Below are positions 1 to 64,000 of a stretch of 64,000 nucleotides of DNA, in pieces (the stretch's first letter is position 1; every line of letters starts with the position of its first letter). A program made the position numbers and the translations under genes. The stretch comes from Nitrospirota bacterium (GTDB lineage: Bacteria > Nitrospirota > Thermodesulfovibrionia > Thermodesulfovibrionales > Dissulfurispiraceae). The notes under the pieces were generated by a model. It did no database searches. It was not told the origin of the DNA and worked only from the letters and a program-made list of their open reading frames with translations. The DNA is taken from contig JBFMHE010000017.1 of assembly GCA_040752355.1 (NCBI GenBank), positions 1 to 64,000 on the forward strand, in the 5' to 3' direction.

Positions 1-522
1 ACGAAGGGGTGGGTGAACGAGGCGGAAAAGGAAGCGCTGGTGCTCATGTGCGAGGCCCTCGAGGCGCTCGGCGACCGCTACGCCATCTACGGCTTCTCCG
101 GAATGACCAGGACCCGCTGCGACTATTATAAGATCAAGGCCTTCGAAGAGGGCTATACCGAGAGCGTGAAGAAGAGGATAGCGGGGATCGCGCCGAAGGA
201 CTACACGAGAATGGGGCCGCCTCTGAGGCATTCACTCACCATCCTGAAATCCGTCGAAGCACGGACAAAGCTCCTCATAACGCTCAGCGACGGAAAGCCC
301 GAAGATTGGGACGCCTACAAAGGCGACTACGGCATCGAGGATACGAGACGGGCGCTGATCGAGGCGAAGGAGCAGGGCATACACTCGTTCTGCATCACCA
401 TCGACAAAGAGGCCCACTCCTACCTGCCGCACCTGTACGGCGAGACGAACTACATCGTCATCGACGATGTCCGCAAACTGCCGAACAAGATCACCGAGAT
501 CTACCGCAAGCTGACGACGTAG
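1..522 (+). CDS. VWA-domain protein, NorD/CbbO-like C-terminus (5' partial)
   Basis: The reading frame is open to the left edge of the window, so this is the C-terminal part of a longer protein; the GTG at 13 is only an internal codon candidate. The visible ~173 residues have the shape of a von Willebrand factor A domain: helix (EKEALVLMCEALEALGDRYA), then IYGFSG strand, and later LLITLSDGKPEDWD with the conserved strand and acidic loop. This matches the C-terminal VWA of NorD/CbbO-type proteins, which work with MoxR-type AAA ATPases in activating metalloenzymes. The partner ATPase would lie outside the window. The family call rests on the motif pattern only. Confidence 0.7.
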   Translation, partial: TKGWVNEAEKEALVLMCEALEALGDRYAIYGFSGMTRTRCDYYKIKAFEEGYTESVKKRIAGIAPKDYTRMGPPLRHSLTILKSVEARTKLLITLSDGKPEDWDAYKGDYGIEDTRRALIEAKEQGIHSFCITIDKEAHSYLPHLYGETNYIVIDDVRKLPNKITEIYRKLTT

Positions 523-553
523 CTCCGGCGCTCATCTCTCCGCGGGAGAGCAC

Positions 554-2092
554 TTACCCGCCGCCGGCGACCAGCAGACTGTTGATTACCCATACGGCGC
601 CTCCTTCGAAGGCGTTCTCTACAGCCGCTCGCTTCTCGGCAGGGGAATCCACGGCGCCGGTGAGCGTAGCGATGCCGTTCCGGACCGTGACGGTCACCTG
701 GTCGTCATCGACAAAAGGGCTCCACCATAGCTCGCCCTGGATTGCTCTCTTTATTTCCTCATCGCTCTTTGTTCTGGCCTGATCATAGCTGTACCACTCA
801 TAGTCATACACGTACCAGTCATTCACGTAGGGGTCATAGACGAGCGGCATCTCTGGGTGCGCGACCGAGAGCGTATTCTCGACCTCTTTCACCCCCCTGC
901 CCCTCGCGGCAACATCGTCGGCCTGCGCCTTCTCGTAGAGCGTGTCGACGGTCCCCGAAAGGCGGACCACCCCGTCATGTACACTCACCGCCACATCGTG
1001 TTTGCTCACAGAGGGGTCCCGCTGCAGGGCATTGCGCACCCTCCCTGCAATCTGGCTGTCGCTGAGCTCTTGCGGCCGGCGTACGGCGATAAGGTTGTTG
1101 ACCGTCTCGACGCCTGTCGTATTCCTGGCGTCCTGTGCTGCAGCGCGTTTTGCCTTAAGGTTGTTTACCGTGCCTTCGAGCGTAACCGCGCCGTCCGCCA
1201 CTGTTGCAGTCACGGCAAAAGGGCTCACGCGGGGGTCGAGGGAGAGCGCATCGTGTACGGCATCCCTGATCTCGTCGTCCGAAAGATCGTCGTACTTGTC
1301 CCCCATGAGCGTTTCATCTCTGGGCATACGGGCGACCTGGAGTGCGGACGCATCGACCCGCTCGACTCCCGCAACCCATGCCCTGAGGACTGCGCGATGC
1401 TTTTCCGCTGCACTGCCTACCGTGCCCGAGAGCGCCACGTTTCCCTTGTTCACGGTTACTTGAATGAGCTCGCCGTCGACGAGAGCGTCCCGCCTGAGCG
1501 TCTGTTCGATCTCGGCCTCGATCTCGCGGTCGGTGCGCTTGGCCTTGCGCTCTATCTTTATAGTGTTGTCTACTGCCCGGACGCCGGCAACTCCTTTTGT
1601 TATCTGCTCAGCGAGCTGCCTCTCCTGCCGCGAATCGACGACGCCCACAAGAGTCACCCGCCCTTCATCGACAGCAGCACCGATCTCGAACGATTCGGCC
1701 GCCGGGTCTTCAACCAGGGCCGCCATGATATCCGCCTTGATCATCTCATCCGTCCTTAAGGGGGACGGTCTCACTTCGATGCGGTTGACGACCGAGCGGA
1801 CACCCCTTATCGTCCGGACGATACGGGCTGCGCGGTCCTTGGCGAGGATAGTGTCGACCGAGCCGGTCAGCGTGACGATCCCATCGACGATGCGGATGCC
1901 GAGTGCGGGGAGTGGAACCGCCTGGTCGAAAAGAAGCTCCCGTTCTATCGCCCCTTTGATCGACTGGTCGGGAATACGCGCCTCTTCGGCATACGAGGGG
2001 AGAGAGGGGAACGCGAGCAGGACGACTGCCAGCCACACCTGGTGCAGCAGTGACGAGGATTGCCTGGAGCCCGGAAGAGCGCGTGCGTTCAT
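554..2092 (-). CDS. Secreted protein with six BON domains
   Basis: 512 residues. An N-terminal signal peptide (hydrophobic core near residues 18-33, cleavage probably after SYA) is followed by six BON domains at about residues 40-108, 113-180, 187-254, 270-338, 343-411 and 441-510. Each has the pattern D-[DE]-I-x-x-x-[IV] ... V-x-[DN]-G-x-[AV]-x-L-x-G-x-V ... V-x-x-V-x-N. Domains 5 and 6 are separated by a linker very rich in Tyr, Trp and Asp (DPYVNDWYVYDYEWYSYD). The ATG at 2092 has a good ribosome site (GGAGG, 5 nt spacing). BON domains occur in periplasmic proteins such as OsmY/DolP, where they are linked to envelope stress and phospholipid binding. A periplasmic envelope role is inferred. 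Six copies is far more than OsmY's two. Confidence 0.85.
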   Translation of the reverse strand: MNARALPGSRQSSSLLHQVWLAVVLLAFPSLPSYAEEARIPDQSIKGAIERELLFDQAVPLPALGIRIVDGIVTLTGSVDTILAKDRAARIVRTIRGVRSVVNRIEVRPSPLRTDEMIKADIMAALVEDPAAESFEIGAAVDEGRVTLVGVVDSRQERQLAEQITKGVAGVRAVDNTIKIERKAKRTDREIEAEIEQTLRRDALVDGELIQVTVNKGNVALSGTVGSAAEKHRAVLRAWVAGVERVDASALQVARMPRDETLMGDKYDDLSDDEIRDAVHDALSLDPRVSPFAVTATVADGAVTLEGTVNNLKAKRAAAQDARNTTGVETVNNLIAVRRPQELSDSQIAGRVRNALQRDPSVSKHDVAVSVHDGVVRLSGTVDTLYEKAQADDVAARGRGVKEVENTLSVAHPEMPLVYDPYVNDWYVYDYEWYSYDQARTKSDEEIKRAIQGELWWSPFVDDDQVTVTVRNGIATLTGAVDSPAEKRAAVENAFEGGAVWVINSLLVAGGG

Positions 2093-2242
2093 AATTTCCT
2101 CCGGTTACACCCAACAGCCGGTGCGGTCGTAGTACGCATAGAGGCTCTAAAACCGGAAAGCTCTTTCACGCTTCTCATTATCCCTCTCTTCTGTTGTGCT
2201 GCAGCCGGGGAAGGCGCCATGGCATCCTCCTTCTGAAGGCAA

Positions 2243-3379
2243 TTACGGGTTGTCCTCGATCTCGCCCAGCTCCATCTTTGCCGAAAAGTACCGCAGGATA
2301 TCGTTGCGCGTCAGGATACCTTCGAGATGCCCCTCCCTGACGACCAGGAGCTTGTCCTCGCCACCCTTGCTCATCTGGCGGAGAGCTCTCATGGCATCGG
2401 CGTCAGGGGCGATGGTATTATGCGGAGAGCACGAATGCACAAGCTCCCCGACCGTCTTGCGGCTCCGCTGCTCCCTGGGGATATCCTTCACTTCAGCCAT
2501 ACTGATGCAGCCCGAGAGATCGCCGTTGCTCGCCACCGGGAACATCTTGAAGTGGTATTTGAAGAAGTAGTCTTCCACCAGCTGCTCGACCGAGGTGGAG
2601 GGAGCGACGGTCACCGGGTCCTTCTTCATGAGGCGAGCCACCGTCTGCCCTTCCAGCGCCCGGCGCAGCAGCACCTGCTGATACGACATCTGAGAGGCGC
2701 TGCGGATGAACATGCCGATCAGAAAGGACCAGACCCCTCCCACTACATTGCCCTGGAAGAGACCCAATAGTCCCATAATGATGAGAAAGAGGCCGAACCC
2801 CGACCCTATCGCCGAAGCCACCCTGGTGGCCCACCGTATGTTGCCTTTCCAGTGCCACAGCAGTGACCGCAGGATGCGCCCGCCATCCAGCGGGAAGGCG
2901 GGGATCAGGTTGAATCCCGCCAGGACGAAATTGATGAACGAGAGGTAGGCAATAACCCCGCTGATGTAGAGCGGCATGCCCGGGAGCGCTCCCGTGAGCC
3001 CATAGAAGGCGAAGCCCAGGACGATGCTCGAAAGCGGGCCGGCGAGGGCCATGAGGAACTCGGTCTTGGCGTTCGGGGGCTCGTCTTCCATCTCGGCAAC
3101 GCCGCCGAACACGAAGAGGGTGATGCCCTTCATAGGCAGGCCGTACTTTCTGGCGACAATGGAGTGGAAGAACTCATGGAAGATGATCGAGGCAAAGAGC
3201 CCCAGGGCGCCGATAATACCCATGGCCCAGTAGGCCGAGGAGGAAAGCCCTTTGTAGTTGAGCGGAAAGACACCCCGGGCGAGCGTCAGGGTGACCAGCA
3301 GGGCGATGATCAGCCAGCTTGCATCGATCTTGACTTCGAAGCCGAACAGCTTGAAGAGCCTCACGCCTTTGCCGAACAT
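2243..3379 (-). CDS. Site-2 protease family zinc metalloprotease (M50) with CBS domains
   Basis: Intramembrane zinc metalloprotease of the M50 family, 378 residues from the ATG at 3379, which follows GAGGTG by 5 nt; the frame runs further upstream but without a better start. The zinc site HEFFH is at residues 68-72 inside a membrane segment. The second motif, NLIPAFPLDGG, lies near residue 185 and supplies the third ligand Asp. The C-terminal third (from about residue 245, VARLMKKDPVTV) carries a pair of CBS-like domains, which in this SpoIVFB-like subfamily bind adenine nucleotides and gate activity. The substrate is unknown; neighbours give no clear clue. Confidence 0.88.
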   Translation of the reverse strand: MFGKGVRLFKLFGFEVKIDASWLIIALLVTLTLARGVFPLNYKGLSSSAYWAMGIIGALGLFASIIFHEFFHSIVARKYGLPMKGITLFVFGGVAEMEDEPPNAKTEFLMALAGPLSSIVLGFAFYGLTGALPGMPLYISGVIAYLSFINFVLAGFNLIPAFPLDGGRILRSLLWHWKGNIRWATRVASAIGSGFGLFLIIMGLLGLFQGNVVGGVWSFLIGMFIRSASQMSYQQVLLRRALEGQTVARLMKKDPVTVAPSTSVEQLVEDYFFKYHFKMFPVASNGDLSGCISMAEVKDIPREQRSRKTVGELVHSCSPHNTIAPDADAMRALRQMSKGGEDKLLVVREGHLEGILTRNDILRYFSAKMELGEIEDNP

Positions 3380-3554
3380 TGGTGCACCTCGCTGGTACTG
3401 GGATAGCCTGAAGCGGCAGCGGGGAGGTGAGGAGCGTGCCGGAGAGGAGCTGCAGGACACTTCAGAAGCAGTACGCGCTCATCGTAACACTTCCTATTTA
3501 CTTTTTAGCAGCTATTCCTTGCTGGGTCAAGACCGGGGCAGGGCAGTCAGCTCA

Positions 3555-3583
3555 TTGACCCTTTGGTCCGTACAGCGTACTAT
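3555..3583 (+). promoter_or_regulatory. Sigma-70-type promoter for the flavodiiron gene
   Basis: TTGACC at 3555-3560, a 17-bp spacer, then TACTAT at 3578-3583. Transcription would start near 3590, just ahead of the AGGAGG ribosome site at 3591-3596 and the ATG at 3602, giving a very short leader. Confidence 0.65.
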
Positions 3584-3601
3584 TAATAAAAGGAGGTTGT
3601 C

Positions 3602-4807
3602 ATGAGCATAGCGATTCCTGTACATGACCGGCTCTTCTGGATCGGGGCGAACGACCGCGCCACCGGGCTTTTCGAGGAGCTCTGGCCGATGCCGCACGGC
3701 ATTGCCTATAATTCGTATCTCATCAAAGATGAGCGCGTGGCGATCATCGATGCGGTAAAGAGCTTTTTCGGGGTGGACTACCTCGCTACGCTCAAGGGGC
3801 TGCTCGAAGGCAAGAAGGTCGATTACCTCATCATCAACCATATCGAGCCCGACCATTCGGGTGCGATCAGGCTTTTGCGGGAGATCTTCCCCGGGATGCA
3901 GATCGTCGGAAACAGGAAGACCGCAGGACTGCTCGCCGATTTCTACGCCATTACCGAAAACGTCAGGGTCGTCGAGGACGGAGACGAGCTCGACCTGGGG
4001 CGTTCCAGGCTCAAGTTCATCCTGACGCCGATGGTGCACTGGCCCGAGACCATGATGACCTTCGATCAGGCAGAGGGCACGCTCTTTTCGGGCGACGCGT
4101 TCGGCGGCTTCGGCACCCTCGACGACGGCGTCTTTGACGATGAAATAAGCGACACGGGCACTTACGAGTACGAGGCACTCAGGTACTTCACCAATGTCAT
4201 CGGCAAGTACAGCACCATGGTCCAGAAGGCCCTTGCAAGGCTGAGCGGGCTGGACATCGCGATGGTCGCTCCCTCCCATGGCCTGCTCTGGCGCAAGGAC
4301 CCGCGGCGCATTGTCAGTCTGTATGACCGGTGGAGCCGCAACGAGGCGGACGACGGGGTGACGATCGTCTATGCCTCCATGTACGGCAACACGGAGAGGA
4401 TGATGGAGGCCGTCGCCCATGCCCTGTCCGAAGAGCGGGTCGGTGATATCGCCACCCATAACCTCTCGCGCACGCATATTTCGTACATCATCACCGATGC
4501 GTGGCGGCACAAAGGGATCGTCCTGGGGACACCGACCTACAACATGAAGCCGTTCCCGATGATGGACCACTTTATCAGGGTGATGGAGAACAAAGGACTG
4601 AAGGACCGGGTCCTGGGGATCTTCGGCTCTTACGGCTGGGCAGGAGGCGCGCTCAAGGAGCTGACCGCCTTCGGTGAACGGATGAAGTGGGAGCTCATCG
4701 AGCCGGTCGTCGAAGCCAAAGGCGCACCGACGGCGGACATCCTCGCTTCCTGCGGCCAGCTCGGCCGGAATATCGCTGCACGGGTCAGGCAGGGAATCCC
4801 CGCCTGA
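3602..4807 (+). CDS. Flavodiiron protein (FprA / rubredoxin:oxygen oxidoreductase type)
   Basis: 401 residues, two-domain class A flavodiiron protein that reduces O2 to water and/or NO to N2O in the cytoplasm. The metallo-beta-lactamase-like domain (1-250) carries the complete diiron ligand set: H80, E82, D84, H146, D165 and H226. The flavodoxin domain (from about 254) has the FMN phosphate loop YASMYGNTERM and the GSYGWAGG motif. The start is supported by AGGAGG 5 nt upstream. It stands alone as a single transcription unit with its own promoter; no rubredoxin gene is adjacent. Presence suggests an anaerobe or microaerophile defending against oxygen or nitric oxide. Confidence 0.93.
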   Translation: MSIAIPVHDRLFWIGANDRATGLFEELWPMPHGIAYNSYLIKDERVAIIDAVKSFFGVDYLATLKGLLEGKKVDYLIINHIEPDHSGAIRLLREIFPGMQIVGNRKTAGLLADFYAITENVRVVEDGDELDLGRSRLKFILTPMVHWPETMMTFDQAEGTLFSGDAFGGFGTLDDGVFDDEISDTGTYEYEALRYFTNVIGKYSTMVQKALARLSGLDIAMVAPSHGLLWRKDPRRIVSLYDRWSRNEADDGVTIVYASMYGNTERMMEAVAHALSEERVGDIATHNLSRTHISYIITDAWRHKGIVLGTPTYNMKPFPMMDHFIRVMENKGLKDRVLGIFGSYGWAGGALKELTAFGERMKWELIEPVVEAKGAPTADILASCGQLGRNIAARVRQGIPA

Positions 4808-4823
4808 TCGTCTCCTCTTACTC

Positions 4824-5051
4824 TTATATGAGTGCGAGGTCCTTGAGATCTTTTACCATCTGCTCGAACTCGTCACGATGCTGGTAGCCGAGCTGCACTA
4901 TGGCCTCGTACGGTTCGAGGGTGGCCCCGGGGTCGACGACGGATAGGTACCTGTTGAAGACCGCATTGAAGGTGTTTCTCTTTGCGGCGTTGAAATAGTT
5001 GTCCTCGAAAGCAGCGCTGATTCTGAACGCCATGTCCTCCACTTCCGGCAT
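4824..5051 (-). CDS. Small conserved-looking hypothetical protein
   Basis: 75 residues starting at an ATG preceded by AAAGGAGAG, a convincing ribosome site. It is acidic and probably all-helical (AAFEDNYFNAAKRNTFNAVFNRYL..., then HRDEFEQMVKDLKDLALI), without cysteines or membrane segments. It sits downstream of the smr-type gene on the same strand and ends 16 bp from the flavodiiron gene's 3' end, convergent with it. I do not recognise the family. Confidence 0.6.
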   Translation of the reverse strand: MPEVEDMAFRISAAFEDNYFNAAKRNTFNAVFNRYLSVVDPGATLEPYEAIVQLGYQHRDEFEQMVKDLKDLALI

Positions 5052-5135
5052 CGCGGGCTCTCCTTTGCGGTTTTATTCAATTATAACAGATAGTACTCTC
5101 TCGAATTGTAAGAGGGTGGGGAGAGGGGGCGGATA

Positions 5136-5807
5136 TCAGCGCAGGAGGATGTACAGTGCGCCGAGTCCCCCGTCGCACTGGCGGGCGGTCACAAAGGCGA
5201 TGAGGTGCTTCTTGTAGCGGCCGATGAGCCGGTTGACGACCGCGTCTTTCAGTACCGGCCCGTTGGGAGAACGCAGGCCCCTGCCGTGTATTATCTTGAC
5301 GCACCTGAGCCTCTTCTTGAGGGCGTCCCCGATGAACCGGTCGACTTCTGCCTCGGCTTCGTCGAGGATAAGACCGTGCAGATCGAGGTAATCCTGAACA
5401 GCAAAGATGCCCTTGTGGAGCTTCCGCACGATATCGAGATGGTACTCCTCATTGGTCCACTCGACATACTCCTGCGTATCGGGGAGATGGAGGGGCCTTT
5501 TGCCGAGGGTAATCTCTTCGAGGTTCCTGAGAGCTTCTCTATCCGAACTGGTGGCCGAACTGATGGCGCGGTACGCTGGCACTGTTTTCGAAGGGCGGAC
5601 CGGCAGCGCCCTGAACTCTTTGATCTCCCGCACATCCTGCATCGCCTTGCGGAAAAGCTCCTCCTCATCATGAGCAGGAGTGCTTTCAGCTCTCTTTTCA
5701 TGGACCGGCGGTGCAGCAGGTGCTTTCTTCAGGCTGAGCAGTGTTTTGAGATCTCTGAAGGGCTGGTTCGAAAAGGTTTCAGACGTATTCTTCTTCTTCG
5801 ACTGCAT
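5136..5807 (-). CDS. Smr domain protein
   Basis: 223 residues. The C-terminal ~85 residues form a Smr domain: the LDLHG motif (LDLHGLILDEAE) near residue 143 and the HGRG motif (IIHGRGLRSPNGPVLKD) near 175, as in stand-alone Smr proteins and the C-terminus of MutS2. Smr domains nick or cleave nucleic acids, on DNA or on mRNA of collided ribosomes. The N-terminal 120 residues are charged, low in order and Ala/Pro-rich around 30-45, so probably a flexible extension. The next gene on the strand, at 4824-5051, may be co-transcribed. Confidence 0.85.
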   Translation of the reverse strand: MQSKKKNTSETFSNQPFRDLKTLLSLKKAPAAPPVHEKRAESTPAHDEEELFRKAMQDVREIKEFRALPVRPSKTVPAYRAISSATSSDREALRNLEEITLGKRPLHLPDTQEYVEWTNEEYHLDIVRKLHKGIFAVQDYLDLHGLILDEAEAEVDRFIGDALKKRLRCVKIIHGRGLRSPNGPVLKDAVVNRLIGRYKKHLIAFVTARQCDGGLGALYILLR

Positions 5808-5955
5808 GACACATCCCCTTCACCCATTATAGCAGAATCCCCCTGATGAAGACTGCGCTGGCCGCTTCAGGATCGGGCGGTTTACAAGGGGCTGCCGATA
5901 TCGTATAGTGTTGGTAGCGGGTTTCGGTGAATTCATGGCAGGGGAGGGAGGACTA

Positions 5956-6513
5956 ATGGAACTTTTTGAGGCGGTGCGGACGAGGAGGAGTATCCGGAGG
6001 TTCATGGAGAAACCGGTGGAGCAGGAGAAGCTCGATACGCTTCTCGAAGCGGTGCGCCATGCGCCCTCCTGGGCGAACATGCAGTGCTGGCGCTTCATCG
6101 TGGTCAAAGACGCTGCCGTCAAGAAGCAGCTCAGCGAGCTCTCCTATGTCGATTCGTTTTTCTCTCCCCTGGGCTACAAGGCCAACCCTGCCAAGAAAGG
6201 CCTTGCCGAGGCGCCGGTGGTCATAGTGGCCTGCGCCGACCCCTCGCAATCCGGGACTCTCTGGAACCAGCCCTACTACATGACCGATCTCGGCATCGCA
6301 GCGCAGAACCTCATGCTCGCTGCCCGCGGATTGGGGCTCGGCACGGTCTTTGTCGGCGTCTTCGAAGAGGAGAAGATACGGCAGCTGCTCGACATTCCTT
6401 CCACCGTCCGGGTGGTGGGCCTCTTCCCTATCGGCTATCCTGCCGAAGAAAAGACCGGCGCATCATCGCGGAAACCAATCGAGGAGATCGTCTTTTACGA
6501 GAAGTGGCGGTAG
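5956..6513 (+). CDS. Nitroreductase family FMN oxidoreductase
   Basis: 185 residues from the ATG at 5956, preceded by GGGAGGGAGG. The N-terminus [16 protein letters not shown] is the classic nitroreductase FMN-phosphate-binding segment. It is followed by [15 protein letters not shown] and, later, [22 protein letters not shown], all in the family order. These dimeric enzymes use NAD(P)H to reduce nitro, quinone or flavin substrates; the physiological substrate cannot be told. It stands alone, divergent from the Smr gene, and is followed closely by the opposite-strand resB-like gene. Confidence 0.9.
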
Positions 6514-6517
6514 CGCA

Positions 6518-7264
6518 CTACGGTCCTGCCGGCTCACCGGCGCTCTTTTCAGCGCGCCTCAGCTTCACGGCGATGAGGGCGATAGTCCCTGCCATGAAGA
6601 GGACGCCGCCGATGAGCGCCCAGAAGGCCCCGGGCTCCCGGCTCACTTCGAGCAGCACCGCCCGGTAGGGAAAGGCCTGCAGGTCTTTCACATGGATGTT
6701 CAGGCCCTTGTAGAGCGAAGGCTTGTTGGGCAGCAGCCTGTCCTGCCTGACAGGAGCTCCGCCGTCCCTGTATTCCAACGAGACCGACCAGTCTGTCAGG
6801 TAGCCGTTCGGATCGATGGAGAGGTCTATGCTCCTGACATGCAGCTCCGCCGTATCGAGCACCCGCAGCGAAGTCCCTTCCGCGGCAACGGCCATCCCTT
6901 TGAACCCTCCCAGCGAGCTGAGCAGGTGCGCAAGAAGGATGAAGAGAAAGCCTATATGGACGACCTGCGGCGATATGAGCAGCAGCCACTGCGTGATCTT
7001 TCTCTTCTTTATAATCGAATCGACGCTGCAGAAGAGCGTGTTGGCGGTCAGGACGACGAGAAGCAGGATCGATACCCAGAGCCACCATGTAATCCCGAAG
7101 GGCTGCGCCTCCATCCAGTCGATGAGCGGAGCCGCGTGGATAGACTGGAACTCCTGGTGCGCGGGCATAACCACGGCGCCGGCGAAGAGCAGCACGATCA
7201 GGCCGCAGAAGAGCCAGATAGCGGTCCTGAGAGAGAGGAGCAGGTCTAGAATCGGCCTGATCAT
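6518..7264 (-). CDS. resB: ResB-like cytochrome c biogenesis protein (Ccs1 component)
   Basis: 248 residues from the ATG at 7264, which overlaps the stop codon of the upstream ccsA-type gene by one base (TAATG), implying translational coupling. There are about four membrane segments: near 10-30 (AIWLFCGLIVLLFAGAVVM), 60-80 (WWLWVSILLLVVLTA), 95-120 (LLLISPQVVHIGFLFILLAHLL) and at the C-terminus (FWALIGGVLFMAGTIALI). Between the last two lies a periplasmic domain. This is the compact ResB fold, with the His of QVVHIGF as candidate haem ligand. With CcsA it forms the System II haem lyase that attaches haem to CxxCH apocytochromes such as the multihaem protein at the far end of the window. Confidence 0.85.
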   Translation of the reverse strand: MIRPILDLLLSLRTAIWLFCGLIVLLFAGAVVMPAHQEFQSIHAAPLIDWMEAQPFGITWWLWVSILLLVVLTANTLFCSVDSIIKKRKITQWLLLISPQVVHIGFLFILLAHLLSSLGGFKGMAVAAEGTSLRVLDTAELHVRSIDLSIDPNGYLTDWSVSLEYRDGGAPVRQDRLLPNKPSLYKGLNIHVKDLQAFPYRAVLLEVSREPGAFWALIGGVLFMAGTIALIAVKLRRAEKSAGEPAGP

Positions 7265-7974
7265 TAAAAGCTGTGAGAGCTCTTCATCAAGAGACTCACT
7301 CCCAGATAGGTGAACAACACCACTGCAAATCCCGCGATGCCGACCACTGCCGACGGCTTCCCCATCCATTCTCTCTTGAGCCGGGCATGGAGGTAGAGGC
7401 TGTAGAAGAGCCAGAGGATGCTCGTCCAGAGCTCCTTGGGGGTCCAGAGCCAGTAGGTGCCCCAGGCGAGATAGGCCCAGATGCCGCCGAAGACCATCGA
7501 GAGCGAGAAGAGAGCGTACCCGAAGAATATCGACCGGTACTGCAGCCCCTCGAAGAGCCCGTTCCGGTCCCTGAGGTACATGATGCCGAGGAGGGCGGCT
7601 ATGCCGAAGAGGGCGTAGGAAAAAAAGGCGAGGATGACATGGAGCTCGAACCAGAGCGTCTTCAGCACCGGCGGCAGCGGGGTGTTGTGCTGTTTCGAGA
7701 TGAGTGCGAAGGCGGTAAAAAGCAATACCATGACCGTCATGCCGTTAAAGAAGAACGGCTGCTCCCGCAATCGGCGGTACAGCAGCAGAGAGAATGCCGC
7801 TATGGAGGCTGCGAGGAAGATGAGCGTATCGTGCGGCCCCACAAGAGGCAGCCTGCCCAGCGAGAGGCCTCTCGACGCGATATACGCTACCTGGAGCACA
7901 AGGCCGACAATAAGAAGCGGCCGTTTCCAGAGGCCGAAGAGATAAAAGGGAAAGGCTGAAAAGGCTAACAGCAT
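7264..7974 (-). CDS. ccsA: CcsA/ResC-type cytochrome c biogenesis membrane protein
   Basis: 236 residues from ATG 7974 (GAGG 8 nt upstream); a TTG at 8031 would add 19 polar residues and overlap the preceding small frame. It is an integral membrane protein with about seven to eight hydrophobic segments. The tryptophan-rich haem-handling loop AYLAWGTYWLWTPKELWTS matches the WWD motif of CcsA/CcmC/CcmF. The conserved His residues of ELHVILAFFSYALFG and LYLHARL flank it. With the overlapping resB-like gene it makes the System II cytochrome c synthase, which delivers haem to the outer face of the membrane. Confidence 0.9.
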   Translation of the reverse strand: MLLAFSAFPFYLFGLWKRPLLIVGLVLQVAYIASRGLSLGRLPLVGPHDTLIFLAASIAAFSLLLYRRLREQPFFFNGMTVMVLLFTAFALISKQHNTPLPPVLKTLWFELHVILAFFSYALFGIAALLGIMYLRDRNGLFEGLQYRSIFFGYALFSLSMVFGGIWAYLAWGTYWLWTPKELWTSILWLFYSLYLHARLKREWMGKPSAVVGIAGFAVVLFTYLGVSLLMKSSHSF

Positions 7975-8005
7975 CTCTACTGCCTCATGGACAGGCCTCG
8001 GGCTT

Positions 8006-8191
8006 TCATGCAATGACCTTGCCCTGATCAAGTATGCATTTATCAGTCACCATACCTGAATCCGTGTGAATATCGAAGGAATAAGAGTCGATAACGCTCT
8101 CTTCCATTAGTTTACTGCAGAGGTCCCTCAATAACCGCTGGCCCTCTTCAGGATCGGATGTTGCGAGATCAACTTTTATTTCAGCTTTCAT
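8006..8191 (-). CDS. Possible small protein upstream of ccsA
   Basis: 61 codons from ATG 8189-8191, with a weak purine-rich stretch (AAGAGTGAAG) just upstream. It overlaps no accepted gene if ccsA starts at 7974. The product is a mixed charged peptide (KAEIKVDLATSDPEEGQRLL...) without signal peptide, membrane segment or cysteine motif. The composition looks protein-like, and the frame sits between the SWIM gene and ccsA on the same strand. I do not recognise it. Confidence 0.45.
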   Translation of the reverse strand: MKAEIKVDLATSDPEEGQRLLRDLCSKLMEESVIDSYSFDIHTDSGMVTDKCILDQGKVIA

Positions 8192-8219
8192 GCTTCACTC
8201 TTGCCTGTCTTTTTAAGGA

Positions 8220-9203
8220 CTACCTGCGATAGTCGGCTAAAGAAACCACATTGCTCTTTCCCTTGCTGGCCGGCTTCGCTGTCTTTTCCGTGGTCCCTTT
8301 TTTCCCTTTCACGCTTTTGGCAGCGGTTTTGAGCGTGGTCGTCTTTTTACCCTTTGCGCTTTTTGCAGGGGCCTTCGATGCGATCTCATTGCTCTCTTTC
8401 TTTGTCACGGTTTTTTTCTCCCTACTTCTTTTTTCCTTCCTTGTGCCGTTTTTATTTCTACCTGCAGTGGGATGTTCTTCCAAATCGATGCCGAATACCG
8501 CGGACAGGTCGGATTCATCAATGATGCGGGAGCTTTTCCCGGCAGCCTTTGCAAGGAGCTTGTCCGCCTTGCCTGCCACCGCCTGTTGTATCAGATCGCC
8601 TATTTCAGCCTTTCTCAGGGTGAAGAACAGTTTGGGGTCCTCATCGAGCCGCGCGCCTGTGCCGTAGAGTACGGCGGACACATGCTTGCACATGTATGCC
8701 CAGTCGGGACAGGAGCAACTAAAGGTGATTTCTTTAGGGGAGGGGAACATACCGGACTTTTCTGCAGTGAACACTTCTCCCAGCGCTTTGGGGAATTTCC
8801 CCTCTATGAGCTCCTGGAGAGACTCCAGCATGCCCTCGCAGGCTGACCGTATTTCTTTCCAGATATTCTTTTGGAGCGCTGCTATTTTGATGGATACTTT
8901 ATATGGTTTCGAACGCGATCCCTGGACGAGTGCCTGTATCTCTCCGGGCTCGATGCGGAGATCGAGCACCGTCCCGTGGCGGACATAGCTTCGCCCCCTG
9001 CCGATGCGGTTGCTGTAATCCGCATACTGTTCCAGATTGCGGTTCCACGCCTTGCCCCACCAGGTGCGCGCAATGCTTTTGCCTTCGAGAACGACCGGCA
9101 TGAGGCCCGGACTCTTCTTCAAGAGCTCTTTCAGCTTTTTTGCTGCCTTTTCTTTTTTCCGGGCAACCGGCACGTATTCGGGAAATCTGTTCCAGTAGCT
9201 CAT
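8220..9203 (-). CDS. SWIM zinc-finger protein with basic Lys/Ala-rich tail
   Basis: 327 residues. Residues 1-150 form an alpha/beta domain with the conserved GKSIARTWWGKAWN segment; the SWIM zinc finger is C163-x-C165-x6-C172-x-H174. From about residue 250 onward the protein is a low-complexity lysine/alanine/threonine tail (repeats of KSxKGKK), histone H1-like and expected to bind nucleic acid. Bacterial SWIM proteins of this kind are typically paired with an SNF2-family helicase, and one lies on the same strand at 11258-13918. Here the two are separated by about 2 kb of toxin-antitoxin type genes. A role in DNA remodelling or repair is inferred only. Confidence 0.88.
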   Translation of the reverse strand: MSYWNRFPEYVPVARKKEKAAKKLKELLKKSPGLMPVVLEGKSIARTWWGKAWNRNLEQYADYSNRIGRGRSYVRHGTVLDLRIEPGEIQALVQGSRSKPYKVSIKIAALQKNIWKEIRSACEGMLESLQELIEGKFPKALGEVFTAEKSGMFPSPKEITFSCSCPDWAYMCKHVSAVLYGTGARLDEDPKLFFTLRKAEIGDLIQQAVAGKADKLLAKAAGKSSRIIDESDLSAVFGIDLEEHPTAGRNKNGTRKEKRSREKKTVTKKESNEIASKAPAKSAKGKKTTTLKTAAKSVKGKKGTTEKTAKPASKGKSNVVSLADYRR

Positions 9204-9337
9204 GAGCGCATGCTCCTTTTACGGTGTAAAGCCATTTTTTAGTTTACCATAGGAACGCTTGCAGGGACCTGTGTCCCCGGCGTCACTAAGGCGTAAAAGG
9301 AAAAGACAGGAAGGGAATCGGGGGGCAAAAAAAGAGC

Positions 9338-9739
9338 CTATGTCCTCGACGGCTCGAATTTAAGAACATTAAGACCATGTATATTCTTGAAATGCTTATA
9401 GTTGGCGGTTGCCAGCGCAGCATTGTGTATTATTGCTGATGCAGCAATAAGCGCATCGACAGTTCTCAACCCATCGGATAAGGCATATCGCTCAAGCAGG
9501 AGAATTGCTTTCTCATATATTTTCTCATCGGGATAAATCATGGCGGGGAAGTTTGCTTTTATGAACTCCTTCACGGTTTTTAGCTCCCTTTTATCCAGGC
9601 ATCCCTGTATGAGCTCCATCACACAGAGAGCGCTTACAAGCCTTTTTTTAGAGGAGGTATGAGCGATAAATTCCTGTGCGTTTTGATCTCCCCTGAAATA
9701 CCAGATAAGCACATCGGTATCAAAGATTATCTTTGAAAT
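9338..9739 (-). CDS. vapC: PIN-domain toxin, VapC type (non-ATG start)
   Basis: About 133 residues if started at the ATT codon 9739-9737, which has AGGA about 7 nt upstream. PIN-domain acidic residues are present: D7 and D9 in IIFDTDVLIWYFRG, a Glu in VMELIQG and an Asp in TVDALIAASA. The first in-frame ATG/GTG/TTG is GTG 9712, which would remove the first catalytic Asp, so a start at ATT 9739 or ATA 9730 is required. The start overlaps the antitoxin stop codon (9727-9729), so translation is coupled. VapC toxins are Mg2+-dependent ribonucleases cutting tRNA or rRNA, held inactive by the upstream antitoxin. Confidence 0.85.
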   Translation of the reverse strand: MSKIIFDTDVLIWYFRGDQNAQEFIAHTSSKKRLVSALCVMELIQGCLDKRELKTVKEFIKANFPAMIYPDEKIYEKAILLLERYALSDGLRTVDALIAASAIIHNAALATANYKHFKNIHGLNVLKFEPSRT

Positions 9740-9966
9740 CGCTCTTTCCTCCGCTCATTGAGCCATTGTGCTGCATCCTTTAAGTCTTTTCTATCCTTCC
9801 ACATGCCGAACCCAACAGGGTTGAATTTCTTTTCATTTTTCTTGAAGGGTTTTAACGTGGCGACAGGCTCGCCGCGCATGGTGATAACCACCTCATTGCC
9901 CTTCCTGACACTTTCAAGAATCGCAGCCGCCCTGTTCCTGAGCTCCTTTGCCGTCGCCGTCTTCAT
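9727..9966 (-). CDS. vapB: Phd/YefM-type antitoxin partner of VapC
   Basis: 79 residues from ATG 9966, which is preceded by GAGGTGGAGT. The N-terminal half, MKTATAKELRNRAAAILESV ... GNEVVITMRGEPVATLKPF, is a typical Phd/YefM DNA-binding fold. The C-terminal half is short and charged (KDLKDAAQWLNERRKERF), the part that normally plugs the toxin active site. It overlaps the vapC start. The direct and inverted repeats immediately upstream (9978-10006) are the expected autoregulatory operator. Confidence 0.87.
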   Translation of the reverse strand: MKTATAKELRNRAAAILESVRKGNEVVITMRGEPVATLKPFKKNEKKFNPVGFGMWKDRKDLKDAAQWLNERRKERFQR

Positions 9967-9977
9967 ACTCCACCTCA

Positions 9978-10006
9978 AAGTGTATATTTTGAAGTGTATA
10001 CTATAC
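9978..10006 (-). promoter_or_regulatory. Operator/promoter of the vapBC module
   Basis: Direct repeats AAGTGTATA at 9978-9986 and 9992-10000 are offset by 14 bp. The second merges into a perfect inverted repeat, GTATA-C-TATAC, at 9996-10006. On the minus strand this includes TATAGT, a plausible -10 element. The position directly upstream of the antitoxin start fits autorepression by the antitoxin or toxin-antitoxin complex. Confidence 0.6.
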
Positions 10007-10188
10007 TCTACGCGGCTGTCAAATGAACACGTGATGAGAGAGTAAATGTTCCAGGTGGCATTTCAAGCATTCCAGGATATATCAGAGTGGCTTAAAACCG
10101 GGTTGTTAAAAAGACTTTTTGAATTTTTAAAAAAAGGCTAAGCCCCGAGGGGTAGAACCGGGATGATAACAATGGTGGAATCCAAGAC

Positions 10189-10452
10189 TCAGCTTTTTGT
10201 TCGGCGCGTTATATCGCCAATTCCCAGTAGCAGCCCTTTTACCGAGATATCCTCGTCGATCTCATCCCAGTGCAGACCGGTTCCTCCCCCGCTGATGATA
10301 TAGCGGGAGCGAGCTTCAGGGGTGGCCCTCATAAGGCGGGGAAAATATGCGAGCGGTACGCCGAGCTTTCTGCCGTCGGCAAGCTCCACCCACATTGTTT
10401 CTTCGTCAAAGGCGACCTTTCTTGCTAAAGGCTCAACTGCCAAAGTATTCAT
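10189..10452 (-). CDS. DUF2442 family protein
   Basis: 87 residues from ATG 10452 (AGGGTG 5 nt upstream). The sequence has the DUF2442 layout: a beta strand segment VAFDEETMWVELADGRKLGVPLAYFPRL followed by LHWDEIDEDISVKGLLLG at the C-terminus. DUF2442 proteins frequently neighbour DUF4160 proteins and are considered candidate antitoxins or DNA-binding partners. No DUF4160 frame is visible beside it, so it may be an orphan. It lies between two toxin-antitoxin modules on the same strand. Confidence 0.8.
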   Translation of the reverse strand: MNTLAVEPLARKVAFDEETMWVELADGRKLGVPLAYFPRLMRATPEARSRYIISGGGTGLHWDEIDEDISVKGLLLGIGDITRRTKS

Positions 10453-10527
10453 TCCAGCACCCTGCAATCAATGTCTTGTTTTTCTCCACCACTTCCGTCT
10501 GACCGCGCTGCCTTATTCGATACGGTT

Positions 10528-10851
10528 TTAGATGCGGCTGGATACTTTCAGCGCCTCTTCGAGAAAGGTTTCCTTTCTGTTTGCCTCCAGCTCTTCGGAC
10601 GTATACCCGATGGCCTCTATAGGCTCAAACACCCTGCCTGCCGCAAGACCCAGGAGCTCAAGTCGTTCTCTGAGGTTCATGCCTTTGAAATCCTCAGAGA
10701 TGACGATAACGTCGATATCGCTGTCCTCCCGTGCATTCCCCCTGGCATATGATCCGTAAAGGAGAATCGCCTGAGGGGTCACCCCGAGCTTTGTGATTTC
10801 GGCTGCGTAACGGTCAAGAATTATCTTAATTTCTCTGTCTGTTTTAACCAT
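10528..10851 (-). CDS. mntA: MNT-type minimal nucleotidyltransferase (antitoxin)
   Basis: 107 residues. The polymerase-beta nucleotidyltransferase core is intact: GSYARG at 33-38 and DSDIDV with metal-binding D45 and D47. In MNT/HEPN modules this protein AMPylates and neutralises the HEPN RNase toxin. The upstream HEPN gene overlaps it by 31 bp in the usual HEPN-MNT order. The C-terminal helix region is short, as in minimal nucleotidyltransferases. Confidence 0.87.
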   Translation of the reverse strand: MVKTDREIKIILDRYAAEITKLGVTPQAILLYGSYARGNAREDSDIDVIVISEDFKGMNLRERLELLGLAAGRVFEPIEAIGYTSEELEANRKETFLEEALKVSSRI

Positions 10852-11210
10852 CCAACAACCTCTCTCGTTTTATCAAGGTAGGCCGACACCACTTCTTCAG
10901 GAAATGACTCTGTCAGCGAGCCGAAATCTTCCGGGTATCTGGTGACGACGCTTGCATTGTTTATCTTTGAAATAAACTCAAAATGAACGTTTGAAAAGCT
11001 GAGCCCGGCAAGCTTTGCTAGGTAAAGCAGATTATGTGTTCTCGGAGGGGTCTTGTCATTGACTTCGGCGGCCACAGCTTTCAGCATCTTTTCTATAGAA
11101 AGATGGCACATGAAAACTACATAGATATAACGACCGGTCTTCAACATGTGCTCGGCGGTGTCAAGATCGTATGCCGCTGATTTGATGAAGTTCTCCGTAT
11201 CCTTTCTCAT
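10821..11210 (-). CDS. hepT: HEPN-domain protein, toxin of the MNT/HEPN module
   Basis: 129 residues from ATG 11210; a GTG immediately before it at 11213 is an alternative, and the ribosome site is weak. It is an all-helical HEPN domain (DTENFIKSAAYDLDTAEHML ... LSIEKMLKA), with the conserved PPRTHNLLYLAKLAGL segment containing the Arg and His of the RNase motif. Family members are metal-independent ribonucleases silenced by the adjacent MNT protein, which overlaps it by 31 bp. Confidence 0.85.
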   Translation of the reverse strand: MRKDTENFIKSAAYDLDTAEHMLKTGRYIYVVFMCHLSIEKMLKAVAAEVNDKTPPRTHNLLYLAKLAGLSFSNVHFEFISKINNASVVTRYPEDFGSLTESFPEEVVSAYLDKTREVVGWLKQTEKLR

Positions 11211-11257
11211 CACCTATACATTAGAACACGACAGGACAAAAGTAAAGTAGTATCTCC

Positions 11258-13918
11258 TCACAAGCTGAGGCTGAAGAGGCCCACCAACTCCTCGTTGCTC
11301 ATCTCCGTAATCCATTCCTCTCCGCTACCGCGTATAACTTCCCCGGACAGTTTTATCTTGCTTTCGATCATTGCGTCTATCTTCTCCTCTATCGTGCCTT
11401 TTGTTATGAACTTATGCACGAGGACGTTCTTTTTCTGGCCGATCCTGAAGGCCCTGTCCGTGGCCTGGTTCTCTACCGCGGGGTTCCACCACCGGTCGAA
11501 ATGGATCACGTGATTCGCCTCTGTGAGGTTCAGTCCTATGCCGCCGGCTTTCAACGACAGCACCATGAAGGGTATGTACTCACCGCCCTGAAACCGCTCC
11601 ACGATCTCCTTTCTCTTGCCTACAGGCGTGCCCCCGTGCAGCACAAGCCCTCCCCTGCCGAATACCCTTTCCAGGAAACCTGCCAAGGGAGCGGTCATTT
11701 CTCTGAACTGGGTAAAGACCAGCGCTTTTTCTCTCTTTTCGTGAATTGTTTCGCAGACCTCCCTGAGCCGCTGGAGCTTCCCGCTGTCGTCTTCCTCGAA
11801 ATCCCCTGTCCCGAGGTAATGGTCGGGATGATTGCAGAGCTGCTTGAACTTCGCGAGCGCGGCGAGGATCATTCCCTTCCGCTGTATCCCTTCTGCGCTT
11901 CGGACCGCTTCCTCCAATTCCCCGACCAGTTTTTTATAGAGGAGCACCTGTTTTTTGCTTAACAGCGCATAGGTCTTCATCTCCACTTTTTCGGGCAGGT
12001 CTGCTATGACCGCCTTATCGCTCTTCATCCGCCGCAGGATATAGGGGCTGATTATTTTGCGCAGCCGTGCATAACCCTCGGGATCTTTTCCCAGCTTTTT
12101 CGTGAAACTGCCGAATTCCGGCATGCTGCCGAGGAGCCCCGGATTGATAAAGTCGAACAGCGACCACACATCGGAAAGCCTGTTTTCCACCGGAGTACCG
12201 GTCACGGCGATCCTATTCTTTGCTGCAAGTTTCTTGATCGTCCCGGCCTGCTTTGTAGACGGATTCTTTATTGCCTGCGCTTCATCGAGGATGACATAGT
12301 TCCATTCATGTTTTTGAAGCCACTCGTACTTCTGGACCAGTGAATAGGTGGTGATAACGAGGTCGTACCTGTCGAGCTCTTCGGAGCCCAGGGGATCGAC
12401 TTTCTTTTCGGGCCGCGCTTCGGGGTGCGCGATGAAGAACTCTATATCCGGCGCAAAACGTTCTATTTCAGCGGACCAGTTCGCAAGCAGTGATGCGGGT
12501 AGTACAAGGAGGCTCGACTGCTTTAACCCTTTTGACTTTAAAATATGCAGCAAGGCCAGTATCTGGACGGTCTTGCCGAGCCCCATATCGTCCGCAAGGC
12601 ACATCCCGAAACGGAGGGAATGGAGGAAGCAGAGCCAGTCCACCCCGCGTTGCTGGTAGGGCCTGAGCTTGGCTTTGAAGGAATGCCCCGGTTTTGTGGA
12701 AGCTATGAGGGCCGGGGTGCGCAGCTTCCGGAGAACGGAGTCCAGCCACTGTCCGTTCGTTACCTCTATGCTTCCATCTTCCTCAGGCATATGCAGCGCT
12801 GCCCCGGGGTTGAGCTGCAGGCGGAGGGCATCTCTCAGATTGAAATCTCCTGCTTTCATCAGCTCCTGTGCCTCTTCATAGGCGGCGAGGGTTTGGCGCA
12901 GTTTTTCGGGGTCGACCGCTACCCATTTGTTCTTGATGAAGGCAAGGCCTTCTGCGGAGAGCAGCAGGCGCCGGGCCTCTTCCGGAGAGACCGGGGTATC
13001 TCCAAGAAATAATTGCGGATCGAAGTTTAAGAGGGCATCCATACCTACATAAGAGGGCTGGTCGTCACCTACGGTGATGCGCAGTTTCATGCCGGCGGTG
13101 TTCCCTTTCCACCAATCGGGGATCCTGCACAGGATACCTGATTTTTCATAGAGCGGGATTTCCTTGAGAAAGGTGTAAGCCTCTTGCGCCGACCAGGCAA
13201 GGGGATGGAACAGTTCACCGCTCTCAAGAAGCCCGGAAATGAGGGGGCTCTCTTTTGCGGCGAGTTGTACGGTTGCCAGCAGTTCCAGCAATTTCTTGCT
13301 CTCTTTTCCGAACTCTTCCAGTGCGTATTTCAGGGGGAGGTGTTTTGATGTGCCCTGCTTGCTCAAGCCTGTTGAATAGGTGGCGAGAAAGGCGAAGGGA
13401 TACTCTTCCTTTTTGCTTTCCACCAGGTGGAAATAGACCCTGCCCACGAGATGCACATGGGGACTGTATGCTTTGAAGAAATCCTCAACAGAACCGTCGT
13501 ACTTCTTGATTTCCCGCTGGAACACGGCGTTGAGGCCGCGCACGATGTTTCTTAGGAGGTCCTCATTTATATAGAGTTCCCCGGGCATGAGCGGAGCATT
13601 GCTCAGCGTTCTGTCCAGTTCGTCCTCATCAAGGGTTATCGTTACACGATGCCGCCTTGTTTCGAGGTCGGGAGTCCTGACCAGTTTCTTTGCAAACAGG
13701 GCGGCAAAGCCCCTGAAGAACTCAAGGGAAGGCGAGAGGGTAACAGAAGTGTCGCTGAAGCCCAGGAACAAAAAGGCGGCTTCGGGATCGGAGACGAACC
13801 GCCTGTGCATCTCCTGCTCCAGCAACTGGCGGCTCTTGTTTATCTGTTCATCCGTGTCGGACCATTCCAGCTGCACGGAGCGGTCAGGCATGACTACTGC
13901 TTGTAATTCCCGGTGCAT
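11258..13918 (-). CDS. SNF2-family DNA helicase/translocase
   Basis: 886 residues from ATG 13918 (AAGG about 8 nt upstream). An upstream ATG at 14062 would add 48 residues, overlap purB and lacks a ribosome site. The N-terminal ~430 residues are the variable region of bacterial SNF2 proteins. The helicase core follows: motif I DDMGLGKT, motif II DEAQ, motif III TGTPVENR, and C-terminal lobe motifs GLNLTEANHVI and DRAFRIGQKK. It is a double-stranded DNA translocase; the function is probably repair or remodelling together with the SWIM protein at 8220-9203, from which it is separated by toxin-antitoxin genes. Its base composition is less GC-rich than purB beside it. Confidence 0.92.
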   Translation of the reverse strand: MHRELQAVVMPDRSVQLEWSDTDEQINKSRQLLEQEMHRRFVSDPEAAFLFLGFSDTSVTLSPSLEFFRGFAALFAKKLVRTPDLETRRHRVTITLDEDELDRTLSNAPLMPGELYINEDLLRNIVRGLNAVFQREIKKYDGSVEDFFKAYSPHVHLVGRVYFHLVESKKEEYPFAFLATYSTGLSKQGTSKHLPLKYALEEFGKESKKLLELLATVQLAAKESPLISGLLESGELFHPLAWSAQEAYTFLKEIPLYEKSGILCRIPDWWKGNTAGMKLRITVGDDQPSYVGMDALLNFDPQLFLGDTPVSPEEARRLLLSAEGLAFIKNKWVAVDPEKLRQTLAAYEEAQELMKAGDFNLRDALRLQLNPGAALHMPEEDGSIEVTNGQWLDSVLRKLRTPALIASTKPGHSFKAKLRPYQQRGVDWLCFLHSLRFGMCLADDMGLGKTVQILALLHILKSKGLKQSSLLVLPASLLANWSAEIERFAPDIEFFIAHPEARPEKKVDPLGSEELDRYDLVITTYSLVQKYEWLQKHEWNYVILDEAQAIKNPSTKQAGTIKKLAAKNRIAVTGTPVENRLSDVWSLFDFINPGLLGSMPEFGSFTKKLGKDPEGYARLRKIISPYILRRMKSDKAVIADLPEKVEMKTYALLSKKQVLLYKKLVGELEEAVRSAEGIQRKGMILAALAKFKQLCNHPDHYLGTGDFEEDDSGKLQRLREVCETIHEKREKALVFTQFREMTAPLAGFLERVFGRGGLVLHGGTPVGKRKEIVERFQGGEYIPFMVLSLKAGGIGLNLTEANHVIHFDRWWNPAVENQATDRAFRIGQKKNVLVHKFITKGTIEEKIDAMIESKIKLSGEVIRGSGEEWITEMSNEELVGLFSLSL

Positions 13919-14024
13919 GGAGAGTGCCTTGTTGTTTTTATTGCATTGCACGCTGAAGGGTGAAAGGCCTGCCGCCGCGTTTTTACCTTTTAATTTTATA
14001 GTATTTGCAGCGGCCAGGTCTTCT

Positions 14025-15320
14025 CTACTCTCCGAATACTCTTTTGAATATGTAATCGACATTTCTGAGATAATACGTTAAGTCAAAGAGGTGCTCGATT
14101 TCTTGCGGTGAAAGGTACGTGGCAATGTCACTGTCCTCCTGCAGGAGCTTCATGAAACTTATCCCCTTGCCCCAGCTCTCCATGGCGTTGCGCTGTACCA
14201 TCGCATAGGCATCCTCGCGGGAGAGCCCCTTTTCGACGAGGGCGAGCATCGCCCGCTGCGAATTGAAGAGACCGTAGCTCCTGTCCATATTCGCCCTCAT
14301 CCGTTCGGGATAGACGAAGAGGTCCTTGAGAATCCCCTTCAGCCGGTTGAGCATATAGTCGACCAGTATGGTGCTGTCGGGTATGATGATCCTCTCGACC
14401 GAAGAGTGGGAGATGTCCCGCTCGTGCCAGAGGGCGACATCCTCGAGCGCGGCGAGGGCATTGGCGCGGACGACCCGCGCGAGGCCGGACAGGTTCTCGG
14501 AACCGACAGGATTCCGCTTGTGCGGCATTGCAGAAGACCCCTTTTGCCCGGGGGTAAACGGTTCTTCCGCCTCGAGCACTTCGGTCCTCTGGAGGTGCCT
14601 GATCTCGACTGCGGTCTTTTCGACCAATGCGGCGATCAGTGCGAGCGTGGTCATGTACTCGGCATGTCGGTCGCGCTGCACAACCTGGGTCGCCACAGGT
14701 TCCGGAGAGAGCCCCAGCTTTGCACAGACTTTCTCTTCCAGCTCGGTGGGGATATTGGAGAAGGTGCCGACAGCGCCCGAGAACTTGCCGATGCTCACCA
14801 CCTCCCTGGCGCGCTCCATTCTCGCGAGGTTCCGTTTCGCATCCTCGTACCAGAGCGCGAACTTCAGCCCGAAGGTCATGGGCTCGGCATGGATGCCGTG
14901 GCTCCTGCCCATGCAGGGCGTCTCCTTGTACTTCAGAGCCTGCGCCTTCAGCACCTCCATGAGCTCCCTGAGGTCCCTGATGATGATATCGGCAGCCTCT
15001 CGCATGAGCAGGGAGAGGGCGGTGTCGACGACATCGGAGGAGGTGAGGCCTTTGTGAACGAAACGGGACTCGGGACCTACGAATTCGGCGACCGAGGTGA
15101 GAAAGGCGATGACATCGTGCTTCACCGTCTTCTCGATCTCGTCGATCCTGCCGACATCGAAGCGGGCCTTTTCCTTTATCACCGCTACCGCCTCCGGGGG
15201 GATCTCCCCGAGCTCGGCCCACGCCTCGCACGCGGCGATCTCGACGTCGAGCCATTTCCGGAACCTGTTCTCAGGCTCCCACAACCTGCCCATTTCAGGA
15301 CGCGTATATCGTGGAATCAT
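14025..15320 (-). CDS. purB: Adenylosuccinate lyase
   Basis: 431 residues, full length for the short PurB class. It catalyses two steps of purine synthesis, cleaving SAICAR to AICAR and adenylosuccinate to AMP, releasing fumarate. The fumarase/aspartase superfamily signature GSSAMPHKRNP is complete, and the N-terminal IPRYTRPEMGRLW is typical. The catalytic SHG-containing segment (GRSHGIHAEP) is near 140. The start is fixed by AGGAGG 4 nt upstream of ATG 15320. Its leader contains heptad array A, which reaches back to the truB stop codon. Confidence 0.96.
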   Translation of the reverse strand: MIPRYTRPEMGRLWEPENRFRKWLDVEIAACEAWAELGEIPPEAVAVIKEKARFDVGRIDEIEKTVKHDVIAFLTSVAEFVGPESRFVHKGLTSSDVVDTALSLLMREAADIIIRDLRELMEVLKAQALKYKETPCMGRSHGIHAEPMTFGLKFALWYEDAKRNLARMERAREVVSIGKFSGAVGTFSNIPTELEEKVCAKLGLSPEPVATQVVQRDRHAEYMTTLALIAALVEKTAVEIRHLQRTEVLEAEEPFTPGQKGSSAMPHKRNPVGSENLSGLARVVRANALAALEDVALWHERDISHSSVERIIIPDSTILVDYMLNRLKGILKDLFVYPERMRANMDRSYGLFNSQRAMLALVEKGLSREDAYAMVQRNAMESWGKGISFMKLLQEDSDIATYLSPQEIEHLFDLTYYLRNVDYIFKRVFGE

Positions 15321-15354
15321 GTATCCTCCTGGAAGTAATAAGCTTTCAACAACT

Positions 15355-15516
15355 AGCGGTCAGCCGTCAGCCATCAGCTCTCAGCAAAAGCAAGGAAGCG
15401 CTCAGCCATCAGCTTTCAGCAATGCAGCAATCAGCAATCAGTTTCTCTATTAATAAATACTTATAAGTGCCGTCTCTCTTTGTCCTTTGCTGATTGCTGA
15501 CAGCTGATGGCTGTCT
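15355..15516. repeat. Heptad array A (AGCNNTC words, inverted arms), truB-purB gap
   Basis: Left arm: tandem 7-bp words from 15355 to 15446: AGCGGTC, AGCCGTC, AGCCATC, AGCTCTC, two diverged words, AGCGCTC, AGCCATC, AGCTTTC, an 8-bp word, AGCAATC twice. The spacer 15447-15488 includes the perfect palindrome ACTTATAAGT. Right arm, opposite orientation: GCTGATT, GCTGACA, GCTGATG, GCTGTCT at 15489-15516. The last word touches the truB stop codon (15516-15518). It could fold as a long imperfect hairpin. Confidence 0.85.
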
Positions 15517-16394
15517 TAAAGCTTGAATAACCTTTCTATCTTAATAGAATTATTCCGTATCTTTCCAATGCCGAAGAGGGCGCCCTCGGCATCCTTGAGC
15601 CGGATGAACGAAGACCGGAGCCGCTCCTCCACCCTTCCGCTCTCCTGTGCGAGGCAGACGGGATTCCCGTTTTGCGCCCTTTTGAGGTCGTTGCCGGAGA
15701 GCTGCTGCTCGGGCAGATGGCCGAGGGCGCGGTCGATGGAAAAGAGGGCGGAAGACTTCTCCGGCAGCTCCTCGACGGCCGCCGCGGTCTCGATAGTGAA
15801 GCCGCCTATGCGGGTGCGCCGCAATTCGGTGACATAGGCGCCTGTCCCCAGGGCGTTGCCGATATCGTTGCAGAGCGAGCGGAGGTACGTTCCTTTTGAG
15901 CACGATACCCGGACGGTAACGTAGGGGAGCGCGAAGGTCAGGAGCTCGATCGAGCTGATTGTCACCTTCCTCGCCTTTCTCTCGACCTCGACCCCGGCCC
16001 TGGCGAGCTTGTAGAGCGGCGTCCCTGCCACTTTGACAGCCGAATACATGGGAGGCATCTGCTCGATAGCGCCGACAAAAGCGTGCGCTGCTCTCTCTAC
16101 CGCCTCCCGCGTCACCGGCAGGTCATCGACCCTGCTGACGACGACGCCTTCCGCATCATACGTATCCGTAGACTCCCCGAGCTTCATGGTCATGACATAC
16201 TCTTTGTCCAGATCGGCGAGAAAGCCGGTGATCTTCGTCGCCTCATTCAGGCAGACCAGGAGCACTCCGGTGGCAAGCGGATCGAGCGTGCCGGCATGCC
16301 CCGCTTTCCTTACCTTGAAGCGCCGCTTTACCGCGGTCACCGCATCCTGCGAGGTGACGTCAAGAGCTTTGTTGAGATTGACTACTATATTCAT
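15516..16394 (-). CDS. truB: tRNA pseudouridine(55) synthase
   Basis: 292 residues. It converts U55 of the T-loop of tRNAs to pseudouridine. The signature GHAGTLDPLATGVL with the catalytic Asp is at about residues 32-45, followed by KEYVMTMKLGESTDTYD and the RVSCSKGTYLRSL motif III. The N-terminus is short (NIVVNLNKALDVTSQDAV) in place of the commoner G-x-L-x-x-D-K-P. The gene overlaps the lptD 3' end by 35 bp, so the two are probably translated from the same message. Its stop codon borders heptad array A. Confidence 0.95.
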   Translation of the reverse strand: MNIVVNLNKALDVTSQDAVTAVKRRFKVRKAGHAGTLDPLATGVLLVCLNEATKITGFLADLDKEYVMTMKLGESTDTYDAEGVVVSRVDDLPVTREAVERAAHAFVGAIEQMPPMYSAVKVAGTPLYKLARAGVEVERKARKVTISSIELLTFALPYVTVRVSCSKGTYLRSLCNDIGNALGTGAYVTELRRTRIGGFTIETAAAVEELPEKSSALFSIDRALGHLPEQQLSGNDLKRAQNGNPVCLAQESGRVEERLRSSFIRLKDAEGALFGIGKIRNNSIKIERLFKL

Positions 16395-18408
16395 AGAGCT
16401 TCAGGGGTCTGCCGAGTCCTTTCAGTTCGATGAGGATGAGAAAACTGTACTCAGGCGGCCTGATAGCGTCGCCCGGCCTCCTGGTGAGGGTCAGATTGAC
16501 CGCCCAGCACTGTTCGAGGTACTTGACGATGAGGGTGGAGTCGCGCAATCCTCCGCCTTTGAGGTCATACCAGAGCGTTGTATCCAGAGCCCACCGCTTG
16601 CTCAAGGCAGACGTGATGCCGCCGGTGAGCTGGAAGAGCTCGCTCGCACGGGAGTACCGTTCTCCGAGCCTGAGGTACGTCCCTTTGAAAACAGGCAGGC
16701 TGATATCCGCGTTCACCGTCTCCATCTTCCCCTTGTTGAAATCGTATGCGAGATCGGAGGTGACGGTAAAGGGGCCGCTCAGCGTGACGGCAAGCGTGGT
16801 AGGCGACAGCGGCCGGTCTCCTGCGTTGAAATTCAGAGACTGGGCCAGCGTCGAGGCGAGGGAAAATCTCCTGAAGGCAACGTTGTTATAGAGCGAGAAG
16901 CCGAGCGACGCTGTCTTGTCGCCGAGCTCGGTAGAATCGAAGACCGGCAGGGGATGCGTCTCGGGAATGAAGGTAAAGCTGACCGAGGGCTCTATGATGT
17001 GCGTTGCGGAGCTGTAATGCCGTGAAAGCCGGGTCAGCGCGTTGGCCCGGTATTCGAACGTCTCCCGGTGGGGAGAGGACTCGAAGGGAGCGCTGTTGCT
17101 CAGCTGGTAGGCGGTCTCTCTGAGCGTGAGCGACTGGAAGACCTGCACCCTGTCGCCGAAGCCATAGGAGAGCGTAGGAGCTATATCGATCCTCTGCCCC
17201 CGGGGCTCCTTATCTCTCCAGAAGTTGGCGATGCTCGAATTCAGCGAGAAGAGCAGCGGCCCGACGCTCGAGGGATGCACGACATAGCCCAGCTCGGGAA
17301 GCCGCTGGGGGACATTCGCCCCTTTGTCCTGCAGGTCGATCCAGTGCTGCCCGAGGAGATACAGCCGCGCATTTCTGAGCGGCACCGAGACCTCGGCGGA
17401 CGACTGGAGGAAGCGCTGGATGCGGACATCCCTCCGGTAGGCAAATTCTTTGTAGAAGTCCTCTTCGTTGACGTAATTCAGGTCGACAAACGCCCTCGCA
17501 TCGCCGATCTGCTGCTCATGGAGGCCTTTGAACTCGAAGATGTCCTTTTTCAGCCGGTATCCCTCTCGCTCCAGGTTGTCCGCCTCGCGGTCGCGGAGGT
17601 GGTACGCGGACCACTCCCCCCGCTTCGTAAAATCGAGGTAGCGGTACTCGACGCCCTTCCCGATGCCGCGCTTGCTGTAGTAATCGAGATAGACGGTCGC
17701 ATCCTTGTTCTCGTCGATTGCCCAGAAAAAGGAGGTGCTGAACTGGAACCCCTTGGTCGAGCTGCTCCCGATGTAGGGGAAGAGGAACCCTGTCTGCCGC
17801 TCGCTCGTGATGGGCGCCCATAACGCGGGAGAGTAGAGGATCGGCAGTCCCTTGATCCGGTAGGTTACATTCCGCGCAGTCACCTTTCTGCCGACGACGA
17901 TATCGACCTTGTCCCCTTTGAAACACCAGTCGGGCCTTTCCGACTCTTCGTAATCGCAGGTGGTGAAAGAGGCTGACGAGGCGTAGTAGTGGTTCTCCTT
18001 GACCTTCTCGACGCTGGTGCCGTCGACCCAGTAGTCGCCTTTTTTGAAGAAGATGAGCGCGTTATGGAGCTTCCCCGTTTTGGTATCGAGGTTCATCTCG
18101 GCCCGTTCGGTATTGATGAAGGTATCGGCATCTTCGAAAACGACGTTGCCCGTCGCCTTCGCGTCAGAGGTGTTCTCGTAGAGGACGGCATGGTCGGCGA
18201 GGAGCACGGCGCCGTCTTTCTCGATCCGTACATTGCCCGTTGCCACATACTTGGCCTCTTCAGGGACGTGCTCGAGGTTATCGGCGGTAATCGTCGTAGC
18301 AAAAGACAACGGGGAGGTGAGAAGTGAAAAGTAAGAGATAAAGAACAAAAAGCACGACACAAAAAGAACGTGCTTCATTCTCTTACGCTTTGATCTCTCC
18401 TCTTTCAC
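16360..18408 (-). CDS. lptD: LPS-assembly outer-membrane protein LptD
   Basis: 682 residues from GTG 18408 (AGGAG 6 nt upstream; ATG 18378 is an alternative). It has a signal peptide (hydrophobic core about 14-36), then an N-terminal OstA/LptA-like beta-jellyroll (TITADNLEHVPEEAKYVATGNVRI), then a large LptD beta-barrel domain with the GLPILYSPALWAPI region. It inserts LPS into the outer leaflet with LptE. The two conserved Cys in the early barrel region (SFTTCDYEESERPDWCF) recall the disulphide-bearing segment. Residues 19-32 of the signal peptide are encoded by one arm of heptad array H, an unusual case of a repeat array co-opted as coding sequence. Confidence 0.93.
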   Translation of the reverse strand: MKEERSKRKRMKHVLFVSCFLFFISYFSLLTSPLSFATTITADNLEHVPEEAKYVATGNVRIEKDGAVLLADHAVLYENTSDAKATGNVVFEDADTFINTERAEMNLDTKTGKLHNALIFFKKGDYWVDGTSVEKVKENHYYASSASFTTCDYEESERPDWCFKGDKVDIVVGRKVTARNVTYRIKGLPILYSPALWAPITSERQTGFLFPYIGSSSTKGFQFSTSFFWAIDENKDATVYLDYYSKRGIGKGVEYRYLDFTKRGEWSAYHLRDREADNLEREGYRLKKDIFEFKGLHEQQIGDARAFVDLNYVNEEDFYKEFAYRRDVRIQRFLQSSAEVSVPLRNARLYLLGQHWIDLQDKGANVPQRLPELGYVVHPSSVGPLLFSLNSSIANFWRDKEPRGQRIDIAPTLSYGFGDRVQVFQSLTLRETAYQLSNSAPFESSPHRETFEYRANALTRLSRHYSSATHIIEPSVSFTFIPETHPLPVFDSTELGDKTASLGFSLYNNVAFRRFSLASTLAQSLNFNAGDRPLSPTTLAVTLSGPFTVTSDLAYDFNKGKMETVNADISLPVFKGTYLRLGERYSRASELFQLTGGITSALSKRWALDTTLWYDLKGGGLRDSTLIVKYLEQCWAVNLTLTRRPGDAIRPPEYSFLILIELKGLGRPLKLYEYSSQSQQSS

Positions 18409-18502
18409 GGTTGCTCCTTGCCCTTTACGTTCAGTTGTTACTTCCTGTTCCTCACTTCTTACTTCTCACTTCCTGCTTCTCACTTTTTACCTCTCAGCTG
18501 TC
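18314..18502. repeat. Heptad array H (ACTTCTY words), folC-lptD gap and lptD 5' end
   Basis: Right arm at 18440-18502 in 7-bp steps: ACTTCCT, GTTCCTC, ACTTCTT, ACTTCTC, ACTTCCT, GCTTCTC, ACTTTTT, ACCTCTC, AGCTGTC; the last base is the first base of the folC stop codon. The left arm is in reverse orientation at 18314-18355 (GAGGTGA, GAAGTGA, AAAGTAA, GAGATAA, AGAACAA, AAAGCAC) and lies inside lptD. The spacer (18356-18439) holds the lptD start codon and ribosome site. Same word family as array B. Confidence 0.8.
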
Positions 18503-19851
18503 TACAAGCTTTCCCTCAGCGTCCCCAGCACAGCGGTCTCCCCGAGGGCCTCTTTGGCTTCGCCTATGGTATAGAATGAACCGGTGATAAGAACCAGCCC
18601 GGACTTCCGCGCTGCCGCGCTCCTCTTCGCCAGCTCGATCGCCTCTCGTACCGAGGGAGCGGTGGCAGAGGCGTACCCGAGCTCCAAGGCGTACGCCGCC
18701 AGCTGCGAAGGAGCGGCAGCCCTCCCGTAATCAGGAGCGGTAAAGACGATCTCCGCTGCGAGGGGCAGGAGCGGCGTGAGTAGAGCGGGTATATCCTTGT
18801 CGGCCATGACCCCCATGACCAGCACGATCTCCCTGTCCGATAAGGCGCCTTGAATGAAGCGGGCGAGGGCCCGGGCCGCGTCCGCATTATGCGCCCCGTC
18901 GATCAGTATAGGAGGCAGGATCGGGGGGGCGCCCTCGATCCACTCGAGCCTTCCGCGCCACTCGGTCGCAGCGAGCCCCTTTTTTAGGGGGTCAAGGGGC
19001 AAGGGGCGAGGGGCCTGTCCCGTTTCGAGGAGCGCTATCATCGATGCCTTGACAGCGAGGCAGGCGTTGACGAGCTGGTGCTCGCCGGCGAGGGGCGTAT
19101 GGAGGCCGGTAATACCATGAAGGCTCTCGCGATAGTCGAAAGTGATTCCCGTGAGGCTGGATGATCGCAGAGCGCCGCTGAAGTCTCTCCCGCAGGTAAA
19201 GAGGGGGGCCGAGGCATGGCGGGCTGCTCCGGCGATCACAGCCTCGGCTTCGGGTTCCTGCGGGGCGGTGACGACCGGGATGCCCGGTTTTATGATGCCC
19301 GCCTTCTCCCGTGCGATCTCGACCAGCGTCGTGCCGAGGAACTCTTTGTGGTCCATGCCGATTTTCGTTATCACCGAGACCGCCGGGGTGAGGACATTCG
19401 TCGCATCGAGCCGCCCTCCCATGCCGACCTCCATAACCGCCCAATCGACACTGTTGCGGGTGAAGTGCAGGAACGCCATCGCGGTCACGAATTCGAAAAA
19501 GGTGGGATCGGGCAGGGGAGCCGGCGCGTGGCGCAGGGCGGAGCGTATCTCTCCGGTGAGCTCCACCACCTCCGCCTCGCTTATCTTCCTGCCGTCGATC
19601 GTCATCCGCTCGGTGAAGCTCACCAGGTGCGGGGAGGTGAAGAGCCCCACCTTGAAGCCGTAGGCCCTCAGGATGGATGCCGTCATGGCAGCTGTAGAGC
19701 CCTTGCCGTTGGTGCCTGCCACATGGACAGCACGGAGCCGGCGGTGGGGATCTCCTATGACGGAGAGTATCCGCTCGGTCTTGTCGAGGCCGAGCTTGAT
19801 ACCGTGCTTCTGGAGCCCGTAAAGATAACCGATGGCATCGGAATAGCTCAT
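18502..19851 (-). CDS. folC: Folylpolyglutamate synthase / dihydrofolate synthase
   Basis: 449 residues. ATP-dependent ligase adding glutamate to dihydropteroate and to folates. The Mur-ligase P-loop is VHVAGTNGKGSTAAM near residue 43; FTSPHLVSFTERM, MEVGMGGRLDATNV and the ITKIGMDHKEFLG motifs follow in order; the C-terminal Mur domain has LIDGAHNADAARAL. Length and motifs are those of bifunctional bacterial FolC. It sits in the usual accD-folC order, downstream of accD on the minus strand. Confidence 0.95.
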   Translation of the reverse strand: MSYSDAIGYLYGLQKHGIKLGLDKTERILSVIGDPHRRLRAVHVAGTNGKGSTAAMTASILRAYGFKVGLFTSPHLVSFTERMTIDGRKISEAEVVELTGEIRSALRHAPAPLPDPTFFEFVTAMAFLHFTRNSVDWAVMEVGMGGRLDATNVLTPAVSVITKIGMDHKEFLGTTLVEIAREKAGIIKPGIPVVTAPQEPEAEAVIAGAARHASAPLFTCGRDFSGALRSSSLTGITFDYRESLHGITGLHTPLAGEHQLVNACLAVKASMIALLETGQAPRPLPLDPLKKGLAATEWRGRLEWIEGAPPILPPILIDGAHNADAARALARFIQGALSDREIVLVMGVMADKDIPALLTPLLPLAAEIVFTAPDYGRAAAPSQLAAYALELGYASATAPSVREAIELAKRSAAARKSGLVLITGSFYTIGEAKEALGETAVLGTLRESL

Positions 19852-19925
19852 CGCGTGCGGCTCACTGGCTGCAGGGTGTAATGGATAGTCCGACAGGGGA
19901 GGCAGTTTCCGGCTTTTGCCATGAG

Positions 19926-20783
19926 CTACGCGCCGTTAGCGCCGGCAGAGGGCATGAAGTGCTCGATGAGCTTGTAGATCGTATTTTTCAGCTCCTTCCT
20001 CTCGACCACGAGGTCGATCATGCCGTGCTCGAGGAGGAACTCCGCCCGCTGGAAGTTGTCGGGCAGCTGCTGCTTGATCGTCTGCTCTATGACGCGGGGA
20101 CCTGCAAACCCGATGAGGCTCTTCGGTTCTGCGATGATGATATCGCCGAGCATGGCGAAGCTCGCCGTGACGCCCCCGAAGGTCGGGTCCGCGAGCATCG
20201 AGATGTAGAGCACGTCCGCCTCCTTCAGGCGGGCGATCGCTGCCGAGACCTTGGCCATCTGCATGAGAGAGAACATGCCCTCCTGCATCCGGGCTCCGCC
20301 CGAAGAAGAGACCGTTATGAGCGGCATGCGGCCCTCGAGCGCCCGCTCCGCTGCTGCGGTGATCTTTTCGCCCACGATCGAGCCCATGCTTCCTCCCATG
20401 AAGGAGAAGTCCATGATCGCGAGGACGACGGGCCTGCCGTTGATCGCGGCATCGCCGTAGATGCAGGCGTCCTTGAGGGAGCTCTTCCGCATATTCTCCT
20501 CGAGCCGGTCCCGGTAGGGAATGGTATCCTTGAAGCCGAGGTGGTCGACAGCGGTAAGATCAGCGTCGATCTCGACGAAGCTCCCCTCGTCGGCGACGAA
20601 CTGTATCCGCTCGGGCGCGCTGATCCTGAAGTGGTAGGTGCACTTCGGGCAGACCTGGAGGTTCTTCTCGATCTCTTTTTTGTAAATGATCTCCCTGCAG
20701 CTGTCGCACTTTATCCACAGCCCCTCGGGGATCTTTACCTTCTTCTCGGCCTTGAGCTCTCTCTTCTTTTTAAACCATGTCAT
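19926..20783 (-). CDS. accD: Acetyl-CoA carboxylase carboxyltransferase beta subunit
   Basis: 285 residues. It forms with AccA the carboxyltransferase that moves CO2 from carboxybiotin to acetyl-CoA, the first step of fatty acid synthesis. The N-terminal zinc ribbon is CDSC ... CPKC (residues about 26-48), followed by the crotonase-like fold with GGSMGSIVGEK and SSSGGARMQEG. No Shine-Dalgarno is visible: the 40 bp upstream of ATG 20783 are 8-bp repeat words (array G) abutting the start codon. It lies between trpA and folC on the same strand, a common arrangement (trpBA-accD-folC). Confidence 0.95.
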   Translation of the reverse strand: MTWFKKKRELKAEKKVKIPEGLWIKCDSCREIIYKKEIEKNLQVCPKCTYHFRISAPERIQFVADEGSFVEIDADLTAVDHLGFKDTIPYRDRLEENMRKSSLKDACIYGDAAINGRPVVLAIMDFSFMGGSMGSIVGEKITAAAERALEGRMPLITVSSSGGARMQEGMFSLMQMAKVSAAIARLKEADVLYISMLADPTFGGVTASFAMLGDIIIAEPKSLIGFAGPRVIEQTIKQQLPDNFQRAEFLLEHGMIDLVVERKELKNTIYKLIEHFMPSAGANGA

Positions 20784-20891
20784 AATGCGTTTATCGTGTT
20801 ATAGCGTTATGGAGTTATAGCGCGGTGGCCGAACCGGGATGCATCCCTGGCGCGATGAACACTGTACGCGACTAACGCTATAACGCATTAA
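20783..20891. repeat. Octad array G (TTATAGCG words, inverted arms), trpA-accD gap
   Basis: Left arm at 20783-20822 in exact 8-bp steps: TAATGCGT, TTATCGTG, TTATAGCG, TTATGGAG, TTATAGCG; its first base belongs to the accD start codon. The spacer 20823-20866 includes the perfect palindrome GGGATGCATCCC. Right arm, opposite orientation, at 20867-20891: a 9-bp word, CGCTATAA, CGCATTAA; it contains the trpA stop codon (20888-20890). The array fills the whole intercistronic gap. The period is 8 bp, unlike the 7 bp of the other loci. Confidence 0.82.
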
Positions 20892-21694
20892 CTGATCGCC
20901 TCCCGTAATTCCCTTATGAACCGCTCGGCATCCTCCGGATGCTCGTGGAACTGTTTGACTATGGCGCTGCCGACGATGACGCCGTCCGCAGCCTCCCTGA
21001 TGATCCGCGCATCATCGGGTGTTGCGACGCCGAACCCGACCGCCAGGGGCGCATCCGTCAGCCGCCGCAATGCAGCGACATGCTCGGTGAAGGCCCGGTC
21101 GAGCTCGAGCCGGGCGCCGGTAATCCCGGTCATGGATACATAATATACAAAACCTCTCGATACTTTCGCTATGTGCTGCATCCTGGCCGGCGTCGAGGTC
21201 GGGGCGACCAGGAAGATGGTGTCGAGCGGCCGCTCCAGGCGAGCGGAGCGGGCTGCAGCGATCAGCGCCTGCGCCTCGTCGGGCGGGAGATCGGGAATGA
21301 TGACCCCGTCGACCCCGGCCTCGACGGCATCGTGCACGAAGCGCTCCTCGCCGTACGTGAAGACCGGGTTGTAGTATGTCATGAGGACCAGCGGAACCTC
21401 CGTTACCCGCCGCAGATCGCGCACGAAGGCGAGGACTTTCTGGAGCGAAACGCCCGCAGCAAGCGCGCGTGCAGCAGCTTTCTGTATCGTCGGACCGTCG
21501 GCGAGCGGGTCGGAGAAAGGGACGCCCAGCTCGATGATATCGGCGCCGCAGCGCTCGAGCAGCAGGACGCGCTCCCTGGTGAGCTCCAGCGAGGGATCTC
21601 CCGCCATGATATAGGGGATAAAGGCCTTCCTGTCGAGGGCCCTCAGCCTCGCGAAAGCAGCGGCGATCCGGGTCTTTTTACGGGAGCTGGGCAC
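20888..21694 (-). CDS. trpA: Tryptophan synthase alpha subunit
   Basis: 268 residues from GTG 21694, overlapping the trpB 3' end by 17 bp. It is a TIM-barrel enzyme cleaving indole-3-glycerol phosphate to indole, which is channelled to TrpB. The conserved catalytic Glu and Asp are present in [15 protein letters not shown] and [28 protein letters not shown] and [13 protein letters not shown] form the phosphate-binding end. The stop codon lies in array G. Confidence 0.96.
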
Positions 21695-22883
21695 CGAGAT
21701 TGATCCCTTTTATTTTTGCGACCTGCTGGACGTCCTTGTCACCGCGGCCAGAGAGATTCACGATCAGCACCGCCTCCCGCGGGAGCTCGGGCGCCCGCTT
21801 GATCGCCTCTGCGAGCGCATGGGACGACTCGAGCGCCGGGAGGATGCCCTCGGTCCTCGACAGCAGCTCGAAGGCGGAGAGTGCTTCGTCATCCGTAGCG
21901 TATGTGTAGGTGACCCGGCCCGAGTCTTTCAGGAAGGCATGCTCGGGCCCGACCGAGGCGTAGTCGAGGCCGGCGGAAACGGAGTGGGTATCGAGGACAT
22001 TGCCGACCTCGTCCTGGAGCACATAGGTTTTGCATCCCTGCAGTACCCCGACCGAGCCCCCGGCGAACCGGGCCGCATGCTCTCCGGTCTCGACCCCTTT
22101 CCCTCCTGCTTCGACGCCGATCATGGTAACAGCCGTATCGAGAAAGGCATCGAAGAGCCCCATGGCATTGCTGCCGCCTCCCACGCAGGCGATCAGGCAG
22201 TCGGGCAGTTTCCCCTCGGCCTTGAGTATCTGCTTCTGCGCCTCCCTGCCGATTACCGACTGGAAGTCCCGCACGATCGCGGGAAAAGGGTGGGGGCCGA
22301 AGACCGTGCCGAGCACATAATGGGTATTCCTGACATTGGTCGTCCAATCCCTGAGAGCCTCATTGATCGCATCCTTCAGGGTCCTGGAGCCGATATTGAC
22401 CTCTCGTACTTTTGCGCCGAGGAGCTTCATCCTGAAGACATTCAGCGCCTGACGCTGGACATCGACGGCGCCCATGTATACTTCGCATTCGAGGCCGACG
22501 AGAGCCGCGCCGGTCGCCGTTGCTACTCCATGCTGGCCGGCCCCGGTCTCGGCGATCAGGCGCTGCTTGCCCATTCTCTTGGCGAGGAGCGCCTGGCCCA
22601 GGGCGTTGTTTATCTTATGTGCCCCGGTATGGGCGAGGTCCTCCCGTTTCAGATAGATCTTCGCCCCGCCCAGTCTCTCGGTAAGCCGCTGCGCGAAGTA
22701 GAGGGGAGTGGGCCTGCCGACGTAGGTCGCCTGGAGCCGGGCCAGCTCCTCGAGGAACGCCCGCTCTTTCCTGATCCGGGCGTATGCATCTTCGAGCTCT
22801 TCGAGAGCCGGGATGAGGGTCTCGGGTGCGAACCTTCCGCCGTAGGAGCCGAAATAACCCTTTTTATCAGGGAGCCGTCTTAT
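21678..22883 (-). CDS. trpB: Tryptophan synthase beta subunit, TrpB1 type (ATA start)
   Basis: About 401 residues, the normal TrpB1 length. PLP enzyme condensing indole with serine. Conserved N-terminal [20 protein letters not shown], catalytic Lys in [21 protein letters not shown] and the phosphate loop [10 protein letters not shown] are all present. The frame is open from a TAG at about 22930 to the conserved N-terminus with no ATG, GTG or TTG. The ATA at 22883-22881 stands 6 nt after GGAGG and would give [12 protein letters not shown], exactly the expected N-terminus; the first standard start would be an internal ATG at 22574, far too late. Either an AUA start is used or an ATG has mutated (or been misassembled). 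A second, TrpB2-type gene is divergent. Confidence 0.93.
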
Positions 22884-22936
22884 CTTTATCCTCCGGATAA
22901 CCGTATGATTTTTGGGAACTCCGTCTGGGATTTGCT

Positions 22937-22942
22937 ATTATA
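22937..22942 (-). promoter_or_regulatory. Probable -10 element of the trpBA operon
   Basis: TATAAT read on the minus strand, 54 bp before the proposed trpB start; transcription would begin near 22930. The matching -35 region falls inside the left arm of array B (22951-22980), for which TTGTCT or ACTTGT are poor candidates. Confidence 0.45.
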
Positions 22943-22950
22943 TCACATAC

Positions 22951-23083
22951 AATAACAGACAAGTAAGAAGTAAGAAGTAGGGGAGCTTAGGGGAGTTCTT
23001 CTATTCTGACTTCTGTCTTCACTTCCTACTTCTCAGCTCTTACTTCTTACTTGTCTGTTATTACTTCTCACTTGTCAGTTCAG
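22951..23083. repeat. Heptad array B (ACTTCTY words), trpB/trpB2 divergent gap
   Basis: Right arm in 7-bp steps from 23009 to 23083: ACTTCTG, a 5-bp partial, ACTTCCT, ACTTCTC, AGCTCTT, ACTTCTT, ACTTGTC, TGTTATT, ACTTCTC, ACTTGTC, AGTTCAG. The left arm is in reverse orientation at 22951-22980. The arms contain a perfect 25-bp inverted repeat (22951-22975 with 23038-23062). The array stops directly before the trpB2 ribosome site (GGAGG, 23083-23087) and on the other side reaches the trpBA promoter. Confidence 0.88.
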
Positions 23084-23091
23084 GAGGGCGC

Positions 23092-24444
23092 ATGCAGGAG
23101 ACAAAGATCCTTCTCCCCGAGCGGGAGATGCCGAGGCAGTGGTACAACATCATGGCGGATATGCCGAAGCTCCCGGAGCCTCCTCTCCACCCGGCAACCC
23201 GGAAGCCTGTCGGTCCCGGAGACCTCGGCGCGATCTTCCCCATGGCAATTATCGAGCAGGAGATGACGACCGAGCGGTGGATACCCATCCCTGACGAGGT
23301 CCTCGACCTTTACGCCCTCTGGCGGCCGGCGCCGCTGTACCGGGCGCACAGGCTCGAGGCTGCGTTGAAGACCCCGGCACGGATCTATTACAAGTACGAA
23401 GGCGTCAGTCCGGCCGGGAGCCATAAGCCGAATACGGCGTTCCCGCAGGCCTACTACAACAAGAAGGCGGGCATCAAACGGATTGCGACCGAGACCGGCG
23501 CCGGGCAGTGGGGCTCCTCGATGGCGCTCGCCGGACAGATGTTCGGGCTCGAGGTGACGGTCTACATGGTAAAAGTGAGCTACAGCCAGAAGCCGTACCG
23601 GAGGATCGCGATGGAGACCTGGGGCGCCGCCGTGCACCCCAGCCCGTCCCGGATGACGAACGCGGGGAGGAAGGCCCTGGAGCTGAACCCGGACAATCCC
23701 GGAAGCCTGGGCCTGGCGATATCGGAAGCGGTCGAAGACGCGGCTGCGCATGGCGATACCAATTACGCCCTCGGCTCGGTGCTGAATCATGTGGTGCTCC
23801 ACCAGACGGTGATCGGGCTGGAGGCGAAGAGACAGCTCGAGCTGATCGGGGAGTACCCGGATGTCGTTATCGGCTGCTGCGGCGGGGGCAGCAATTTCGG
23901 CGGGATCAGCTTCCCGTTCATTCACGACAAGATCAACGGCAGGGAGGTGCGCGCCCTCGCGGTAGAGCCCGCATCCTGCCCGACCCTCACCAAGGGCGAA
24001 TTCAGGTACGACTTCGGCGATACCGCCGGGCTCACCCCTTTCCTGATGATGTATACCCTCGGGCACGACTTCATGCCCCCGGGTATTCATGCCGGCGGGC
24101 TCCGGTACCACGGCGACTCGCCGCTCGTCTCCCGGCTCTACCGCGACGGCATCATCGAGGCGAGGGCATACAAGCAGCTCTCCTGCTTCGAGGCGGCGAT
24201 GCTCTTTTCCCGGACGGAGGGGATCATCCCCGCGCCCGAGACCTCCCACGCGATCAGGGCTGCCGTCGACGAGGCGCTCCTCTGCAAGGAGGAGGGGCGG
24301 GAGCAGTGCATCCTCTTCAGCCTGAGCGGCCACGGATATCTCGACCTCGCCGCGTATGACGATTATCTTTCGGGGAAGCTCGTCGACTACGAATATCCCG
24401 ATGAGATGATCCGCGAATCGCTCGGCAGACTTCCCGTGATATAA
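23092..24444 (+). CDS. trpB2: TrpB-like tryptophan synthase beta chain (TrpB2 type)
   Basis: 450 residues, the longer TrpB2 class, from ATG 23092 with GGAGG 4 nt upstream. The PLP lysine lies in [11 protein letters not shown], the glycine loop is [10 protein letters not shown], and [10 protein letters not shown] and [12 protein letters not shown] are typical. TrpB2 enzymes make tryptophan from indole and serine, generally without stable TrpA, and are thought to salvage indole. It is divergent from trpBA and upstream of trpF. If trpB1 really has a weak AUA start, this gene may carry much of the beta activity. Confidence 0.94.
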
Positions 24445-24455
24445 TTGATGAAGCA

Positions 24456-24547
24456 AGCACTGAATCCTGAGCACGAAACCCTGAACAGAGAAAATAAGGC
24501 ACGTTGTTTAGAGTTTAAAGTTTAGAGTTTAGGATTTCGGATTTGTC
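24456..24547. repeat. Heptad array C (AAYYCTA family), trpB2-trpF gap
   Basis: Left arm 24456-24490: AGCACTG, AATCCTG, AGCACGA, AACCCTG, AACAGAG. The spacer is 24491-24505. Right arm in opposite orientation, 24506-24547: GTTTAGA, GTTTAAA, GTTTAGA, GTTTAGG, ATTTCGG, ATTTGTC. It ends 6 bp before the trpF ATG (24554), and no Shine-Dalgarno is visible for trpF. Same word family as arrays D and E. Confidence 0.85.
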
Positions 24548-24553
24548 TTGACC

Positions 24554-25177
24554 ATGGTGAGAGTAAAGATCTGCGGCATAACGAATACCGAAGATGCGCT
24601 GGCTGCTGTCGAATACGGCGCCGACGCGCTCGGGTTCATCTTTTTCGAGAAGAGTCCCCGGTATATTAGTCCCCTTAAGGCGAAAGAGATCATCGCCTAC
24701 CTGCCTCCCTTTGTCACCGCCGCAGGCGTCTTCGTGAACGAGGACCCTGCAACGATGAAAGAGACAATGAGCCTTGCGGGAATCACCGTTCTCCAGCTGC
24801 ACGGCGACGAGCCTCCCGAGACCTGCTCGATATGGCCGCGGGTCGTCAAGGCGATGCGGGTGAAGGACTTTACCGATCTCAAGCCCTTGGAGAAGTACCG
24901 GGTCTCGGCGTTCCTGCTCGATACCTACTCGCCGAGAGAGTTCGGCGGGACAGGGCAGACCTTCAACTGGGATATCGCGGTGGAGGCGAAGCGCTATGGA
25001 AAGATCATCCTCTCCGGGGGGCTGAATCCCGACAATATCGAGAGGGCCGTACAGTGGGTCAGGCCCTATGCCGTTGATGTCAGCAGCGGGATAGAAGAGC
25101 GCAAAGGCAAGAAGGACCTGAAGAAGATGCGCGCCTTTATCGAGAGGGCGAAGCGGGCTTCGACGCCACCCGTATGA
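24554..25177 (+). CDS. trpF: Phosphoribosylanthranilate isomerase
   Basis: 207 residues from ATG 24554; an in-frame TTG lies two codons earlier. TIM-barrel enzyme converting phosphoribosylanthranilate to CdRP in tryptophan synthesis. VKICGIT with the catalytic Cys is at the N-terminus, [16 protein letters not shown] follows, catalytic Asp is in [15 protein letters not shown], and [10 protein letters not shown] and [15 protein letters not shown] close the barrel. The gene overlaps the convergent queF by 41 bp. Array C occupies its leader, leaving no recognisable ribosome site. Confidence 0.95.
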
Positions 25178-25517
25178 CCGTCTTTACATTTCCCCGGGGG
25201 TTGAAGTCGCCGACCACCTCGAGAAACCGCGGCGCGAGCAGCCCCTCGAGCTCGGCGTAAATCCTGTTCGTTATCTCCTCGTGCGAGATGCAGGTGTTCC
25301 TGAACGAATTGAGGTAGAGCTTCAGGGATTTCAGCTCCACGATCTTCTTATCCGGCACGTAATTCACCTTGATCGTGGCGAAGTCGGGATAACCAGACCG
25401 GGGACACAAGCAGGTAAATTCGGGAAAGGAGATGCTGATTTCATAGTCCCGCTCCGGATTCGGGTTGTCCCAGACCTCGAGCGTTGCTTCATTGATTTCC
25501 TTTTCACCGTAACGCAT
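25137..25517 (-). CDS. queF: NADPH-dependent 7-cyano-7-deazaguanine reductase
   Basis: 126 residues, the short unimodular QueF class. It reduces preQ0 to preQ1 in queuosine biosynthesis. The QueF motif is visible: the nucleophilic Cys in [14 protein letters not shown] and the [14 protein letters not shown] segment that binds NADPH. H259-type His and Glu are in [11 protein letters not shown]. It is convergent with trpF, overlapping by 41 bp, and no other queuosine gene is nearby. Confidence 0.94.
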
Positions 25518-25564
25518 TCTTTAAAATAACACTAACCAGAACGTCATTTCCAGCAGAGGAGCGC

Positions 25565-26557
25565 TTATCGATACGCTTTTTCCCAATAGGCATTGAGCGC
25601 TTCGAGCTTGCTCGTGACCCACCGCAGGTTATCTCTATACCACCGCACCGTCTGTTCCAATCCCCTGTCAAAGGAGGTTTCCGGCCTCCACGCGAGGCGC
25701 CCTTCCATCTTTCTCGAGTCGAGCGCATAACGGTAGTCGTGCCCCAGCCGGTCTTTGGTAAATTCTATGAGACGTTCCGGCTTGCCCAGCAGCCCGAGGA
25801 TCGCCTTCACGATATCGATGTTCCTCTTTTCCTCTCCGCTGCCGGCATTATACACCTCGCCGGCGCTCCCCTTTTCCAGAACCCTGTATACCGCATTAGC
25901 GCAGTCGGCAACAAAGAGCCACTCCCGTATATTGCTGCCTGTTCCGTACACGGGGATCTTCCGATCGTCCAGGGCCTTCAGAATGACGACCGGGATGAGC
26001 TTTTCGGGATACTGCCAGGGGCCGTAGTTGTTCGAGGGCCGGACAGTGATGACCGGAAGGCCATAGGTCCTGTAGTACGCTCTTCCGAGCATGTCTGCCG
26101 ATGCCTTGCTGACGGAATAGGGGGAATTGGGGTTGAGCGGTGTGGTCTCGCTGAACTGTCCCTCTTCACCCAGCTCGCCGTAGACCTCGTCGGTCGAGAT
26201 ATTGACGAAGGCGCCGACTCCCAGCTTCCGGGCGGCATCGAGGAGCACCTGCGTCCCCATCACATTGGCGCTCAGGAAGGGGGCGGCATCCATAATGCTT
26301 CTGTCCACATGACTCTCTGCCGCCCAGTGGATAACGGCATCGGGCCGCTCCTTGGTGAAGATCGTATCGATCCGGGGGGCGTCGGCAATGTCCGCCTCGT
26401 AAAAGGTCACCTTGTCCTCGAATCCTCTAAGCCGCTCCCTGTCGCCCGCGTACGTGAGCTTGTCGACAACGATGACGGCATATCCCCGCTCCACTCCCTG
26501 CCTGACGCACTCGCTTCCTATGAATCCCGCTCCCCCGGTTACCAGCAGCCTTTTCAT
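25565..26557 (-). CDS. rfbB: dTDP-glucose 4,6-dehydratase
   Basis: 330 residues, extended SDR enzyme converting dTDP-glucose to the 4-keto-6-deoxy sugar. NAD-binding motif GGAGFIGS is at the N-terminus; the active-site triplet STDEVYGELG and catalytic YSVSK motif follow, with RPSNNYGPWQYPEKLIP typical of RmlB. It is last in the rfbA-C-D-B operon on the minus strand and its ATG overlaps the rfbD stop by 4 bp. Confidence 0.95.
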   Translation of the reverse strand: MKRLLVTGGAGFIGSECVRQGVERGYAVIVVDKLTYAGDRERLRGFEDKVTFYEADIADAPRIDTIFTKERPDAVIHWAAESHVDRSIMDAAPFLSANVMGTQVLLDAARKLGVGAFVNISTDEVYGELGEEGQFSETTPLNPNSPYSVSKASADMLGRAYYRTYGLPVITVRPSNNYGPWQYPEKLIPVVILKALDDRKIPVYGTGSNIREWLFVADCANAVYRVLEKGSAGEVYNAGSGEEKRNIDIVKAILGLLGKPERLIEFTKDRLGHDYRYALDSRKMEGRLAWRPETSFDRGLEQTVRWYRDNLRWVTSKLEALNAYWEKAYR

Positions 26558-27405
26558 CTGACCTCCATTCTCCTGACGAACCGGTCAACAGCATCCCTCC
26601 AGTGGGGAATGCGTATGGCCAGGGCATTCGAGATTTTCCTATTGCTCATGGCCGAAAAGTACGGCCTCCGTGCGGCAGCAGGGAAGAAGTCCGAGGGCAC
26701 AGGGAGGATCAGGCTGGAGAGTCCGCACTTCTCGCCATAGTAGCGGGCCACCTCATACCGTGAGGCGTAGCCGCCGTTGGTGAGGTGATAGGTCCCTCGC
26801 ATCCCGTTCTCGAGAGCGGCGAGGGTTGTTGTTGCAATATCCTCCGCAGAGGTCGGGATCGAGACCTGATCGCTTGCTATGCGGAGGACCTTGTTCTGCT
26901 TCGCCCACTCTGAAATCTTATACAGGAAGTTCTGTCTCCCCTGACCGAAGACCCAGCTCACCCTGAAGAGCAGGAAGTTGTCCGACTCATCGGCGAGGAC
27001 GCGCTCACCGGCAAGCTTCGTCTCCCCGTATTTGTTGATCGGATGGGGAGCGTCCTCTTCGGTGTAAAGCTCTTCTTTAGTCCCATCGAAAACGTAATCG
27101 GTGCTGTAGTGGACGATGAGGGCATCGACCTTCCGGCACGCAGCGGCCAGGTTCCTCACGCCGACCGCATTGACCCGCAAGGCGGTATCGAAATCCTTTT
27201 CGGCATCATCGACGAGATTGTACGCTGCACAGTTGATCACCACCCCGGGCCTGAAGCGGGAGAGGGCATCGGAGACCATCTTCGCATCGGTGATATCGAG
27301 CTGCGCCCTGGTGAGGGCGATGAGGCGACCGGCGGTGCTCTTTCCGAGGCGCCGGATGAACTCCGTGGCGAGCTGGCCGTTGGCCCCGGTTATGAGGATG
27401 CTCAC
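26554..27405 (-). CDS. rfbD: dTDP-4-dehydrorhamnose reductase
   Basis: 283 residues, atypical SDR enzyme making dTDP-L-rhamnose with NAD(P)H. N-terminal ILITGANGQLATE is the cofactor loop; HYSTDYVFDG, and YGETKLAGE with the catalytic Tyr-x3-Lys, are RmlD hallmarks; LFRVSWVFGQG follows. It overlaps rfbC by 4 bp upstream and rfbB by 4 bp downstream, so the operon is tightly coupled. Confidence 0.95.
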   Translation of the reverse strand: MSILITGANGQLATEFIRRLGKSTAGRLIALTRAQLDITDAKMVSDALSRFRPGVVINCAAYNLVDDAEKDFDTALRVNAVGVRNLAAACRKVDALIVHYSTDYVFDGTKEELYTEEDAPHPINKYGETKLAGERVLADESDNFLLFRVSWVFGQGRQNFLYKISEWAKQNKVLRIASDQVSIPTSAEDIATTTLAALENGMRGTYHLTNGGYASRYEVARYYGEKCGLSSLILPVPSDFFPAAARRPYFSAMSNRKISNALAIRIPHWRDAVDRFVRRMEVR

Positions 27406-27968
27406 TCCGCCTCCCGGTATTCGAAATTGTTATCGGCATTTCTCAATGACGGAAGCCTCTTGTCTTTCTCGGAAAGGACCGGACTGCTTACCGGCCACGC
27501 GATGGCGAGATCGGGATCGTTCCAGACAATTCCTCTCTCGTGGTCAGGGGAATATTCGGCGGTGCACTTGTAGAGTACTTCAGCGGTATCGCTCAGGACG
27601 GCGAATCCGTGGGCAAAAGCAGGGGGTATGTAGAGCATGTGGCTGTTCCCTTCCGCAAGCTCGACGCCGATCCACTGCCCGTAAGTAGGCGACCCCCGCC
27701 GTATGTCCGCGGCGACATCGTAGACGCTCCCTTTGAGGCACCGCACCAGTTTGCCCTGCGCAGCAGGAGACTTCTGGTAATGGAGTCCGCGGAGCGTGCC
27801 CCTCCCGGACTTTGAATGGTTGTCCTGGACAAAATAGCCGGGTATGCCTGCCCGGGCAAAGTCGGAGTGCTTGTACGCCTCCATAAAGAAGCCTCGCTCG
27901 TCAGTGAATAGCCGGGGCCTGATCAGGATTACGCCGGGGAGGGAGAGCTCTTCGAAGATAAAGGGCAT
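27402..27968 (-). CDS. rfbC: dTDP-4-dehydrorhamnose 3,5-epimerase
   Basis: 188 residues, cupin-fold epimerase. PRLFTDERGFFMEAYK, then FVQDNHSKSGRGTLRGLHYQ with the catalytic His, then GSVYDVAADIRRGSPTYGQW and YIPPAFAHGFAVLSDTAEVLYKCTAEYSP are canonical RmlC motifs in the right order. It starts 2 bp after rfbA ends. Confidence 0.96.
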   Translation of the reverse strand: MPFIFEELSLPGVILIRPRLFTDERGFFMEAYKHSDFARAGIPGYFVQDNHSKSGRGTLRGLHYQKSPAAQGKLVRCLKGSVYDVAADIRRGSPTYGQWIGVELAEGNSHMLYIPPAFAHGFAVLSDTAEVLYKCTAEYSPDHERGIVWNDPDLAIAWPVSSPVLSEKDKRLPSLRNADNNFEYREAE

Positions 27969-27970
27969 AG

Positions 27971-28876
27971 CTATCTGGTATAGGGGCCGCTCTGCGGGAG
28001 GGGGTGCGTGGCCAGACGCATAAGGTATTGTCCATAGCCATTCTTCTTGAACGGCTCTGCAAGCCGCACGAGCTGCTCTGCGGTGATGTATCCCAGGCTG
28101 TAAGCGATCTCCTCGATACAGGCTATCTTCAATCCCTGCCTCCTCTCGATCGTTGCGATAAACTCCCCTGCCTCGAGAAGGCTCTCGTGGGTGCCGGTGT
28201 CGAGCCAGGCGTATCCCCTCCCCAGCAGCTCGACCCTGAGCGTATTCATTGCGAGATACCTCGAATTGACATCGGTTATCTCGAGCTCTCCCCTCCGGGA
28301 GGGCTTGACCTCTTTTGCTATCCTCACAACGTCGTTATCGTAGAAGTAGAGGCCCGTCACCGCATACGAAGACTTCGGGACCTTGGGCTTCTCTTCTATG
28401 GAAAGGGCCTTGCCCCGGGCATCGAATTCTATCACGCCGTACCGCTCGGGGTCATTGACATAACAGCCGAATATCGTTGCCCCGCCTTGTATCGTGACCT
28501 CCCCTACCGCCTTTTTCAATACGTCGGTCATGCCGTGGCCGTAGAAGATGTTATCGCCGAGGATCAGGCAGACACTCTCCTGTTCTATAAAGTCCTCTCC
28601 CAGAATGAAGGCTTCGGCGATCCCCCGTGGCTGAAGCTGCTCCCGGTAGGAGAGCGACAGCCCCAGCGCCGACCCGTCGCCGAAGATATCCCTGAATCTC
28701 GGCAGGTCCTGCGGCGTCGAAATGATGAGGATCTCCCGTATGCCCGCGAGCATGAGCACCGAGAGGGGGTAGTAGATCATCGGCTTGTCGTAAACCGGCA
28801 AAAGCTGCTTGCAGACCGACAAGGTAACCGGGTAGAGCCGTGTTCCGCTTCCGCCGGCCAGGATAATGCCTTTCAA
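27971..28876 (-). CDS. rfbA: Glucose-1-phosphate thymidylyltransferase
   Basis: 301 residues. It makes dTDP-glucose, the entry point of the rhamnose pathway. The nucleotide-binding motif [11 protein letters not shown] is at the N-terminus, with [21 protein letters not shown] with its metal-binding Asp, and [18 protein letters not shown] following. It is first gene of the rfbACDB operon. The 166 bp upstream to msbA show no recognisable structure. Confidence 0.96.
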
Positions 28877-29042
28877 ATCATTCCCTCACTTAAAAAAGAT
28901 GAGCGCCCCTCTGTGCTTGCAGTTGGGGGATTTCAGCATATATCAAAGCATTATACAATAATCACAAGGGAAGAATAAAAGCGTAAGAGCCTGACGTAAA
29001 AGGGAGGGTTCACGATGGACAGGCAGAGCTATTGCCAAGAAC

Positions 29043-30833
29043 TCAGGATTTTCGAATCGCTGTTTTATCAACGGGGGCAAATTGCATGGTATAGAGCTCT
29101 CTATAAAAGCCGCCTCTCATAAGGAGCTCTTCGTGCGGTCCCTCCTGTACGATCTTTCCCCTGTTCATGACAATGATGCGCGATGCCTTCTGCACCGTGG
29201 AGAGCCGGTGAGCGATGACGATGGTCGTTCTCCCGACCATCAGGCGTTCGAGGGCCTTCTGCACCTTCTGTTCTGATTCGGTATCGAGCGCGGAAGTCGC
29301 CTCATCGAGGAGCAGGATGGCCGGGTTGCGGAGAACGGCGCGGGCAATGGTGATGCGCTGCTTCTGTCCGCCGGAGAGGAGGGTCCCCCTTTCCCCGATC
29401 CTGGTGTCGTAGCCCTGGGGCAGGCTCATGATGAACTCGTGCGCATAGGCAGCCTTGGCCGCATTTATCATTTCCTCGTCTGAGGCCTCGGGGCGGCCGA
29501 AGAGGATATTCGCGCGCACCGTATCGTCGAAGAGCACCACCTCCTGCGTTACGATCCCGATGCCCTCCCGGATGCTCGCGAGAGACCACTCCTGCATGCT
29601 GCTGCCGTCGATGAGGATGCGTCCGCTCGCGGGCTGCCAGAATCCGGCGATCAGGTCGACAAGGGTGCTTTTGCCTGCTCCGCTGTGCCCGACCAGCGCG
29701 ATAATCTCGCCGGGGCGTATGTTCAGATCGATACCGGCAAGCGCATAGTCTGCGGCAGAGGGATATTTGAACGAAAGATTGTCGAGGAGGATTTCACCCT
29801 TGACGGTCTTCTCCGTACCGCCTTTCCGCTCTTCCTCGGCCAGGAGCACATCGCCGATCCTCCCCATGATATTGCGCGCCTGCTGGAAGCTGTTGTTCAC
29901 CCTGCTCAGCCTCTTGAGGGGAGTGTAGATCATCAGCACGGCGGCAACGAACGAAAAGAAGTCGCCCGGGGTGATCTCGTTCGAGACGATCAGGTGTCCC
30001 CCGTAGAAAAGGATGATCGCGACGCCGAGCCCGCCGAAGACCTCGGCTGCCAGCGATGAGGCTTCGTCGATCCGCGTCTCGCGCATTACATTGCGATAAT
30101 GCTCTGCCGTCGCCGACTCGAAGCGGGACCTCATCGTTCTCTCCATGGTAAAGGCCTTGATGATCTTCATCCCCTGGAGGCTTTCGTGTATTATCGTGGT
30201 CACCTGCGAAATGAGCTTCCTCGTATTCAGGCTCGTCCTCTTCATGCGCATTCCCATCCTGCCTATGCTGAAGACGATGAGGGGGATGACAACGAAGGAG
30301 AGGAGCGCGAGATCCCACCTGCGGTAAACGGCGACCCCCGCGAGTATGATCACGGTCCCTCCTGCCACAAAGAAGTCCTTGATCGTGTGGGCGACGGTAA
30401 GGTGGAGCAGCTCGACATCGTTGAGGACCTTCGAGACGAGAGAGCCGCTGGTGGTCTGCTGGAAGAACGACATCGGCAGAGAAAGCAGCTTGTCATAGGC
30501 GCTCCTCCTGATATCGCGCACTATCTTCGCTCCTATAGAGCTCATCAGGTAATTGGTGCAGAAGGTGAAGACCCCACGGAGGAGAAAGAGAAGCATCACT
30601 CCCGCGGGCAGGAGAAGGAGTATCCCCGGCGTCTTGCTGACGAGCAGGGAGTCGAGCGCCGGCTTGACCATCCACGCAATGGCGCCATTGATGGCGGACA
30701 GGACGCCGCTGCAGAGGACCGCTGCAACCAGCCGGCCGAGATGGGGGTGCGCAAGGCGCCAGATGAGAGCGATATCTCCTCTCCATCTCCCCGGATTGTA
30801 CTGCGCAAACAGCTCCTTGATATCCTCTCTCAT
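29043..30833 (-). CDS. msbA: Lipid A export ABC transporter MsbA-type (fused permease-ATPase)
   Basis: 596 residues: an exporter transmembrane domain with six helices (about 20-320), then an ATPase domain with Walker A GHSGAGKST, signature LSGGQKQR, Walker B LLLDEATSALD and the switch His in VIAHRLSTV. Such half-transporters flip lipid A-core across the inner membrane. The position between the rhamnose operon and the LPS glycosyltransferases supports the MsbA assignment over other ABC exporters. Confidence 0.92.
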   Translation of the reverse strand: MREDIKELFAQYNPGRWRGDIALIWRLAHPHLGRLVAAVLCSGVLSAINGAIAWMVKPALDSLLVSKTPGILLLLPAGVMLLFLLRGVFTFCTNYLMSSIGAKIVRDIRRSAYDKLLSLPMSFFQQTTSGSLVSKVLNDVELLHLTVAHTIKDFFVAGGTVIILAGVAVYRRWDLALLSFVVIPLIVFSIGRMGMRMKRTSLNTRKLISQVTTIIHESLQGMKIIKAFTMERTMRSRFESATAEHYRNVMRETRIDEASSLAAEVFGGLGVAIILFYGGHLIVSNEITPGDFFSFVAAVLMIYTPLKRLSRVNNSFQQARNIMGRIGDVLLAEEERKGGTEKTVKGEILLDNLSFKYPSAADYALAGIDLNIRPGEIIALVGHSGAGKSTLVDLIAGFWQPASGRILIDGSSMQEWSLASIREGIGIVTQEVVLFDDTVRANILFGRPEASDEEMINAAKAAYAHEFIMSLPQGYDTRIGERGTLLSGGQKQRITIARAVLRNPAILLLDEATSALDTESEQKVQKALERLMVGRTTIVIAHRLSTVQKASRIIVMNRGKIVQEGPHEELLMRGGFYRELYTMQFAPVDKTAIRKS

Positions 30834-30895
30834 CGCCTCGAATCCCCTCGGGGGACGTGGTTTTCCGCACGTAGTTTAAATTATAATTTACCATA

Positions 30896-31708
30896 ATGCA
30901 ATCGCGTGGTGCTCTATCGATAAAGGTTTCTGTTGTAATCAGCACCTATAACCGTCCGGACTACTTGACAAGGGTCATTGAAGGGTATCTGAGCCAGACC
31001 CGCCTGCCTGATGAGATCATTATCGCCGATGACGGCTCCCGGGATGATACTGCTGCCATGGTTGCTGCACTGAGGGCGGCTGCCAATGTCCCTATCGTGC
31101 ATGTATGGCATGAGGACAGGGGATTCAGGGCGGCGCGGATCAGGAACAAGGCAGTGGCCCGCAGTTCGGGACAGTATATCATCTTGTGCGACGATGATTG
31201 CATTCCTGCTGCCGCACTGGTAGAGGATCATCTCCGTTATTCCCGGCAGGGCTGCTTCATCCAGGGGCATAGAGTGCTGCTCGGCGCCGGCATCTCCGAT
31301 TCGTTTTCGCTCGAGGACCGCTCGCTGCTAAGACTCCTCGATCTCGCGCGCAAGGGGCAGGCGAACAATATCAAGAATGCGCTGCGTCTTCCCCTGCCGC
31401 TGGTCCGCATCTCGCAAAGCCTGAGAGGGATACGGAGCTGCAATATGAGCTTCTATAGAAACGACTTCATTGCGGTAAACGGGTTCAATGAGGACTTCGA
31501 GGGGTGGGGGAAAGAGGATTCCGAGCTGGCGGTCCGCCTCTACAAGTATGGGCTGAAAAGAAAGGATCTGAAGTTTCGCGCTTGTTGTTACCATCTTTTC
31601 CATCCATACTATGACCGGGATAACCTTGAACGTAATATCGGACTATTGGAAAAGGCACAGGCTGCGAGCGGCTACTTTTGCAGCAACGGCGTCGATAAAT
31701 ATCTATGA
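30896..31708 (+). CDS. Family 2 glycosyltransferase
   Basis: 270 residues. GT-A fold: VSVVISTYNRPDYLTRVI at the N-terminus, the nucleotide-sugar site IIIADDGSRDDT, the metal-binding motif LCDDDCIP, and the C-terminal galactosyltransferase-like segment FNEDFEGWGKEDSELAVRLYKYG. Probably an LPS core or O-antigen sugar transferase; donor and acceptor unknown. It is divergent from msbA and overlaps the convergent heptosyltransferase's stop region by 6 bp. Confidence 0.9.
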   Translation: MQSRGALSIKVSVVISTYNRPDYLTRVIEGYLSQTRLPDEIIIADDGSRDDTAAMVAALRAAANVPIVHVWHEDRGFRAARIRNKAVARSSGQYIILCDDDCIPAAALVEDHLRYSRQGCFIQGHRVLLGAGISDSFSLEDRSLLRLLDLARKGQANNIKNALRLPLPLVRISQSLRGIRSCNMSFYRNDFIAVNGFNEDFEGWGKEDSELAVRLYKYGLKRKDLKFRACCYHLFHPYYDRDNLERNIGLLEKAQAASGYFCSNGVDKYL

Positions 31709-32749
31709 TGCGCTCAAGACCTCCCGAGCCTTCTTGATAACCGTTTCGGGTGTTATTTCTTCGATGCAGGCCCTGAACGATGGACCACAGCATTCCTCCT
31801 GCCTGCACGGTCTGCACGGCAGCGTACTGACATCGAACAGGGCTCTCTTCTCGGTCCAGGGACCGCAATTTCTCGAGAAGGTCGGCCCGTACATTCCGAT
31901 GACGAACACCCCGACTCCCGCGGCTATGTGAATCGGCGCCGTATCGTTCCCGATAAAGAGATCGCTGAAGGTGCATAAGGCGGCAAACTCGAGGAGGTTG
32001 AGATCTGTGGTGACGAGGTCGGGGCTCCGGTGCAGTTCCTCAATAATCTCCTTGATGATTCCCTGCTCACCGGGGCCGCCCACGAGGAATATACGGTAGC
32101 GGTCGGCGAGGGCGTTGATGACTGCAGCAAAATTCCCGCTGCCCCACTGCCTGAACCTGGTCCGCGAGCCGGGATGGATCAGCACCGCTTTCCGCTCCTG
32201 CTTCTGTACAACGGGGAACCGCTCTTTTACCGTGTTCACAACCGCATCGGGCACGGTGATCGTCAACCGCGTATCGTAGAGGTGAAGCCCCGAGTCGGTA
32301 AGCAGCTGGAGATGCTGTTCGATCATGTGGGGATTCCTTTCATGATCCCACTGAAACTTATGAGTTAGCAAGTGAGCTCGCCACCAGCTGTCCGACTCCA
32401 AACCGATTCTTACTGAAGCTCCAGTCGCCAACGCGATGAGTGTAGGTCTATCCGAATTCGAGAGGATAATAACCGAGTCGAAGCTCCTTTTTCTAATATC
32501 CCGAAGAAACCCAGCAAACTTTAGATAACCGGCCTTGCTCTTCATCTCTTTCCGCCTGAGCCCGATAACTTCATGCAGTTCCGGCAAGAGTTTTAGGAAT
32601 GCTTCCGTCCCCTCATTTACAAGCGCAGATATTTTTGCATCAGGAATATTGTATCGTAGGTTTTTGATAAGTGGATACATCCAGATGGTGTCGCCGATGT
32701 ATTTGAGATTTATAACAAGTATATTTCTACTGTGTCTTAACGCTTTCAT
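31703..32749 (-). CDS. LPS heptosyltransferase family protein (GT9)
   Basis: 348 residues from ATG 32749; a TTG at 32842 would add 31 poorly protein-like residues, and neither start has a strong ribosome site. GT9 features are the N-terminal NILVINLKYIGDTIW loop, KAVLIHPGSRTRFRQW donor site and C-terminal LFIGNDTAPIHIAAGVGVFVIGMYGPT. These enzymes add ADP-heptose (or a related sugar) to the LPS inner core. C-terminal cysteine cluster (CRPCRQEECC) is a feature of many family members. Convergent with the upstream-strand glycosyltransferase. Confidence 0.9.
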   Translation of the reverse strand: MKALRHSRNILVINLKYIGDTIWMYPLIKNLRYNIPDAKISALVNEGTEAFLKLLPELHEVIGLRRKEMKSKAGYLKFAGFLRDIRKRSFDSVIILSNSDRPTLIALATGASVRIGLESDSWWRAHLLTHKFQWDHERNPHMIEQHLQLLTDSGLHLYDTRLTITVPDAVVNTVKERFPVVQKQERKAVLIHPGSRTRFRQWGSGNFAAVINALADRYRIFLVGGPGEQGIIKEIIEELHRSPDLVTTDLNLLEFAALCTFSDLFIGNDTAPIHIAAGVGVFVIGMYGPTFSRNCGPWTEKRALFDVSTLPCRPCRQEECCGPSFRACIEEITPETVIKKAREVLSAS

Positions 32750-32898
32750 AAGGTGTAGCGTGCCCGTTAAATGATGGATCCTATTTTTCGATTCCGCTGC
32801 CTTGTTTTCTTTAAGCGGTTTAATTCCTCTTCGCCTGGTCAACTTAAAGATGGTGTCTTATCAACTCCCTTAGCATTGAAGATATCCCGTATGCAAGA

Positions 32899-33528
32899 CT
32901 AGCGCTTCTTGGCAAGGAAAAGATTCTGATAGGTCAGAAATCTTCCAAATATCCCTATAGTGAGAAAATTCAGTCTTCGGTGAGTCTTTCGAGCAAACCT
33001 CGGCCTATGTCCAATAACCTCAAATCCAGCCTCGTTAAGGAGGCCGTAGGCAGTCTGTCTCGTGAAGAAACGTAGATGTGTCCTATCTAGGATGCCAGAG
33101 TCCTCATAGTCCCATCGATCGCGGAAAAGTAGTCCCGATAGAATCGAGATGTGGGCAATATTGGGAAGACTAACGATCAAATATCCTCCTGGCTTAATAA
33201 GAGTACTAAGTTCTTTTGTTACGCGCCACGGGTTTGCGAGATGCTCTATAACATCTAGACATAACAGGAGGTCGTAAGAGCAGTTCATAAAAGGGATGCC
33301 TTTTTCAATGTCAGTTTCAAGAACGGCAAGCCCTTTTTGTCGGGCTCTGGCGGCTGCCCGTGCCTCGACTTCAATTCCGACACATACCTCAAAGCCGAGA
33401 TCTTCCTTCAGCCAAAGAAGTGTCCCTCCAGCACCACAGCCGATCTCCAGAACCGACTTGGCGCCTTGAGGCACTAGCGGTGCTATTTCCTTTCTGGCAT
33501 TCTCATAATAAGCAGAAAATTCTGGCAT
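32899..33528 (-). CDS. Class I SAM-dependent methyltransferase
   Basis: 209 residues. SAM-binding motif I is VLEIGCGAGGTLLW, followed by VCVGIEVEARAAARA; LLLCLDVIEHLANPW and GGYLIVSLPNIAHI are typical of methyltransferases found in O-antigen clusters (Methyltransf_23-like). The substrate is probably a sugar or glycan intermediate; not determinable here. Codon usage and base composition here are clearly more AT-rich than genes before 31 kb and after 38 kb. Confidence 0.87.
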   Translation of the reverse strand: MPEFSAYYENARKEIAPLVPQGAKSVLEIGCGAGGTLLWLKEDLGFEVCVGIEVEARAAARARQKGLAVLETDIEKGIPFMNCSYDLLLCLDVIEHLANPWRVTKELSTLIKPGGYLIVSLPNIAHISILSGLLFRDRWDYEDSGILDRTHLRFFTRQTAYGLLNEAGFEVIGHRPRFARKTHRRLNFLTIGIFGRFLTYQNLFLAKKR

Positions 33529-33642
33529 AGTATTGCAGATATCCTCGAGCTTATTTTAGTTTAAAGTGATGCATATACTATCAAAAATATTGGTTCGGAC
33601 ATGAACAAGTTTGCTCATTGTAGCTATCGGTGTTGCTATTGA

Positions 33643-34536
33643 TTAGGTCTTGAAACGTAGCACTTGCCCTATCCCTCTTATAGCCTTCTTGTATTTGTAG
33701 GCAATATTCTTGATTCCCTTCAGTCGTTTTGGATGCCAATTAGACTGATATACTATGCCGGAATAAATAGTGCTCAACATCTCATGGGTTACTCCTCTGT
33801 CCTTATCATGTTCGTATTCCTCAAGGTAAAGATATGCTTTAAAGAACGGTTCACGTGGCACGATTGGTATCGAATGGTATTTCAGCAACGCCTCACCATA
33901 CCAGAAAGCTTCGCTTGGATGAAGTCGGATGGCCTCCGCAATTGTCATATTTCTCGGCTTGAGAAACTGTTCAGACAAATCCTCCCAAACAGAGCGATGC
34001 CATGTGACAGGAAATGGTCCAAAATTATAAAGCGGCCCCTTTCGAACAAACATTCCGCGAAACTCCTCCTGCGTACTTATCAGGGTCTTAACAGCATGAG
34101 ATACCCCATTGCTCATGCAGAACTCATGAAATGCCTTCCCTTCATGCATTACAGTATACGGGATGTCCCCGGCGTAGAGAAAGTCAGTCCAGTCAAAGTC
34201 GCGGATAAAGATAGAATCGGAATCAATACAAAGGCAAGAGGATAAAGCATTTGCCCTCCAGAATTCGGCCTTCACGATCTGTTGGGAAAGTTGGCCGGGC
34301 AACGCATGATAGCTATTGATGCTAAGTTCTGGGTCTGCACTGATAATATCCTCATCGGTCAACCACTGTACATCCTCTGTTCCAATGCGATTTTTGAAAA
34401 GTGCAAGATCAGTCAATGGTACAGAGATTGAGAGGGGAAGAGAAGAACGATTGAATGTGCGTATGCTCTCTACCAGTGATACTGCGCGCTCAAGATCATT
34501 CCGATAGCTCTTGCAGAACAGGGTGATTCCGCTCAC
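33643..34536 (-). CDS. DUF6492-like putative glycosyltransferase
   Basis: 297 residues. ITLFCKSYRNDLERAVSLVESI at the N-terminus resembles a GT-A opening, and CLCIDSDSIFIRDFDW contains a DxD-type metal site. HPSEAFWYGEALLKYHSIPIVPREPFFKAYLY is the C-terminal conserved part. The layout resembles DUF6492 proteins, which are found in polysaccharide clusters and assumed to be glycosyltransferases. It overlaps the next gene by 4 bp. The identification is by pattern only. Confidence 0.65.
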   Translation of the reverse strand: MSGITLFCKSYRNDLERAVSLVESIRTFNRSSLPLSISVPLTDLALFKNRIGTEDVQWLTDEDIISADPELSINSYHALPGQLSQQIVKAEFWRANALSSCLCIDSDSIFIRDFDWTDFLYAGDIPYTVMHEGKAFHEFCMSNGVSHAVKTLISTQEEFRGMFVRKGPLYNFGPFPVTWHRSVWEDLSEQFLKPRNMTIAEAIRLHPSEAFWYGEALLKYHSIPIVPREPFFKAYLYLEEYEHDKDRGVTHEMLSTIYSGIVYQSNWHPKRLKGIKNIAYKYKKAIRGIGQVLRFKT

Positions 34537-35480
34537 TGATTATTCTCCATGCCGAACTGCCTTGCTAGTGCATGTACCCTGCGCATATATCCCCACCGTT
34601 TAAACCAGCCTTTGGGCTGGTCATTAATTGCGCGCTGAATCCGGTTGGCTACCCGGTATTCCGGTACCTCCTCACCATGAAACCGTTTTTTAGCATACTG
34701 TGCAAGCACCGAGATGTTGCCTTCACGGGCATGAGGGAAAAGAACATTTGCGCCATGCTTTTCTCGTATTAACTGTTTGTTCCGTTTGAGAAGTGTCCGC
34801 ACATCATCCGGCATTTTACTGAAACTAGCGCTGCCGCGATGATAGATGAAAGCATCTTCGGCTATAACTATCCGTAATCCAGCTCTCTTTGCCCGTAAAG
34901 AGTAGTCAAAATCCTCGTAATAGCCGCGCCCAAATCTCTCATCAAGAGGTCCTATTTTATCGAGCGCTTGCCGAGTAATAGCAACGCAAAAGAAATCAAG
35001 GCGATATGCGGTTAGGCTTTCGGCACTTCCGGAATTTGCATACCGCAAACCCTGTTGAATTTTGCCCGCTACATCCGATGCAGTCGTACAGATGCCTTGC
35101 TCGTTACCTGCTGCATTAGTAACCGGCCCCACCATGGCGGGGGACAGGCTCTGATCGCAGTGAGCGGTAAGGCGGGCAATCATTCCTTCTGGACAGATGG
35201 TGTCGCTATTCAAGAGGATAACCACATCGCCAGTTGATGCGGCAATGCCTATGTTATTGCCCGCCGCAACACCTACATTTTTCTCGTTCAATATGAACCG
35301 AACAGAGGGATAGATTCTTTTTGCTGATTCAAGACATGTCCTTGTCTTAGCATCGGATGCATTATCAACGATAAGTATCTCCCATTGCGAGAAGTCTGGA
35401 TCCTCAGCAAGGCTTTGGAGACAAGGTTTTGTCGTTTCTTCAAACTGGTTATAGCTTAGGATAACAATGCTGATTTGCAT
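34533..35480 (-). CDS. Family 2 glycosyltransferase (rhamnosyltransferase-like)
   Basis: 315 residues. ISIVILSYNQFEETTKPCLQSL, ILIVDNASDAKT and LLNSDTICPEG form the GT2 core. YYEDFDYSLRAKRAGLRI near the middle is the ED-x-D-x-x-x-R-x-R motif of rhamnosyltransferase-like enzymes, consistent with the dTDP-rhamnose operon nearby. The C-terminal ~90 residues are basic and may contact the membrane or acceptor. It overlaps the DUF6492-like gene by 4 bp. Confidence 0.9.
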   Translation of the reverse strand: MQISIVILSYNQFEETTKPCLQSLAEDPDFSQWEILIVDNASDAKTRTCLESAKRIYPSVRFILNEKNVGVAAGNNIGIAASTGDVVILLNSDTICPEGMIARLTAHCDQSLSPAMVGPVTNAAGNEQGICTTASDVAGKIQQGLRYANSGSAESLTAYRLDFFCVAITRQALDKIGPLDERFGRGYYEDFDYSLRAKRAGLRIVIAEDAFIYHRGSASFSKMPDDVRTLLKRNKQLIREKHGANVLFPHAREGNISVLAQYAKKRFHGEEVPEYRVANRIQRAINDQPKGWFKRWGYMRRVHALARQFGMENNQ

Positions 35481-35592
35481 CCAATAACCTCGTATAATTA
35501 TATTGTATGTAGGCCCAACCGGATGTCATGGTGTGCAAAATTAATTGTTCCGCGCATATAGCTTGAAATCCCCTTATCTACAGTACCACTCT

Positions 35593-37770
35593 TTATCTCT
35601 TTGTGCACGATCTTTTGTTTGACTCGCATGTCACAATTACTTGATATGCCCACGCGCATAACGCCTGCACAGCTGCCTCAACCGTATAAGGAGAAACGCT
35701 GTTTAAATCAGCAAGTTCGTTATTCGTCCATCGCTCGTAGAGATTGTCCAGTGTAGCTGCAATGGCATTTGCATCATCGGCTTGCACAACCCAATGTCCC
35801 CTACTGCGAAGCATGCTTTCCATTTGAGGATTACACCAGGCAAGAGCTAAAATAGGGCGCTGAGTCCAGAAGTACTCGTACAGTTTCGAAGGAATATACT
35901 CCTCGCAAAAGGGTTCATTCCCATGCAGAAGAAGCAGACAGTCAGCAGAGTTCATAAGCTTTAAGGCACGGTCACGCCCACTCTCACCAGTTTTAGCGTC
36001 AAACTCCAGCCTTCCAAAACATGCAACCATCTCCGGATAAGGAAACTCATGTAAGGCGTGGGAAGAGACAGGATCCAACTTGCTGCCATAAACATGCAGT
36101 CGGACCATATCTCTTCGCTCAGGATATTTATCAATCATCCGCCGTAGTCCGGACAGAAAGAATTCAAGGTTGCGCGTTTCAGACAACGATCCAAAATGGG
36201 CGATTACGATTCTGCTGCTCCGACGGTATGGCAGTCGAACGATAGATGGTTTGTCCGCGCCTGGAATAAGGCAATATCCACGATTGCCTAACTCTGGGTG
36301 CCGCGCTTTTGCGCGTGCAAGAGCCTCTTCCGTGAACCACCAGACGACGTCAGCGTGGCGGCAGACTATCTTTTCTACCCAGGCAGTAAATCGCTCTCGC
36401 ATGGTAGTTGGCAGCTTGCTGCCCAGCACGAGCGGGTCGTGAATCTCGGCAATCCACGGCAAGCCGAAACGACGTGCAAGCAAATAGCCTGCGACGTGAG
36501 CCGAATTTGCCCCGCCGGTCGAATAGATAAGGGCTGGCTTGTGCTTGCTAACCGCTCGGCTTCCGGCAAGATAGGCGCTTAAGAACCAGGACCATTGGAC
36601 CTCTAACCTGATAAGGAGCGCTTCAACCATATAGACTGGAAAAGTTAGAAGTGAAAATAGACCCATGAGCAAACGGTAAGTAGCCCTATTGCGTATGTAC
36701 TGGCGCAGCAGGTGGCGAAGGTCGAAGCGCAGACCCGCGGGGCCGAGAGGGGGGATTCGGTAGTGCGCAACCTTTTCGTCCTTTCTGCTCGATATGCTGC
36801 TCAGTACAACCGGTTCGATGCCTTTTGCAAGAAGATGCGGAATTTTATCAGTAATCGTCTGGCTTGCTGCCCGGCCATCCATATTGAATGCGTGGGAGAG
36901 AACGAGCCATTTTTGTTTATTTCTCGCTCTCTCACTCCCCGGAGGAGTGGCATCGGCGTCTTTCACGCCGAAAGCGATCAGGGTCTTTCTAAATGAGGGG
37001 ATAGCATCCCTCAGCGACGATCCGATCGAAGCGACCTTTTTCAGTCCCTCTCTATGCCTGCGTGATTTCATGTAGTAAACGTCAATACTTCTGAAACTGC
37101 TTGCGTTTAAGAGCAACTCAAGCTCGTCTTTTGTAAATTCCCGATTATGTCTCAGAGGATAGAAAGAATATCCTTTGTACAAAACCGGATTGGAATACAA
37201 ATAATGTTCTTTGTAATCCCATGTAATGTGTTTCCCCCGCAACATCCTGCTTCTGTTTCGGAAGCAAACAGCATTAGGCACATCGATTTCTACTAAGCCT
37301 CCCAAGGTGAGGACACGATGTATCTCTCTCATGACTTCCAGGTGAGAGTGGGTGAAATGCTCCAGAACCTGACAACAGACTACCGCATTAAAGGCGCTAT
37401 CAGGAAAGGGGAGATGATCAATCTCGACATTGCATATCTGGAACTGAATTCCCTTCGCCTTATACATATCGAGTACCGCATCAGCCGGAGAGTTAATATC
37501 TACGGTGTAGCATTCATGCCCGAGGCTAGAAAGGAGTGACACTAAAATGCCATTCCCTGCGCCGATATCAAGGACTTTCCTAGAATATTTCAATCGAGCG
37601 GCAATTTCACAGAAACGATCAATGCTGCCGTTGAATATCTCATTATTGATAGGGCTGGAGGTATCATAAAGTTGCCCCTTTCCTTTGAGCGTGAGGGCCT
37701 GCCGATATATCTGCCTCTTCGTTAGATGGTGAAGTGGGAGGATATTTTTAAAAAGCATTGATTCTTTCAC
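35593..37770 (-). CDS. Methyltransferase-glycosyltransferase fusion protein
   Basis: 725 residues in one continuous frame. Residues about 60-250 are a SAM methyltransferase (VLDIGAGNGILVSLLSSLG motif I, VVCCQVLEHFTHSHLEV, LTLGGLVEIDVPNAVCFRNR). After a ~40-residue linker, residues about 290-715 are a GT4-like two-lobed glycosyltransferase (GANSAHVAGYLLARRFGLPW, IAHFGSLSETRNLEFFLSGL, PSKLYEYFWTQRPILAL). The fusion suggests sequential or coordinated sugar addition and capping methylation of the O-chain. There is no second start with a ribosome site at the junction, so I keep it as one gene. Confidence 0.85.
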   Translation of the reverse strand: MKESMLFKNILPLHHLTKRQIYRQALTLKGKGQLYDTSSPINNEIFNGSIDRFCEIAARLKYSRKVLDIGAGNGILVSLLSSLGHECYTVDINSPADAVLDMYKAKGIQFQICNVEIDHLPFPDSAFNAVVCCQVLEHFTHSHLEVMREIHRVLTLGGLVEIDVPNAVCFRNRSRMLRGKHITWDYKEHYLYSNPVLYKGYSFYPLRHNREFTKDELELLLNASSFRSIDVYYMKSRRHREGLKKVASIGSSLRDAIPSFRKTLIAFGVKDADATPPGSERARNKQKWLVLSHAFNMDGRAASQTITDKIPHLLAKGIEPVVLSSISSRKDEKVAHYRIPPLGPAGLRFDLRHLLRQYIRNRATYRLLMGLFSLLTFPVYMVEALLIRLEVQWSWFLSAYLAGSRAVSKHKPALIYSTGGANSAHVAGYLLARRFGLPWIAEIHDPLVLGSKLPTTMRERFTAWVEKIVCRHADVVWWFTEEALARAKARHPELGNRGYCLIPGADKPSIVRLPYRRSSRIVIAHFGSLSETRNLEFFLSGLRRMIDKYPERRDMVRLHVYGSKLDPVSSHALHEFPYPEMVACFGRLEFDAKTGESGRDRALKLMNSADCLLLLHGNEPFCEEYIPSKLYEYFWTQRPILALAWCNPQMESMLRSRGHWVVQADDANAIAATLDNLYERWTNNELADLNSVSPYTVEAAVQALCAWAYQVIVTCESNKRSCTKR

Positions 37771-37866
37771 TATCTTTCACCAAAATCCTTCGCCTGATCT
37801 ATGTAATGAAAGGTAAAATCCTCGGGACGCGTCCCGAAGATGAAGAGAAAACGGGGCTGTCGAGAG

Positions 37867-38631
37867 CTACTTTCCATCTTTTCTCTGGAGCTCAAGGAGC
37901 TTCGCGTATTTGAAAAACGAGCCGAGGGCCTTGGTAAGAGAAATAACGAAACCGTCTCTTCCATCGAGAAACCCTCTCTTCAGGAAATACGCCTTGGCGA
38001 AGGCTGCGCTTCCATGCAGCAGGGCAGTGGAAAACCCTGCCTTTTTCCCTTTCTTAAAAAGCTCTTGAGCAAGCATGGTGGAATACGTGTCTGCACGCCT
38101 TATCATATCTGCATAATCGGAAAACGAGTAGTGCTCTATACAGACGTTCAGATCTTCCAGCACTCCGGTCGTCCCCCACTGTCCGTGAGTAATGGAATGG
38201 AACTTCCCCTTGCCTTTTTTGAAAAGTCTTACAATCCTGTCAGGCCACCAGCCGCAACTCTTTATCCATTTCCCATGGAAAACGCTTTTCCTTGGAAAAC
38301 TATAGGCGTCGGCAAGGGCGCATTGGCCGGTGAGCATGCGGGAAATATGCTCCCTTGTTTCAGCGGGGATCCTCTCATCAGCATCAAGCACAAGTACCCA
38401 TTCATGGCTGCACTTCTCTACTGCGCTATTTTTTTGGGGCCCATCCCCTTTCCATTCCTCGACAAAAAACCGGCAGCCGAACTCCCGGGCGATATCGGGG
38501 GTCTTATCGGTGCTGCCCGAATCGACGATGACGATTTCATCGGCAAAGGAGACGCTCTTCAGGCAGTCGGGAAGCCGCTTTTCCTCGTTCTTGGTGATAA
38601 TGGCGACGGAAAGGGGGAGCGTGCCGGTCAT
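37867..38631 (-). CDS. WaaE-like family 2 glycosyltransferase
   Basis: 254 residues. LSVAIITKNEEKRLPDCLKSV, IVIVDSGSTDKTPDIA and VLVLDADERI are the signature of the WaaE/KdtX LPS core glucosyltransferase group, followed by HGKWIKSCGWWPDRIVRLFKKG, which is diagnostic for that group. It overlaps the O-antigen ligase gene by 4 bp. Base composition has returned to the GC-rich chromosomal average. Confidence 0.92.
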   Translation of the reverse strand: MTGTLPLSVAIITKNEEKRLPDCLKSVSFADEIVIVDSGSTDKTPDIAREFGCRFFVEEWKGDGPQKNSAVEKCSHEWVLVLDADERIPAETREHISRMLTGQCALADAYSFPRKSVFHGKWIKSCGWWPDRIVRLFKKGKGKFHSITHGQWGTTGVLEDLNVCIEHYSFSDYADMIRRADTYSTMLAQELFKKGKKAGFSTALLHGSAAFAKAYFLKRGFLDGRDGFVISLTKALGSFFKYAKLLELQRKDGK

Positions 38632-39842
38632 CGCAGCTCGGTCCTTATCCCTGCTAAAAGGGCAAAGAGTTTTGCCGGCCCGGTCGAGAGGAAGAAGGTG
38701 TCGGTCAGGCTTCCTATCAGGAGGACGAGACCGAAGGAGAATACAAAAAAGCCGGCATGACCCGATCGATGGCGCCAGCCTTTGGAAAGAAATACGTAGA
38801 GCAGCCAGAACAAAGAGGCTATCCCGATAATCCCGAAGCTGGCGGCCATATGGAGAAAGCTGTTGTGGGGGTGGGCAAACCTGCGCTGTTCGGGAGGCCA
38901 GTCGGAGAATTCATACTTCGCTATTTCCCCGGGATACCCCCCGGTGCCGACGCCTATGAGCGGCTGTTCGGAGAATATCTTTACTGCACCCTTCCACATA
39001 TGCAACCGTTCTCCGGTCGAGGACCCCGAATTGGTCTGGTGATACTCATTTACGCCGCTGATGACCAGGGCGATCCGGCTTCTGACTGTCGGTGACAAGA
39101 ACAGTAGACTTATCATGATAAGAGAGAGCGCGCTGGTAACGAGCAGATGTTTTCTCCTGCCCATCATGGTCGAGATCATGAAAGGAGAGAGGAGGACAAA
39201 GGCAAGGTATCCTGAGCGCCCGACGCCGAGAGCGAGCGTTACGAAAAAGAGCGCCATACTAAAAAGGATCGCTGCTTTGGACAGCGCCCTCCTCGCGTGG
39301 GAGAAGTGAAACGACAGGAGCAGCATGCCCAGCACCAGCCAGAGCGAGGCGGTTATGGACTTGCTGCTGAAGATCGTCGGAATCCATCGCGAGGGCGCTG
39401 TAAGACCGGCGTACTGCAGCAAGGAGGCGGTTGAGAGCAACCCCAGTCCCGCCAAAAAGGAGATGATAAGAAGGTTTGCATTGTTTTTAGACATCCAGAG
39501 GGACGCAACCGCAAAAGCAAGAAGCCAGTTATGGCTCTTTGTCGCAAACTCGAGCCCTGCCGCAGGATCGTTGGTCCAGAGGAGGCCTATCCATGGCAAC
39601 GCTGCGAAGCATAACACCGGTTTTGTCCATGGCTGGTTGAGCCACTCCTTTCGGTCTTTCATGAACTTTCCCGAAAGGACCCAGACGCCCAGGACCAAGC
39701 CCCCTGCTATCTCTGCCGGGGACGTAGCGAGGGGGATGAAGAAGAAGAGGCAGCAGAGGCTCCCGAGCAGAAGACTGTCGGCTAAACCGGCTGCCTGGTG
39801 CGATCCGATTCCTTCCTTATAAGGCAAAACGGTCTCGTGCAT
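38628..39842 (-). CDS. waaL: O-antigen ligase family membrane protein
   Basis: 404 residues with ten or more hydrophobic segments. The Wzy_C/O-antigen ligase motif is present: conserved Arg in TGERLHMWKGAVKIF, GVGTGGYPGE, and the large periplasmic loop ending with the catalytic His region RRFAHPHNSFLHMAASFG. It transfers polymerised O-antigen to lipid A-core at the periplasmic face; polymerase Wzy has the same fold, so that alternative remains. The following WaaE-like gene is coupled to it by a 4-bp overlap. Confidence 0.87.
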   Translation of the reverse strand: MHETVLPYKEGIGSHQAAGLADSLLLGSLCCLFFFIPLATSPAEIAGGLVLGVWVLSGKFMKDRKEWLNQPWTKPVLCFAALPWIGLLWTNDPAAGLEFATKSHNWLLAFAVASLWMSKNNANLLIISFLAGLGLLSTASLLQYAGLTAPSRWIPTIFSSKSITASLWLVLGMLLLSFHFSHARRALSKAAILFSMALFFVTLALGVGRSGYLAFVLLSPFMISTMMGRRKHLLVTSALSLIMISLLFLSPTVRSRIALVISGVNEYHQTNSGSSTGERLHMWKGAVKIFSEQPLIGVGTGGYPGEIAKYEFSDWPPEQRRFAHPHNSFLHMAASFGIIGIASLFWLLYVFLSKGWRHRSGHAGFFVFSFGLVLLIGSLTDTFFLSTGPAKLFALLAGIRTELR

Positions 39843-40084
39843 AATAAATGTCCCTACTATTATAGAGATTGTAGTACTCTATTTCCATACGCGGCGCCCG
39901 TGAGTACAGAGGCGCTCATTCAGTACTGCTGCCTGTCAGCCGGGAGAGGGAATCCCGTCCGGCAAGAACATGGTTTTTTTTTAAAGCTTTTTATTATATC
40001 ATTATCTGTAGTGCGGGGGACCTCGAGAACGTCGGCGCCTTCTCCTTTAATCAGCAGAGAACAGAGCTCATAAACGGAGGATAC

Positions 40085-41395
40085 ATGATAGGGGATTATA
40101 TTGCAGGGAACAAAAGAATAGGGGTCGTCGGCATGGGATATGTCGGGCTGCCACTCTGTGTCGGGTTCGGCAAGAAATTTCCGGAGGTCATAGGCTTTGA
40201 TATCAACGAGTCGAGGATCAGGGAGCTGACCGCGGGATTCGACAGGACCCTCGAGGTCGCCACCGACGATATAAAGAAGGCATCGGTCTCCTTCACTGCC
40301 GATCCCGCCCGGCTGAAAGAGGCCCAGGTCGTCGTCGTTGCGGTCCCAACGCCGATCAACTCGCATAAATTCCCTGATCTGAAGCCCCTGCAGTCCGCCT
40401 CCGAGACGGTGGGACGGAATTTGAGCAGAGGCGCTGTGGTCGTCTACGAGTCGACGGTCTATCCCGGCGTCACGGAAGATATCTGCGGGCCGATCCTCGA
40501 GCGCCATTCGGGGATGCGGGCGGGCGCGGACTTTAAACTCGGCTATTCTCCCGAACGGATAAATCCCGGCGATAAGGTGCACGGGCTCGAGGGGATCGTG
40601 AAGGTGGTCGCCGGCCAGGACAACGAGACGACCGACCTCCTCGCCGCGCTCTACGGGAGCGTGGTGACGGCGGGCATCCACAAGGCTGCCGATATCAGGA
40701 CTGCGGAGGCGGCGAAGGTCATCGAGAACATCCAGCGGGACCTGAATATCGCCCTGATCAACGAGCTTTCGATCATCTTCCACCGGCTCGGCATCGATAC
40801 CATGAAGGTGCTCGAGGCGGCAAAGACGAAGTGGAACTTTCTCCCCTTCCAGCCCGGCCTGGTGGGAGGCCACTGCATCGGCGTGGACCCCTACTACCTC
40901 ACCTTCAAGGCCCAGGAGGTCGGCTACCACCCGGAGGTGATCCTCGCCGGTCGGCGGATCAACGATTACATGGGCAAGTATATCGCCGAACAGACGATCA
41001 AGGAGCTGATAAAGGCCGGCACGCCGGTCAAAGGGAGCAAGGTGCTCATCATGGGCTTCACCTTCAAAGAGAATGTGAAGGATGTGCGCAATACGCGGGT
41101 AATCGATATCTACCACGAGCTCAGGGACTTCGGCGTCAATCCCTACATCTTCGATCCTGAAGCGGATGCGGAGGAAGTGAAGGAAGAGTACGGGCTCGAG
41201 CTGATCGCCGACCCGAAGGACTTCTGCCTCTACGAGGGCGTTATCCTTGCCGTAAGGCACGACCGCTTCCAGGCATTCTCCCCGCAGGCGCTGAAATCGC
41301 TCTGCAACCACGCGCCGGTGCTCATCGATGTGAAGGGCATGTTCGATGCCGATACGGTTGCCGGAGCCGGCTTCGAGCGCTACTGGAAGCTATAG
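40085..41395 (+). CDS. UDP-N-acetylhexosamine 6-dehydrogenase (TviB/WbpO type)
   Basis: 436 residues. It oxidises UDP-GalNAc or UDP-GlcNAc at C6 to the uronic acid using NAD+, feeding surface polysaccharide synthesis. N-terminal GVVGMGYVGLPL is the NAD loop, VAVPTPINSHKFPDL and YESTVYPGVTE follow, and the catalytic Cys is in GGHCIGVDPYYLT. QEVGYHPEVILAGRRIND is typical of the TviB/WbpO branch. The ATG follows GGAGGATAC. It is a single gene; array D starts 6 bp after its stop. Confidence 0.92.
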   Translation: MIGDYIAGNKRIGVVGMGYVGLPLCVGFGKKFPEVIGFDINESRIRELTAGFDRTLEVATDDIKKASVSFTADPARLKEAQVVVVAVPTPINSHKFPDLKPLQSASETVGRNLSRGAVVVYESTVYPGVTEDICGPILERHSGMRAGADFKLGYSPERINPGDKVHGLEGIVKVVAGQDNETTDLLAALYGSVVTAGIHKAADIRTAEAAKVIENIQRDLNIALINELSIIFHRLGIDTMKVLEAAKTKWNFLPFQPGLVGGHCIGVDPYYLTFKAQEVGYHPEVILAGRRINDYMGKYIAEQTIKELIKAGTPVKGSKVLIMGFTFKENVKDVRNTRVIDIYHELRDFGVNPYIFDPEADAEEVKEEYGLELIADPKDFCLYEGVILAVRHDRFQAFSPQALKSLCNHAPVLIDVKGMFDADTVAGAGFERYWKL

Positions 41396-41400
41396 AGGCA

Positions 41401-41516
41401 AACCCTAAACTCTAAATCCTAAATTCTACCCGTGAAACCCTGACCCCTCGATACCGGGTGAGTCCAGATAAGGGTGCTTTTGTTTAGAAGTTAGAGATTC
41501 GGGTCTAGAGTTTGCT
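41401..41516. repeat. Heptad array D (AAYYCTA family), between convergent genes
   Basis: Left arm 41401-41449: AACCCTA, AACTCTA, AATCCTA, AATTCTA, CCCGTGA, AACCCTG, ACCCCTC. The spacer is 41450-41481. Right arm in opposite orientation, 41482-41516: GTTTAGA, AGTTAGA, GATTCGG, GTCTAGA, GTTTGCT. It begins 6 bp after the dehydrogenase stop and ends 6 bp before the moaA stop. It superficially resembles degenerate plant-type telomere repeats. Same family as C and E; sits between convergent genes, so a common leader function is not obligatory. Confidence 0.87.
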
Positions 41517-41521
41517 GTTCG

Positions 41522-42499
41522 TTACCCTCCGATCCTGGACATCGGCTTCAGGCGGACGATGCTCTTCTCGTGCTCAAGGGAATGTCCTTGCGGCTTTACT
41601 TCAACGGCGAGGCGGAGGAGCCGCTCGATCTCGCTGTCCGAAGCATCGTCCCTCATCGCCGACTTGAGGTCGATCTCGGTCTCCGAAAAGAGGCAGGGCC
41701 TCAACTTTCCGTCCGACGTGAGCCTCAGCCGGTTGCAGGAGCCGCAGAAGTGGTGGGTAAGGGGGCTTATGAACCCGATGACGCCGGGCGCGTCGGTGAA
41801 CCTGAAGTAACGGGCCGGGCCTGCCTTCCGCGCCCTCACCGGGGCGAGCGGCGCAATGGTCTCGACCCGCTGCTTTATTTCATCGGTGGAGATATATTTT
41901 TCCTTGCTCCAGAGGTCCCGCGCACCGATGGGCATGAACTCGATAAAGCGCACATGATAGGGGGTCCGCATGGTCAGCCGGGCGAACTCCTCGATTTCGT
42001 CGTCATTGAGCCCGCGCAGCGGGACCATGTTGATCTTTATCGGGAGGAGGCCGGCGTGCTCGGCCTCCTGTATCCCTTCGAGCACATTCGTAATGCTGCC
42101 TCCCCGGGTGATTTCCTTGTACCGTTCGGAATCGAGCGAGTCGAGACTGATATTGACCCTCTTCAACCCCGCTTCGGCCAGGGGGCGGGCGAGCTTCTTC
42201 AGGAGCAGGCCGTTGGTGGTGAGGCTTATGTCCTCGATGCCGTTGATGCTGCTGAGCGAGGCGATGAGATAGACCAGGTTCTTTCTGACCAGCGGTTCGC
42301 CGCCGGTGATCCGGATCTTCCGCACGCCGAGCCGCGCCGCGATGCGGACGACCCGCAGAATCTCCTCATAGCTGAGAATGCTCTTGTGCTGGACCGGCTT
42401 GACGCCCTCCGAGGGCATGCAGTAGACACACCTGAGGTTGCAGCGATCGATGATCGAGATCCTCATGTAGTCGATGACCCGCTCGAATTTGTCCTGCAT
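41522..42499 (-). CDS. moaA: GTP 3',8-cyclase MoaA (molybdenum cofactor biosynthesis)
   Basis: 325 residues, radical-SAM enzyme performing the first step of molybdopterin synthesis. N-terminal 4Fe-4S motif CNLRCVYCMP, SAM-binding ITGGEPLVRKNL, C-terminal second cluster CGSCNRLRLTSDGKLRPCLF and the terminal GG needed for activity are all present. The molybdenum cofactor link fits the fdhD gene 10 kb away. It follows the cpoB gene by 22 bp, so it may be in the pal-cpoB transcript. Confidence 0.96.
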   Translation of the reverse strand: MQDKFERVIDYMRISIIDRCNLRCVYCMPSEGVKPVQHKSILSYEEILRVVRIAARLGVRKIRITGGEPLVRKNLVYLIASLSSINGIEDISLTTNGLLLKKLARPLAEAGLKRVNISLDSLDSERYKEITRGGSITNVLEGIQEAEHAGLLPIKINMVPLRGLNDDEIEEFARLTMRTPYHVRFIEFMPIGARDLWSKEKYISTDEIKQRVETIAPLAPVRARKAGPARYFRFTDAPGVIGFISPLTHHFCGSCNRLRLTSDGKLRPCLFSETEIDLKSAMRDDASDSEIERLLRLAVEVKPQGHSLEHEKSIVRLKPMSRIGG

Positions 42500-42521
42500 G
42501 CGTCCCCTGAACGGTCCGGCC

Positions 42522-43502
42522 TTACTTCTTTTTCTTGGTGTTCCTGGCCGGAGCGGCGTTCTTGTGCTGGCTGCCGAGGACCTCGGCGATCTTCTTCTCC
42601 GCGAGCTCCGCTTCTGCAGACTGCGGGTATTTCTCTATCAGCCGCTCGAGGATAACCTTGCCCGTCTTCCGGTCTCCCAGCTCGATGAACGAGTAGGCCT
42701 GCTTGAGCATGGCGCCTCTCGACTTGTCGTGGTCCGGGTACTTCTTCAGGAAATTTTCGTGCGAAAGGATGGCGTCCTCGTATTTCCTCTCCCCGTAATA
42801 AGACTCGCCGATCCAGAACTGGGCGTTCGGCGCCAGTGTATGCTGGGGAAAATCCTTCACGAAGCGCTCGAACTTCTCGCGCGCTTCGCCAAACCGCTTC
42901 TCTTTGAGATCGATCTGCGCATCGTCGTAGAAGCGCTGGGACGAGGCGCTGTCGCCCGCCTCCGGCGTCCCCTTCATCGCCGGAGCTCCTTCCTGCTGTG
43001 CGCCGTCGGGGAGAGGCTGAGGCTGAGCCTGAGCCCGCGCAGCCTGCTGCACCGCGGCGAATTCGGCGCTCAGCGCCGCGAACTTCGACCTGATATCCTT
43101 CAGCTCGTTTTCGAGGCTCGCGACCCGCGCTGCCTGGAGCTCGCGCTCCGAGAGCGAATCCTTGAGCGCCTTGTCGATGAAGTAGCGGTTCTCGTCAAAG
43201 CGGCCTTTCAGCAGCTGGACCTCCTTCGAGAGGTCGGAGGATTGGCTGAGCAGCGACGACTGGCTCTCGCGCAGCGCACCGAGATTCTGCTCCTTCACGG
43301 CAGCGAGCTCCCGCTCCAGCTCTGCTATGGACGCTTTCAACTGGGCCACTTCTTTTCTCTGGCCCAGCGTATCCATCTGGACTGCTGCCATATCATTGCG
43401 CAGCTCGTCGCCGGTGGTGACACAGCCCGCGCCCCCCGCCAGGACGAGGAGGACGAGGAACAGATGACCGAAATAGTTCAGATGCCTCCCTCGACACGGC
43501 AT
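42522..43502 (-). CDS. cpoB: Tol-Pal system coordinator CpoB/YbgF
   Basis: 326 residues from ATG 43502, 2 bp after the pal stop. An N-terminal membrane segment ends in AGGAGC, a tolerable lipobox. The next ~150 residues form a coiled coil (DMAAVQMDTLGQRKEVAQLK..., ELAAVKEQNLGALRES), followed by an Ala/Gln-rich linker and a C-terminal TPR domain (QRFYDDAQIDLKEKRFGEAREKFERFV..., AQFWIGESYYGERKYEDAI). This is the CpoB/YbgF architecture that couples outer-membrane constriction with peptidoglycan synthesis. Immediate pairing with pal confirms. Confidence 0.93.
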   Translation of the reverse strand: MPCRGRHLNYFGHLFLVLLVLAGGAGCVTTGDELRNDMAAVQMDTLGQRKEVAQLKASIAELERELAAVKEQNLGALRESQSSLLSQSSDLSKEVQLLKGRFDENRYFIDKALKDSLSERELQAARVASLENELKDIRSKFAALSAEFAAVQQAARAQAQPQPLPDGAQQEGAPAMKGTPEAGDSASSQRFYDDAQIDLKEKRFGEAREKFERFVKDFPQHTLAPNAQFWIGESYYGERKYEDAILSHENFLKKYPDHDKSRGAMLKQAYSFIELGDRKTGKVILERLIEKYPQSAEAELAEKKIAEVLGSQHKNAAPARNTKKKK

Positions 43503-43504
43503 GA

Positions 43505-44080
43505 CTACTTCCCTTCCACCAGCACGAAATGCGCCCTTCTGTTCTTTGCCCAGCACGCTTCGGTGCTCTCGGTGCAGAGGGGCCGCTCCTCGCCGTAGCT
43601 TACCGTATCGATCCTGCTGGAGGGGATGCCGAGGGCGATGAGGAACTCCCTGACGGAATGCGCACGCTTATCTCCCAGGGCGAGGTTGTATTCATCGGTG
43701 CCCCGCTCATCGCAGTGCCCCTCGATAACGACCTTTGCATTCCTGTTATTCGAGAGGAACTTCGCAAGGTCCTTGAGCACCGGCTTCGCATCATCCCTGA
43801 CGGCATACTGGTCGTAATCGAAATAGATGTCCTCCATCGTTACCGGGAGCTCCTTCGGCGGGGCCTGGAGGTCGGCCTGTTCGGTCTTCGGCGGCTGCTG
43901 TTCCGTTATGCGTTCCCTTCCCGCCTCTCCTGCTTCCGGGACAGCGGCTTTTTGTTTATCTTCAGTGATGACCCCGGGTTGAACAGGCTGCTCAGGAGCC
44001 TGAGCAACTCTCTTCTGCGCACACCCGAGGGCAGTCACGAGCCCGAGGACGACCAGGAATATGGCCATAAAACGTTTCAT
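43505..44080 (-). CDS. pal: Peptidoglycan-associated lipoprotein Pal
   Basis: 191 residues from ATG 44080 (GGAGGAGG upstream; GTG 44083 also possible). Lipobox LGC at about residues 19-21 is followed by a Pro/Gln/Glu-rich linker and an OmpA-like domain with the peptidoglycan-binding pattern VVIEGHCDERGTDEYNLALGDKRAHSVREFL and SYGEERPLC. It anchors the outer membrane to peptidoglycan. Forms an operon with cpoB. Confidence 0.94.
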   Translation of the reverse strand: MKRFMAIFLVVLGLVTALGCAQKRVAQAPEQPVQPGVITEDKQKAAVPEAGEAGRERITEQQPPKTEQADLQAPPKELPVTMEDIYFDYDQYAVRDDAKPVLKDLAKFLSNNRNAKVVIEGHCDERGTDEYNLALGDKRAHSVREFLIALGIPSSRIDTVSYGEERPLCTESTEACWAKNRRAHFVLVEGK

Positions 44081-44258
44081 CACTTCCTCCTCCAGGGTTT
44101 GTTGATTACCACTAATTTAACAAATATCCTATGTCTGTGCAACTTTCTCCGCAGAGGGACAGGTGTCACGAAAAAATATACAGGTTGCACGGCGGCGGAA
44201 TAGATGATATTTTTACAAATGGTTCTCACGGCTTATGCAGCGGCGTGTGCAGCGCAGC

Positions 44259-44281
44259 AGTGTATAAGTTTCTTATACACT
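44259..44281. promoter_or_regulatory. Perfect 10-bp inverted repeat in the pal/REC divergent gap
   Basis: AGTGTATAAG at 44259-44268 and CTTATACACT at 44272-44281 are separated by TTT and followed by a short T-run. It lies about 50 bp upstream of the -24 element of the sigma-54-type promoter. As an AT-rich symmetric site it resembles an activator-binding site; a weak terminator for a transcript coming from the left is possible but no plus-strand gene precedes it. Confidence 0.5.
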
Positions 44282-44331
44282 TTTTCGTGCCGAAAGAGTT
44301 AAACTAGTAGAAATGCGCGCCTTTCCGCTCC

Positions 44332-44347
44332 TGGTATCATTCTTGCA
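44332..44347 (+). promoter_or_regulatory. Candidate sigma-54 promoter of the redox operon
   Basis: TGGTATCATTCTTGCA: the invariant GG at 44333-44334 (-24) and GC at 44345-44346 (-12) are exactly 10 bp apart, with the surrounding TGG..TTGCA match. The ATG of the REC-GcvH-like gene lies 57 bp downstream. The rest of the 320-bp gap between pal and this gene holds only the inverted repeat and pal's own upstream region. Confidence 0.6.
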
Positions 44348-44403
44348 AAACATTGTCGCATGAACAGTTACTGTCATAACACCACCTAATGAAGGGGGAC
44401 ACC

Positions 44404-45168
44404 ATGGATAAGCAGCGGATACTGGTTGTAGATGACGACCCTGTTGTCGGCCTCAGCTGCAAGAGGATACTGGGCGGAGAAGGGTTTACCGTGTTTACGG
44501 TAGAGGACGGGGCAGGCGCCGTGGACAAACTGTCGAAGGAGGAGTTCGATCTCGTCATCACCGATATCAGGCTCCCCGATGTCTACGGGCTCAAGGTCAT
44601 CCAGGAGACGAAGACGATACAGCCCAAGGCGGATGTGGTCGTCGTCACCGGCTACCCGACGCTCGAGGACGCAAAGGAGTCGATCCGGCTCGGCGCTCTC
44701 GAGTACCTCGAGAAGCCCTTTACTCCCGACTTCATGCTGAATGTGGCGAACCGGGTATTCGACAAACGGGGCTGGATCCTGAAGAAGGCCTATATCGACC
44801 GCTTCAAGGAATATATCGTGCCGGCCTCGGATCTCGATAATCTCACCATCTTCTATAAGGACGGCTCCTGGGCGCGGCCGCTCAAGAACGGCTCGTGGGA
44901 AGTGGGGGTCGATGTGCGGCACTTCCTCATCAGCGGCCAGATGCTCTATGTCGATCTGCTGAACAGCGTGAAGGCGGTGACTACCGGCGAGCCCTTTGCG
45001 AAGCTGCTCTCCGGGGACGGGCGTATCTACGAAATAAAGGCTCCCATGACGGGAGTAGTGCAGGAGATCAACAGCCATGCGAACGAGGCGATCTGCTCCC
45101 TTGCCAAGGATTACCTGTGCGAGGGGTGGTTCCTCTGGCTCGCCCGCATAAATCCGGTTAAAGCATAA
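44404..45168 (+). CDS. Receiver domain fused to a GcvH-like (lipoyl-type) domain
   Basis: 254 residues from ATG 44404. Residues 1-120 are a CheY-like receiver: RILVVDDDP, phosphoacceptor D54 in ITDIRLPD, VVTGYPT and EYLEKPF. Residues about 145-254 resemble the GcvH family: the GEPFAKLL...APMTGVVQEINSHA...DYLCEGWFLWLARI series matches the GcvH beta-barrel, but the position of the lipoylated Lys (ESVKA in GcvH) is occupied by SGDG, so it is not expected to carry lipoate. There is no DNA-binding domain. Its neighbour is a second receiver fused to NuoE. Output is probably protein-protein control of the redox complex (inferred). Confidence 0.8.
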   Translation: MDKQRILVVDDDPVVGLSCKRILGGEGFTVFTVEDGAGAVDKLSKEEFDLVITDIRLPDVYGLKVIQETKTIQPKADVVVVTGYPTLEDAKESIRLGALEYLEKPFTPDFMLNVANRVFDKRGWILKKAYIDRFKEYIVPASDLDNLTIFYKDGSWARPLKNGSWEVGVDVRHFLISGQMLYVDLLNSVKAVTTGEPFAKLLSGDGRIYEIKAPMTGVVQEINSHANEAICSLAKDYLCEGWFLWLARINPVKA

Positions 45169-45196
45169 GTGAATAAAGGATAAAGGAGGATAAGGG

Positions 45197-46054
45197 ATGA
45201 AGGGAACTATCCTTGTCGTCGACGACGAACTGATTGTGCGCAGGAGCTGCGAGCGGATCCTCGGTCCCGAGGGATACGAGGTCGCTACCGCGGCCTCTGC
45301 GAAAGAGGGCCTGGACATGCTCGGCAGGAATTCGTACGACCTGATCATTACGGACCTCAAGATGCCCGAGATGGACGGCCTCGAATTCATGAAACAGGTG
45401 AGGACGAAGGACCCTGATATCAACATCGTCGTGGTAACGGGCTACCCCTCGCAGGACAGCATAAAGGAGTCGTTGAGCCACCGTATCGTCGATTACCTTC
45501 CGAAGCCCTTTTCGCCGGCGCTGCTCCTCGAAGTGGCCAATAAGGCCGTCGAGCTGAAGAAGAAGGGCGCAGGCCCCGAGAAAGAGGGCGAGGAGTACAC
45601 GGAAGAGGCGGCGGCGAAGCTCGACGCGATCATAAAGCAGTACAAAGGCAAGCCGGGCGCCCTCATCCCCGTACTGCAGGAAGCGCAGGAGCTGATCGGG
45701 TATCTCCCTCCCATCGTGCAGCGGCATATCGCCCGCGGACTGAAGCTGCCGGTGAGCGAAGTGCACGGCGTCGTCTCGTTCTATTCCTTCTTCACCATGA
45801 AGCCGAAGGGCAAGCACAATGTGCGCGTCTGCCTCGGCACCGCCTGCTACGTCAAGGGCGCCGAAGAGATCGTGAAGAAGCTGAGCGACGGACTCGAGGT
45901 CGAGGTGGGCGGCATCACCACGGACAAGAAGTTCTCGCTCGAGACGGTCCGCTGCCTCGGCGCCTGCGGGCTCGCGCCGGTCGTGGTGGTTGACAAGGAT
46001 ACGTTCGGGTCGGTGAACCCGGTCAAGGTTATGGATCTGCTGAAGGAATACTAG
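45197..46054 (+). CDS. Receiver domain fused to NuoE/HndA-type [2Fe-2S] subunit
   Basis: 285 residues in one frame with a ribosome site (AGGAGG-like) ahead of ATG 45197. Residues 1-120 are a receiver with D9/D10, phosphoacceptor D53, T81 and K103 in LPKPF. After a charged linker (about 121-140) comes a complete NuoE/HndA domain: a helical bundle (GALIPVLQEAQELIGYLP, VHGVVSFYSFF) and a thioredoxin-fold [2Fe-2S] with ligands C212, C217, C253 and C257. NuoE is the small subunit of the NADH-oxidising module and partners with NuoF, encoded two genes downstream. A phosphorylation-gated diaphorase is suggested by this fusion. Confidence 0.88.
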   Translation: MKGTILVVDDELIVRRSCERILGPEGYEVATAASAKEGLDMLGRNSYDLIITDLKMPEMDGLEFMKQVRTKDPDINIVVVTGYPSQDSIKESLSHRIVDYLPKPFSPALLLEVANKAVELKKKGAGPEKEGEEYTEEAAAKLDAIIKQYKGKPGALIPVLQEAQELIGYLPPIVQRHIARGLKLPVSEVHGVVSFYSFFTMKPKGKHNVRVCLGTACYVKGAEEIVKKLSDGLEVEVGGITTDKKFSLETVRCLGACGLAPVVVVDKDTFGSVNPVKVMDLLKEY

Positions 46055-46062
46055 AGAAAACA

Positions 46063-46136
46063 AACTCTGAATTCTAAATACGAAACTCTAACCTCTCAAC
46101 CGGATTGGGAGTTCAGCTATTAGAATTCAGGATTTA
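46063..46136. repeat. Heptad array E (AAYYCTA family), REC-NuoE/HndB gap
   Basis: Left arm 46063-46097: AACTCTG, AATTCTA, AATACGA, AACTCTA, ACCTCTC. Spacer of 11 bp. Right arm in opposite orientation, 46109-46136: GAGTTCA, GCTATTA, GAATTCA, GGATTTA. It begins 9 bp after the REC-NuoE stop codon and ends just before the ribosome site of the next gene, inside an operon, so it should be transcribed. Confidence 0.83.
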
Positions 46137-46155
46137 TAAGAAAGAGGAGGTCAGT

Positions 46156-46539
46156 ATGCCCAGGCTTACCGTGGACGATTTGAAGAAGATCAAGGAAGAC
46201 TACAAGGCCATGCTCACCCTGAGAGAGGGCGGCAGCAGGGCGAAGGTGACGATACATATGGGCACCTGCGGTATTGCGGCAGGCGCGCGAAAGGTCATGG
46301 AAGCGCTCCTCGACGAGCTGGCGAAGAACGGCGTCAAGGACGTCGCGGTCACCACGTCGGGATGCGCGGGCTTCTGCAGCAAGGAGCCGATGGCCACGGT
46401 CGAGATGCTGAACCAGCCGCCGGTCAAGTATATCGCGCTCACTGAAGAGAAGATGAGGAAGATTTTCGACGAGCATGTCATGAAGGGCCAGCCGGTTCAG
46501 GAATACGCCCTTGCAATGGGCTGCGAGACTTCGTACTAA
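46156..46539 (+). CDS. HndB-like [2Fe-2S] thioredoxin-fold ferredoxin
   Basis: 127 residues from ATG 46156 (GAGGAGG upstream). Ferredoxin of the HndB/thioredoxin-like type: cluster ligands at C-G-I-A-A-G region (HMGTCGIAAGA) and TSGCAGFCSKEP, giving C-x-many-C-x3-C. In Hnd-type NADP-reducing hydrogenases this is the second small subunit; here it is followed directly by NuoF-like and NuoG-like subunits. It passes electrons between cofactors in the complex. One of the usual four Cys positions looks absent from the first motif (single Cys in GTCGIAAG), so the cluster coordination deserves a check. Confidence 0.85.
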   Translation: MPRLTVDDLKKIKEDYKAMLTLREGGSRAKVTIHMGTCGIAAGARKVMEALLDELAKNGVKDVAVTTSGCAGFCSKEPMATVEMLNQPPVKYIALTEEKMRKIFDEHVMKGQPVQEYALAMGCETSY

Positions 46540-46551
46540 GGGGGAAAGAGA

Positions 46552-48435
46552 ATGAGCAACTACCGTACTAATGTAATGCTGTGTGGAGGGACCGGCTGTA
46601 TCGCCGGCGGCAGCTTGAAGCTGAAGACCGCATTCGATGCGGAAATAAATAAACGAGGGCTCCAGAACGAGATCAACATCGTGCTGACCGGCTGCAACGG
46701 CTTCTGCGCCGAGGGCCCGGTCATGACCGTCTACCCCGACGATATCTTCTACGAGAAGGTGACGGCCGCCGATGTGCCGACGATCGTTGAAGAGCACTTC
46801 ATCAAGGGGCGGCCGGTACAGCGCCTCCTGTACAAGGAACCGCTCAAGAAGCAGACCATCCCGCTGACGAAAGATATCCCCTTCTTCAATCTCCAGGTCT
46901 TGAGGGCGCTCCGGAACAAGGGGCTCATCGACCCCGAGAAGATCGAAGAGTATATCGCCCGCGACGGTTACCAGGCCGCTGCAAAGGCGCTGACCGAAAT
47001 GACTCCCCAGCAGGTCATCGAGGAGATGAAGCGCTCGGGGCTCCGGGGCCGCGGCGGCGCCGGGTTCCCGACGGGAATGAAGTGGGAGTTCTGCTCGAAG
47101 GTGAAGGGCGATCAGAAGTTCATTCTCTGCAACGGCGACGAGGGCGACCCCGGCGCGTTCATGGACAGAAGCATCATGGAGGCCGACCCCCATGTGGTCC
47201 TCGAGGGAATGATCATCGGCGCAAAGGCGATCGGTGCGAACAAGGGCTATATCTACGTCCGGGCGGAGTATCCCCTGGCCGTCAGCCGTCTGCAGCTCGC
47301 CATAAACCAGGCCAGGGAGCACGGGCTGCTCGGCGACGATATCCTCGGCACCGGCTTCAATCTCGACATCGAGATCTACCAGGGCGCCGGCGCCTTTGTC
47401 TGCGGCGAGGAGACCGCGCTCATGCGGTCTCTCGAAGGCAAGCGGGGCATGCCGCGTCCGCGTCCGCCCTTCCCCGCCGTCAAGGGGCTCTGGGACAAGC
47501 CTACGGTCCTCAACAACGTCGAGACCTATGCGAATATCCCGCAGATCATCCTGAACGGCGGCGACTGGTACCGCAGCCTCGGCACCGAGAAGTCGACCGG
47601 CACCAAGGTCTTCGCCCTGAGCGGCGCGATCAACAATATCGGTCTCATCGAAGTGCCCATGGGCATCCCGCTCAAAAAGATCATCTACGACATCGGCGGC
47701 GGCATCCCGAAGGGGCGGAAGTTCAAGGCGGTGCAGCTCGGCGGTCCGTCGGGAGGCTGTATCCCCGAACATCTCCTCGACACCCCGGTCACCTATGAGG
47801 ACATCGTGCAGACCGGCGCGATCATCGGGTCGGGCGGTATGGTCGTCATGAACGACCTGAACTGCATGGTGAGCGTCGCCAAATTCTTCCTCGAGTTCAC
47901 TGCCGAGGAGTCGTGCGGCAAATGCCCGCCCTGCAGGATCGGCACTACGGTCATGCTCGACATCCTGACCAATATAACGGAAGGAAAGGGCAAGCCCGGC
48001 GATATCGCGCTCCTCCAGGATATGTCGCAGGACATCATCTCGACTTCGCTCTGCGGCCTCGGCCAGACCGCGCCCAACCCGGTCCTGACCACCATCAAGT
48101 ACTTCAAGGAGGAGTACGAATCCCATATCCATGAGCAGTGGTGCAAGACCGGCGTCTGCAAGGACCTCTGCACCTTCTATGTCGATGAAGAGAAGTGCAA
48201 GGGCTGCGGCGCCTGCAAGCGGGTCTGCCCCCAAGCCGCGGTAGCGGGAGAGAAGAAAGCGGCCCACCGCATCGATCAGTCGAAGTGCATCCAGTGCCGC
48301 TCGTGCTACGAAGCGTGCAAGTTCGATTCGATAAAGATCGGGCCGTTGAGCATGCGCGAAGCGCTGAAAGAGACGACCGACCAGGCAGCCCTGAGAGACA
48401 AAGTGGCCGCCACCCTCGCGGGAAAGGAGGAGTAA
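46552..48435 (+). CDS. NuoF/HndC-type NADH-binding FMN flavoprotein subunit
   Basis: 627 residues, larger than plain NuoF because of extra domains at both ends. Residues 1-100 are a thioredoxin-like [2Fe-2S] domain (CGGTGC, CNGFC). The NuoF core follows: NADH loop GRGGAGFPTGMKW, FMN site NGDEGDPGAFMDR, and the N3 4Fe-4S motif CGKCPPCRIGT. The C-terminal part has two 4Fe-4S motifs, CKGCGACKRVCP and CIQCRSCYEACKF. This is the architecture of HndC/HydB-type diaphorases. It exchanges electrons between NAD(H) and the FeS wires leading to the NuoG-like subunit, whose start lies 6 bp after this gene. Confidence 0.93.
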   Translation: MSNYRTNVMLCGGTGCIAGGSLKLKTAFDAEINKRGLQNEINIVLTGCNGFCAEGPVMTVYPDDIFYEKVTAADVPTIVEEHFIKGRPVQRLLYKEPLKKQTIPLTKDIPFFNLQVLRALRNKGLIDPEKIEEYIARDGYQAAAKALTEMTPQQVIEEMKRSGLRGRGGAGFPTGMKWEFCSKVKGDQKFILCNGDEGDPGAFMDRSIMEADPHVVLEGMIIGAKAIGANKGYIYVRAEYPLAVSRLQLAINQAREHGLLGDDILGTGFNLDIEIYQGAGAFVCGEETALMRSLEGKRGMPRPRPPFPAVKGLWDKPTVLNNVETYANIPQIILNGGDWYRSLGTEKSTGTKVFALSGAINNIGLIEVPMGIPLKKIIYDIGGGIPKGRKFKAVQLGGPSGGCIPEHLLDTPVTYEDIVQTGAIIGSGGMVVMNDLNCMVSVAKFFLEFTAEESCGKCPPCRIGTTVMLDILTNITEGKGKPGDIALLQDMSQDIISTSLCGLGQTAPNPVLTTIKYFKEEYESHIHEQWCKTGVCKDLCTFYVDEEKCKGCGACKRVCPQAAVAGEKKAAHRIDQSKCIQCRSCYEACKFDSIKIGPLSMREALKETTDQAALRDKVAATLAGKEE

Positions 48436-48441
48436 CCACCA

Positions 48442-50895
48442 ATGATGGAACTTACGATAAACGGAAAGGCCGTCAAGACCGAGCCGGGGACGACGATCCT
48501 CCAGGCTGCGCTGAAAAACGACATCTATATTCCCAACCTCTGCTACGACAAGCGGCTGAGGCCCTACGGCGGCTGCAGGCTCTGCGTCGTCGAGCTGGAG
48601 GGCCAGAAGAGGCTCTTCGCCGCCTGCTCCACGCCTGCCGAGGAGGGCATGATCGTGCATACCGAGACGCCGAAGCTCGCCAAGGCGCGGAAGACGGTCC
48701 TCGAGCTCCTGCTCGTGCACCATCCGCTCGACTGCCCTGTCTGCGATAAGGCGGGAGAGTGCGCGCTCCAGGACCTCGCCTTCAAGTACGGGCCGACGCA
48801 GAGCCGGTTCACGGGCCAGCGGAAGAGCGACCCCGAGAGGATCGACGCCCCCATCATCGAACGAAACCCCAACCGCTGCATCCTCTGCGGCAAATGCGTC
48901 AGGGTATGCCATGAGCACCAGGGCGTCGGCGCGATCAACATCATCGGCAGGGGCTTCAAGTCGAAGATAAGCCCCGCCTTCGAAGAGACGCTCGATTGCG
49001 AGTTCTGCGGCCAGTGCATCGATACCTGCCCGGTGGGCGCGCTCGGCAGTAAGCCCTACCGGTTCCAGTCGAGGGTATGGTTCATGGACGAGCACGAGAC
49101 GATCTGTCCCTACTGCGGCTGCGGCTGCACCACGAATGTGAGCCTCAGGGAGGGCAGGATCATGCGCGCCCGCGGGAAAGAGGGCGTCGGCATCAACGAG
49201 GGCGACCTCTGCAGCAAGGGCCGCTTCGGTTTCGACTATATCTATTCCGAGAACAGGCTGACGACCCCGATGATCAAAAAGGACGGGCAGCTCGTCCGGG
49301 TCTCGTGGGAGGAGGCTCTCGACTACGTCACGAAGAGACTGGAGGCGATCAAGGCCCAGCACGGGCCGGCGGCCATAGGGGCCGTCGGGTCGCAGCGGTG
49401 CACGCTCGAGGACAACTACATGCTGCAGCGCTTCATGCGCGACGTTATCGGAACGGACAGCATCGACTCTGCGGCGCGCTTCGGCTATGCGAAGGCCCAG
49501 AAGGCGATAGAGGCGGCCTTCGGCATCGACCGCCTGCCGATCGAGTGGGAGGCGCCGCTGAAAGCGGACTTCATGCTCGTCGTCGACTCCGATATCACCT
49601 CCACCCTCCCTGTCTGGGGCCTGAAGTTCATCGAGGCGAAGCAGGCCGGCGCAGAGCTGGTCGTGGTCGATTCGAAAGAGACGAAGATCGCCCGGAACAG
49701 CTCGCGGTTTCTCCAGACCCGTCCCGGCTCGGGGGTCGCTCTCCTGAACGGGATGGCGAAGGTGATCATGGAGGAAGGGCTCTACAACAAGGACACGGCG
49801 ACGAAGGTATCGAACTTCGTCAACCTCACCAACAGCCTCAAGGACATCTCCCTGGCTTCCGTGGCGAAGATCACCGGGCTGTCCGAGGAGACTATCGCAA
49901 AGCTCGCGCGTGATTATGCGGGCGCCGGAAAGCGGCTCATCACCATAACGTCGGGAGCCTCCGAAAATGCGAAGAGCGCGAGCACGCTCCTCGCTGCTGC
50001 CAACCTCGTGCTCCTCATGGGCGATGCTCCCGAGACGCTCCAGGTTCCTGCGGAGTTTTCGAATACGCTCGGCATGTGGATGGTCGGGGTGCGCCCCCTT
50101 GCAGGAGGAAAAAACGCCCAGGAGATGCTCTACAAGCCTGGCGCTGTAAGGGCGCTGTATATCATGGGCGAGAATCCCCTCGTCTCGTTCCCGGATGCGA
50201 CCGCGGTGGAGCGGACCCTCAAGGGGCTCGACCTGCTGATCGTACAGGATATCTTCCTCACCGAGACGGCGAAGCTTGCCGACGTGGTGCTCCCTGCCTC
50301 GAGCTGGGGCGAGAAGGAAGGCAGCTTCATGAACGCTGCCGGAAGCATCCAGAAGATCGAGAAGCTCATCGCCGAGACCGGCCAGTCTACTGCGGACTGG
50401 AAGATCTTCAGAAATCTTGCCCGGCTCATGAACAAGGACCTCGGGCTGAAGGACCTCGCCGAGATCAGGTCCTCCATAACGGACCTCGTCATCTCGGGGC
50501 AGAAGGAGGAGGGGACCCCCGCGTTCAACCCCGTCTCCTACGAGGTGATGGAGATGGTGAGCGACCAGTACCCCATGTTCCTCGTCACCGCGAACGTCCT
50601 GCAGCATTCGGGAGCGCTCTCGGTCCTTTCGAAGAACCTCGATACCGTGGTGGCGGATGCCTATCTCCAGATCAATTCGAGGGATGCGCGGAAGTACCGG
50701 GTGAATGACGAGGGCTTCGTCAAGGTCGTCTCGAAGCGGGGCGAGGTCTTCCTGAAGGCGATGATCTCCGATGAGGTGCCTGAAGGGACCGTCTTTGCAC
50801 CGATTCACTTCGCCCATGCGAAGATCAATACGCTGACCTATCCCTCGGCAAACGGGGGGTTGCCTCTCGTGCCGGTAAGGGTCGAAGCAGCCTGA
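48442..50895 (+). CDS. NuoG-like molybdopterin-family subunit lacking the catalytic Cys/Sec
   Basis: 817 residues. The N-terminus is a NuoG/HndD-type FeS region: [2Fe-2S] (CYDKRLRPYGGCRLC), the His-Cys cluster (HHPLDCPVCDKAGEC), two 4Fe-4S motifs (CILCGKCVRVC, CEFCGQCIDTCPVGAL). A MopB domain follows with its own 4Fe-4S (CPYCGCGCTTNV). In formate dehydrogenases the metal ligand Cys/Sec sits in an A-R-[LM]-[CU]-H-S segment; here residues 344-349 read A-A-R-F-G-Y, so neither Cys nor Sec is available. Formate oxidation is therefore unlikely, and a structural NuoG role or another substrate is more likely. Ends in a strong terminator. Confidence 0.9.
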   Translation: MMELTINGKAVKTEPGTTILQAALKNDIYIPNLCYDKRLRPYGGCRLCVVELEGQKRLFAACSTPAEEGMIVHTETPKLAKARKTVLELLLVHHPLDCPVCDKAGECALQDLAFKYGPTQSRFTGQRKSDPERIDAPIIERNPNRCILCGKCVRVCHEHQGVGAINIIGRGFKSKISPAFEETLDCEFCGQCIDTCPVGALGSKPYRFQSRVWFMDEHETICPYCGCGCTTNVSLREGRIMRARGKEGVGINEGDLCSKGRFGFDYIYSENRLTTPMIKKDGQLVRVSWEEALDYVTKRLEAIKAQHGPAAIGAVGSQRCTLEDNYMLQRFMRDVIGTDSIDSAARFGYAKAQKAIEAAFGIDRLPIEWEAPLKADFMLVVDSDITSTLPVWGLKFIEAKQAGAELVVVDSKETKIARNSSRFLQTRPGSGVALLNGMAKVIMEEGLYNKDTATKVSNFVNLTNSLKDISLASVAKITGLSEETIAKLARDYAGAGKRLITITSGASENAKSASTLLAAANLVLLMGDAPETLQVPAEFSNTLGMWMVGVRPLAGGKNAQEMLYKPGAVRALYIMGENPLVSFPDATAVERTLKGLDLLIVQDIFLTETAKLADVVLPASSWGEKEGSFMNAAGSIQKIEKLIAETGQSTADWKIFRNLARLMNKDLGLKDLAEIRSSITDLVISGQKEEGTPAFNPVSYEVMEMVSDQYPMFLVTANVLQHSGALSVLSKNLDTVVADAYLQINSRDARKYRVNDEGFVKVVSKRGEVFLKAMISDEVPEGTVFAPIHFAHAKINTLTYPSANGGLPLVPVRVEAA

Positions 50896-50915
50896 CACCG
50901 CTTCGCTTAATGACG

Positions 50916-50954
50916 GGCCCGGGGAGAGTGATACGCTCTCCCGGGGCCTTTCTT
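50916..50954 (+). terminator. Rho-independent terminator of the redox operon
   Basis: Long GC-rich hairpin 21 bp after the NuoG-like stop codon: GGCCCGGGGAGAGTG, loop ATA, CGCTCTCCCGGGGCC, with one mismatch and one G-T pair, followed by TTTCTTCT. Confidence 0.75.
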
Positions 50955-50991
50955 CTCCTCTTCCGTGTGCACCGGCCATAACCAAAAGTGA

Positions 50992-50997
50992 TATAAT
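50992..50997 (+). promoter_or_regulatory. -10 element placing a leaderless start for the PAS/GAF gene
   Basis: TATAAT at 50992-50997 with TSS expected near 51004, which is the A of the ATG of the downstream gene. No ribosome site exists between the two. A recognisable -35 is weak. Confidence 0.45.
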
Positions 50998-51003
50998 ACA
51001 CAG

Positions 51004-52566
51004 ATGTTCGGTCAGCGTGATTTCGATATTTTGAACAGCATAGATGACGGCGTCTACTATGTCGCTTCCGACAGGAAGATAGAGTACTGGAACAGGGGGG
51101 CGGAGGCCCTCACCGGCTACGCGCCCGGAGATGTCCGGAAGAAGCGCTGCGATGAAGCGATACGCTACGAGGATGAGGCAGGAAGCCCGATCCCGGCCTA
51201 CGAATACCCTGCGGTCCTCTGCCTCCAATCAGGCAAGCCGGTAGTAAAGAATCTCGTCCTCGTGGGCAGGGATGACGAGAAGCGTTTTGTCGAGGAGCTC
51301 GCCTCCCCTGTGCTCAAGGGGGGGAAGGTGATCGGGGTCCTGTCGCTGCTGAGAGACAACGCACGGGTCTTCCCGGTCGTGGAGGCCCGTGTGAGGGACC
51401 AGCGGCGGGACCGTCTCATCCCTATCTGCGCCTGGTGCAAAAAGATCAGGACCGAAGAGGATACCTGGAACCAGATCGAGAAGTATCTTACCAACGAGGG
51501 CTTCGGTGTCTTCACGCACGGGGTCTGCCCCGACTGTGCGGATAAAATCTTCGAGAAGAAGATCTACCTCGAGAGCTACCAGAAGATCTGCAAGGCCATA
51601 AGCTCGAGCCTCTCCCTGAGCGAAGTGCTCAACCTGATCGTGACGAACGCCGTCAAGGTGATGAGCGTCAAGGCCTGCATGCTGAGACTCCTCAACAAAG
51701 AGACGCAGACGCTCGAAGTGGCCGCGCATCACGGCCTCAGCGAGAAGTACATCAAGAAAGGGCCGGTGGACTACGACCCGAGCATCTACGATGCGCTCGC
51801 CGGCAAGGCGGTCTCGATCTACGATATCAGCGCCGACCCCGAGGCGCGGTACCGCAGGGAGGCCGAAGAGGAAGGCATACGGAGCATTCTTTCGATCCCC
51901 GTAGCCTTCAAGAAAGAGGTGATCGGCGTACTGAGGATGTATACCGGCGAGCCGGTGAAGTACAAGTCTGAAGATATGAAGTTCATGACCGCGATAGCGG
52001 AGCAGGCGGCGATTGCGATCATGAACGCGCGGATGTTCGAGTCCACGGTGTCGCGGGCAAAGGAGTACCTGCGGGTATTCGAGGAGGTGACCAAGGCGGT
52101 GAGCTCCACGCTCGACCTCGATGAGGTGCTGCTCCTCATCGTGAGAAAGCTCCCCGAGGTCATGCACCTCAGGGCAGCGACGATACGGCTGCTCGATACG
52201 ACCCGAAAGAAGCTGGAGCTGGCCGCAGCCCACGGCCTGAGCGATAAGTACCTTTCCCGCGGGCCGGTCGATACCGAGGAAAATGTGCGGGAGGCGCTCC
52301 AGACCAGGCCGGTCGCCATTTACGATGTGACTACCGATCCGGGAATACATTACCAGAAAGAGGCTCTCGAAGAAGGCATAAAGAGCATGCTGACGCTCCC
52401 CATTGTCGCCAAGGGAAGCGTTATCGGGGTGCTGCGCCTGCTCACCGATGCCCCGCGGCAGTTCAGCGAAGAGGACATCTCGTTTTCCGCCTCGCTGGCT
52501 GAAGTCTGCGGGACCGCCATCGAAAACGCGCGCATGTACGAGCAATTAAAAAGCCGTAATGCGTGA
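51004..52566 (+). CDS. PAS-CxxC zinc-finger-GAF-GAF sensor protein
   Basis: 520 residues. Residues 1-118 are a PAS domain (FDILNSIDDGVYYVASDRKIEYWNRG). Residues 140-180 contain C142-x2-C145 ... H172-x2-C175-x2-C178 (ICAWCKKIRTEEDTW, THGVCPDC), a zinc-site-like module often attached to PAS or receiver domains. Two GAF domains follow, about 205-345 and 370-512, highly similar to each other (SEKYIKKGPVDYD/SDKYLSRGPVDTE; IGVLRMYTGEP/IGVLRLLTDAP), evidently an internal duplication. No kinase or DNA-binding output is present, so it may modulate another protein. The stop codon lies in the first word of array F. Confidence 0.87.
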   Translation: MFGQRDFDILNSIDDGVYYVASDRKIEYWNRGAEALTGYAPGDVRKKRCDEAIRYEDEAGSPIPAYEYPAVLCLQSGKPVVKNLVLVGRDDEKRFVEELASPVLKGGKVIGVLSLLRDNARVFPVVEARVRDQRRDRLIPICAWCKKIRTEEDTWNQIEKYLTNEGFGVFTHGVCPDCADKIFEKKIYLESYQKICKAISSSLSLSEVLNLIVTNAVKVMSVKACMLRLLNKETQTLEVAAHHGLSEKYIKKGPVDYDPSIYDALAGKAVSIYDISADPEARYRREAEEEGIRSILSIPVAFKKEVIGVLRMYTGEPVKYKSEDMKFMTAIAEQAAIAIMNARMFESTVSRAKEYLRVFEEVTKAVSSTLDLDEVLLLIVRKLPEVMHLRAATIRLLDTTRKKLELAAAHGLSDKYLSRGPVDTEENVREALQTRPVAIYDVTTDPGIHYQKEALEEGIKSMLTLPIVAKGSVIGVLRLLTDAPRQFSEEDISFSASLAEVCGTAIENARMYEQLKSRNA

Positions 52567-52652
52567 TGCGTAACGGGTGATCAGGAAGAGACAGAAAGTC
52601 TCTCCTTGGTTTGTTACCGATTACGCGTTACGGATTACGTATCACGGATTGT
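52555..52652. repeat. Heptad array F (TTACGNA/CGTAATG words), GAF gene-fdhD gap
   Basis: Left arm 52555-52582: CGTAATG, CGTGATG, CGTAACG, GGTGATC; the first word lies in the last codons and the second contains the stop codon of the GAF gene. The spacer contains the hairpin AGAGAC-AGAAA-GTCTCT. Right arm in opposite orientation, 52613-52652: GTTACCG, ATTACGC, GTTACGG, ATTACGT, ATCACGG, then ATTGT, touching the fdhD ATG at 52653. The array fills the complete gap between the two genes, leaving no ribosome site. Confidence 0.87.
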
Positions 52653-53414
52653 ATGGAAGGATACTTAAAGCGGAAGATACTCAAGAACAGCGGCAATGCC
52701 TTCGAGGAGAAGGAGGACCTCATCGCCCTCGAGCGGCGGCTGCGGGTCTCGGTCAACGGCAAGGAGGTGTTGAGCCTCTACTGTACGCCGCTCATGGTCA
52801 GGGAGCTGGTGGTCGGCATGTTCATGACCGAGGATATCATCAAAGGCGGCTGGTGCACCGAGCGGATGTCCATCGAATACGGCGAGGACGTGCTCGTCGA
52901 TATCCCCGCAGAGGGCGAGGCCTCGATGGACGGGGCGGTGATCACCTCCGGCTGCATCGGCGGCATCACCTTTCCGAAGCGGCTGTCGCTGCAGAAGATC
53001 GAGGATACGTTCCGCGTCGCGCCGGAACGGCTCAAGGAGCTCTTCAGAAGGTTCCAGAACGCCTCGGAGCTCTACCAGATGACCGGGTGCATGCACAGCG
53101 CTGCGCTGAGCGACGGGCAGGAGATCTATTGTCTCGCCGAAGACATCGGCAGGCATAACGCGGTCGATAAGATCATCGGCTACGCGATTCTCGAGGGCAT
53201 TCCCTTCGACGGAAAGATCATGCTCGCCAGCGGACGGCTCTCGTCGGAGATCGTCTCGAAGTGCGCCAAGTGGGGCATCCCCATGGTGGCGAGCAGGACC
53301 TCCCCGACGAGCCTCGCCGTGGATATCGCCGAGAAGAGCGGGGTCACGGTGGTCGGCTTCATACGGGCGGACCGCTTCAACATCTATACCCACCCGCAGC
53401 GGATCGCGCGGTGA
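52653..53414 (+). CDS. fdhD: Formate dehydrogenase accessory sulfurtransferase FdhD
   Basis: 253 residues from ATG 52653. FdhD hands sulfur to the bis-MGD cofactor of formate dehydrogenases. Conserved: GDExLSLYCTP-like opening (RVSVNGKEVLSLYCTP), EDIGRHNAVDK, GRLSSEIVSKCAKWGIP, ASRTSPTSLAVDIAEKSGVT and the C-terminal RADRFNIYTHPQRI. The CxxC of E. coli FdhD is reduced here to C101-I-G-G, keeping the first Cys only; TGCMHSAAL supplies another Cys. No formate dehydrogenase catalytic subunit with Cys/Sec is in the window. It lacks a visible Shine-Dalgarno, being preceded by array F. Confidence 0.93.
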   Translation: MEGYLKRKILKNSGNAFEEKEDLIALERRLRVSVNGKEVLSLYCTPLMVRELVVGMFMTEDIIKGGWCTERMSIEYGEDVLVDIPAEGEASMDGAVITSGCIGGITFPKRLSLQKIEDTFRVAPERLKELFRRFQNASELYQMTGCMHSAALSDGQEIYCLAEDIGRHNAVDKIIGYAILEGIPFDGKIMLASGRLSSEIVSKCAKWGIPMVASRTSPTSLAVDIAEKSGVTVVGFIRADRFNIYTHPQRIAR

Positions 53415-53458
53415 ATGAGGACGCGCACCCGTTCGGCGGTGATTCTCAGCGGACGCCC

Positions 53459-54547
53459 CTACAGCGAGGCGCGGCCTGAGGGGCCTTTTGTCAGGATCTG
53501 CATCATCACCTCCGGCATGGGAGAGCAGTTGATCGCATCGTCCGACGATATCAGGCCTTTGGTATAGAGCTCGTAGAGCGACTGGTTCATGGTCTGCATG
53601 CCCGAACGCCCCTGCGCCGCCTGCATCACCGAATAGATCTGGTGGAGCTTGTCTTCCCGTATCAGGCTCCTGACGGCAGGGGTCATGATGAGCACTTCCA
53701 GGGCGATCACCCGCCCGTTGCCGTCCATCCGTGATATCAACCGCTGGGAGATGATGCCTTCCAGGACCGACGAGAGCTGCACCCGCATCTGCTCCTGCTG
53801 ATGGGGGGGGAAGACGTCGATGATCCGCTCGATGGTCTGGATCGCCGAATTGGTGTGGAGCGTCCCGAGGGTCAGATGCCCTGTCTCGGCTATGGTGATC
53901 GCCGCTTCGATGGTCTCGACATCGTGGAGCTCGCCGATGAAGACGATGTCGGGGTCCTGCCGCATGATGTTTTTCAGCGCGCATCTGAAGGAGGCCGTAT
54001 CCGAGTTGACCTCCCGCTGGTTGATGATGCATTTCTTGTGGTTGTGGAGAAACTCTATCGGGTCCTCGATGGTGACGATGTGCGCCTCGCGTTCGGTGTT
54101 GATGAGGTCGATGATCGAGGCCATGGTGGTCGATTTGCCGGTCCCGGCAGGGCCGGTGACGAGCACGAGCCCCTGCGGTTTCCGCGAAAAGTCCTCGACC
54201 GTGTCGGGCAGGCCGAGCTCCCGGCAGGTCTTGATCTCGAACGGGATCGCCCTGAAGGCCCCTGCGACCGCTCCGCGCTGCCTGAAGATGTTGGCCCTGA
54301 AGCGGCTCAGCCCTTTGATGCCGAAGGAGAGGTCGAGCTCGCTGCTCTCCTCGAACTTCTGCTTCTGGAGGTCGGTCAGGATGCTGTAGCAGAGTGACTG
54401 CGTATCGTCCGGGGTGAGGGGCGGGCAGTCTTCGATCGGGACCAGCTTCTTCACGATCCGGAGCTTCGGCGGGCTGCCGGTGGTGACATGGAGGTCCGAT
54501 GCGCCGCGGTCGATCATCAGCTTCAGGTATTCTTCAAGTTTGGCCAT
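53459..54547 (-). CDS. pilT: Type IV pilus retraction ATPase PilT/PilU-type
   Basis: 362 residues, hexameric AAA-type secretion ATPase. N-terminal ASDLHVTTGSPPKLRI is the PilT PAS-like domain; Walker A is GPAGTGKSTTMAS, the Asp box EDPIEFLHNHKKCIINQREVN, Walker B VFIGELHDVETIEAAI and the C-terminal helix AIRELLLEDRIH-equivalent GRSGMQTMNQSLYELY. Walker B reads ELHD instead of the usual ELRD of PilT. It powers pilus retraction and twitching. Located 80 bp downstream of pilB on the same strand. Confidence 0.93.
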   Translation of the reverse strand: MAKLEEYLKLMIDRGASDLHVTTGSPPKLRIVKKLVPIEDCPPLTPDDTQSLCYSILTDLQKQKFEESSELDLSFGIKGLSRFRANIFRQRGAVAGAFRAIPFEIKTCRELGLPDTVEDFSRKPQGLVLVTGPAGTGKSTTMASIIDLINTEREAHIVTIEDPIEFLHNHKKCIINQREVNSDTASFRCALKNIMRQDPDIVFIGELHDVETIEAAITIAETGHLTLGTLHTNSAIQTIERIIDVFPPHQQEQMRVQLSSVLEGIISQRLISRMDGNGRVIALEVLIMTPAVRSLIREDKLHQIYSVMQAAQGRSGMQTMNQSLYELYTKGLISSDDAINCSPMPEVMMQILTKGPSGRASL

Positions 54548-54626
54548 GCTCTCCTCTCTGGAAACTCTCAGCGGTTCTGTACCGAAATGGTGCGGGTATT
54601 ATACTCTTTTGCGGGGTGTTTTGTAC

Positions 54627-56375
<1,749 letters not shown>

Positions 56376-56601
56376 CCCTTAAGATACTTGAAAGAAAAGC
56401 GGATTGTCAATTTATTGATACCCCGTCTCTGCGCCGTGGTTTCGGCGCCGGGGAATGGCTTGAACTGCAGCGGGGATGCTCCGGACGGTTCACTCAAGCA
56501 AGAGGCAATTTTCTCGATAAAGAGAGAGGGCCTTATGGCCTAACCCCAACACTGCTTTATGGAGCTGACGACCTGATAAGGCGGGATCACTGGAACAATC
56601 T
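56376..56601 (+). other. 226-bp leader between pilB and the hybrid kinase, with hairpins
   Basis: Contains a stem GCGCCG/CGGCGC (56431-56436, 56443-56448, loop TGGTTT) nested between CCCCG (56421-56425) and CGGGG (56449-56453), and a small GGCC-TTAT-GGCC hairpin near 56532-56543. No ORF. I could not match it to a known riboswitch class; promoters for both divergent genes should be here. Confidence 0.4.
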
Positions 56602-59600
56602 ATGAATGATTTCAAGGGGACTGTAGCAATAATGGGGGCAGGGGAGAGCGGTACGGCGCTCCTCTCGGTGCTGCTCAAGGAATCCGCACTTACGATTACC
56701 GGTGTTGCGGACCGGAATCCGCATGCCCCCGGGCTCCTGCTCGCCCGGGAAAGGGGCATCCCCGTCTATGGGGACCCGGGAGCGCTCCTCCAAACGGTTC
56801 CCGATATCGCGATCAACGCGACCTCGAGCGAGGAGGTGAGCGCGGAGCTTGCTGCTCGCAAAGCGCCCCGGACCGAGATCATGGAGAAGAGGAGCGCGCA
56901 GGTCTTCTGCGAGCTTCTTCAAAAGCGGCGGCAGGTGCAGGATGAGGTGCATGGGCTCCTTGCGGAGATGCAGGAGCTCTACCGCATCGGTGTTTCCCTC
57001 ACCTCCGCAGGCAGGCTCGAAGAGGTGCTGGATACGCTCCTGGCCGAGGCGCTCAGCACCATCAACGCCCCTGCAGGAAGCATAGCGCTCTACGACGAGG
57101 CGAGTGATACGCTCACCCTGAAGGCCTTCCGGGGGTTCTCTCCCGACTTCGCGAAGGTGACCCGGTGGAAGCGGCGGCAGGGCGGCATGACCGACCATTT
57201 CCTCCGCAGACGGGTTCCGACGGCCATCCCCGATACCGGGCAGGTTCCTTTTATCGACAACCAGGTGCTCCATAACGAGCGGATCAAGAGTATCCTTGCC
57301 GTTCCCCTTTTTGCCTATGAGAAGATAACGGGCATCTTGTATATCGACGACTTCGAGGTGAGGCACTGGAAGCAGCGGGAGGTCGAGTTCCTTACGCTCC
57401 TGGGAACGCAGGCAGCCTATGCCATCGAGAAGTTCAGGCTCATCGATACCCTCTCCGAGACGCGTAACTACCTTAAAAGCGTGCTCGACAACTCCGCCGA
57501 CATCATCATGACGACGAATGCCGAAGGGAGGATCGTCGAGTTCAATAACGGCGCTATACGGATCCTGGGCTACAGCAGGGAGGAGATGATCGGCAAGAGG
57601 GCTGACGAGCTCTGGGTGAGGCCCTGGGAGCGGGAGCGGACCCTCGAGCTTCTGGACAGGACGGACTACATCGCAAACTACGAGACGCAGCTGAAGACCA
57701 GGGACGGCAGGTGCATCGATATCAGTCTCACCCTCTCGGCCTTAAAGAGCAGCAGCGGCGAGCGTATCGGAACGGTCGGCATCAGCAAGGATATCACCGA
57801 GCGGAAGCGGCTCGAGCGCGCCCTTGAGGAGAGAAACATGGACCTCCAGGAGCTCAACGATAAGCTGGAAGAGCGGATACTCGATCGGACGCGGGACCTC
57901 GAACGGGCCAACAGCGAGCTCGATCGCTCCAACAGGCTGAAGAGCCAGTTCATAGCGACCATGAGCCACGAGCTGCGGACCCCGCTCAACTCCATCCTCG
58001 GCTTCTCGGAGCTGCTCATGGACGAGGTCTACGATCCCGTAACGGAACGACAGAAGCGGTACATCAGCAATATCTATAATTCCGGGAGCCATCTCCTGCA
58101 GCTTATCAGCAATGTGCTCGACATAGCGAAAATCGAATCGGGGAAAATAGAGCTCCAGCATGAGACCTTCCTCATTACGCAGACCGTTGCAGAGGTGGAT
58201 GCGGTCATCAGGTCGCTGGCGCAGAAGAAGCAGCAGCAGTTGAGCGTGCAGGTGGCCGAGGACATGCCGCCGATAAGGGCCGACCGTGTAAAGTTCAAAC
58301 AGATACTGTACAACCTGCTCTCCAATGCGGTGAAGTTTACTCCGGAGGGCGGAGCGGTCTCGGTCGAGGCGAAGGTCGTCAGCGGCGCCGACCTCCCTTC
58401 GGTCATAGGAGCGAGCGAGGCGTTCCCCGGCGACATCGATCTCCTGGTGATCACTGTTGCCGACACGGGCATCGGCATCAAGCCCGAGGACCAGGACCGC
58501 ATCTTTTCGGAGTTCGAGCAGGGAGACAGCAGTTTTTCGCGGCGGTACGAGGGCACCGGGCTCGGCCTTGCGCTGACGAAGAGGCTTGTGGAGCTGCACG
58601 GCGGCGAGATAGCGGTCGAGAGTGAGGAGGGCAAGGGGAGCACGTTCACCGTCGTCGTACCCCTCGGCACTGCGGCCGCTGCACAGCGGCTTCCCGTCGT
58701 CCCGCCGGATATGCAGCAGCAGGAGGGTGCCTTCGAGGCCGAAACAGCCCGGGGCCGGCGCTGCACGGCGCCGCTCATCCTCGTGGTCGAAGACAATCCG
58801 TCGACTTCGGAGGTGCTCACCCTCTATCTCGCCCGAGCCGGATACCGGGTCGCCCACGCCTTTACCGGCGAAGAGGCCCTCAGCCGCGCAAAGGAGCTGC
58901 AGCCCTTTGCCGTTCTCCTCGACATCATGCTCCCCGGCAAGGACGGCTGGGAGGTGCTCCAGGAGCTCAAGACCGCCCCCGAGGTAAAGGATATCCCGGT
59001 CATCATCTCCTCGGTAACCGACAACAAGGAGCTGGGGTTCGCCCTCGGCGCTTTCGACTACCTGGTAAAACCGGTAGACCGCCTGGCGCTTCTCAAGAAG
59101 CTCGAGGAGCTCAGCCTTACCGTAAAGCGGTGCCGAAAGCATATCAATATCCTCTGCATAGACGACCATGCCGAGGCGCTGGAGCTGCTGCAGTCCATCC
59201 TCGAGCCTGCGGGCTACAATGTCATCACCGCCTCCTCGGGCGCCGAAGGCGTCGATAAGGCGCTTTCGTACAAGCCCGACCTCATCATCCTCGACCTCAT
59301 GATGCCTGAAATGGACGGCTTCGAGGTGGTACATCTCCTCAAGAGCAGCCCCGCAGTGGTGGACACGCCGATCCTCATCCTCACGGCAAAGGATTTGACG
59401 GTCGAGGACCGGCTCCGGCTGGCGGGCAAAATAGAGAATTTCATCCAGAAGAGCCACTTCACGAAAGATGATCTCCTCACCTATATACGGGACCTCGAGG
59501 TCACCTTCCCTGCAAAGGCGGGACTGCTCGACGAGGTGAGCGGGCTCTTCGACCACTGCTATTTCCAGCTCCGCCTCGCCCAGGACGTTGCCAGGGCCGA

Positions 59601-60018
59601 GCGGTACAAGAGCACCTTCAGCGTCATCGTCATCGATCTCGACCAGTTTACCGAGTATATAAAGGCGCACGGCATCGCGCGCGCGAATATCTGCATCAGG
59701 AAGATCGCCGATTTCCTGAGGAGGAGCCTCAGGGGCTCCGATACGGTGGTGCGCTACGGTATCGACGAGTTTGCGGTCATCCTCGCCGACACGGTAAAGG
59801 AGTCCGCCGTGACGGTGGCAGCCCGCTTTCTCTCGCACATAGAGGCGTATCCCTTTTATGGGGAGAATGTCATGCCCCAGGGAAAGATCACCGCGAGCGT
59901 CGCGGTCGTCAACTGCCCGCGGGACGCTGCCTCCCCGGAGGAGATCATATTCAAGGCGCACCAGACGTTGAGGACGGCCAAAAAGCGGGGCGGCAGCAGG
60001 GTGGAAGTATATGGATAG
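56602..60018 (+). CDS. Hybrid sensor kinase: Rossmann-GAF-PAS-HisKA-HATPase-REC-REC-GGDEF
   Basis: 1138 residues. Order: a nucleotide-binding Rossmann-like domain (1-80; IMGAGESGTALL, ITGVADRNPHAPG, DIAINATSSEE), GAF (about 120-285), PAS (290-400), coiled coil, HisKA with H456 in MSHELRTPLN, HATPase (N, G1, G2 boxes near 590-690), receiver 1 with D774, receiver 2 with D854/D855 and phosphoacceptor D898, and a C-terminal GGDEF-type domain (970-1135) with RYGIDEF at 1053-1057, where the second Gly is Ile. A cytoplasmic, multi-input kinase; diguanylate cyclase activity is doubtful. It overlaps the following receiver gene by 8 bp, and is divergent from pilB, hinting at control of pili. Confidence 0.9.
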   Translation: MNDFKGTVAIMGAGESGTALLSVLLKESALTITGVADRNPHAPGLLLARERGIPVYGDPGALLQTVPDIAINATSSEEVSAELAARKAPRTEIMEKRSAQVFCELLQKRRQVQDEVHGLLAEMQELYRIGVSLTSAGRLEEVLDTLLAEALSTINAPAGSIALYDEASDTLTLKAFRGFSPDFAKVTRWKRRQGGMTDHFLRRRVPTAIPDTGQVPFIDNQVLHNERIKSILAVPLFAYEKITGILYIDDFEVRHWKQREVEFLTLLGTQAAYAIEKFRLIDTLSETRNYLKSVLDNSADIIMTTNAEGRIVEFNNGAIRILGYSREEMIGKRADELWVRPWERERTLELLDRTDYIANYETQLKTRDGRCIDISLTLSALKSSSGERIGTVGISKDITERKRLERALEERNMDLQELNDKLEERILDRTRDLERANSELDRSNRLKSQFIATMSHELRTPLNSILGFSELLMDEVYDPVTERQKRYISNIYNSGSHLLQLISNVLDIAKIESGKIELQHETFLITQTVAEVDAVIRSLAQKKQQQLSVQVAEDMPPIRADRVKFKQILYNLLSNAVKFTPEGGAVSVEAKVVSGADLPSVIGASEAFPGDIDLLVITVADTGIGIKPEDQDRIFSEFEQGDSSFSRRYEGTGLGLALTKRLVELHGGEIAVESEEGKGSTFTVVVPLGTAAAAQRLPVVPPDMQQQEGAFEAETARGRRCTAPLILVVEDNPSTSEVLTLYLARAGYRVAHAFTGEEALSRAKELQPFAVLLDIMLPGKDGWEVLQELKTAPEVKDIPVIISSVTDNKELGFALGAFDYLVKPVDRLALLKKLEELSLTVKRCRKHINILCIDDHAEALELLQSILEPAGYNVITASSGAEGVDKALSYKPDLIILDLMMPEMDGFEVVHLLKSSPAVVDTPILILTAKDLTVEDRLRLAGKIENFIQKSHFTKDDLLTYIRDLEVTFPAKAGLLDEVSGLFDHCYFQLRLAQDVARAERYKSTFSVIVIDLDQFTEYIKAHGIARANICIRKIADFLRRSLRGSDTVVRYGIDEFAVILADTVKESAVTVAARFLSHIEAYPFYGENVMPQGKITASVAVVNCPRDAASPEEIIFKAHQTLRTAKKRGGSRVEVYG

Positions 60019-60385
60019 AAAGTACCGGATACTGGTGGTCGAAGATAATCCGGTCAATCTCGAGCTCTTCGCCGACTTCCTCACGCTCGGGGGGTACGAA
60101 TGCCGGCGGGCGGCAAACGGGGAGGAGGCCCTCGAAGCGGCGAAAAAAGAGCCTCCCGATCTCGTGCTCCTGGATATCCAGCTCCCCGGGCTCGATGGCT
60201 GCGCCGTTGCCCGGCTGCTCAAGTCCTCGGAAGGGATGCAGCAGGTCAAGGTGATCGCTTTGACGGCGTACGCGCTGAAGGGCGATAAGGAGCTCTTTCT
60301 CGAAAAGGGGTTTGACGGCTATATCGCCAAGCCCATCATGATGAAGGAGTTCCTGGAGGCGGTGGAGCATTACCTCCGCTCATAG
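60011..60385 (+). CDS. Single-domain response regulator (CheY/DivK-like)
   Basis: 124 residues, one receiver only: RILVVEDNPVN, VLLDIQLPGLDG with phosphoacceptor near residue 54, VIALTAYALKGDKE and the KPI motif GYIAKPI. It overlaps the hybrid kinase by 8 bp and so is co-translated with it, probably its phosphotransfer target. The RR type DNPVN/ALTAYA is that of receivers working with histidine kinases of the DivK or phosphorelay kind. It overlaps the convergent gene by 16 bp. Confidence 0.92.
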   Translation: MDRKYRILVVEDNPVNLELFADFLTLGGYECRRAANGEEALEAAKKEPPDLVLLDIQLPGLDGCAVARLLKSSEGMQQVKVIALTAYALKGDKELFLEKGFDGYIAKPIMMKEFLEAVEHYLRS

Positions 60386-61449
60386 CCTAGAGGCGTTTGA
60401 GCTATTTTCAAGAACCGCTCCATATCGAATTCCTGGTCGATGATCTCCTTCGCCCTCGTGATCTTGCTCTTTTCGGTTATCCTCGTCCTTCCCATGATCG
60501 CCTCGATCCTGTCGACGGTCGTAAAGGTGTCCATGCCGACGGAGATCATCGGGATGCCGTTCGAGATCGCCTTGCCGAGCACGACGTCGTTCGGGTAGAG
60601 TCCGCCGGTGAGGATGATGCACCTGGTCGAGGTCTCCATGGCGACCAGCTGGATATCGGATCGGTTCGCGCCGGTGATGACCGCCTTGTTGGGTATCTTC
60701 CTGAAGTGCTTGAGCGCGCTCTCGACATCCATGGCGCCTATCGAGAAGTTTTCGACCGGCTCGTCGAGCCGGTCCTCGCAGCAGAGGACCTTCCCATTGA
60801 GCAGCTCGCTCAGTTCTTTTACCGTAAACGACTCGAGGACGCTGTCCTTTTTGATGATCGAGAGTATGGGCACTCCCTCCCTCTCGAGGAAGGGCCTGAT
60901 CGTGTCGCGGACATAGGGAAGGGTATTGGCGGGCGTCTTGTTCACCACTCCACCGATAAACCGCTCCCCCAGCAGTTTGCAGGGGCCGACGAGGGCATCT
61001 ATGGACTTGTCCCCCCGCCAGGCCTCCACCATGATGACGCGGGCGTCCATTTCCCTGATGAGGGTGAGGGCGTCGATCGTGAGCACCGAGCCCTCGAAGA
61101 AATCTCCTGCGCCGCCGATGATGAGATAATCTTTATCCTTTTGTGCGGCGAAGGCTTCCATGACCCGCTCCCGCGTATCCCGCAGCCTTCCCTCGAACAT
61201 CAGGTTCTGGGTCTCGTAGCTCAGTACGAAAGGAGAGATGAGCCTGAGCGGGTCGGAGAGCCCCAGCGCCTCCTGCACGATCATGGCGTCCGCGTCGTAC
61301 ACCTCCCTGCCCTTCTTCACCGGCGTCTTCCCGAGGGGCTTCATGTAGCCGACCTTGCAGCCCATTTCGATGAGCCGCTGGGCGAGGCCGAGGACGAGAA
61401 AGGTCTTTCCGGTGAAGCTCCTGTTCGACGCTATAAAGATCGGGATCAT
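60370..61449 (-). CDS. P-loop/DRTGG domain protein (BioD-like plus Pta N-terminal type)
   Basis: 359 residues. N-terminal P-loop of the dethiobiotin-synthetase/CobQ kind (IASNRSFTGKTFLVLGLAQRL), with KVGYMKPLG and GDFFEGSVLT. From about 210 comes a DRTGG domain (ITGANRSDIQLVAMETSTRCIILTGG), as at the N-terminus of long phosphotransacetylases. No acetyltransferase domain is present. Its ATG overlaps the stop codon of the acyl-CoA synthetase gene by 4 bp, an arrangement common in anaerobes, so it probably regulates or assists acetyl-CoA/acetate turnover (inferred). Confidence 0.85.
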   Translation of the reverse strand: MIPIFIASNRSFTGKTFLVLGLAQRLIEMGCKVGYMKPLGKTPVKKGREVYDADAMIVQEALGLSDPLRLISPFVLSYETQNLMFEGRLRDTRERVMEAFAAQKDKDYLIIGGAGDFFEGSVLTIDALTLIREMDARVIMVEAWRGDKSIDALVGPCKLLGERFIGGVVNKTPANTLPYVRDTIRPFLEREGVPILSIIKKDSVLESFTVKELSELLNGKVLCCEDRLDEPVENFSIGAMDVESALKHFRKIPNKAVITGANRSDIQLVAMETSTRCIILTGGLYPNDVVLGKAISNGIPMISVGMDTFTTVDRIEAIMGRTRITEKSKITRAKEIIDQEFDMERFLKIAQTPLGYERR

Positions 61450-63551
61450 GTCGTTCTCCTTCTTTCCCTTTCGAATATTATCCGTGCATCGATTGCAAAG
61501 GTTCCCCTGTTCATGACCATGAGCGGGTTGATGTCGAGCTCGCGGATGACGGGGAAATCGGTGATGAGGGCGGATACGCGCAGTATGCCGTCAACGATCG
61601 CCTCGATATCGACCGGCCTTTCTCCCCGGGCGCCCTTCAGGAGAGCGCCGGTCCGGATCCCGTTGATCATCGCGAGCGCTTCGGCCCGCGATACCGGGGC
61701 TATCCTGAATGATACATCCTTCAGGACCTCTACGTAAATTCCCCCGAGACCGAACATGAGCATGTGCCCGAAGGTCCGGTCGTAGGTGACGCCGATGATG
61801 ACCTCCTTGCCCCCTTTTATCATCTCGTAGAGCATGACGCCGTTGATGAAGGCATCGGGCATGAACCGGCGGGCATTGGTCGTGATCTCGGTGAAGGCAT
61901 CTTCAGCCGCGACCTCGGAATTGATATTGAGCCTGACACCGCCCACATCGGTCTTGTGGAGGATGTCGGGAGAGGATATCTTCATGACGAGGGGGAACCC
62001 TATGCGTTCGGCGATCGCGGCCGCCTCCTTCGCGGTCCTCGCCAGCCCCCGGTCCGGGAAGATGAAGCCGTACTGCGAGAGGATATCCGCAGCCAGGTCG
62101 TCCCCGATCTCATACCTGCCCTCCTGCAGGAGGCCGTCGATGAGGCGCTGTGCCGCGTCCTTGTCGACCGCGAAGCGCTCGGTGCGTTCCTCGGGCTTGT
62201 GCCGCCAAGCATTGAACTCATAGAGCCGTTTGAACGCCTTTACCGCTCCTTCGGGGTAGGCGAAGGAGGGGACGGAATGCTCCTTGAGCTTCTCGCGAGC
62301 GGCCCTCACCCGCGCCTCCCCGATGAAGGAGGCGATGACCGGCTTGTCCGTCTGCGCCGAGGTCGCGATGATAATGTCGGCGGTAGCATCGACATCCGTC
62401 ATCGCCTGCGGCGTCAGTATCACGAGGATGCCGTCGACAGTGGGGTCGCCGACAGCCCGTTCCAGGACCGTGGCATACCGCTCCGAAGTGGCGTCGCCGA
62501 TGATATCGACAGGATTGAACAGCGACGCATTCGAGGGCAGCAGCTTTGCCATGGAGTCGATAGTCTCTTTCGTCATGACCGGCAGCTTGACGCCGAGCTG
62601 CTCGGAGGTGTCCGCAGCCAGTATGCCGGGGCCGCCGGCATTGGTGACGATCAGCATCCGGTTGCCGGGAGGGAACTTCCCCGACGAAAAGGCGAGGGCG
62701 GTGTCGAAGAGGTCCTGAATGCCCCGGGCCCTGATGATGCCTGTCTGCCTGAATGCCGCGTTGAAGGCGGTCTCGGAGCCTGCCAGCGCCCCGGTGTGCG
62801 ATGAGGCGGCCCGTGCTCCTGCCTCGGTGCCGCCCGACTTTATGAGGATGATCGGTTTCACCTTCGTGGCCCTGCGGGCGACCTCGAGGAACCGTTTGCC
62901 GTCGACCACGTCCTCTATGTAGCCGAGGATGATCTCGGTATCGGGGTCGTCGATGAAGTACTGAATGAAGTCGATCTCATTCAGGTCGGCCTTGTTCCCG
63001 AGGCTGATGAACTTCGAGAACCCCATGTTGTTCCCGATGGCCCAGTCGAGGATAGCGATGCCGAGGGCTCCTGACTGGGAGAAGAAGGCGGTCTTCCCCT
63101 GGGGCAGCATATCGCCGGCAAACGAGGCGTTCATGCTGTTGCAGGTGTTGATGATGCCGAGGCAGTTGGGGCCGAGCATCCTTATGGAGTGCTGCCTGCC
63201 GATCTCCTTGATCCGCTCCTCCAGCTTCACCCCTTCGGAGCCCGCCTCCCTGAACCCGGCGCTCAGGATCACCACTGCCGTGATGCCTGCTGCGGCACAT
63301 TCGAGCAGGGTGTCGGGAACAGAGCGGGCAGGCACGGAGATGACGGCGAGATCGATGCGGCTGCCCGCTGCAGCGACGCTCGGGTAGGCCTTCAGGCCGA
63401 GGATATCCTCGGCCGAGGGATTGACAGGATAGATTGCCCCGTTATACTTGAAGCGTATGAGATTGTTCAGGACCGCATAGCCGACTTTCTGCGGGTCTCT
63501 CGAAGCGCCGACGACAGCGATGGAGCCTGGACGGAAAAGAGCGTCGAGCAT
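61446..63551 (-). CDS. ADP-forming acyl-CoA (acetyl-CoA) synthetase, fused alpha-beta
   Basis: 701 residues, subunits alpha and beta fused. N-terminal CoA-binding domain (SIAVVGASRDPQKVGYAVLNNL), the flavodoxin-like succinyl-CoA-ligase domain with SQSGALG, LGPNCLGIIN and the phosphohistidine region SSHTGALAGSE; the C-terminal third is ATP-grasp (KISSPDILHKTDVGGVRL, VIIGVTYDRTFGHMLMFGLGG). It converts acetyl-CoA, ADP and phosphate to acetate, CoA and ATP, conserving energy in anaerobes, or the reverse. Coupled to the DRTGG gene downstream. Confidence 0.93.
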   Translation of the reverse strand: MLDALFRPGSIAVVGASRDPQKVGYAVLNNLIRFKYNGAIYPVNPSAEDILGLKAYPSVAAAGSRIDLAVISVPARSVPDTLLECAAAGITAVVILSAGFREAGSEGVKLEERIKEIGRQHSIRMLGPNCLGIINTCNSMNASFAGDMLPQGKTAFFSQSGALGIAILDWAIGNNMGFSKFISLGNKADLNEIDFIQYFIDDPDTEIILGYIEDVVDGKRFLEVARRATKVKPIILIKSGGTEAGARAASSHTGALAGSETAFNAAFRQTGIIRARGIQDLFDTALAFSSGKFPPGNRMLIVTNAGGPGILAADTSEQLGVKLPVMTKETIDSMAKLLPSNASLFNPVDIIGDATSERYATVLERAVGDPTVDGILVILTPQAMTDVDATADIIIATSAQTDKPVIASFIGEARVRAAREKLKEHSVPSFAYPEGAVKAFKRLYEFNAWRHKPEERTERFAVDKDAAQRLIDGLLQEGRYEIGDDLAADILSQYGFIFPDRGLARTAKEAAAIAERIGFPLVMKISSPDILHKTDVGGVRLNINSEVAAEDAFTEITTNARRFMPDAFINGVMLYEMIKGGKEVIIGVTYDRTFGHMLMFGLGGIYVEVLKDVSFRIAPVSRAEALAMINGIRTGALLKGARGERPVDIEAIVDGILRVSALITDFPVIRELDINPLMVMNRGTFAIDARIIFERERRRTT

Positions 63552-63623
63552 GAGATAAGTTTACTGCGGAAGGCATTTAGAATCAAGAGATAATAGCTCA
63601 CTGCCGTTACCGTTCCCATTGCC

Positions 63624-64000
63624 TTAGCCTCCCGAAGGATGCTCGTGGCAGTTCTTGCAGAGATCCATGGGCTTCTCTGCCGGATACCTGAAGAGCTTCA
63701 TGTAGTCGGAGCTGTGGGGAGTGTGGCAGCTCGCGCAGGTGAGCTCTCCGCTGCTGCTCTTCTCGTGTTTTCTGCCCGACAGGGGGTGCCCCGCCTCGGT
63801 GAACCCGCCGAGCACATGGGGGGCCTTGGCGATACGCGGGTGGCATTGCAGGCAGCCTTCGGATATGGGGAGGCGCAGCTGGAATATGTTCGGAGCGGCA
63901 TGGGGGTCATGGCATACCGAGCACATGCCTGCGGCAACAGGCGGATGCAGGCCGGGCTTGATGAAGTCGGCCTTATCGTGGCAGGTGAAGCAGAGGTCGG
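63624..64000 (-). CDS. Multihaem cytochrome c (5' partial)
   Basis: The frame is open through the right edge of the window, so the N-terminus is missing. In 125 visible residues there are five haem-binding motifs: CFTCH, CSVCH, CLQCH, CASCH and CKNCH, with repeated H-P-x spacing (paired CxxCH doublets, as in doubled-CxxCH cytochromes). Being secreted, its maturation needs the ResB/CcsA pair at 6.5-8 kb. It is a probable periplasmic or extracellular electron-transfer protein. The C-terminus is HEHPSGG. Confidence 0.88.
   Translation of the reverse strand, partial: DLCFTCHDKADFIKPGLHPPVAAGMCSVCHDPHAAPNIFQLRLPISEGCLQCHPRIAKAPHVLGGFTEAGHPLSGRKHEKSSSGELTCASCHTPHSSDYMKLFRYPAEKPMDLCKNCHEHPSGG

Follow-up and report, generated by a model that had tools for sequence, protein, structure and literature searches.

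An inverted array of degenerate heptads as the probable source of the LptD signal-peptide core in a Nitrospirota bacterium

Short tandem repeats with a unit of seven or eight nucleotides have been described in several bacterial lineages. In Geobacter metallireducens, the 'global regulator binding sites' of classes 1-3 are paired tandem octads or heptads and putative sites of global regulators (PMC2700814). They contain octads (GTTGCTYN) or heptads (MTYCTGA) in four to five tandem copies, mostly as opposite-strand pairs separated by a variable distance; the multicopy sequences of this genome occur within genes too, each class is proposed to bind IHF/HU, and insertion sequences placed at a fixed distance are a further mark of these sites (PMC2700814). 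The TAACTGA direct repeats of Beggiatoaceae and the heptamers of cyanobacteria form arrays near start codons, and indels in steps of 7 nt distinguish neighbouring strains (PMC4679880). TAACTGA is one fixed word located mostly just upstream of starts, with a proposed post-transcriptional role; signal peptide coding is not described for it (PMC4679880). Rickettsia palindromic elements (RPE) are about 150 bp long and form sequence families, each with a conserved peptide, that are found in frame in unrelated genes as well as between genes (reviewed in PMC10969869).

The arrays described here came to light in a window of 64,000 nucleotides from a Nitrospirota genome of 3.57 Mb, whose relatives belong to the order Thermodesulfovibrionales. 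These Nitrospirota are bacteria of groundwater and sediment. The lptD gene of the window is placed directly after folC and has the following features at its 5' end:

16360..18408, minus strand: lptD, 682 aa, GTG start at 18408 (open reading frame; Pfam PF04453, E=1.2e-24; orthologue in 38/40 relatives)
18298..18408, minus strand: predicted LptD signal peptide, residues 1-37, with n-region MKEERSKRKRMKH, an h-region and c-region SFA (from sequence, mature TITAD aligned across orthologues)
18314..18355, minus strand: degenerate heptad arm with a pyrimidine-rich coding strand, LptD residues 18-32, the signal peptide hydrophobic core (lag-7 identity 22/35; matches the partner arm as peptide and as inverted DNA)
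18414..18419, minus strand: Shine-Dalgarno-like AAGGAG, 5 nt upstream of the lptD GTG (read from sequence)
18440..18496 (or 18497), plus strand: partner heptad arm, ACTTCTT/CTCACTT on the plus strand and purine-rich GAAGTAA/GAAGTGA on the lptD strand (TRF periods 7, 14 and 28; lag-7 identity 24/35 at 18449-18492)

Read on the plus strand, positions 18314-18355 form a run of degenerate heptads (GAGGTGA GAAGTGA AAAGTAA GAGATAA AGAACAA AAAGCAC). The first-pass annotation had placed this arm in frame in lptD as the coding sequence of the hydrophobic core, at residues 19-32 or so; we find it in frame and coding for residues 18-32 (SCFLFFISYFSLLTS), inside an N-terminus that reads MKEERSKRKRMKHVLFVSCFLFFISYFSLLTSPLSFA followed by TTITAD. 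By sequence rules, this N-terminus has the three parts of a Sec signal peptide (MKEERSKRKRMKH as n-region, VLFVSCFLFFISYFSLLTSPL as h-region, then SFA), and the conserved mature start TITAD comes directly afterwards. In-frame starts after the segment are a TTG at codon 34, within the signal peptide, and a GTG at codon 55, within the conserved mature sequence; a credible downstream lptD start, which would have taken the arm out of the protein, is therefore absent. The partner arm (18440-18496) occupies the folC-lptD interval and falls within the predicted lptD 5' leader. No promoter-like site was found, and one terminator-like site lies within folC on the plus strand.

Like the Geobacter sites, the window pair (18314-18355 and 18440-18496) and the 15 oriented pairs that we identified in five genomes consist of tandem 7- or 8-mers paired on opposite strands at variable distance. 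However, each Geobacter class has one alignable word family, whereas the words here vary from array to array within a genome and between orthologous sites. The arrays studied here also code for signal peptides, a term absent from the text of the Geobacter report (PMC2700814). The window words (GAAGTGA, AAAGTAA and GAGGTGA) differ from the fixed TAACTGA word as well. As in RPE, repeat DNA lies in frame inside unrelated housekeeping genes (LeuRS and Tgt in the relative G004; across five genomes, 56 coding windows internal to genes), but what the arrays have in common is period and purine/pyrimidine polarity, with no shared word or peptide, and signal peptides are their preferred site. No description of signal peptides encoded by repeats turned up in the three reports above or in a literature search that covered few subscription papers.

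We propose that positions 18314-18355 form one of the arms of an inverted array of degenerate heptads and now provide the LptD signal peptide with its hydrophobic core, and that the array represents a lineage-wide class recruited repeatedly (probability of about 0.72). The arrays, with a period of 7 or less often 8 and usually arranged as purine arm, short spacer and pyrimidine arm, are spread over Thermodesulfovibrionales genomes in inter- and intragenic positions. The key property, already seen by the first-pass annotation, is that every word comes to be read in each of the three frames: seven leaves a remainder of one when divided by three, and an array thus specifies one cyclic heptapeptide whatever the frame. 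The pyrimidine strand, with a consensus close to YYYRYTN, is free of stop codons and yields a peptide rich in Leu, Phe, Ser, Tyr, Cys, Val and Thr, and the 5' purine arm, when translated, gives a hydrophilic and frequently basic stretch. The purine strand often contains TGA, TAA or TAG, in keeping with the position of the window's purine arm upstream of the start codon. Because the peptide is cyclic and independent of frame, and the purine arm precedes the pyrimidine arm, an array lying in the 5' end of a gene for a secreted protein would be an almost ready-made Sec signal peptide. Most likely, arrays arise, move or expand and are then kept at such 5' ends, where they would be tolerated because a signal peptide requires only charge followed by hydrophobicity. 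An array could displace the old signal peptide and afterwards drift or give way to another word. From their sequences, the heptad-coded peptides would work as signal peptides; selection on the arrays at these sites is presumably permissive only, and slippage, recombination or insertion may drive their turnover.

The recurrence of heptads at the lptD site is the main evidence for recruitment. Orthologues from 38 of 40 relatives, together with 59 further or overlapping loci, gave 68 distinct LptD signal peptide regions from Thermodesulfovibrionales, mostly in metagenome-assembled genomes and not independent of each other. We scored a period as strong when lag identity was at least 20/28 over the signal peptide region and used lags 4, 5, 10, 11 and 13 as controls; some choices of lag and region followed sight of the data, and control lags and control genes were handled identically. 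Lag 7 reached the cut-off in 28/68 regions and lag 8 in 3/68, one of them at lag 8 only, whereas each of the five control lags reached it in 0/68. In 27/28 of the heptad regions the period exceeded that of synonymous recodings (P<=0.01; null mean 15 versus 23.7 observed), which identifies DNA repetition, not the amino acids, as its cause. The proposal that a repeat has been recruited as coding sequence thus extends beyond the window to 28-29 of 68 LptD and 12 of 30 TolB orthologues, with octads in a few. Words in the LptD signal peptides include CCTATTG, CTTACTT, CTCGTTA, TTTACTG, TCTACTG, TTCACTA, TTTGCTG, TTCACTT, TTTACTC and TCCACTC, and the majority of all words match YYYRYTN. Each encodes a single cyclic heptapeptide in its three frames (for example, LLPIAYC, FTVYCLL or LVTRYSL). 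In the comparison of orthologue N-termini, the same amino acids without period 7 in the DNA were not encountered; other amino acids follow other DNA words. Furthermore, both arms are coding in several relatives, with the purine arm as n-region (ARGYRRETIG) and the pyrimidine arm as h-region (LLPIAYCLLP). The folC and lptD genes of relatives abut or overlap, which means that the array there is no intergenic feature extending into the gene.

The two arms of the window are also predicted to pair in the lptD transcript:

18320..18473, minus strand: predicted RNA hairpin of about 34 pairs between the purine leader arm (18439-18473) and the signal peptide-coding pyrimidine arm (18320-18355) (RNAfold; function only possible)

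The arrays might thus be kept for RNA control, with such a hairpin acting on lptD at the level of translation, early elongation or cleavage of the mRNA and the signal peptide sequence as a by-product. The predicted structure places the ribosome-binding site and the start codon of lptD in its loop, and RNAfold gives -63.7 kcal/mol for 18300-18501 (z -3.59); for L004, z is -4.31. Heptad-positive orthologues also have a lower mean z than the others (-1.88, with 13/31 below -2, versus -0.48, with 2/37; P=0.005). However, fewer than half of them pass z<-2, and pairing is an automatic consequence of inverted arms, which are present genome-wide. With the peptide held fixed, the pairing of the window arms was not above that of synonymous recodings (P=0.06 to 0.24). 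As the pairing does not go beyond what the peptide implies, we did not adopt an RNA function. A search of Rfam returned merely weak matches to plant microRNA precursors, under the gathering score and typical of any long hairpin. A regulatory role of the predicted hairpin around the lptD start is possible, and RNA control as the explanation for the segment is unlikely. In L258, the signal peptide-coding region of lptD has a GGGGGG/CCCCCC hairpin too.

Compared with RNA control, chance is a slightly less probable explanation, already disfavoured, according to which a Leu/Phe/Ser-rich signal peptide with T-ending codons yields a weak period 7 in the absence of any repeat origin. Lag-7 identity of 18314-18355 (22/35) was the top value among lags 3-14, and dinucleotide shuffles gave P=0.0012 for this period, or 0.005 when several lags were considered. 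Synonymous recoding of the segment gave P=0.007 with genome codon usage and 0.067 with local third-position composition, and P=0.02 to 0.21 over the whole signal peptide region of the window; the upper values (0.07 and 0.21) speak for chance. The window signal peptide scores 18/28 at lag 7, under the cut-off applied to orthologues. A T-rich Leu/Phe/Ser peptide is partly periodic by nature, which makes the window alone unconvincing: by itself, the segment is moderately significant, and its repeat origin suggestive but not decisive. The match to the partner arm argues against chance at two levels. The inverted DNA match between 18314-18355 and 18440-18497 has P=0.002 against shuffles, and translation of the partner arm's pyrimidine strand gives SCYFLFLTSYFSLPASHFLPLS, with which the signal peptide SC-FLFFISYFSLLTS---PLS aligns at a score of 45. 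Just 3/332 signal peptide-like N-termini in five genomes attain this score, and those three are heptad-like as well. Both matches support repeat ancestry of the window signal peptide. Chance also leaves unexplained the strong period 7 of the sister clade and of 28/68 orthologues, when none of the five control periods recurs.

Recruitment of an array is further supported by the turnover of words on the LptD tree. The first-pass annotation had raised constraint on the repeat as an alternative to recruitment; this does not hold, as words change among close relatives while the mature protein is nearly unchanged. In a maximum-likelihood phylogeny built on mature LptD, the heptad trait needs 13 changes, 12 of them forced by well-supported branches. 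Shuffled labels need a mean of 22 changes, and the trait is thus also clustered on the tree. The sister clade of the window LptD consists of seven members with heptad signal peptides, mostly with CCTATTG (support 98/99). Arrays in near relatives include ACTGGTCT (L021), TTTACTG (L252), TCTACTG (L254), ATCATGT (L256 and L258), TTCACTA (L259) and TTTGCTG (L260). The distance from start to mature sequence ranges from 111 to 189 nt across five of these near relatives with a placed start, L256 included. The lptD site retains heptads as the word changes, which is recruitment and turnover rather than conservation. In L254, L256 and L258, ATCATGT, as a second type of array, encodes a portion of the long n-region (VSCIMYH) at the lptD 5' end.

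A unit length that is no multiple of three could also suggest phase variation, in which gain or loss of heptads would switch the lptD frame on and off. Phase-variable simple repeats are pure tandem units whose varying number shifts the frame, whereas the units here are degenerate and slippage is expected to be rare. Moreover, signal peptide lengths in the sister clade of the window differ by -27, -18, 0, +9 and +24 nt, every one a multiple of three, and all full-length LptD orthologues that we read stay open through the signal peptide. LptD is essential in E. coli. Phase variation is, on these grounds, very improbable. Selection at the protein level could favour heptad periodicity in the signal peptide and leave that of the DNA as a mere consequence. 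This reading would account for the seven-residue periodicity seen in peptides such as PIAYCLLPIAYCLLP, but it is already refuted for the orthologues, in which the DNA period far exceeds synonymous recodings in 27/28, peptides differ between species and identical words are also intergenic, and as a general account it is the least credible.

The first-pass annotation had also suggested looking for heptad-coded segments in the signal peptides of other secreted proteins, and this held for some of them. TolB signal peptides are heptad-coded in 12/30 orthologues, among them the window genome's own TolB (21/28). PilQ has a heptad-coded signal peptide in 1/30 relatives, and BamA and Pal have none (0/30 each). 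The control, the N-terminus and upstream region of RecA, was heptad-coded in 0/30.

Genome-wide counts were made on 1.87 Mb sampled from five genomes in 20-kb stretches, with masked N runs removed and signal peptides called by a crude hydrophobicity and cleavage rule. Arrays at lags 7 and 8 were well in excess of those at control lags in this sample, and heptad words were found between genes as well as in coding sequence. Arrays occur at 11/332 signal peptide-like N-termini (3.3%, with L067 11522 still counted), compared to 8/1191 other N-termini (odds ratio 5.1, P=6e-4) and 56/9621 internal coding windows (odds ratio 5.9, P=1e-5). L067 11522, an apparent heptad signal peptide of the window genome, is probably a spurious open reading frame, as its downstream frame is unnatural. 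Array frequency was 3.2% in N-terminal membrane segments, 2.7% in intergenic windows and about 0.6% in other coding windows. LptD and TolB are clearly above the signal peptide average (about 3%), and permissiveness alone leaves such hot spots unaccounted for.

The orientation of the arrays is biased as well. At signal peptides the coding strand is mostly the pyrimidine strand, whereas inside other genes orientation is balanced. Neighbouring inverted pairs have the purine arm 5' and the pyrimidine arm 3' in 15/15 orientable cases from the five sampled genomes, and no pair had the pyrimidine arm first. A purine-first pair reads purine-first from both strands, so that either strand tends to code for a hydrophilic and then a hydrophobic stretch. 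More tentatively, and at somewhat below even odds, inverted heptad and octad arrays of fixed polarity may constitute a self-renewing class of DNA in which all six frames tend towards signal peptide-like, hydrophilic-then-hydrophobic coding. At lptD and tolB, the export signal and the folded mRNA would then be hypervariable beside a conserved mature protein, whether this amounts to a tuned expression device or to signal peptides being continually born de novo from repeats.

Classic work on yeast invertase is said to have found that random or near-random sequences work as secretion signals, gross hydrophobicity and charge being sufficient. In the present case the sequence comes, repeatedly, from a natural class of repeats. 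The LptD and TolB sites would be a concrete example from nature, seen in replicate, in which repeat DNA of non-coding character enters a conserved and probably essential protein. The lptD site would offer dozens of comparable events, with a simple reason (a period coprime to 3 and a stop-free hydrophobic strand) for working in any frame, and makes signal peptide birth and turnover directly testable. For annotators, N-termini in these genomes may be repeat-derived and unsuited to homology or start-site transfer.

We also identified arrays elsewhere in the window and in relatives. A GGGGCAA-type heptad run at 18989-19014, roughly 490 bp 5' of the lptD start, is in frame in folC (QAPRPLPLDPLKK) and is probably a further in-frame array of the same operon. 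Other adjacent arrays with mutually inverted words are at 15402-15513 (TCAGCAA/TTGCTGA), 22961-23078 (AAGTAAG/TCTTACTT) and 52555-52650 (CGTAATG-type/TTACGGA). In the relative G004, LeuRS (L033 998-3577) contains three heptad stretches and the tRNA-guanine transglycosylase Tgt (L033 10528-11655) contains one; three of these LeuRS/Tgt stretches coincide with inserts of 7, 4 and 5 residues relative to solved homologues. The same genome has inverted octad/heptad pairs inside open reading frames at L034 12311-12401, L034 19211-19308 and L043 16925-17044, all purine-first on the genome strand.
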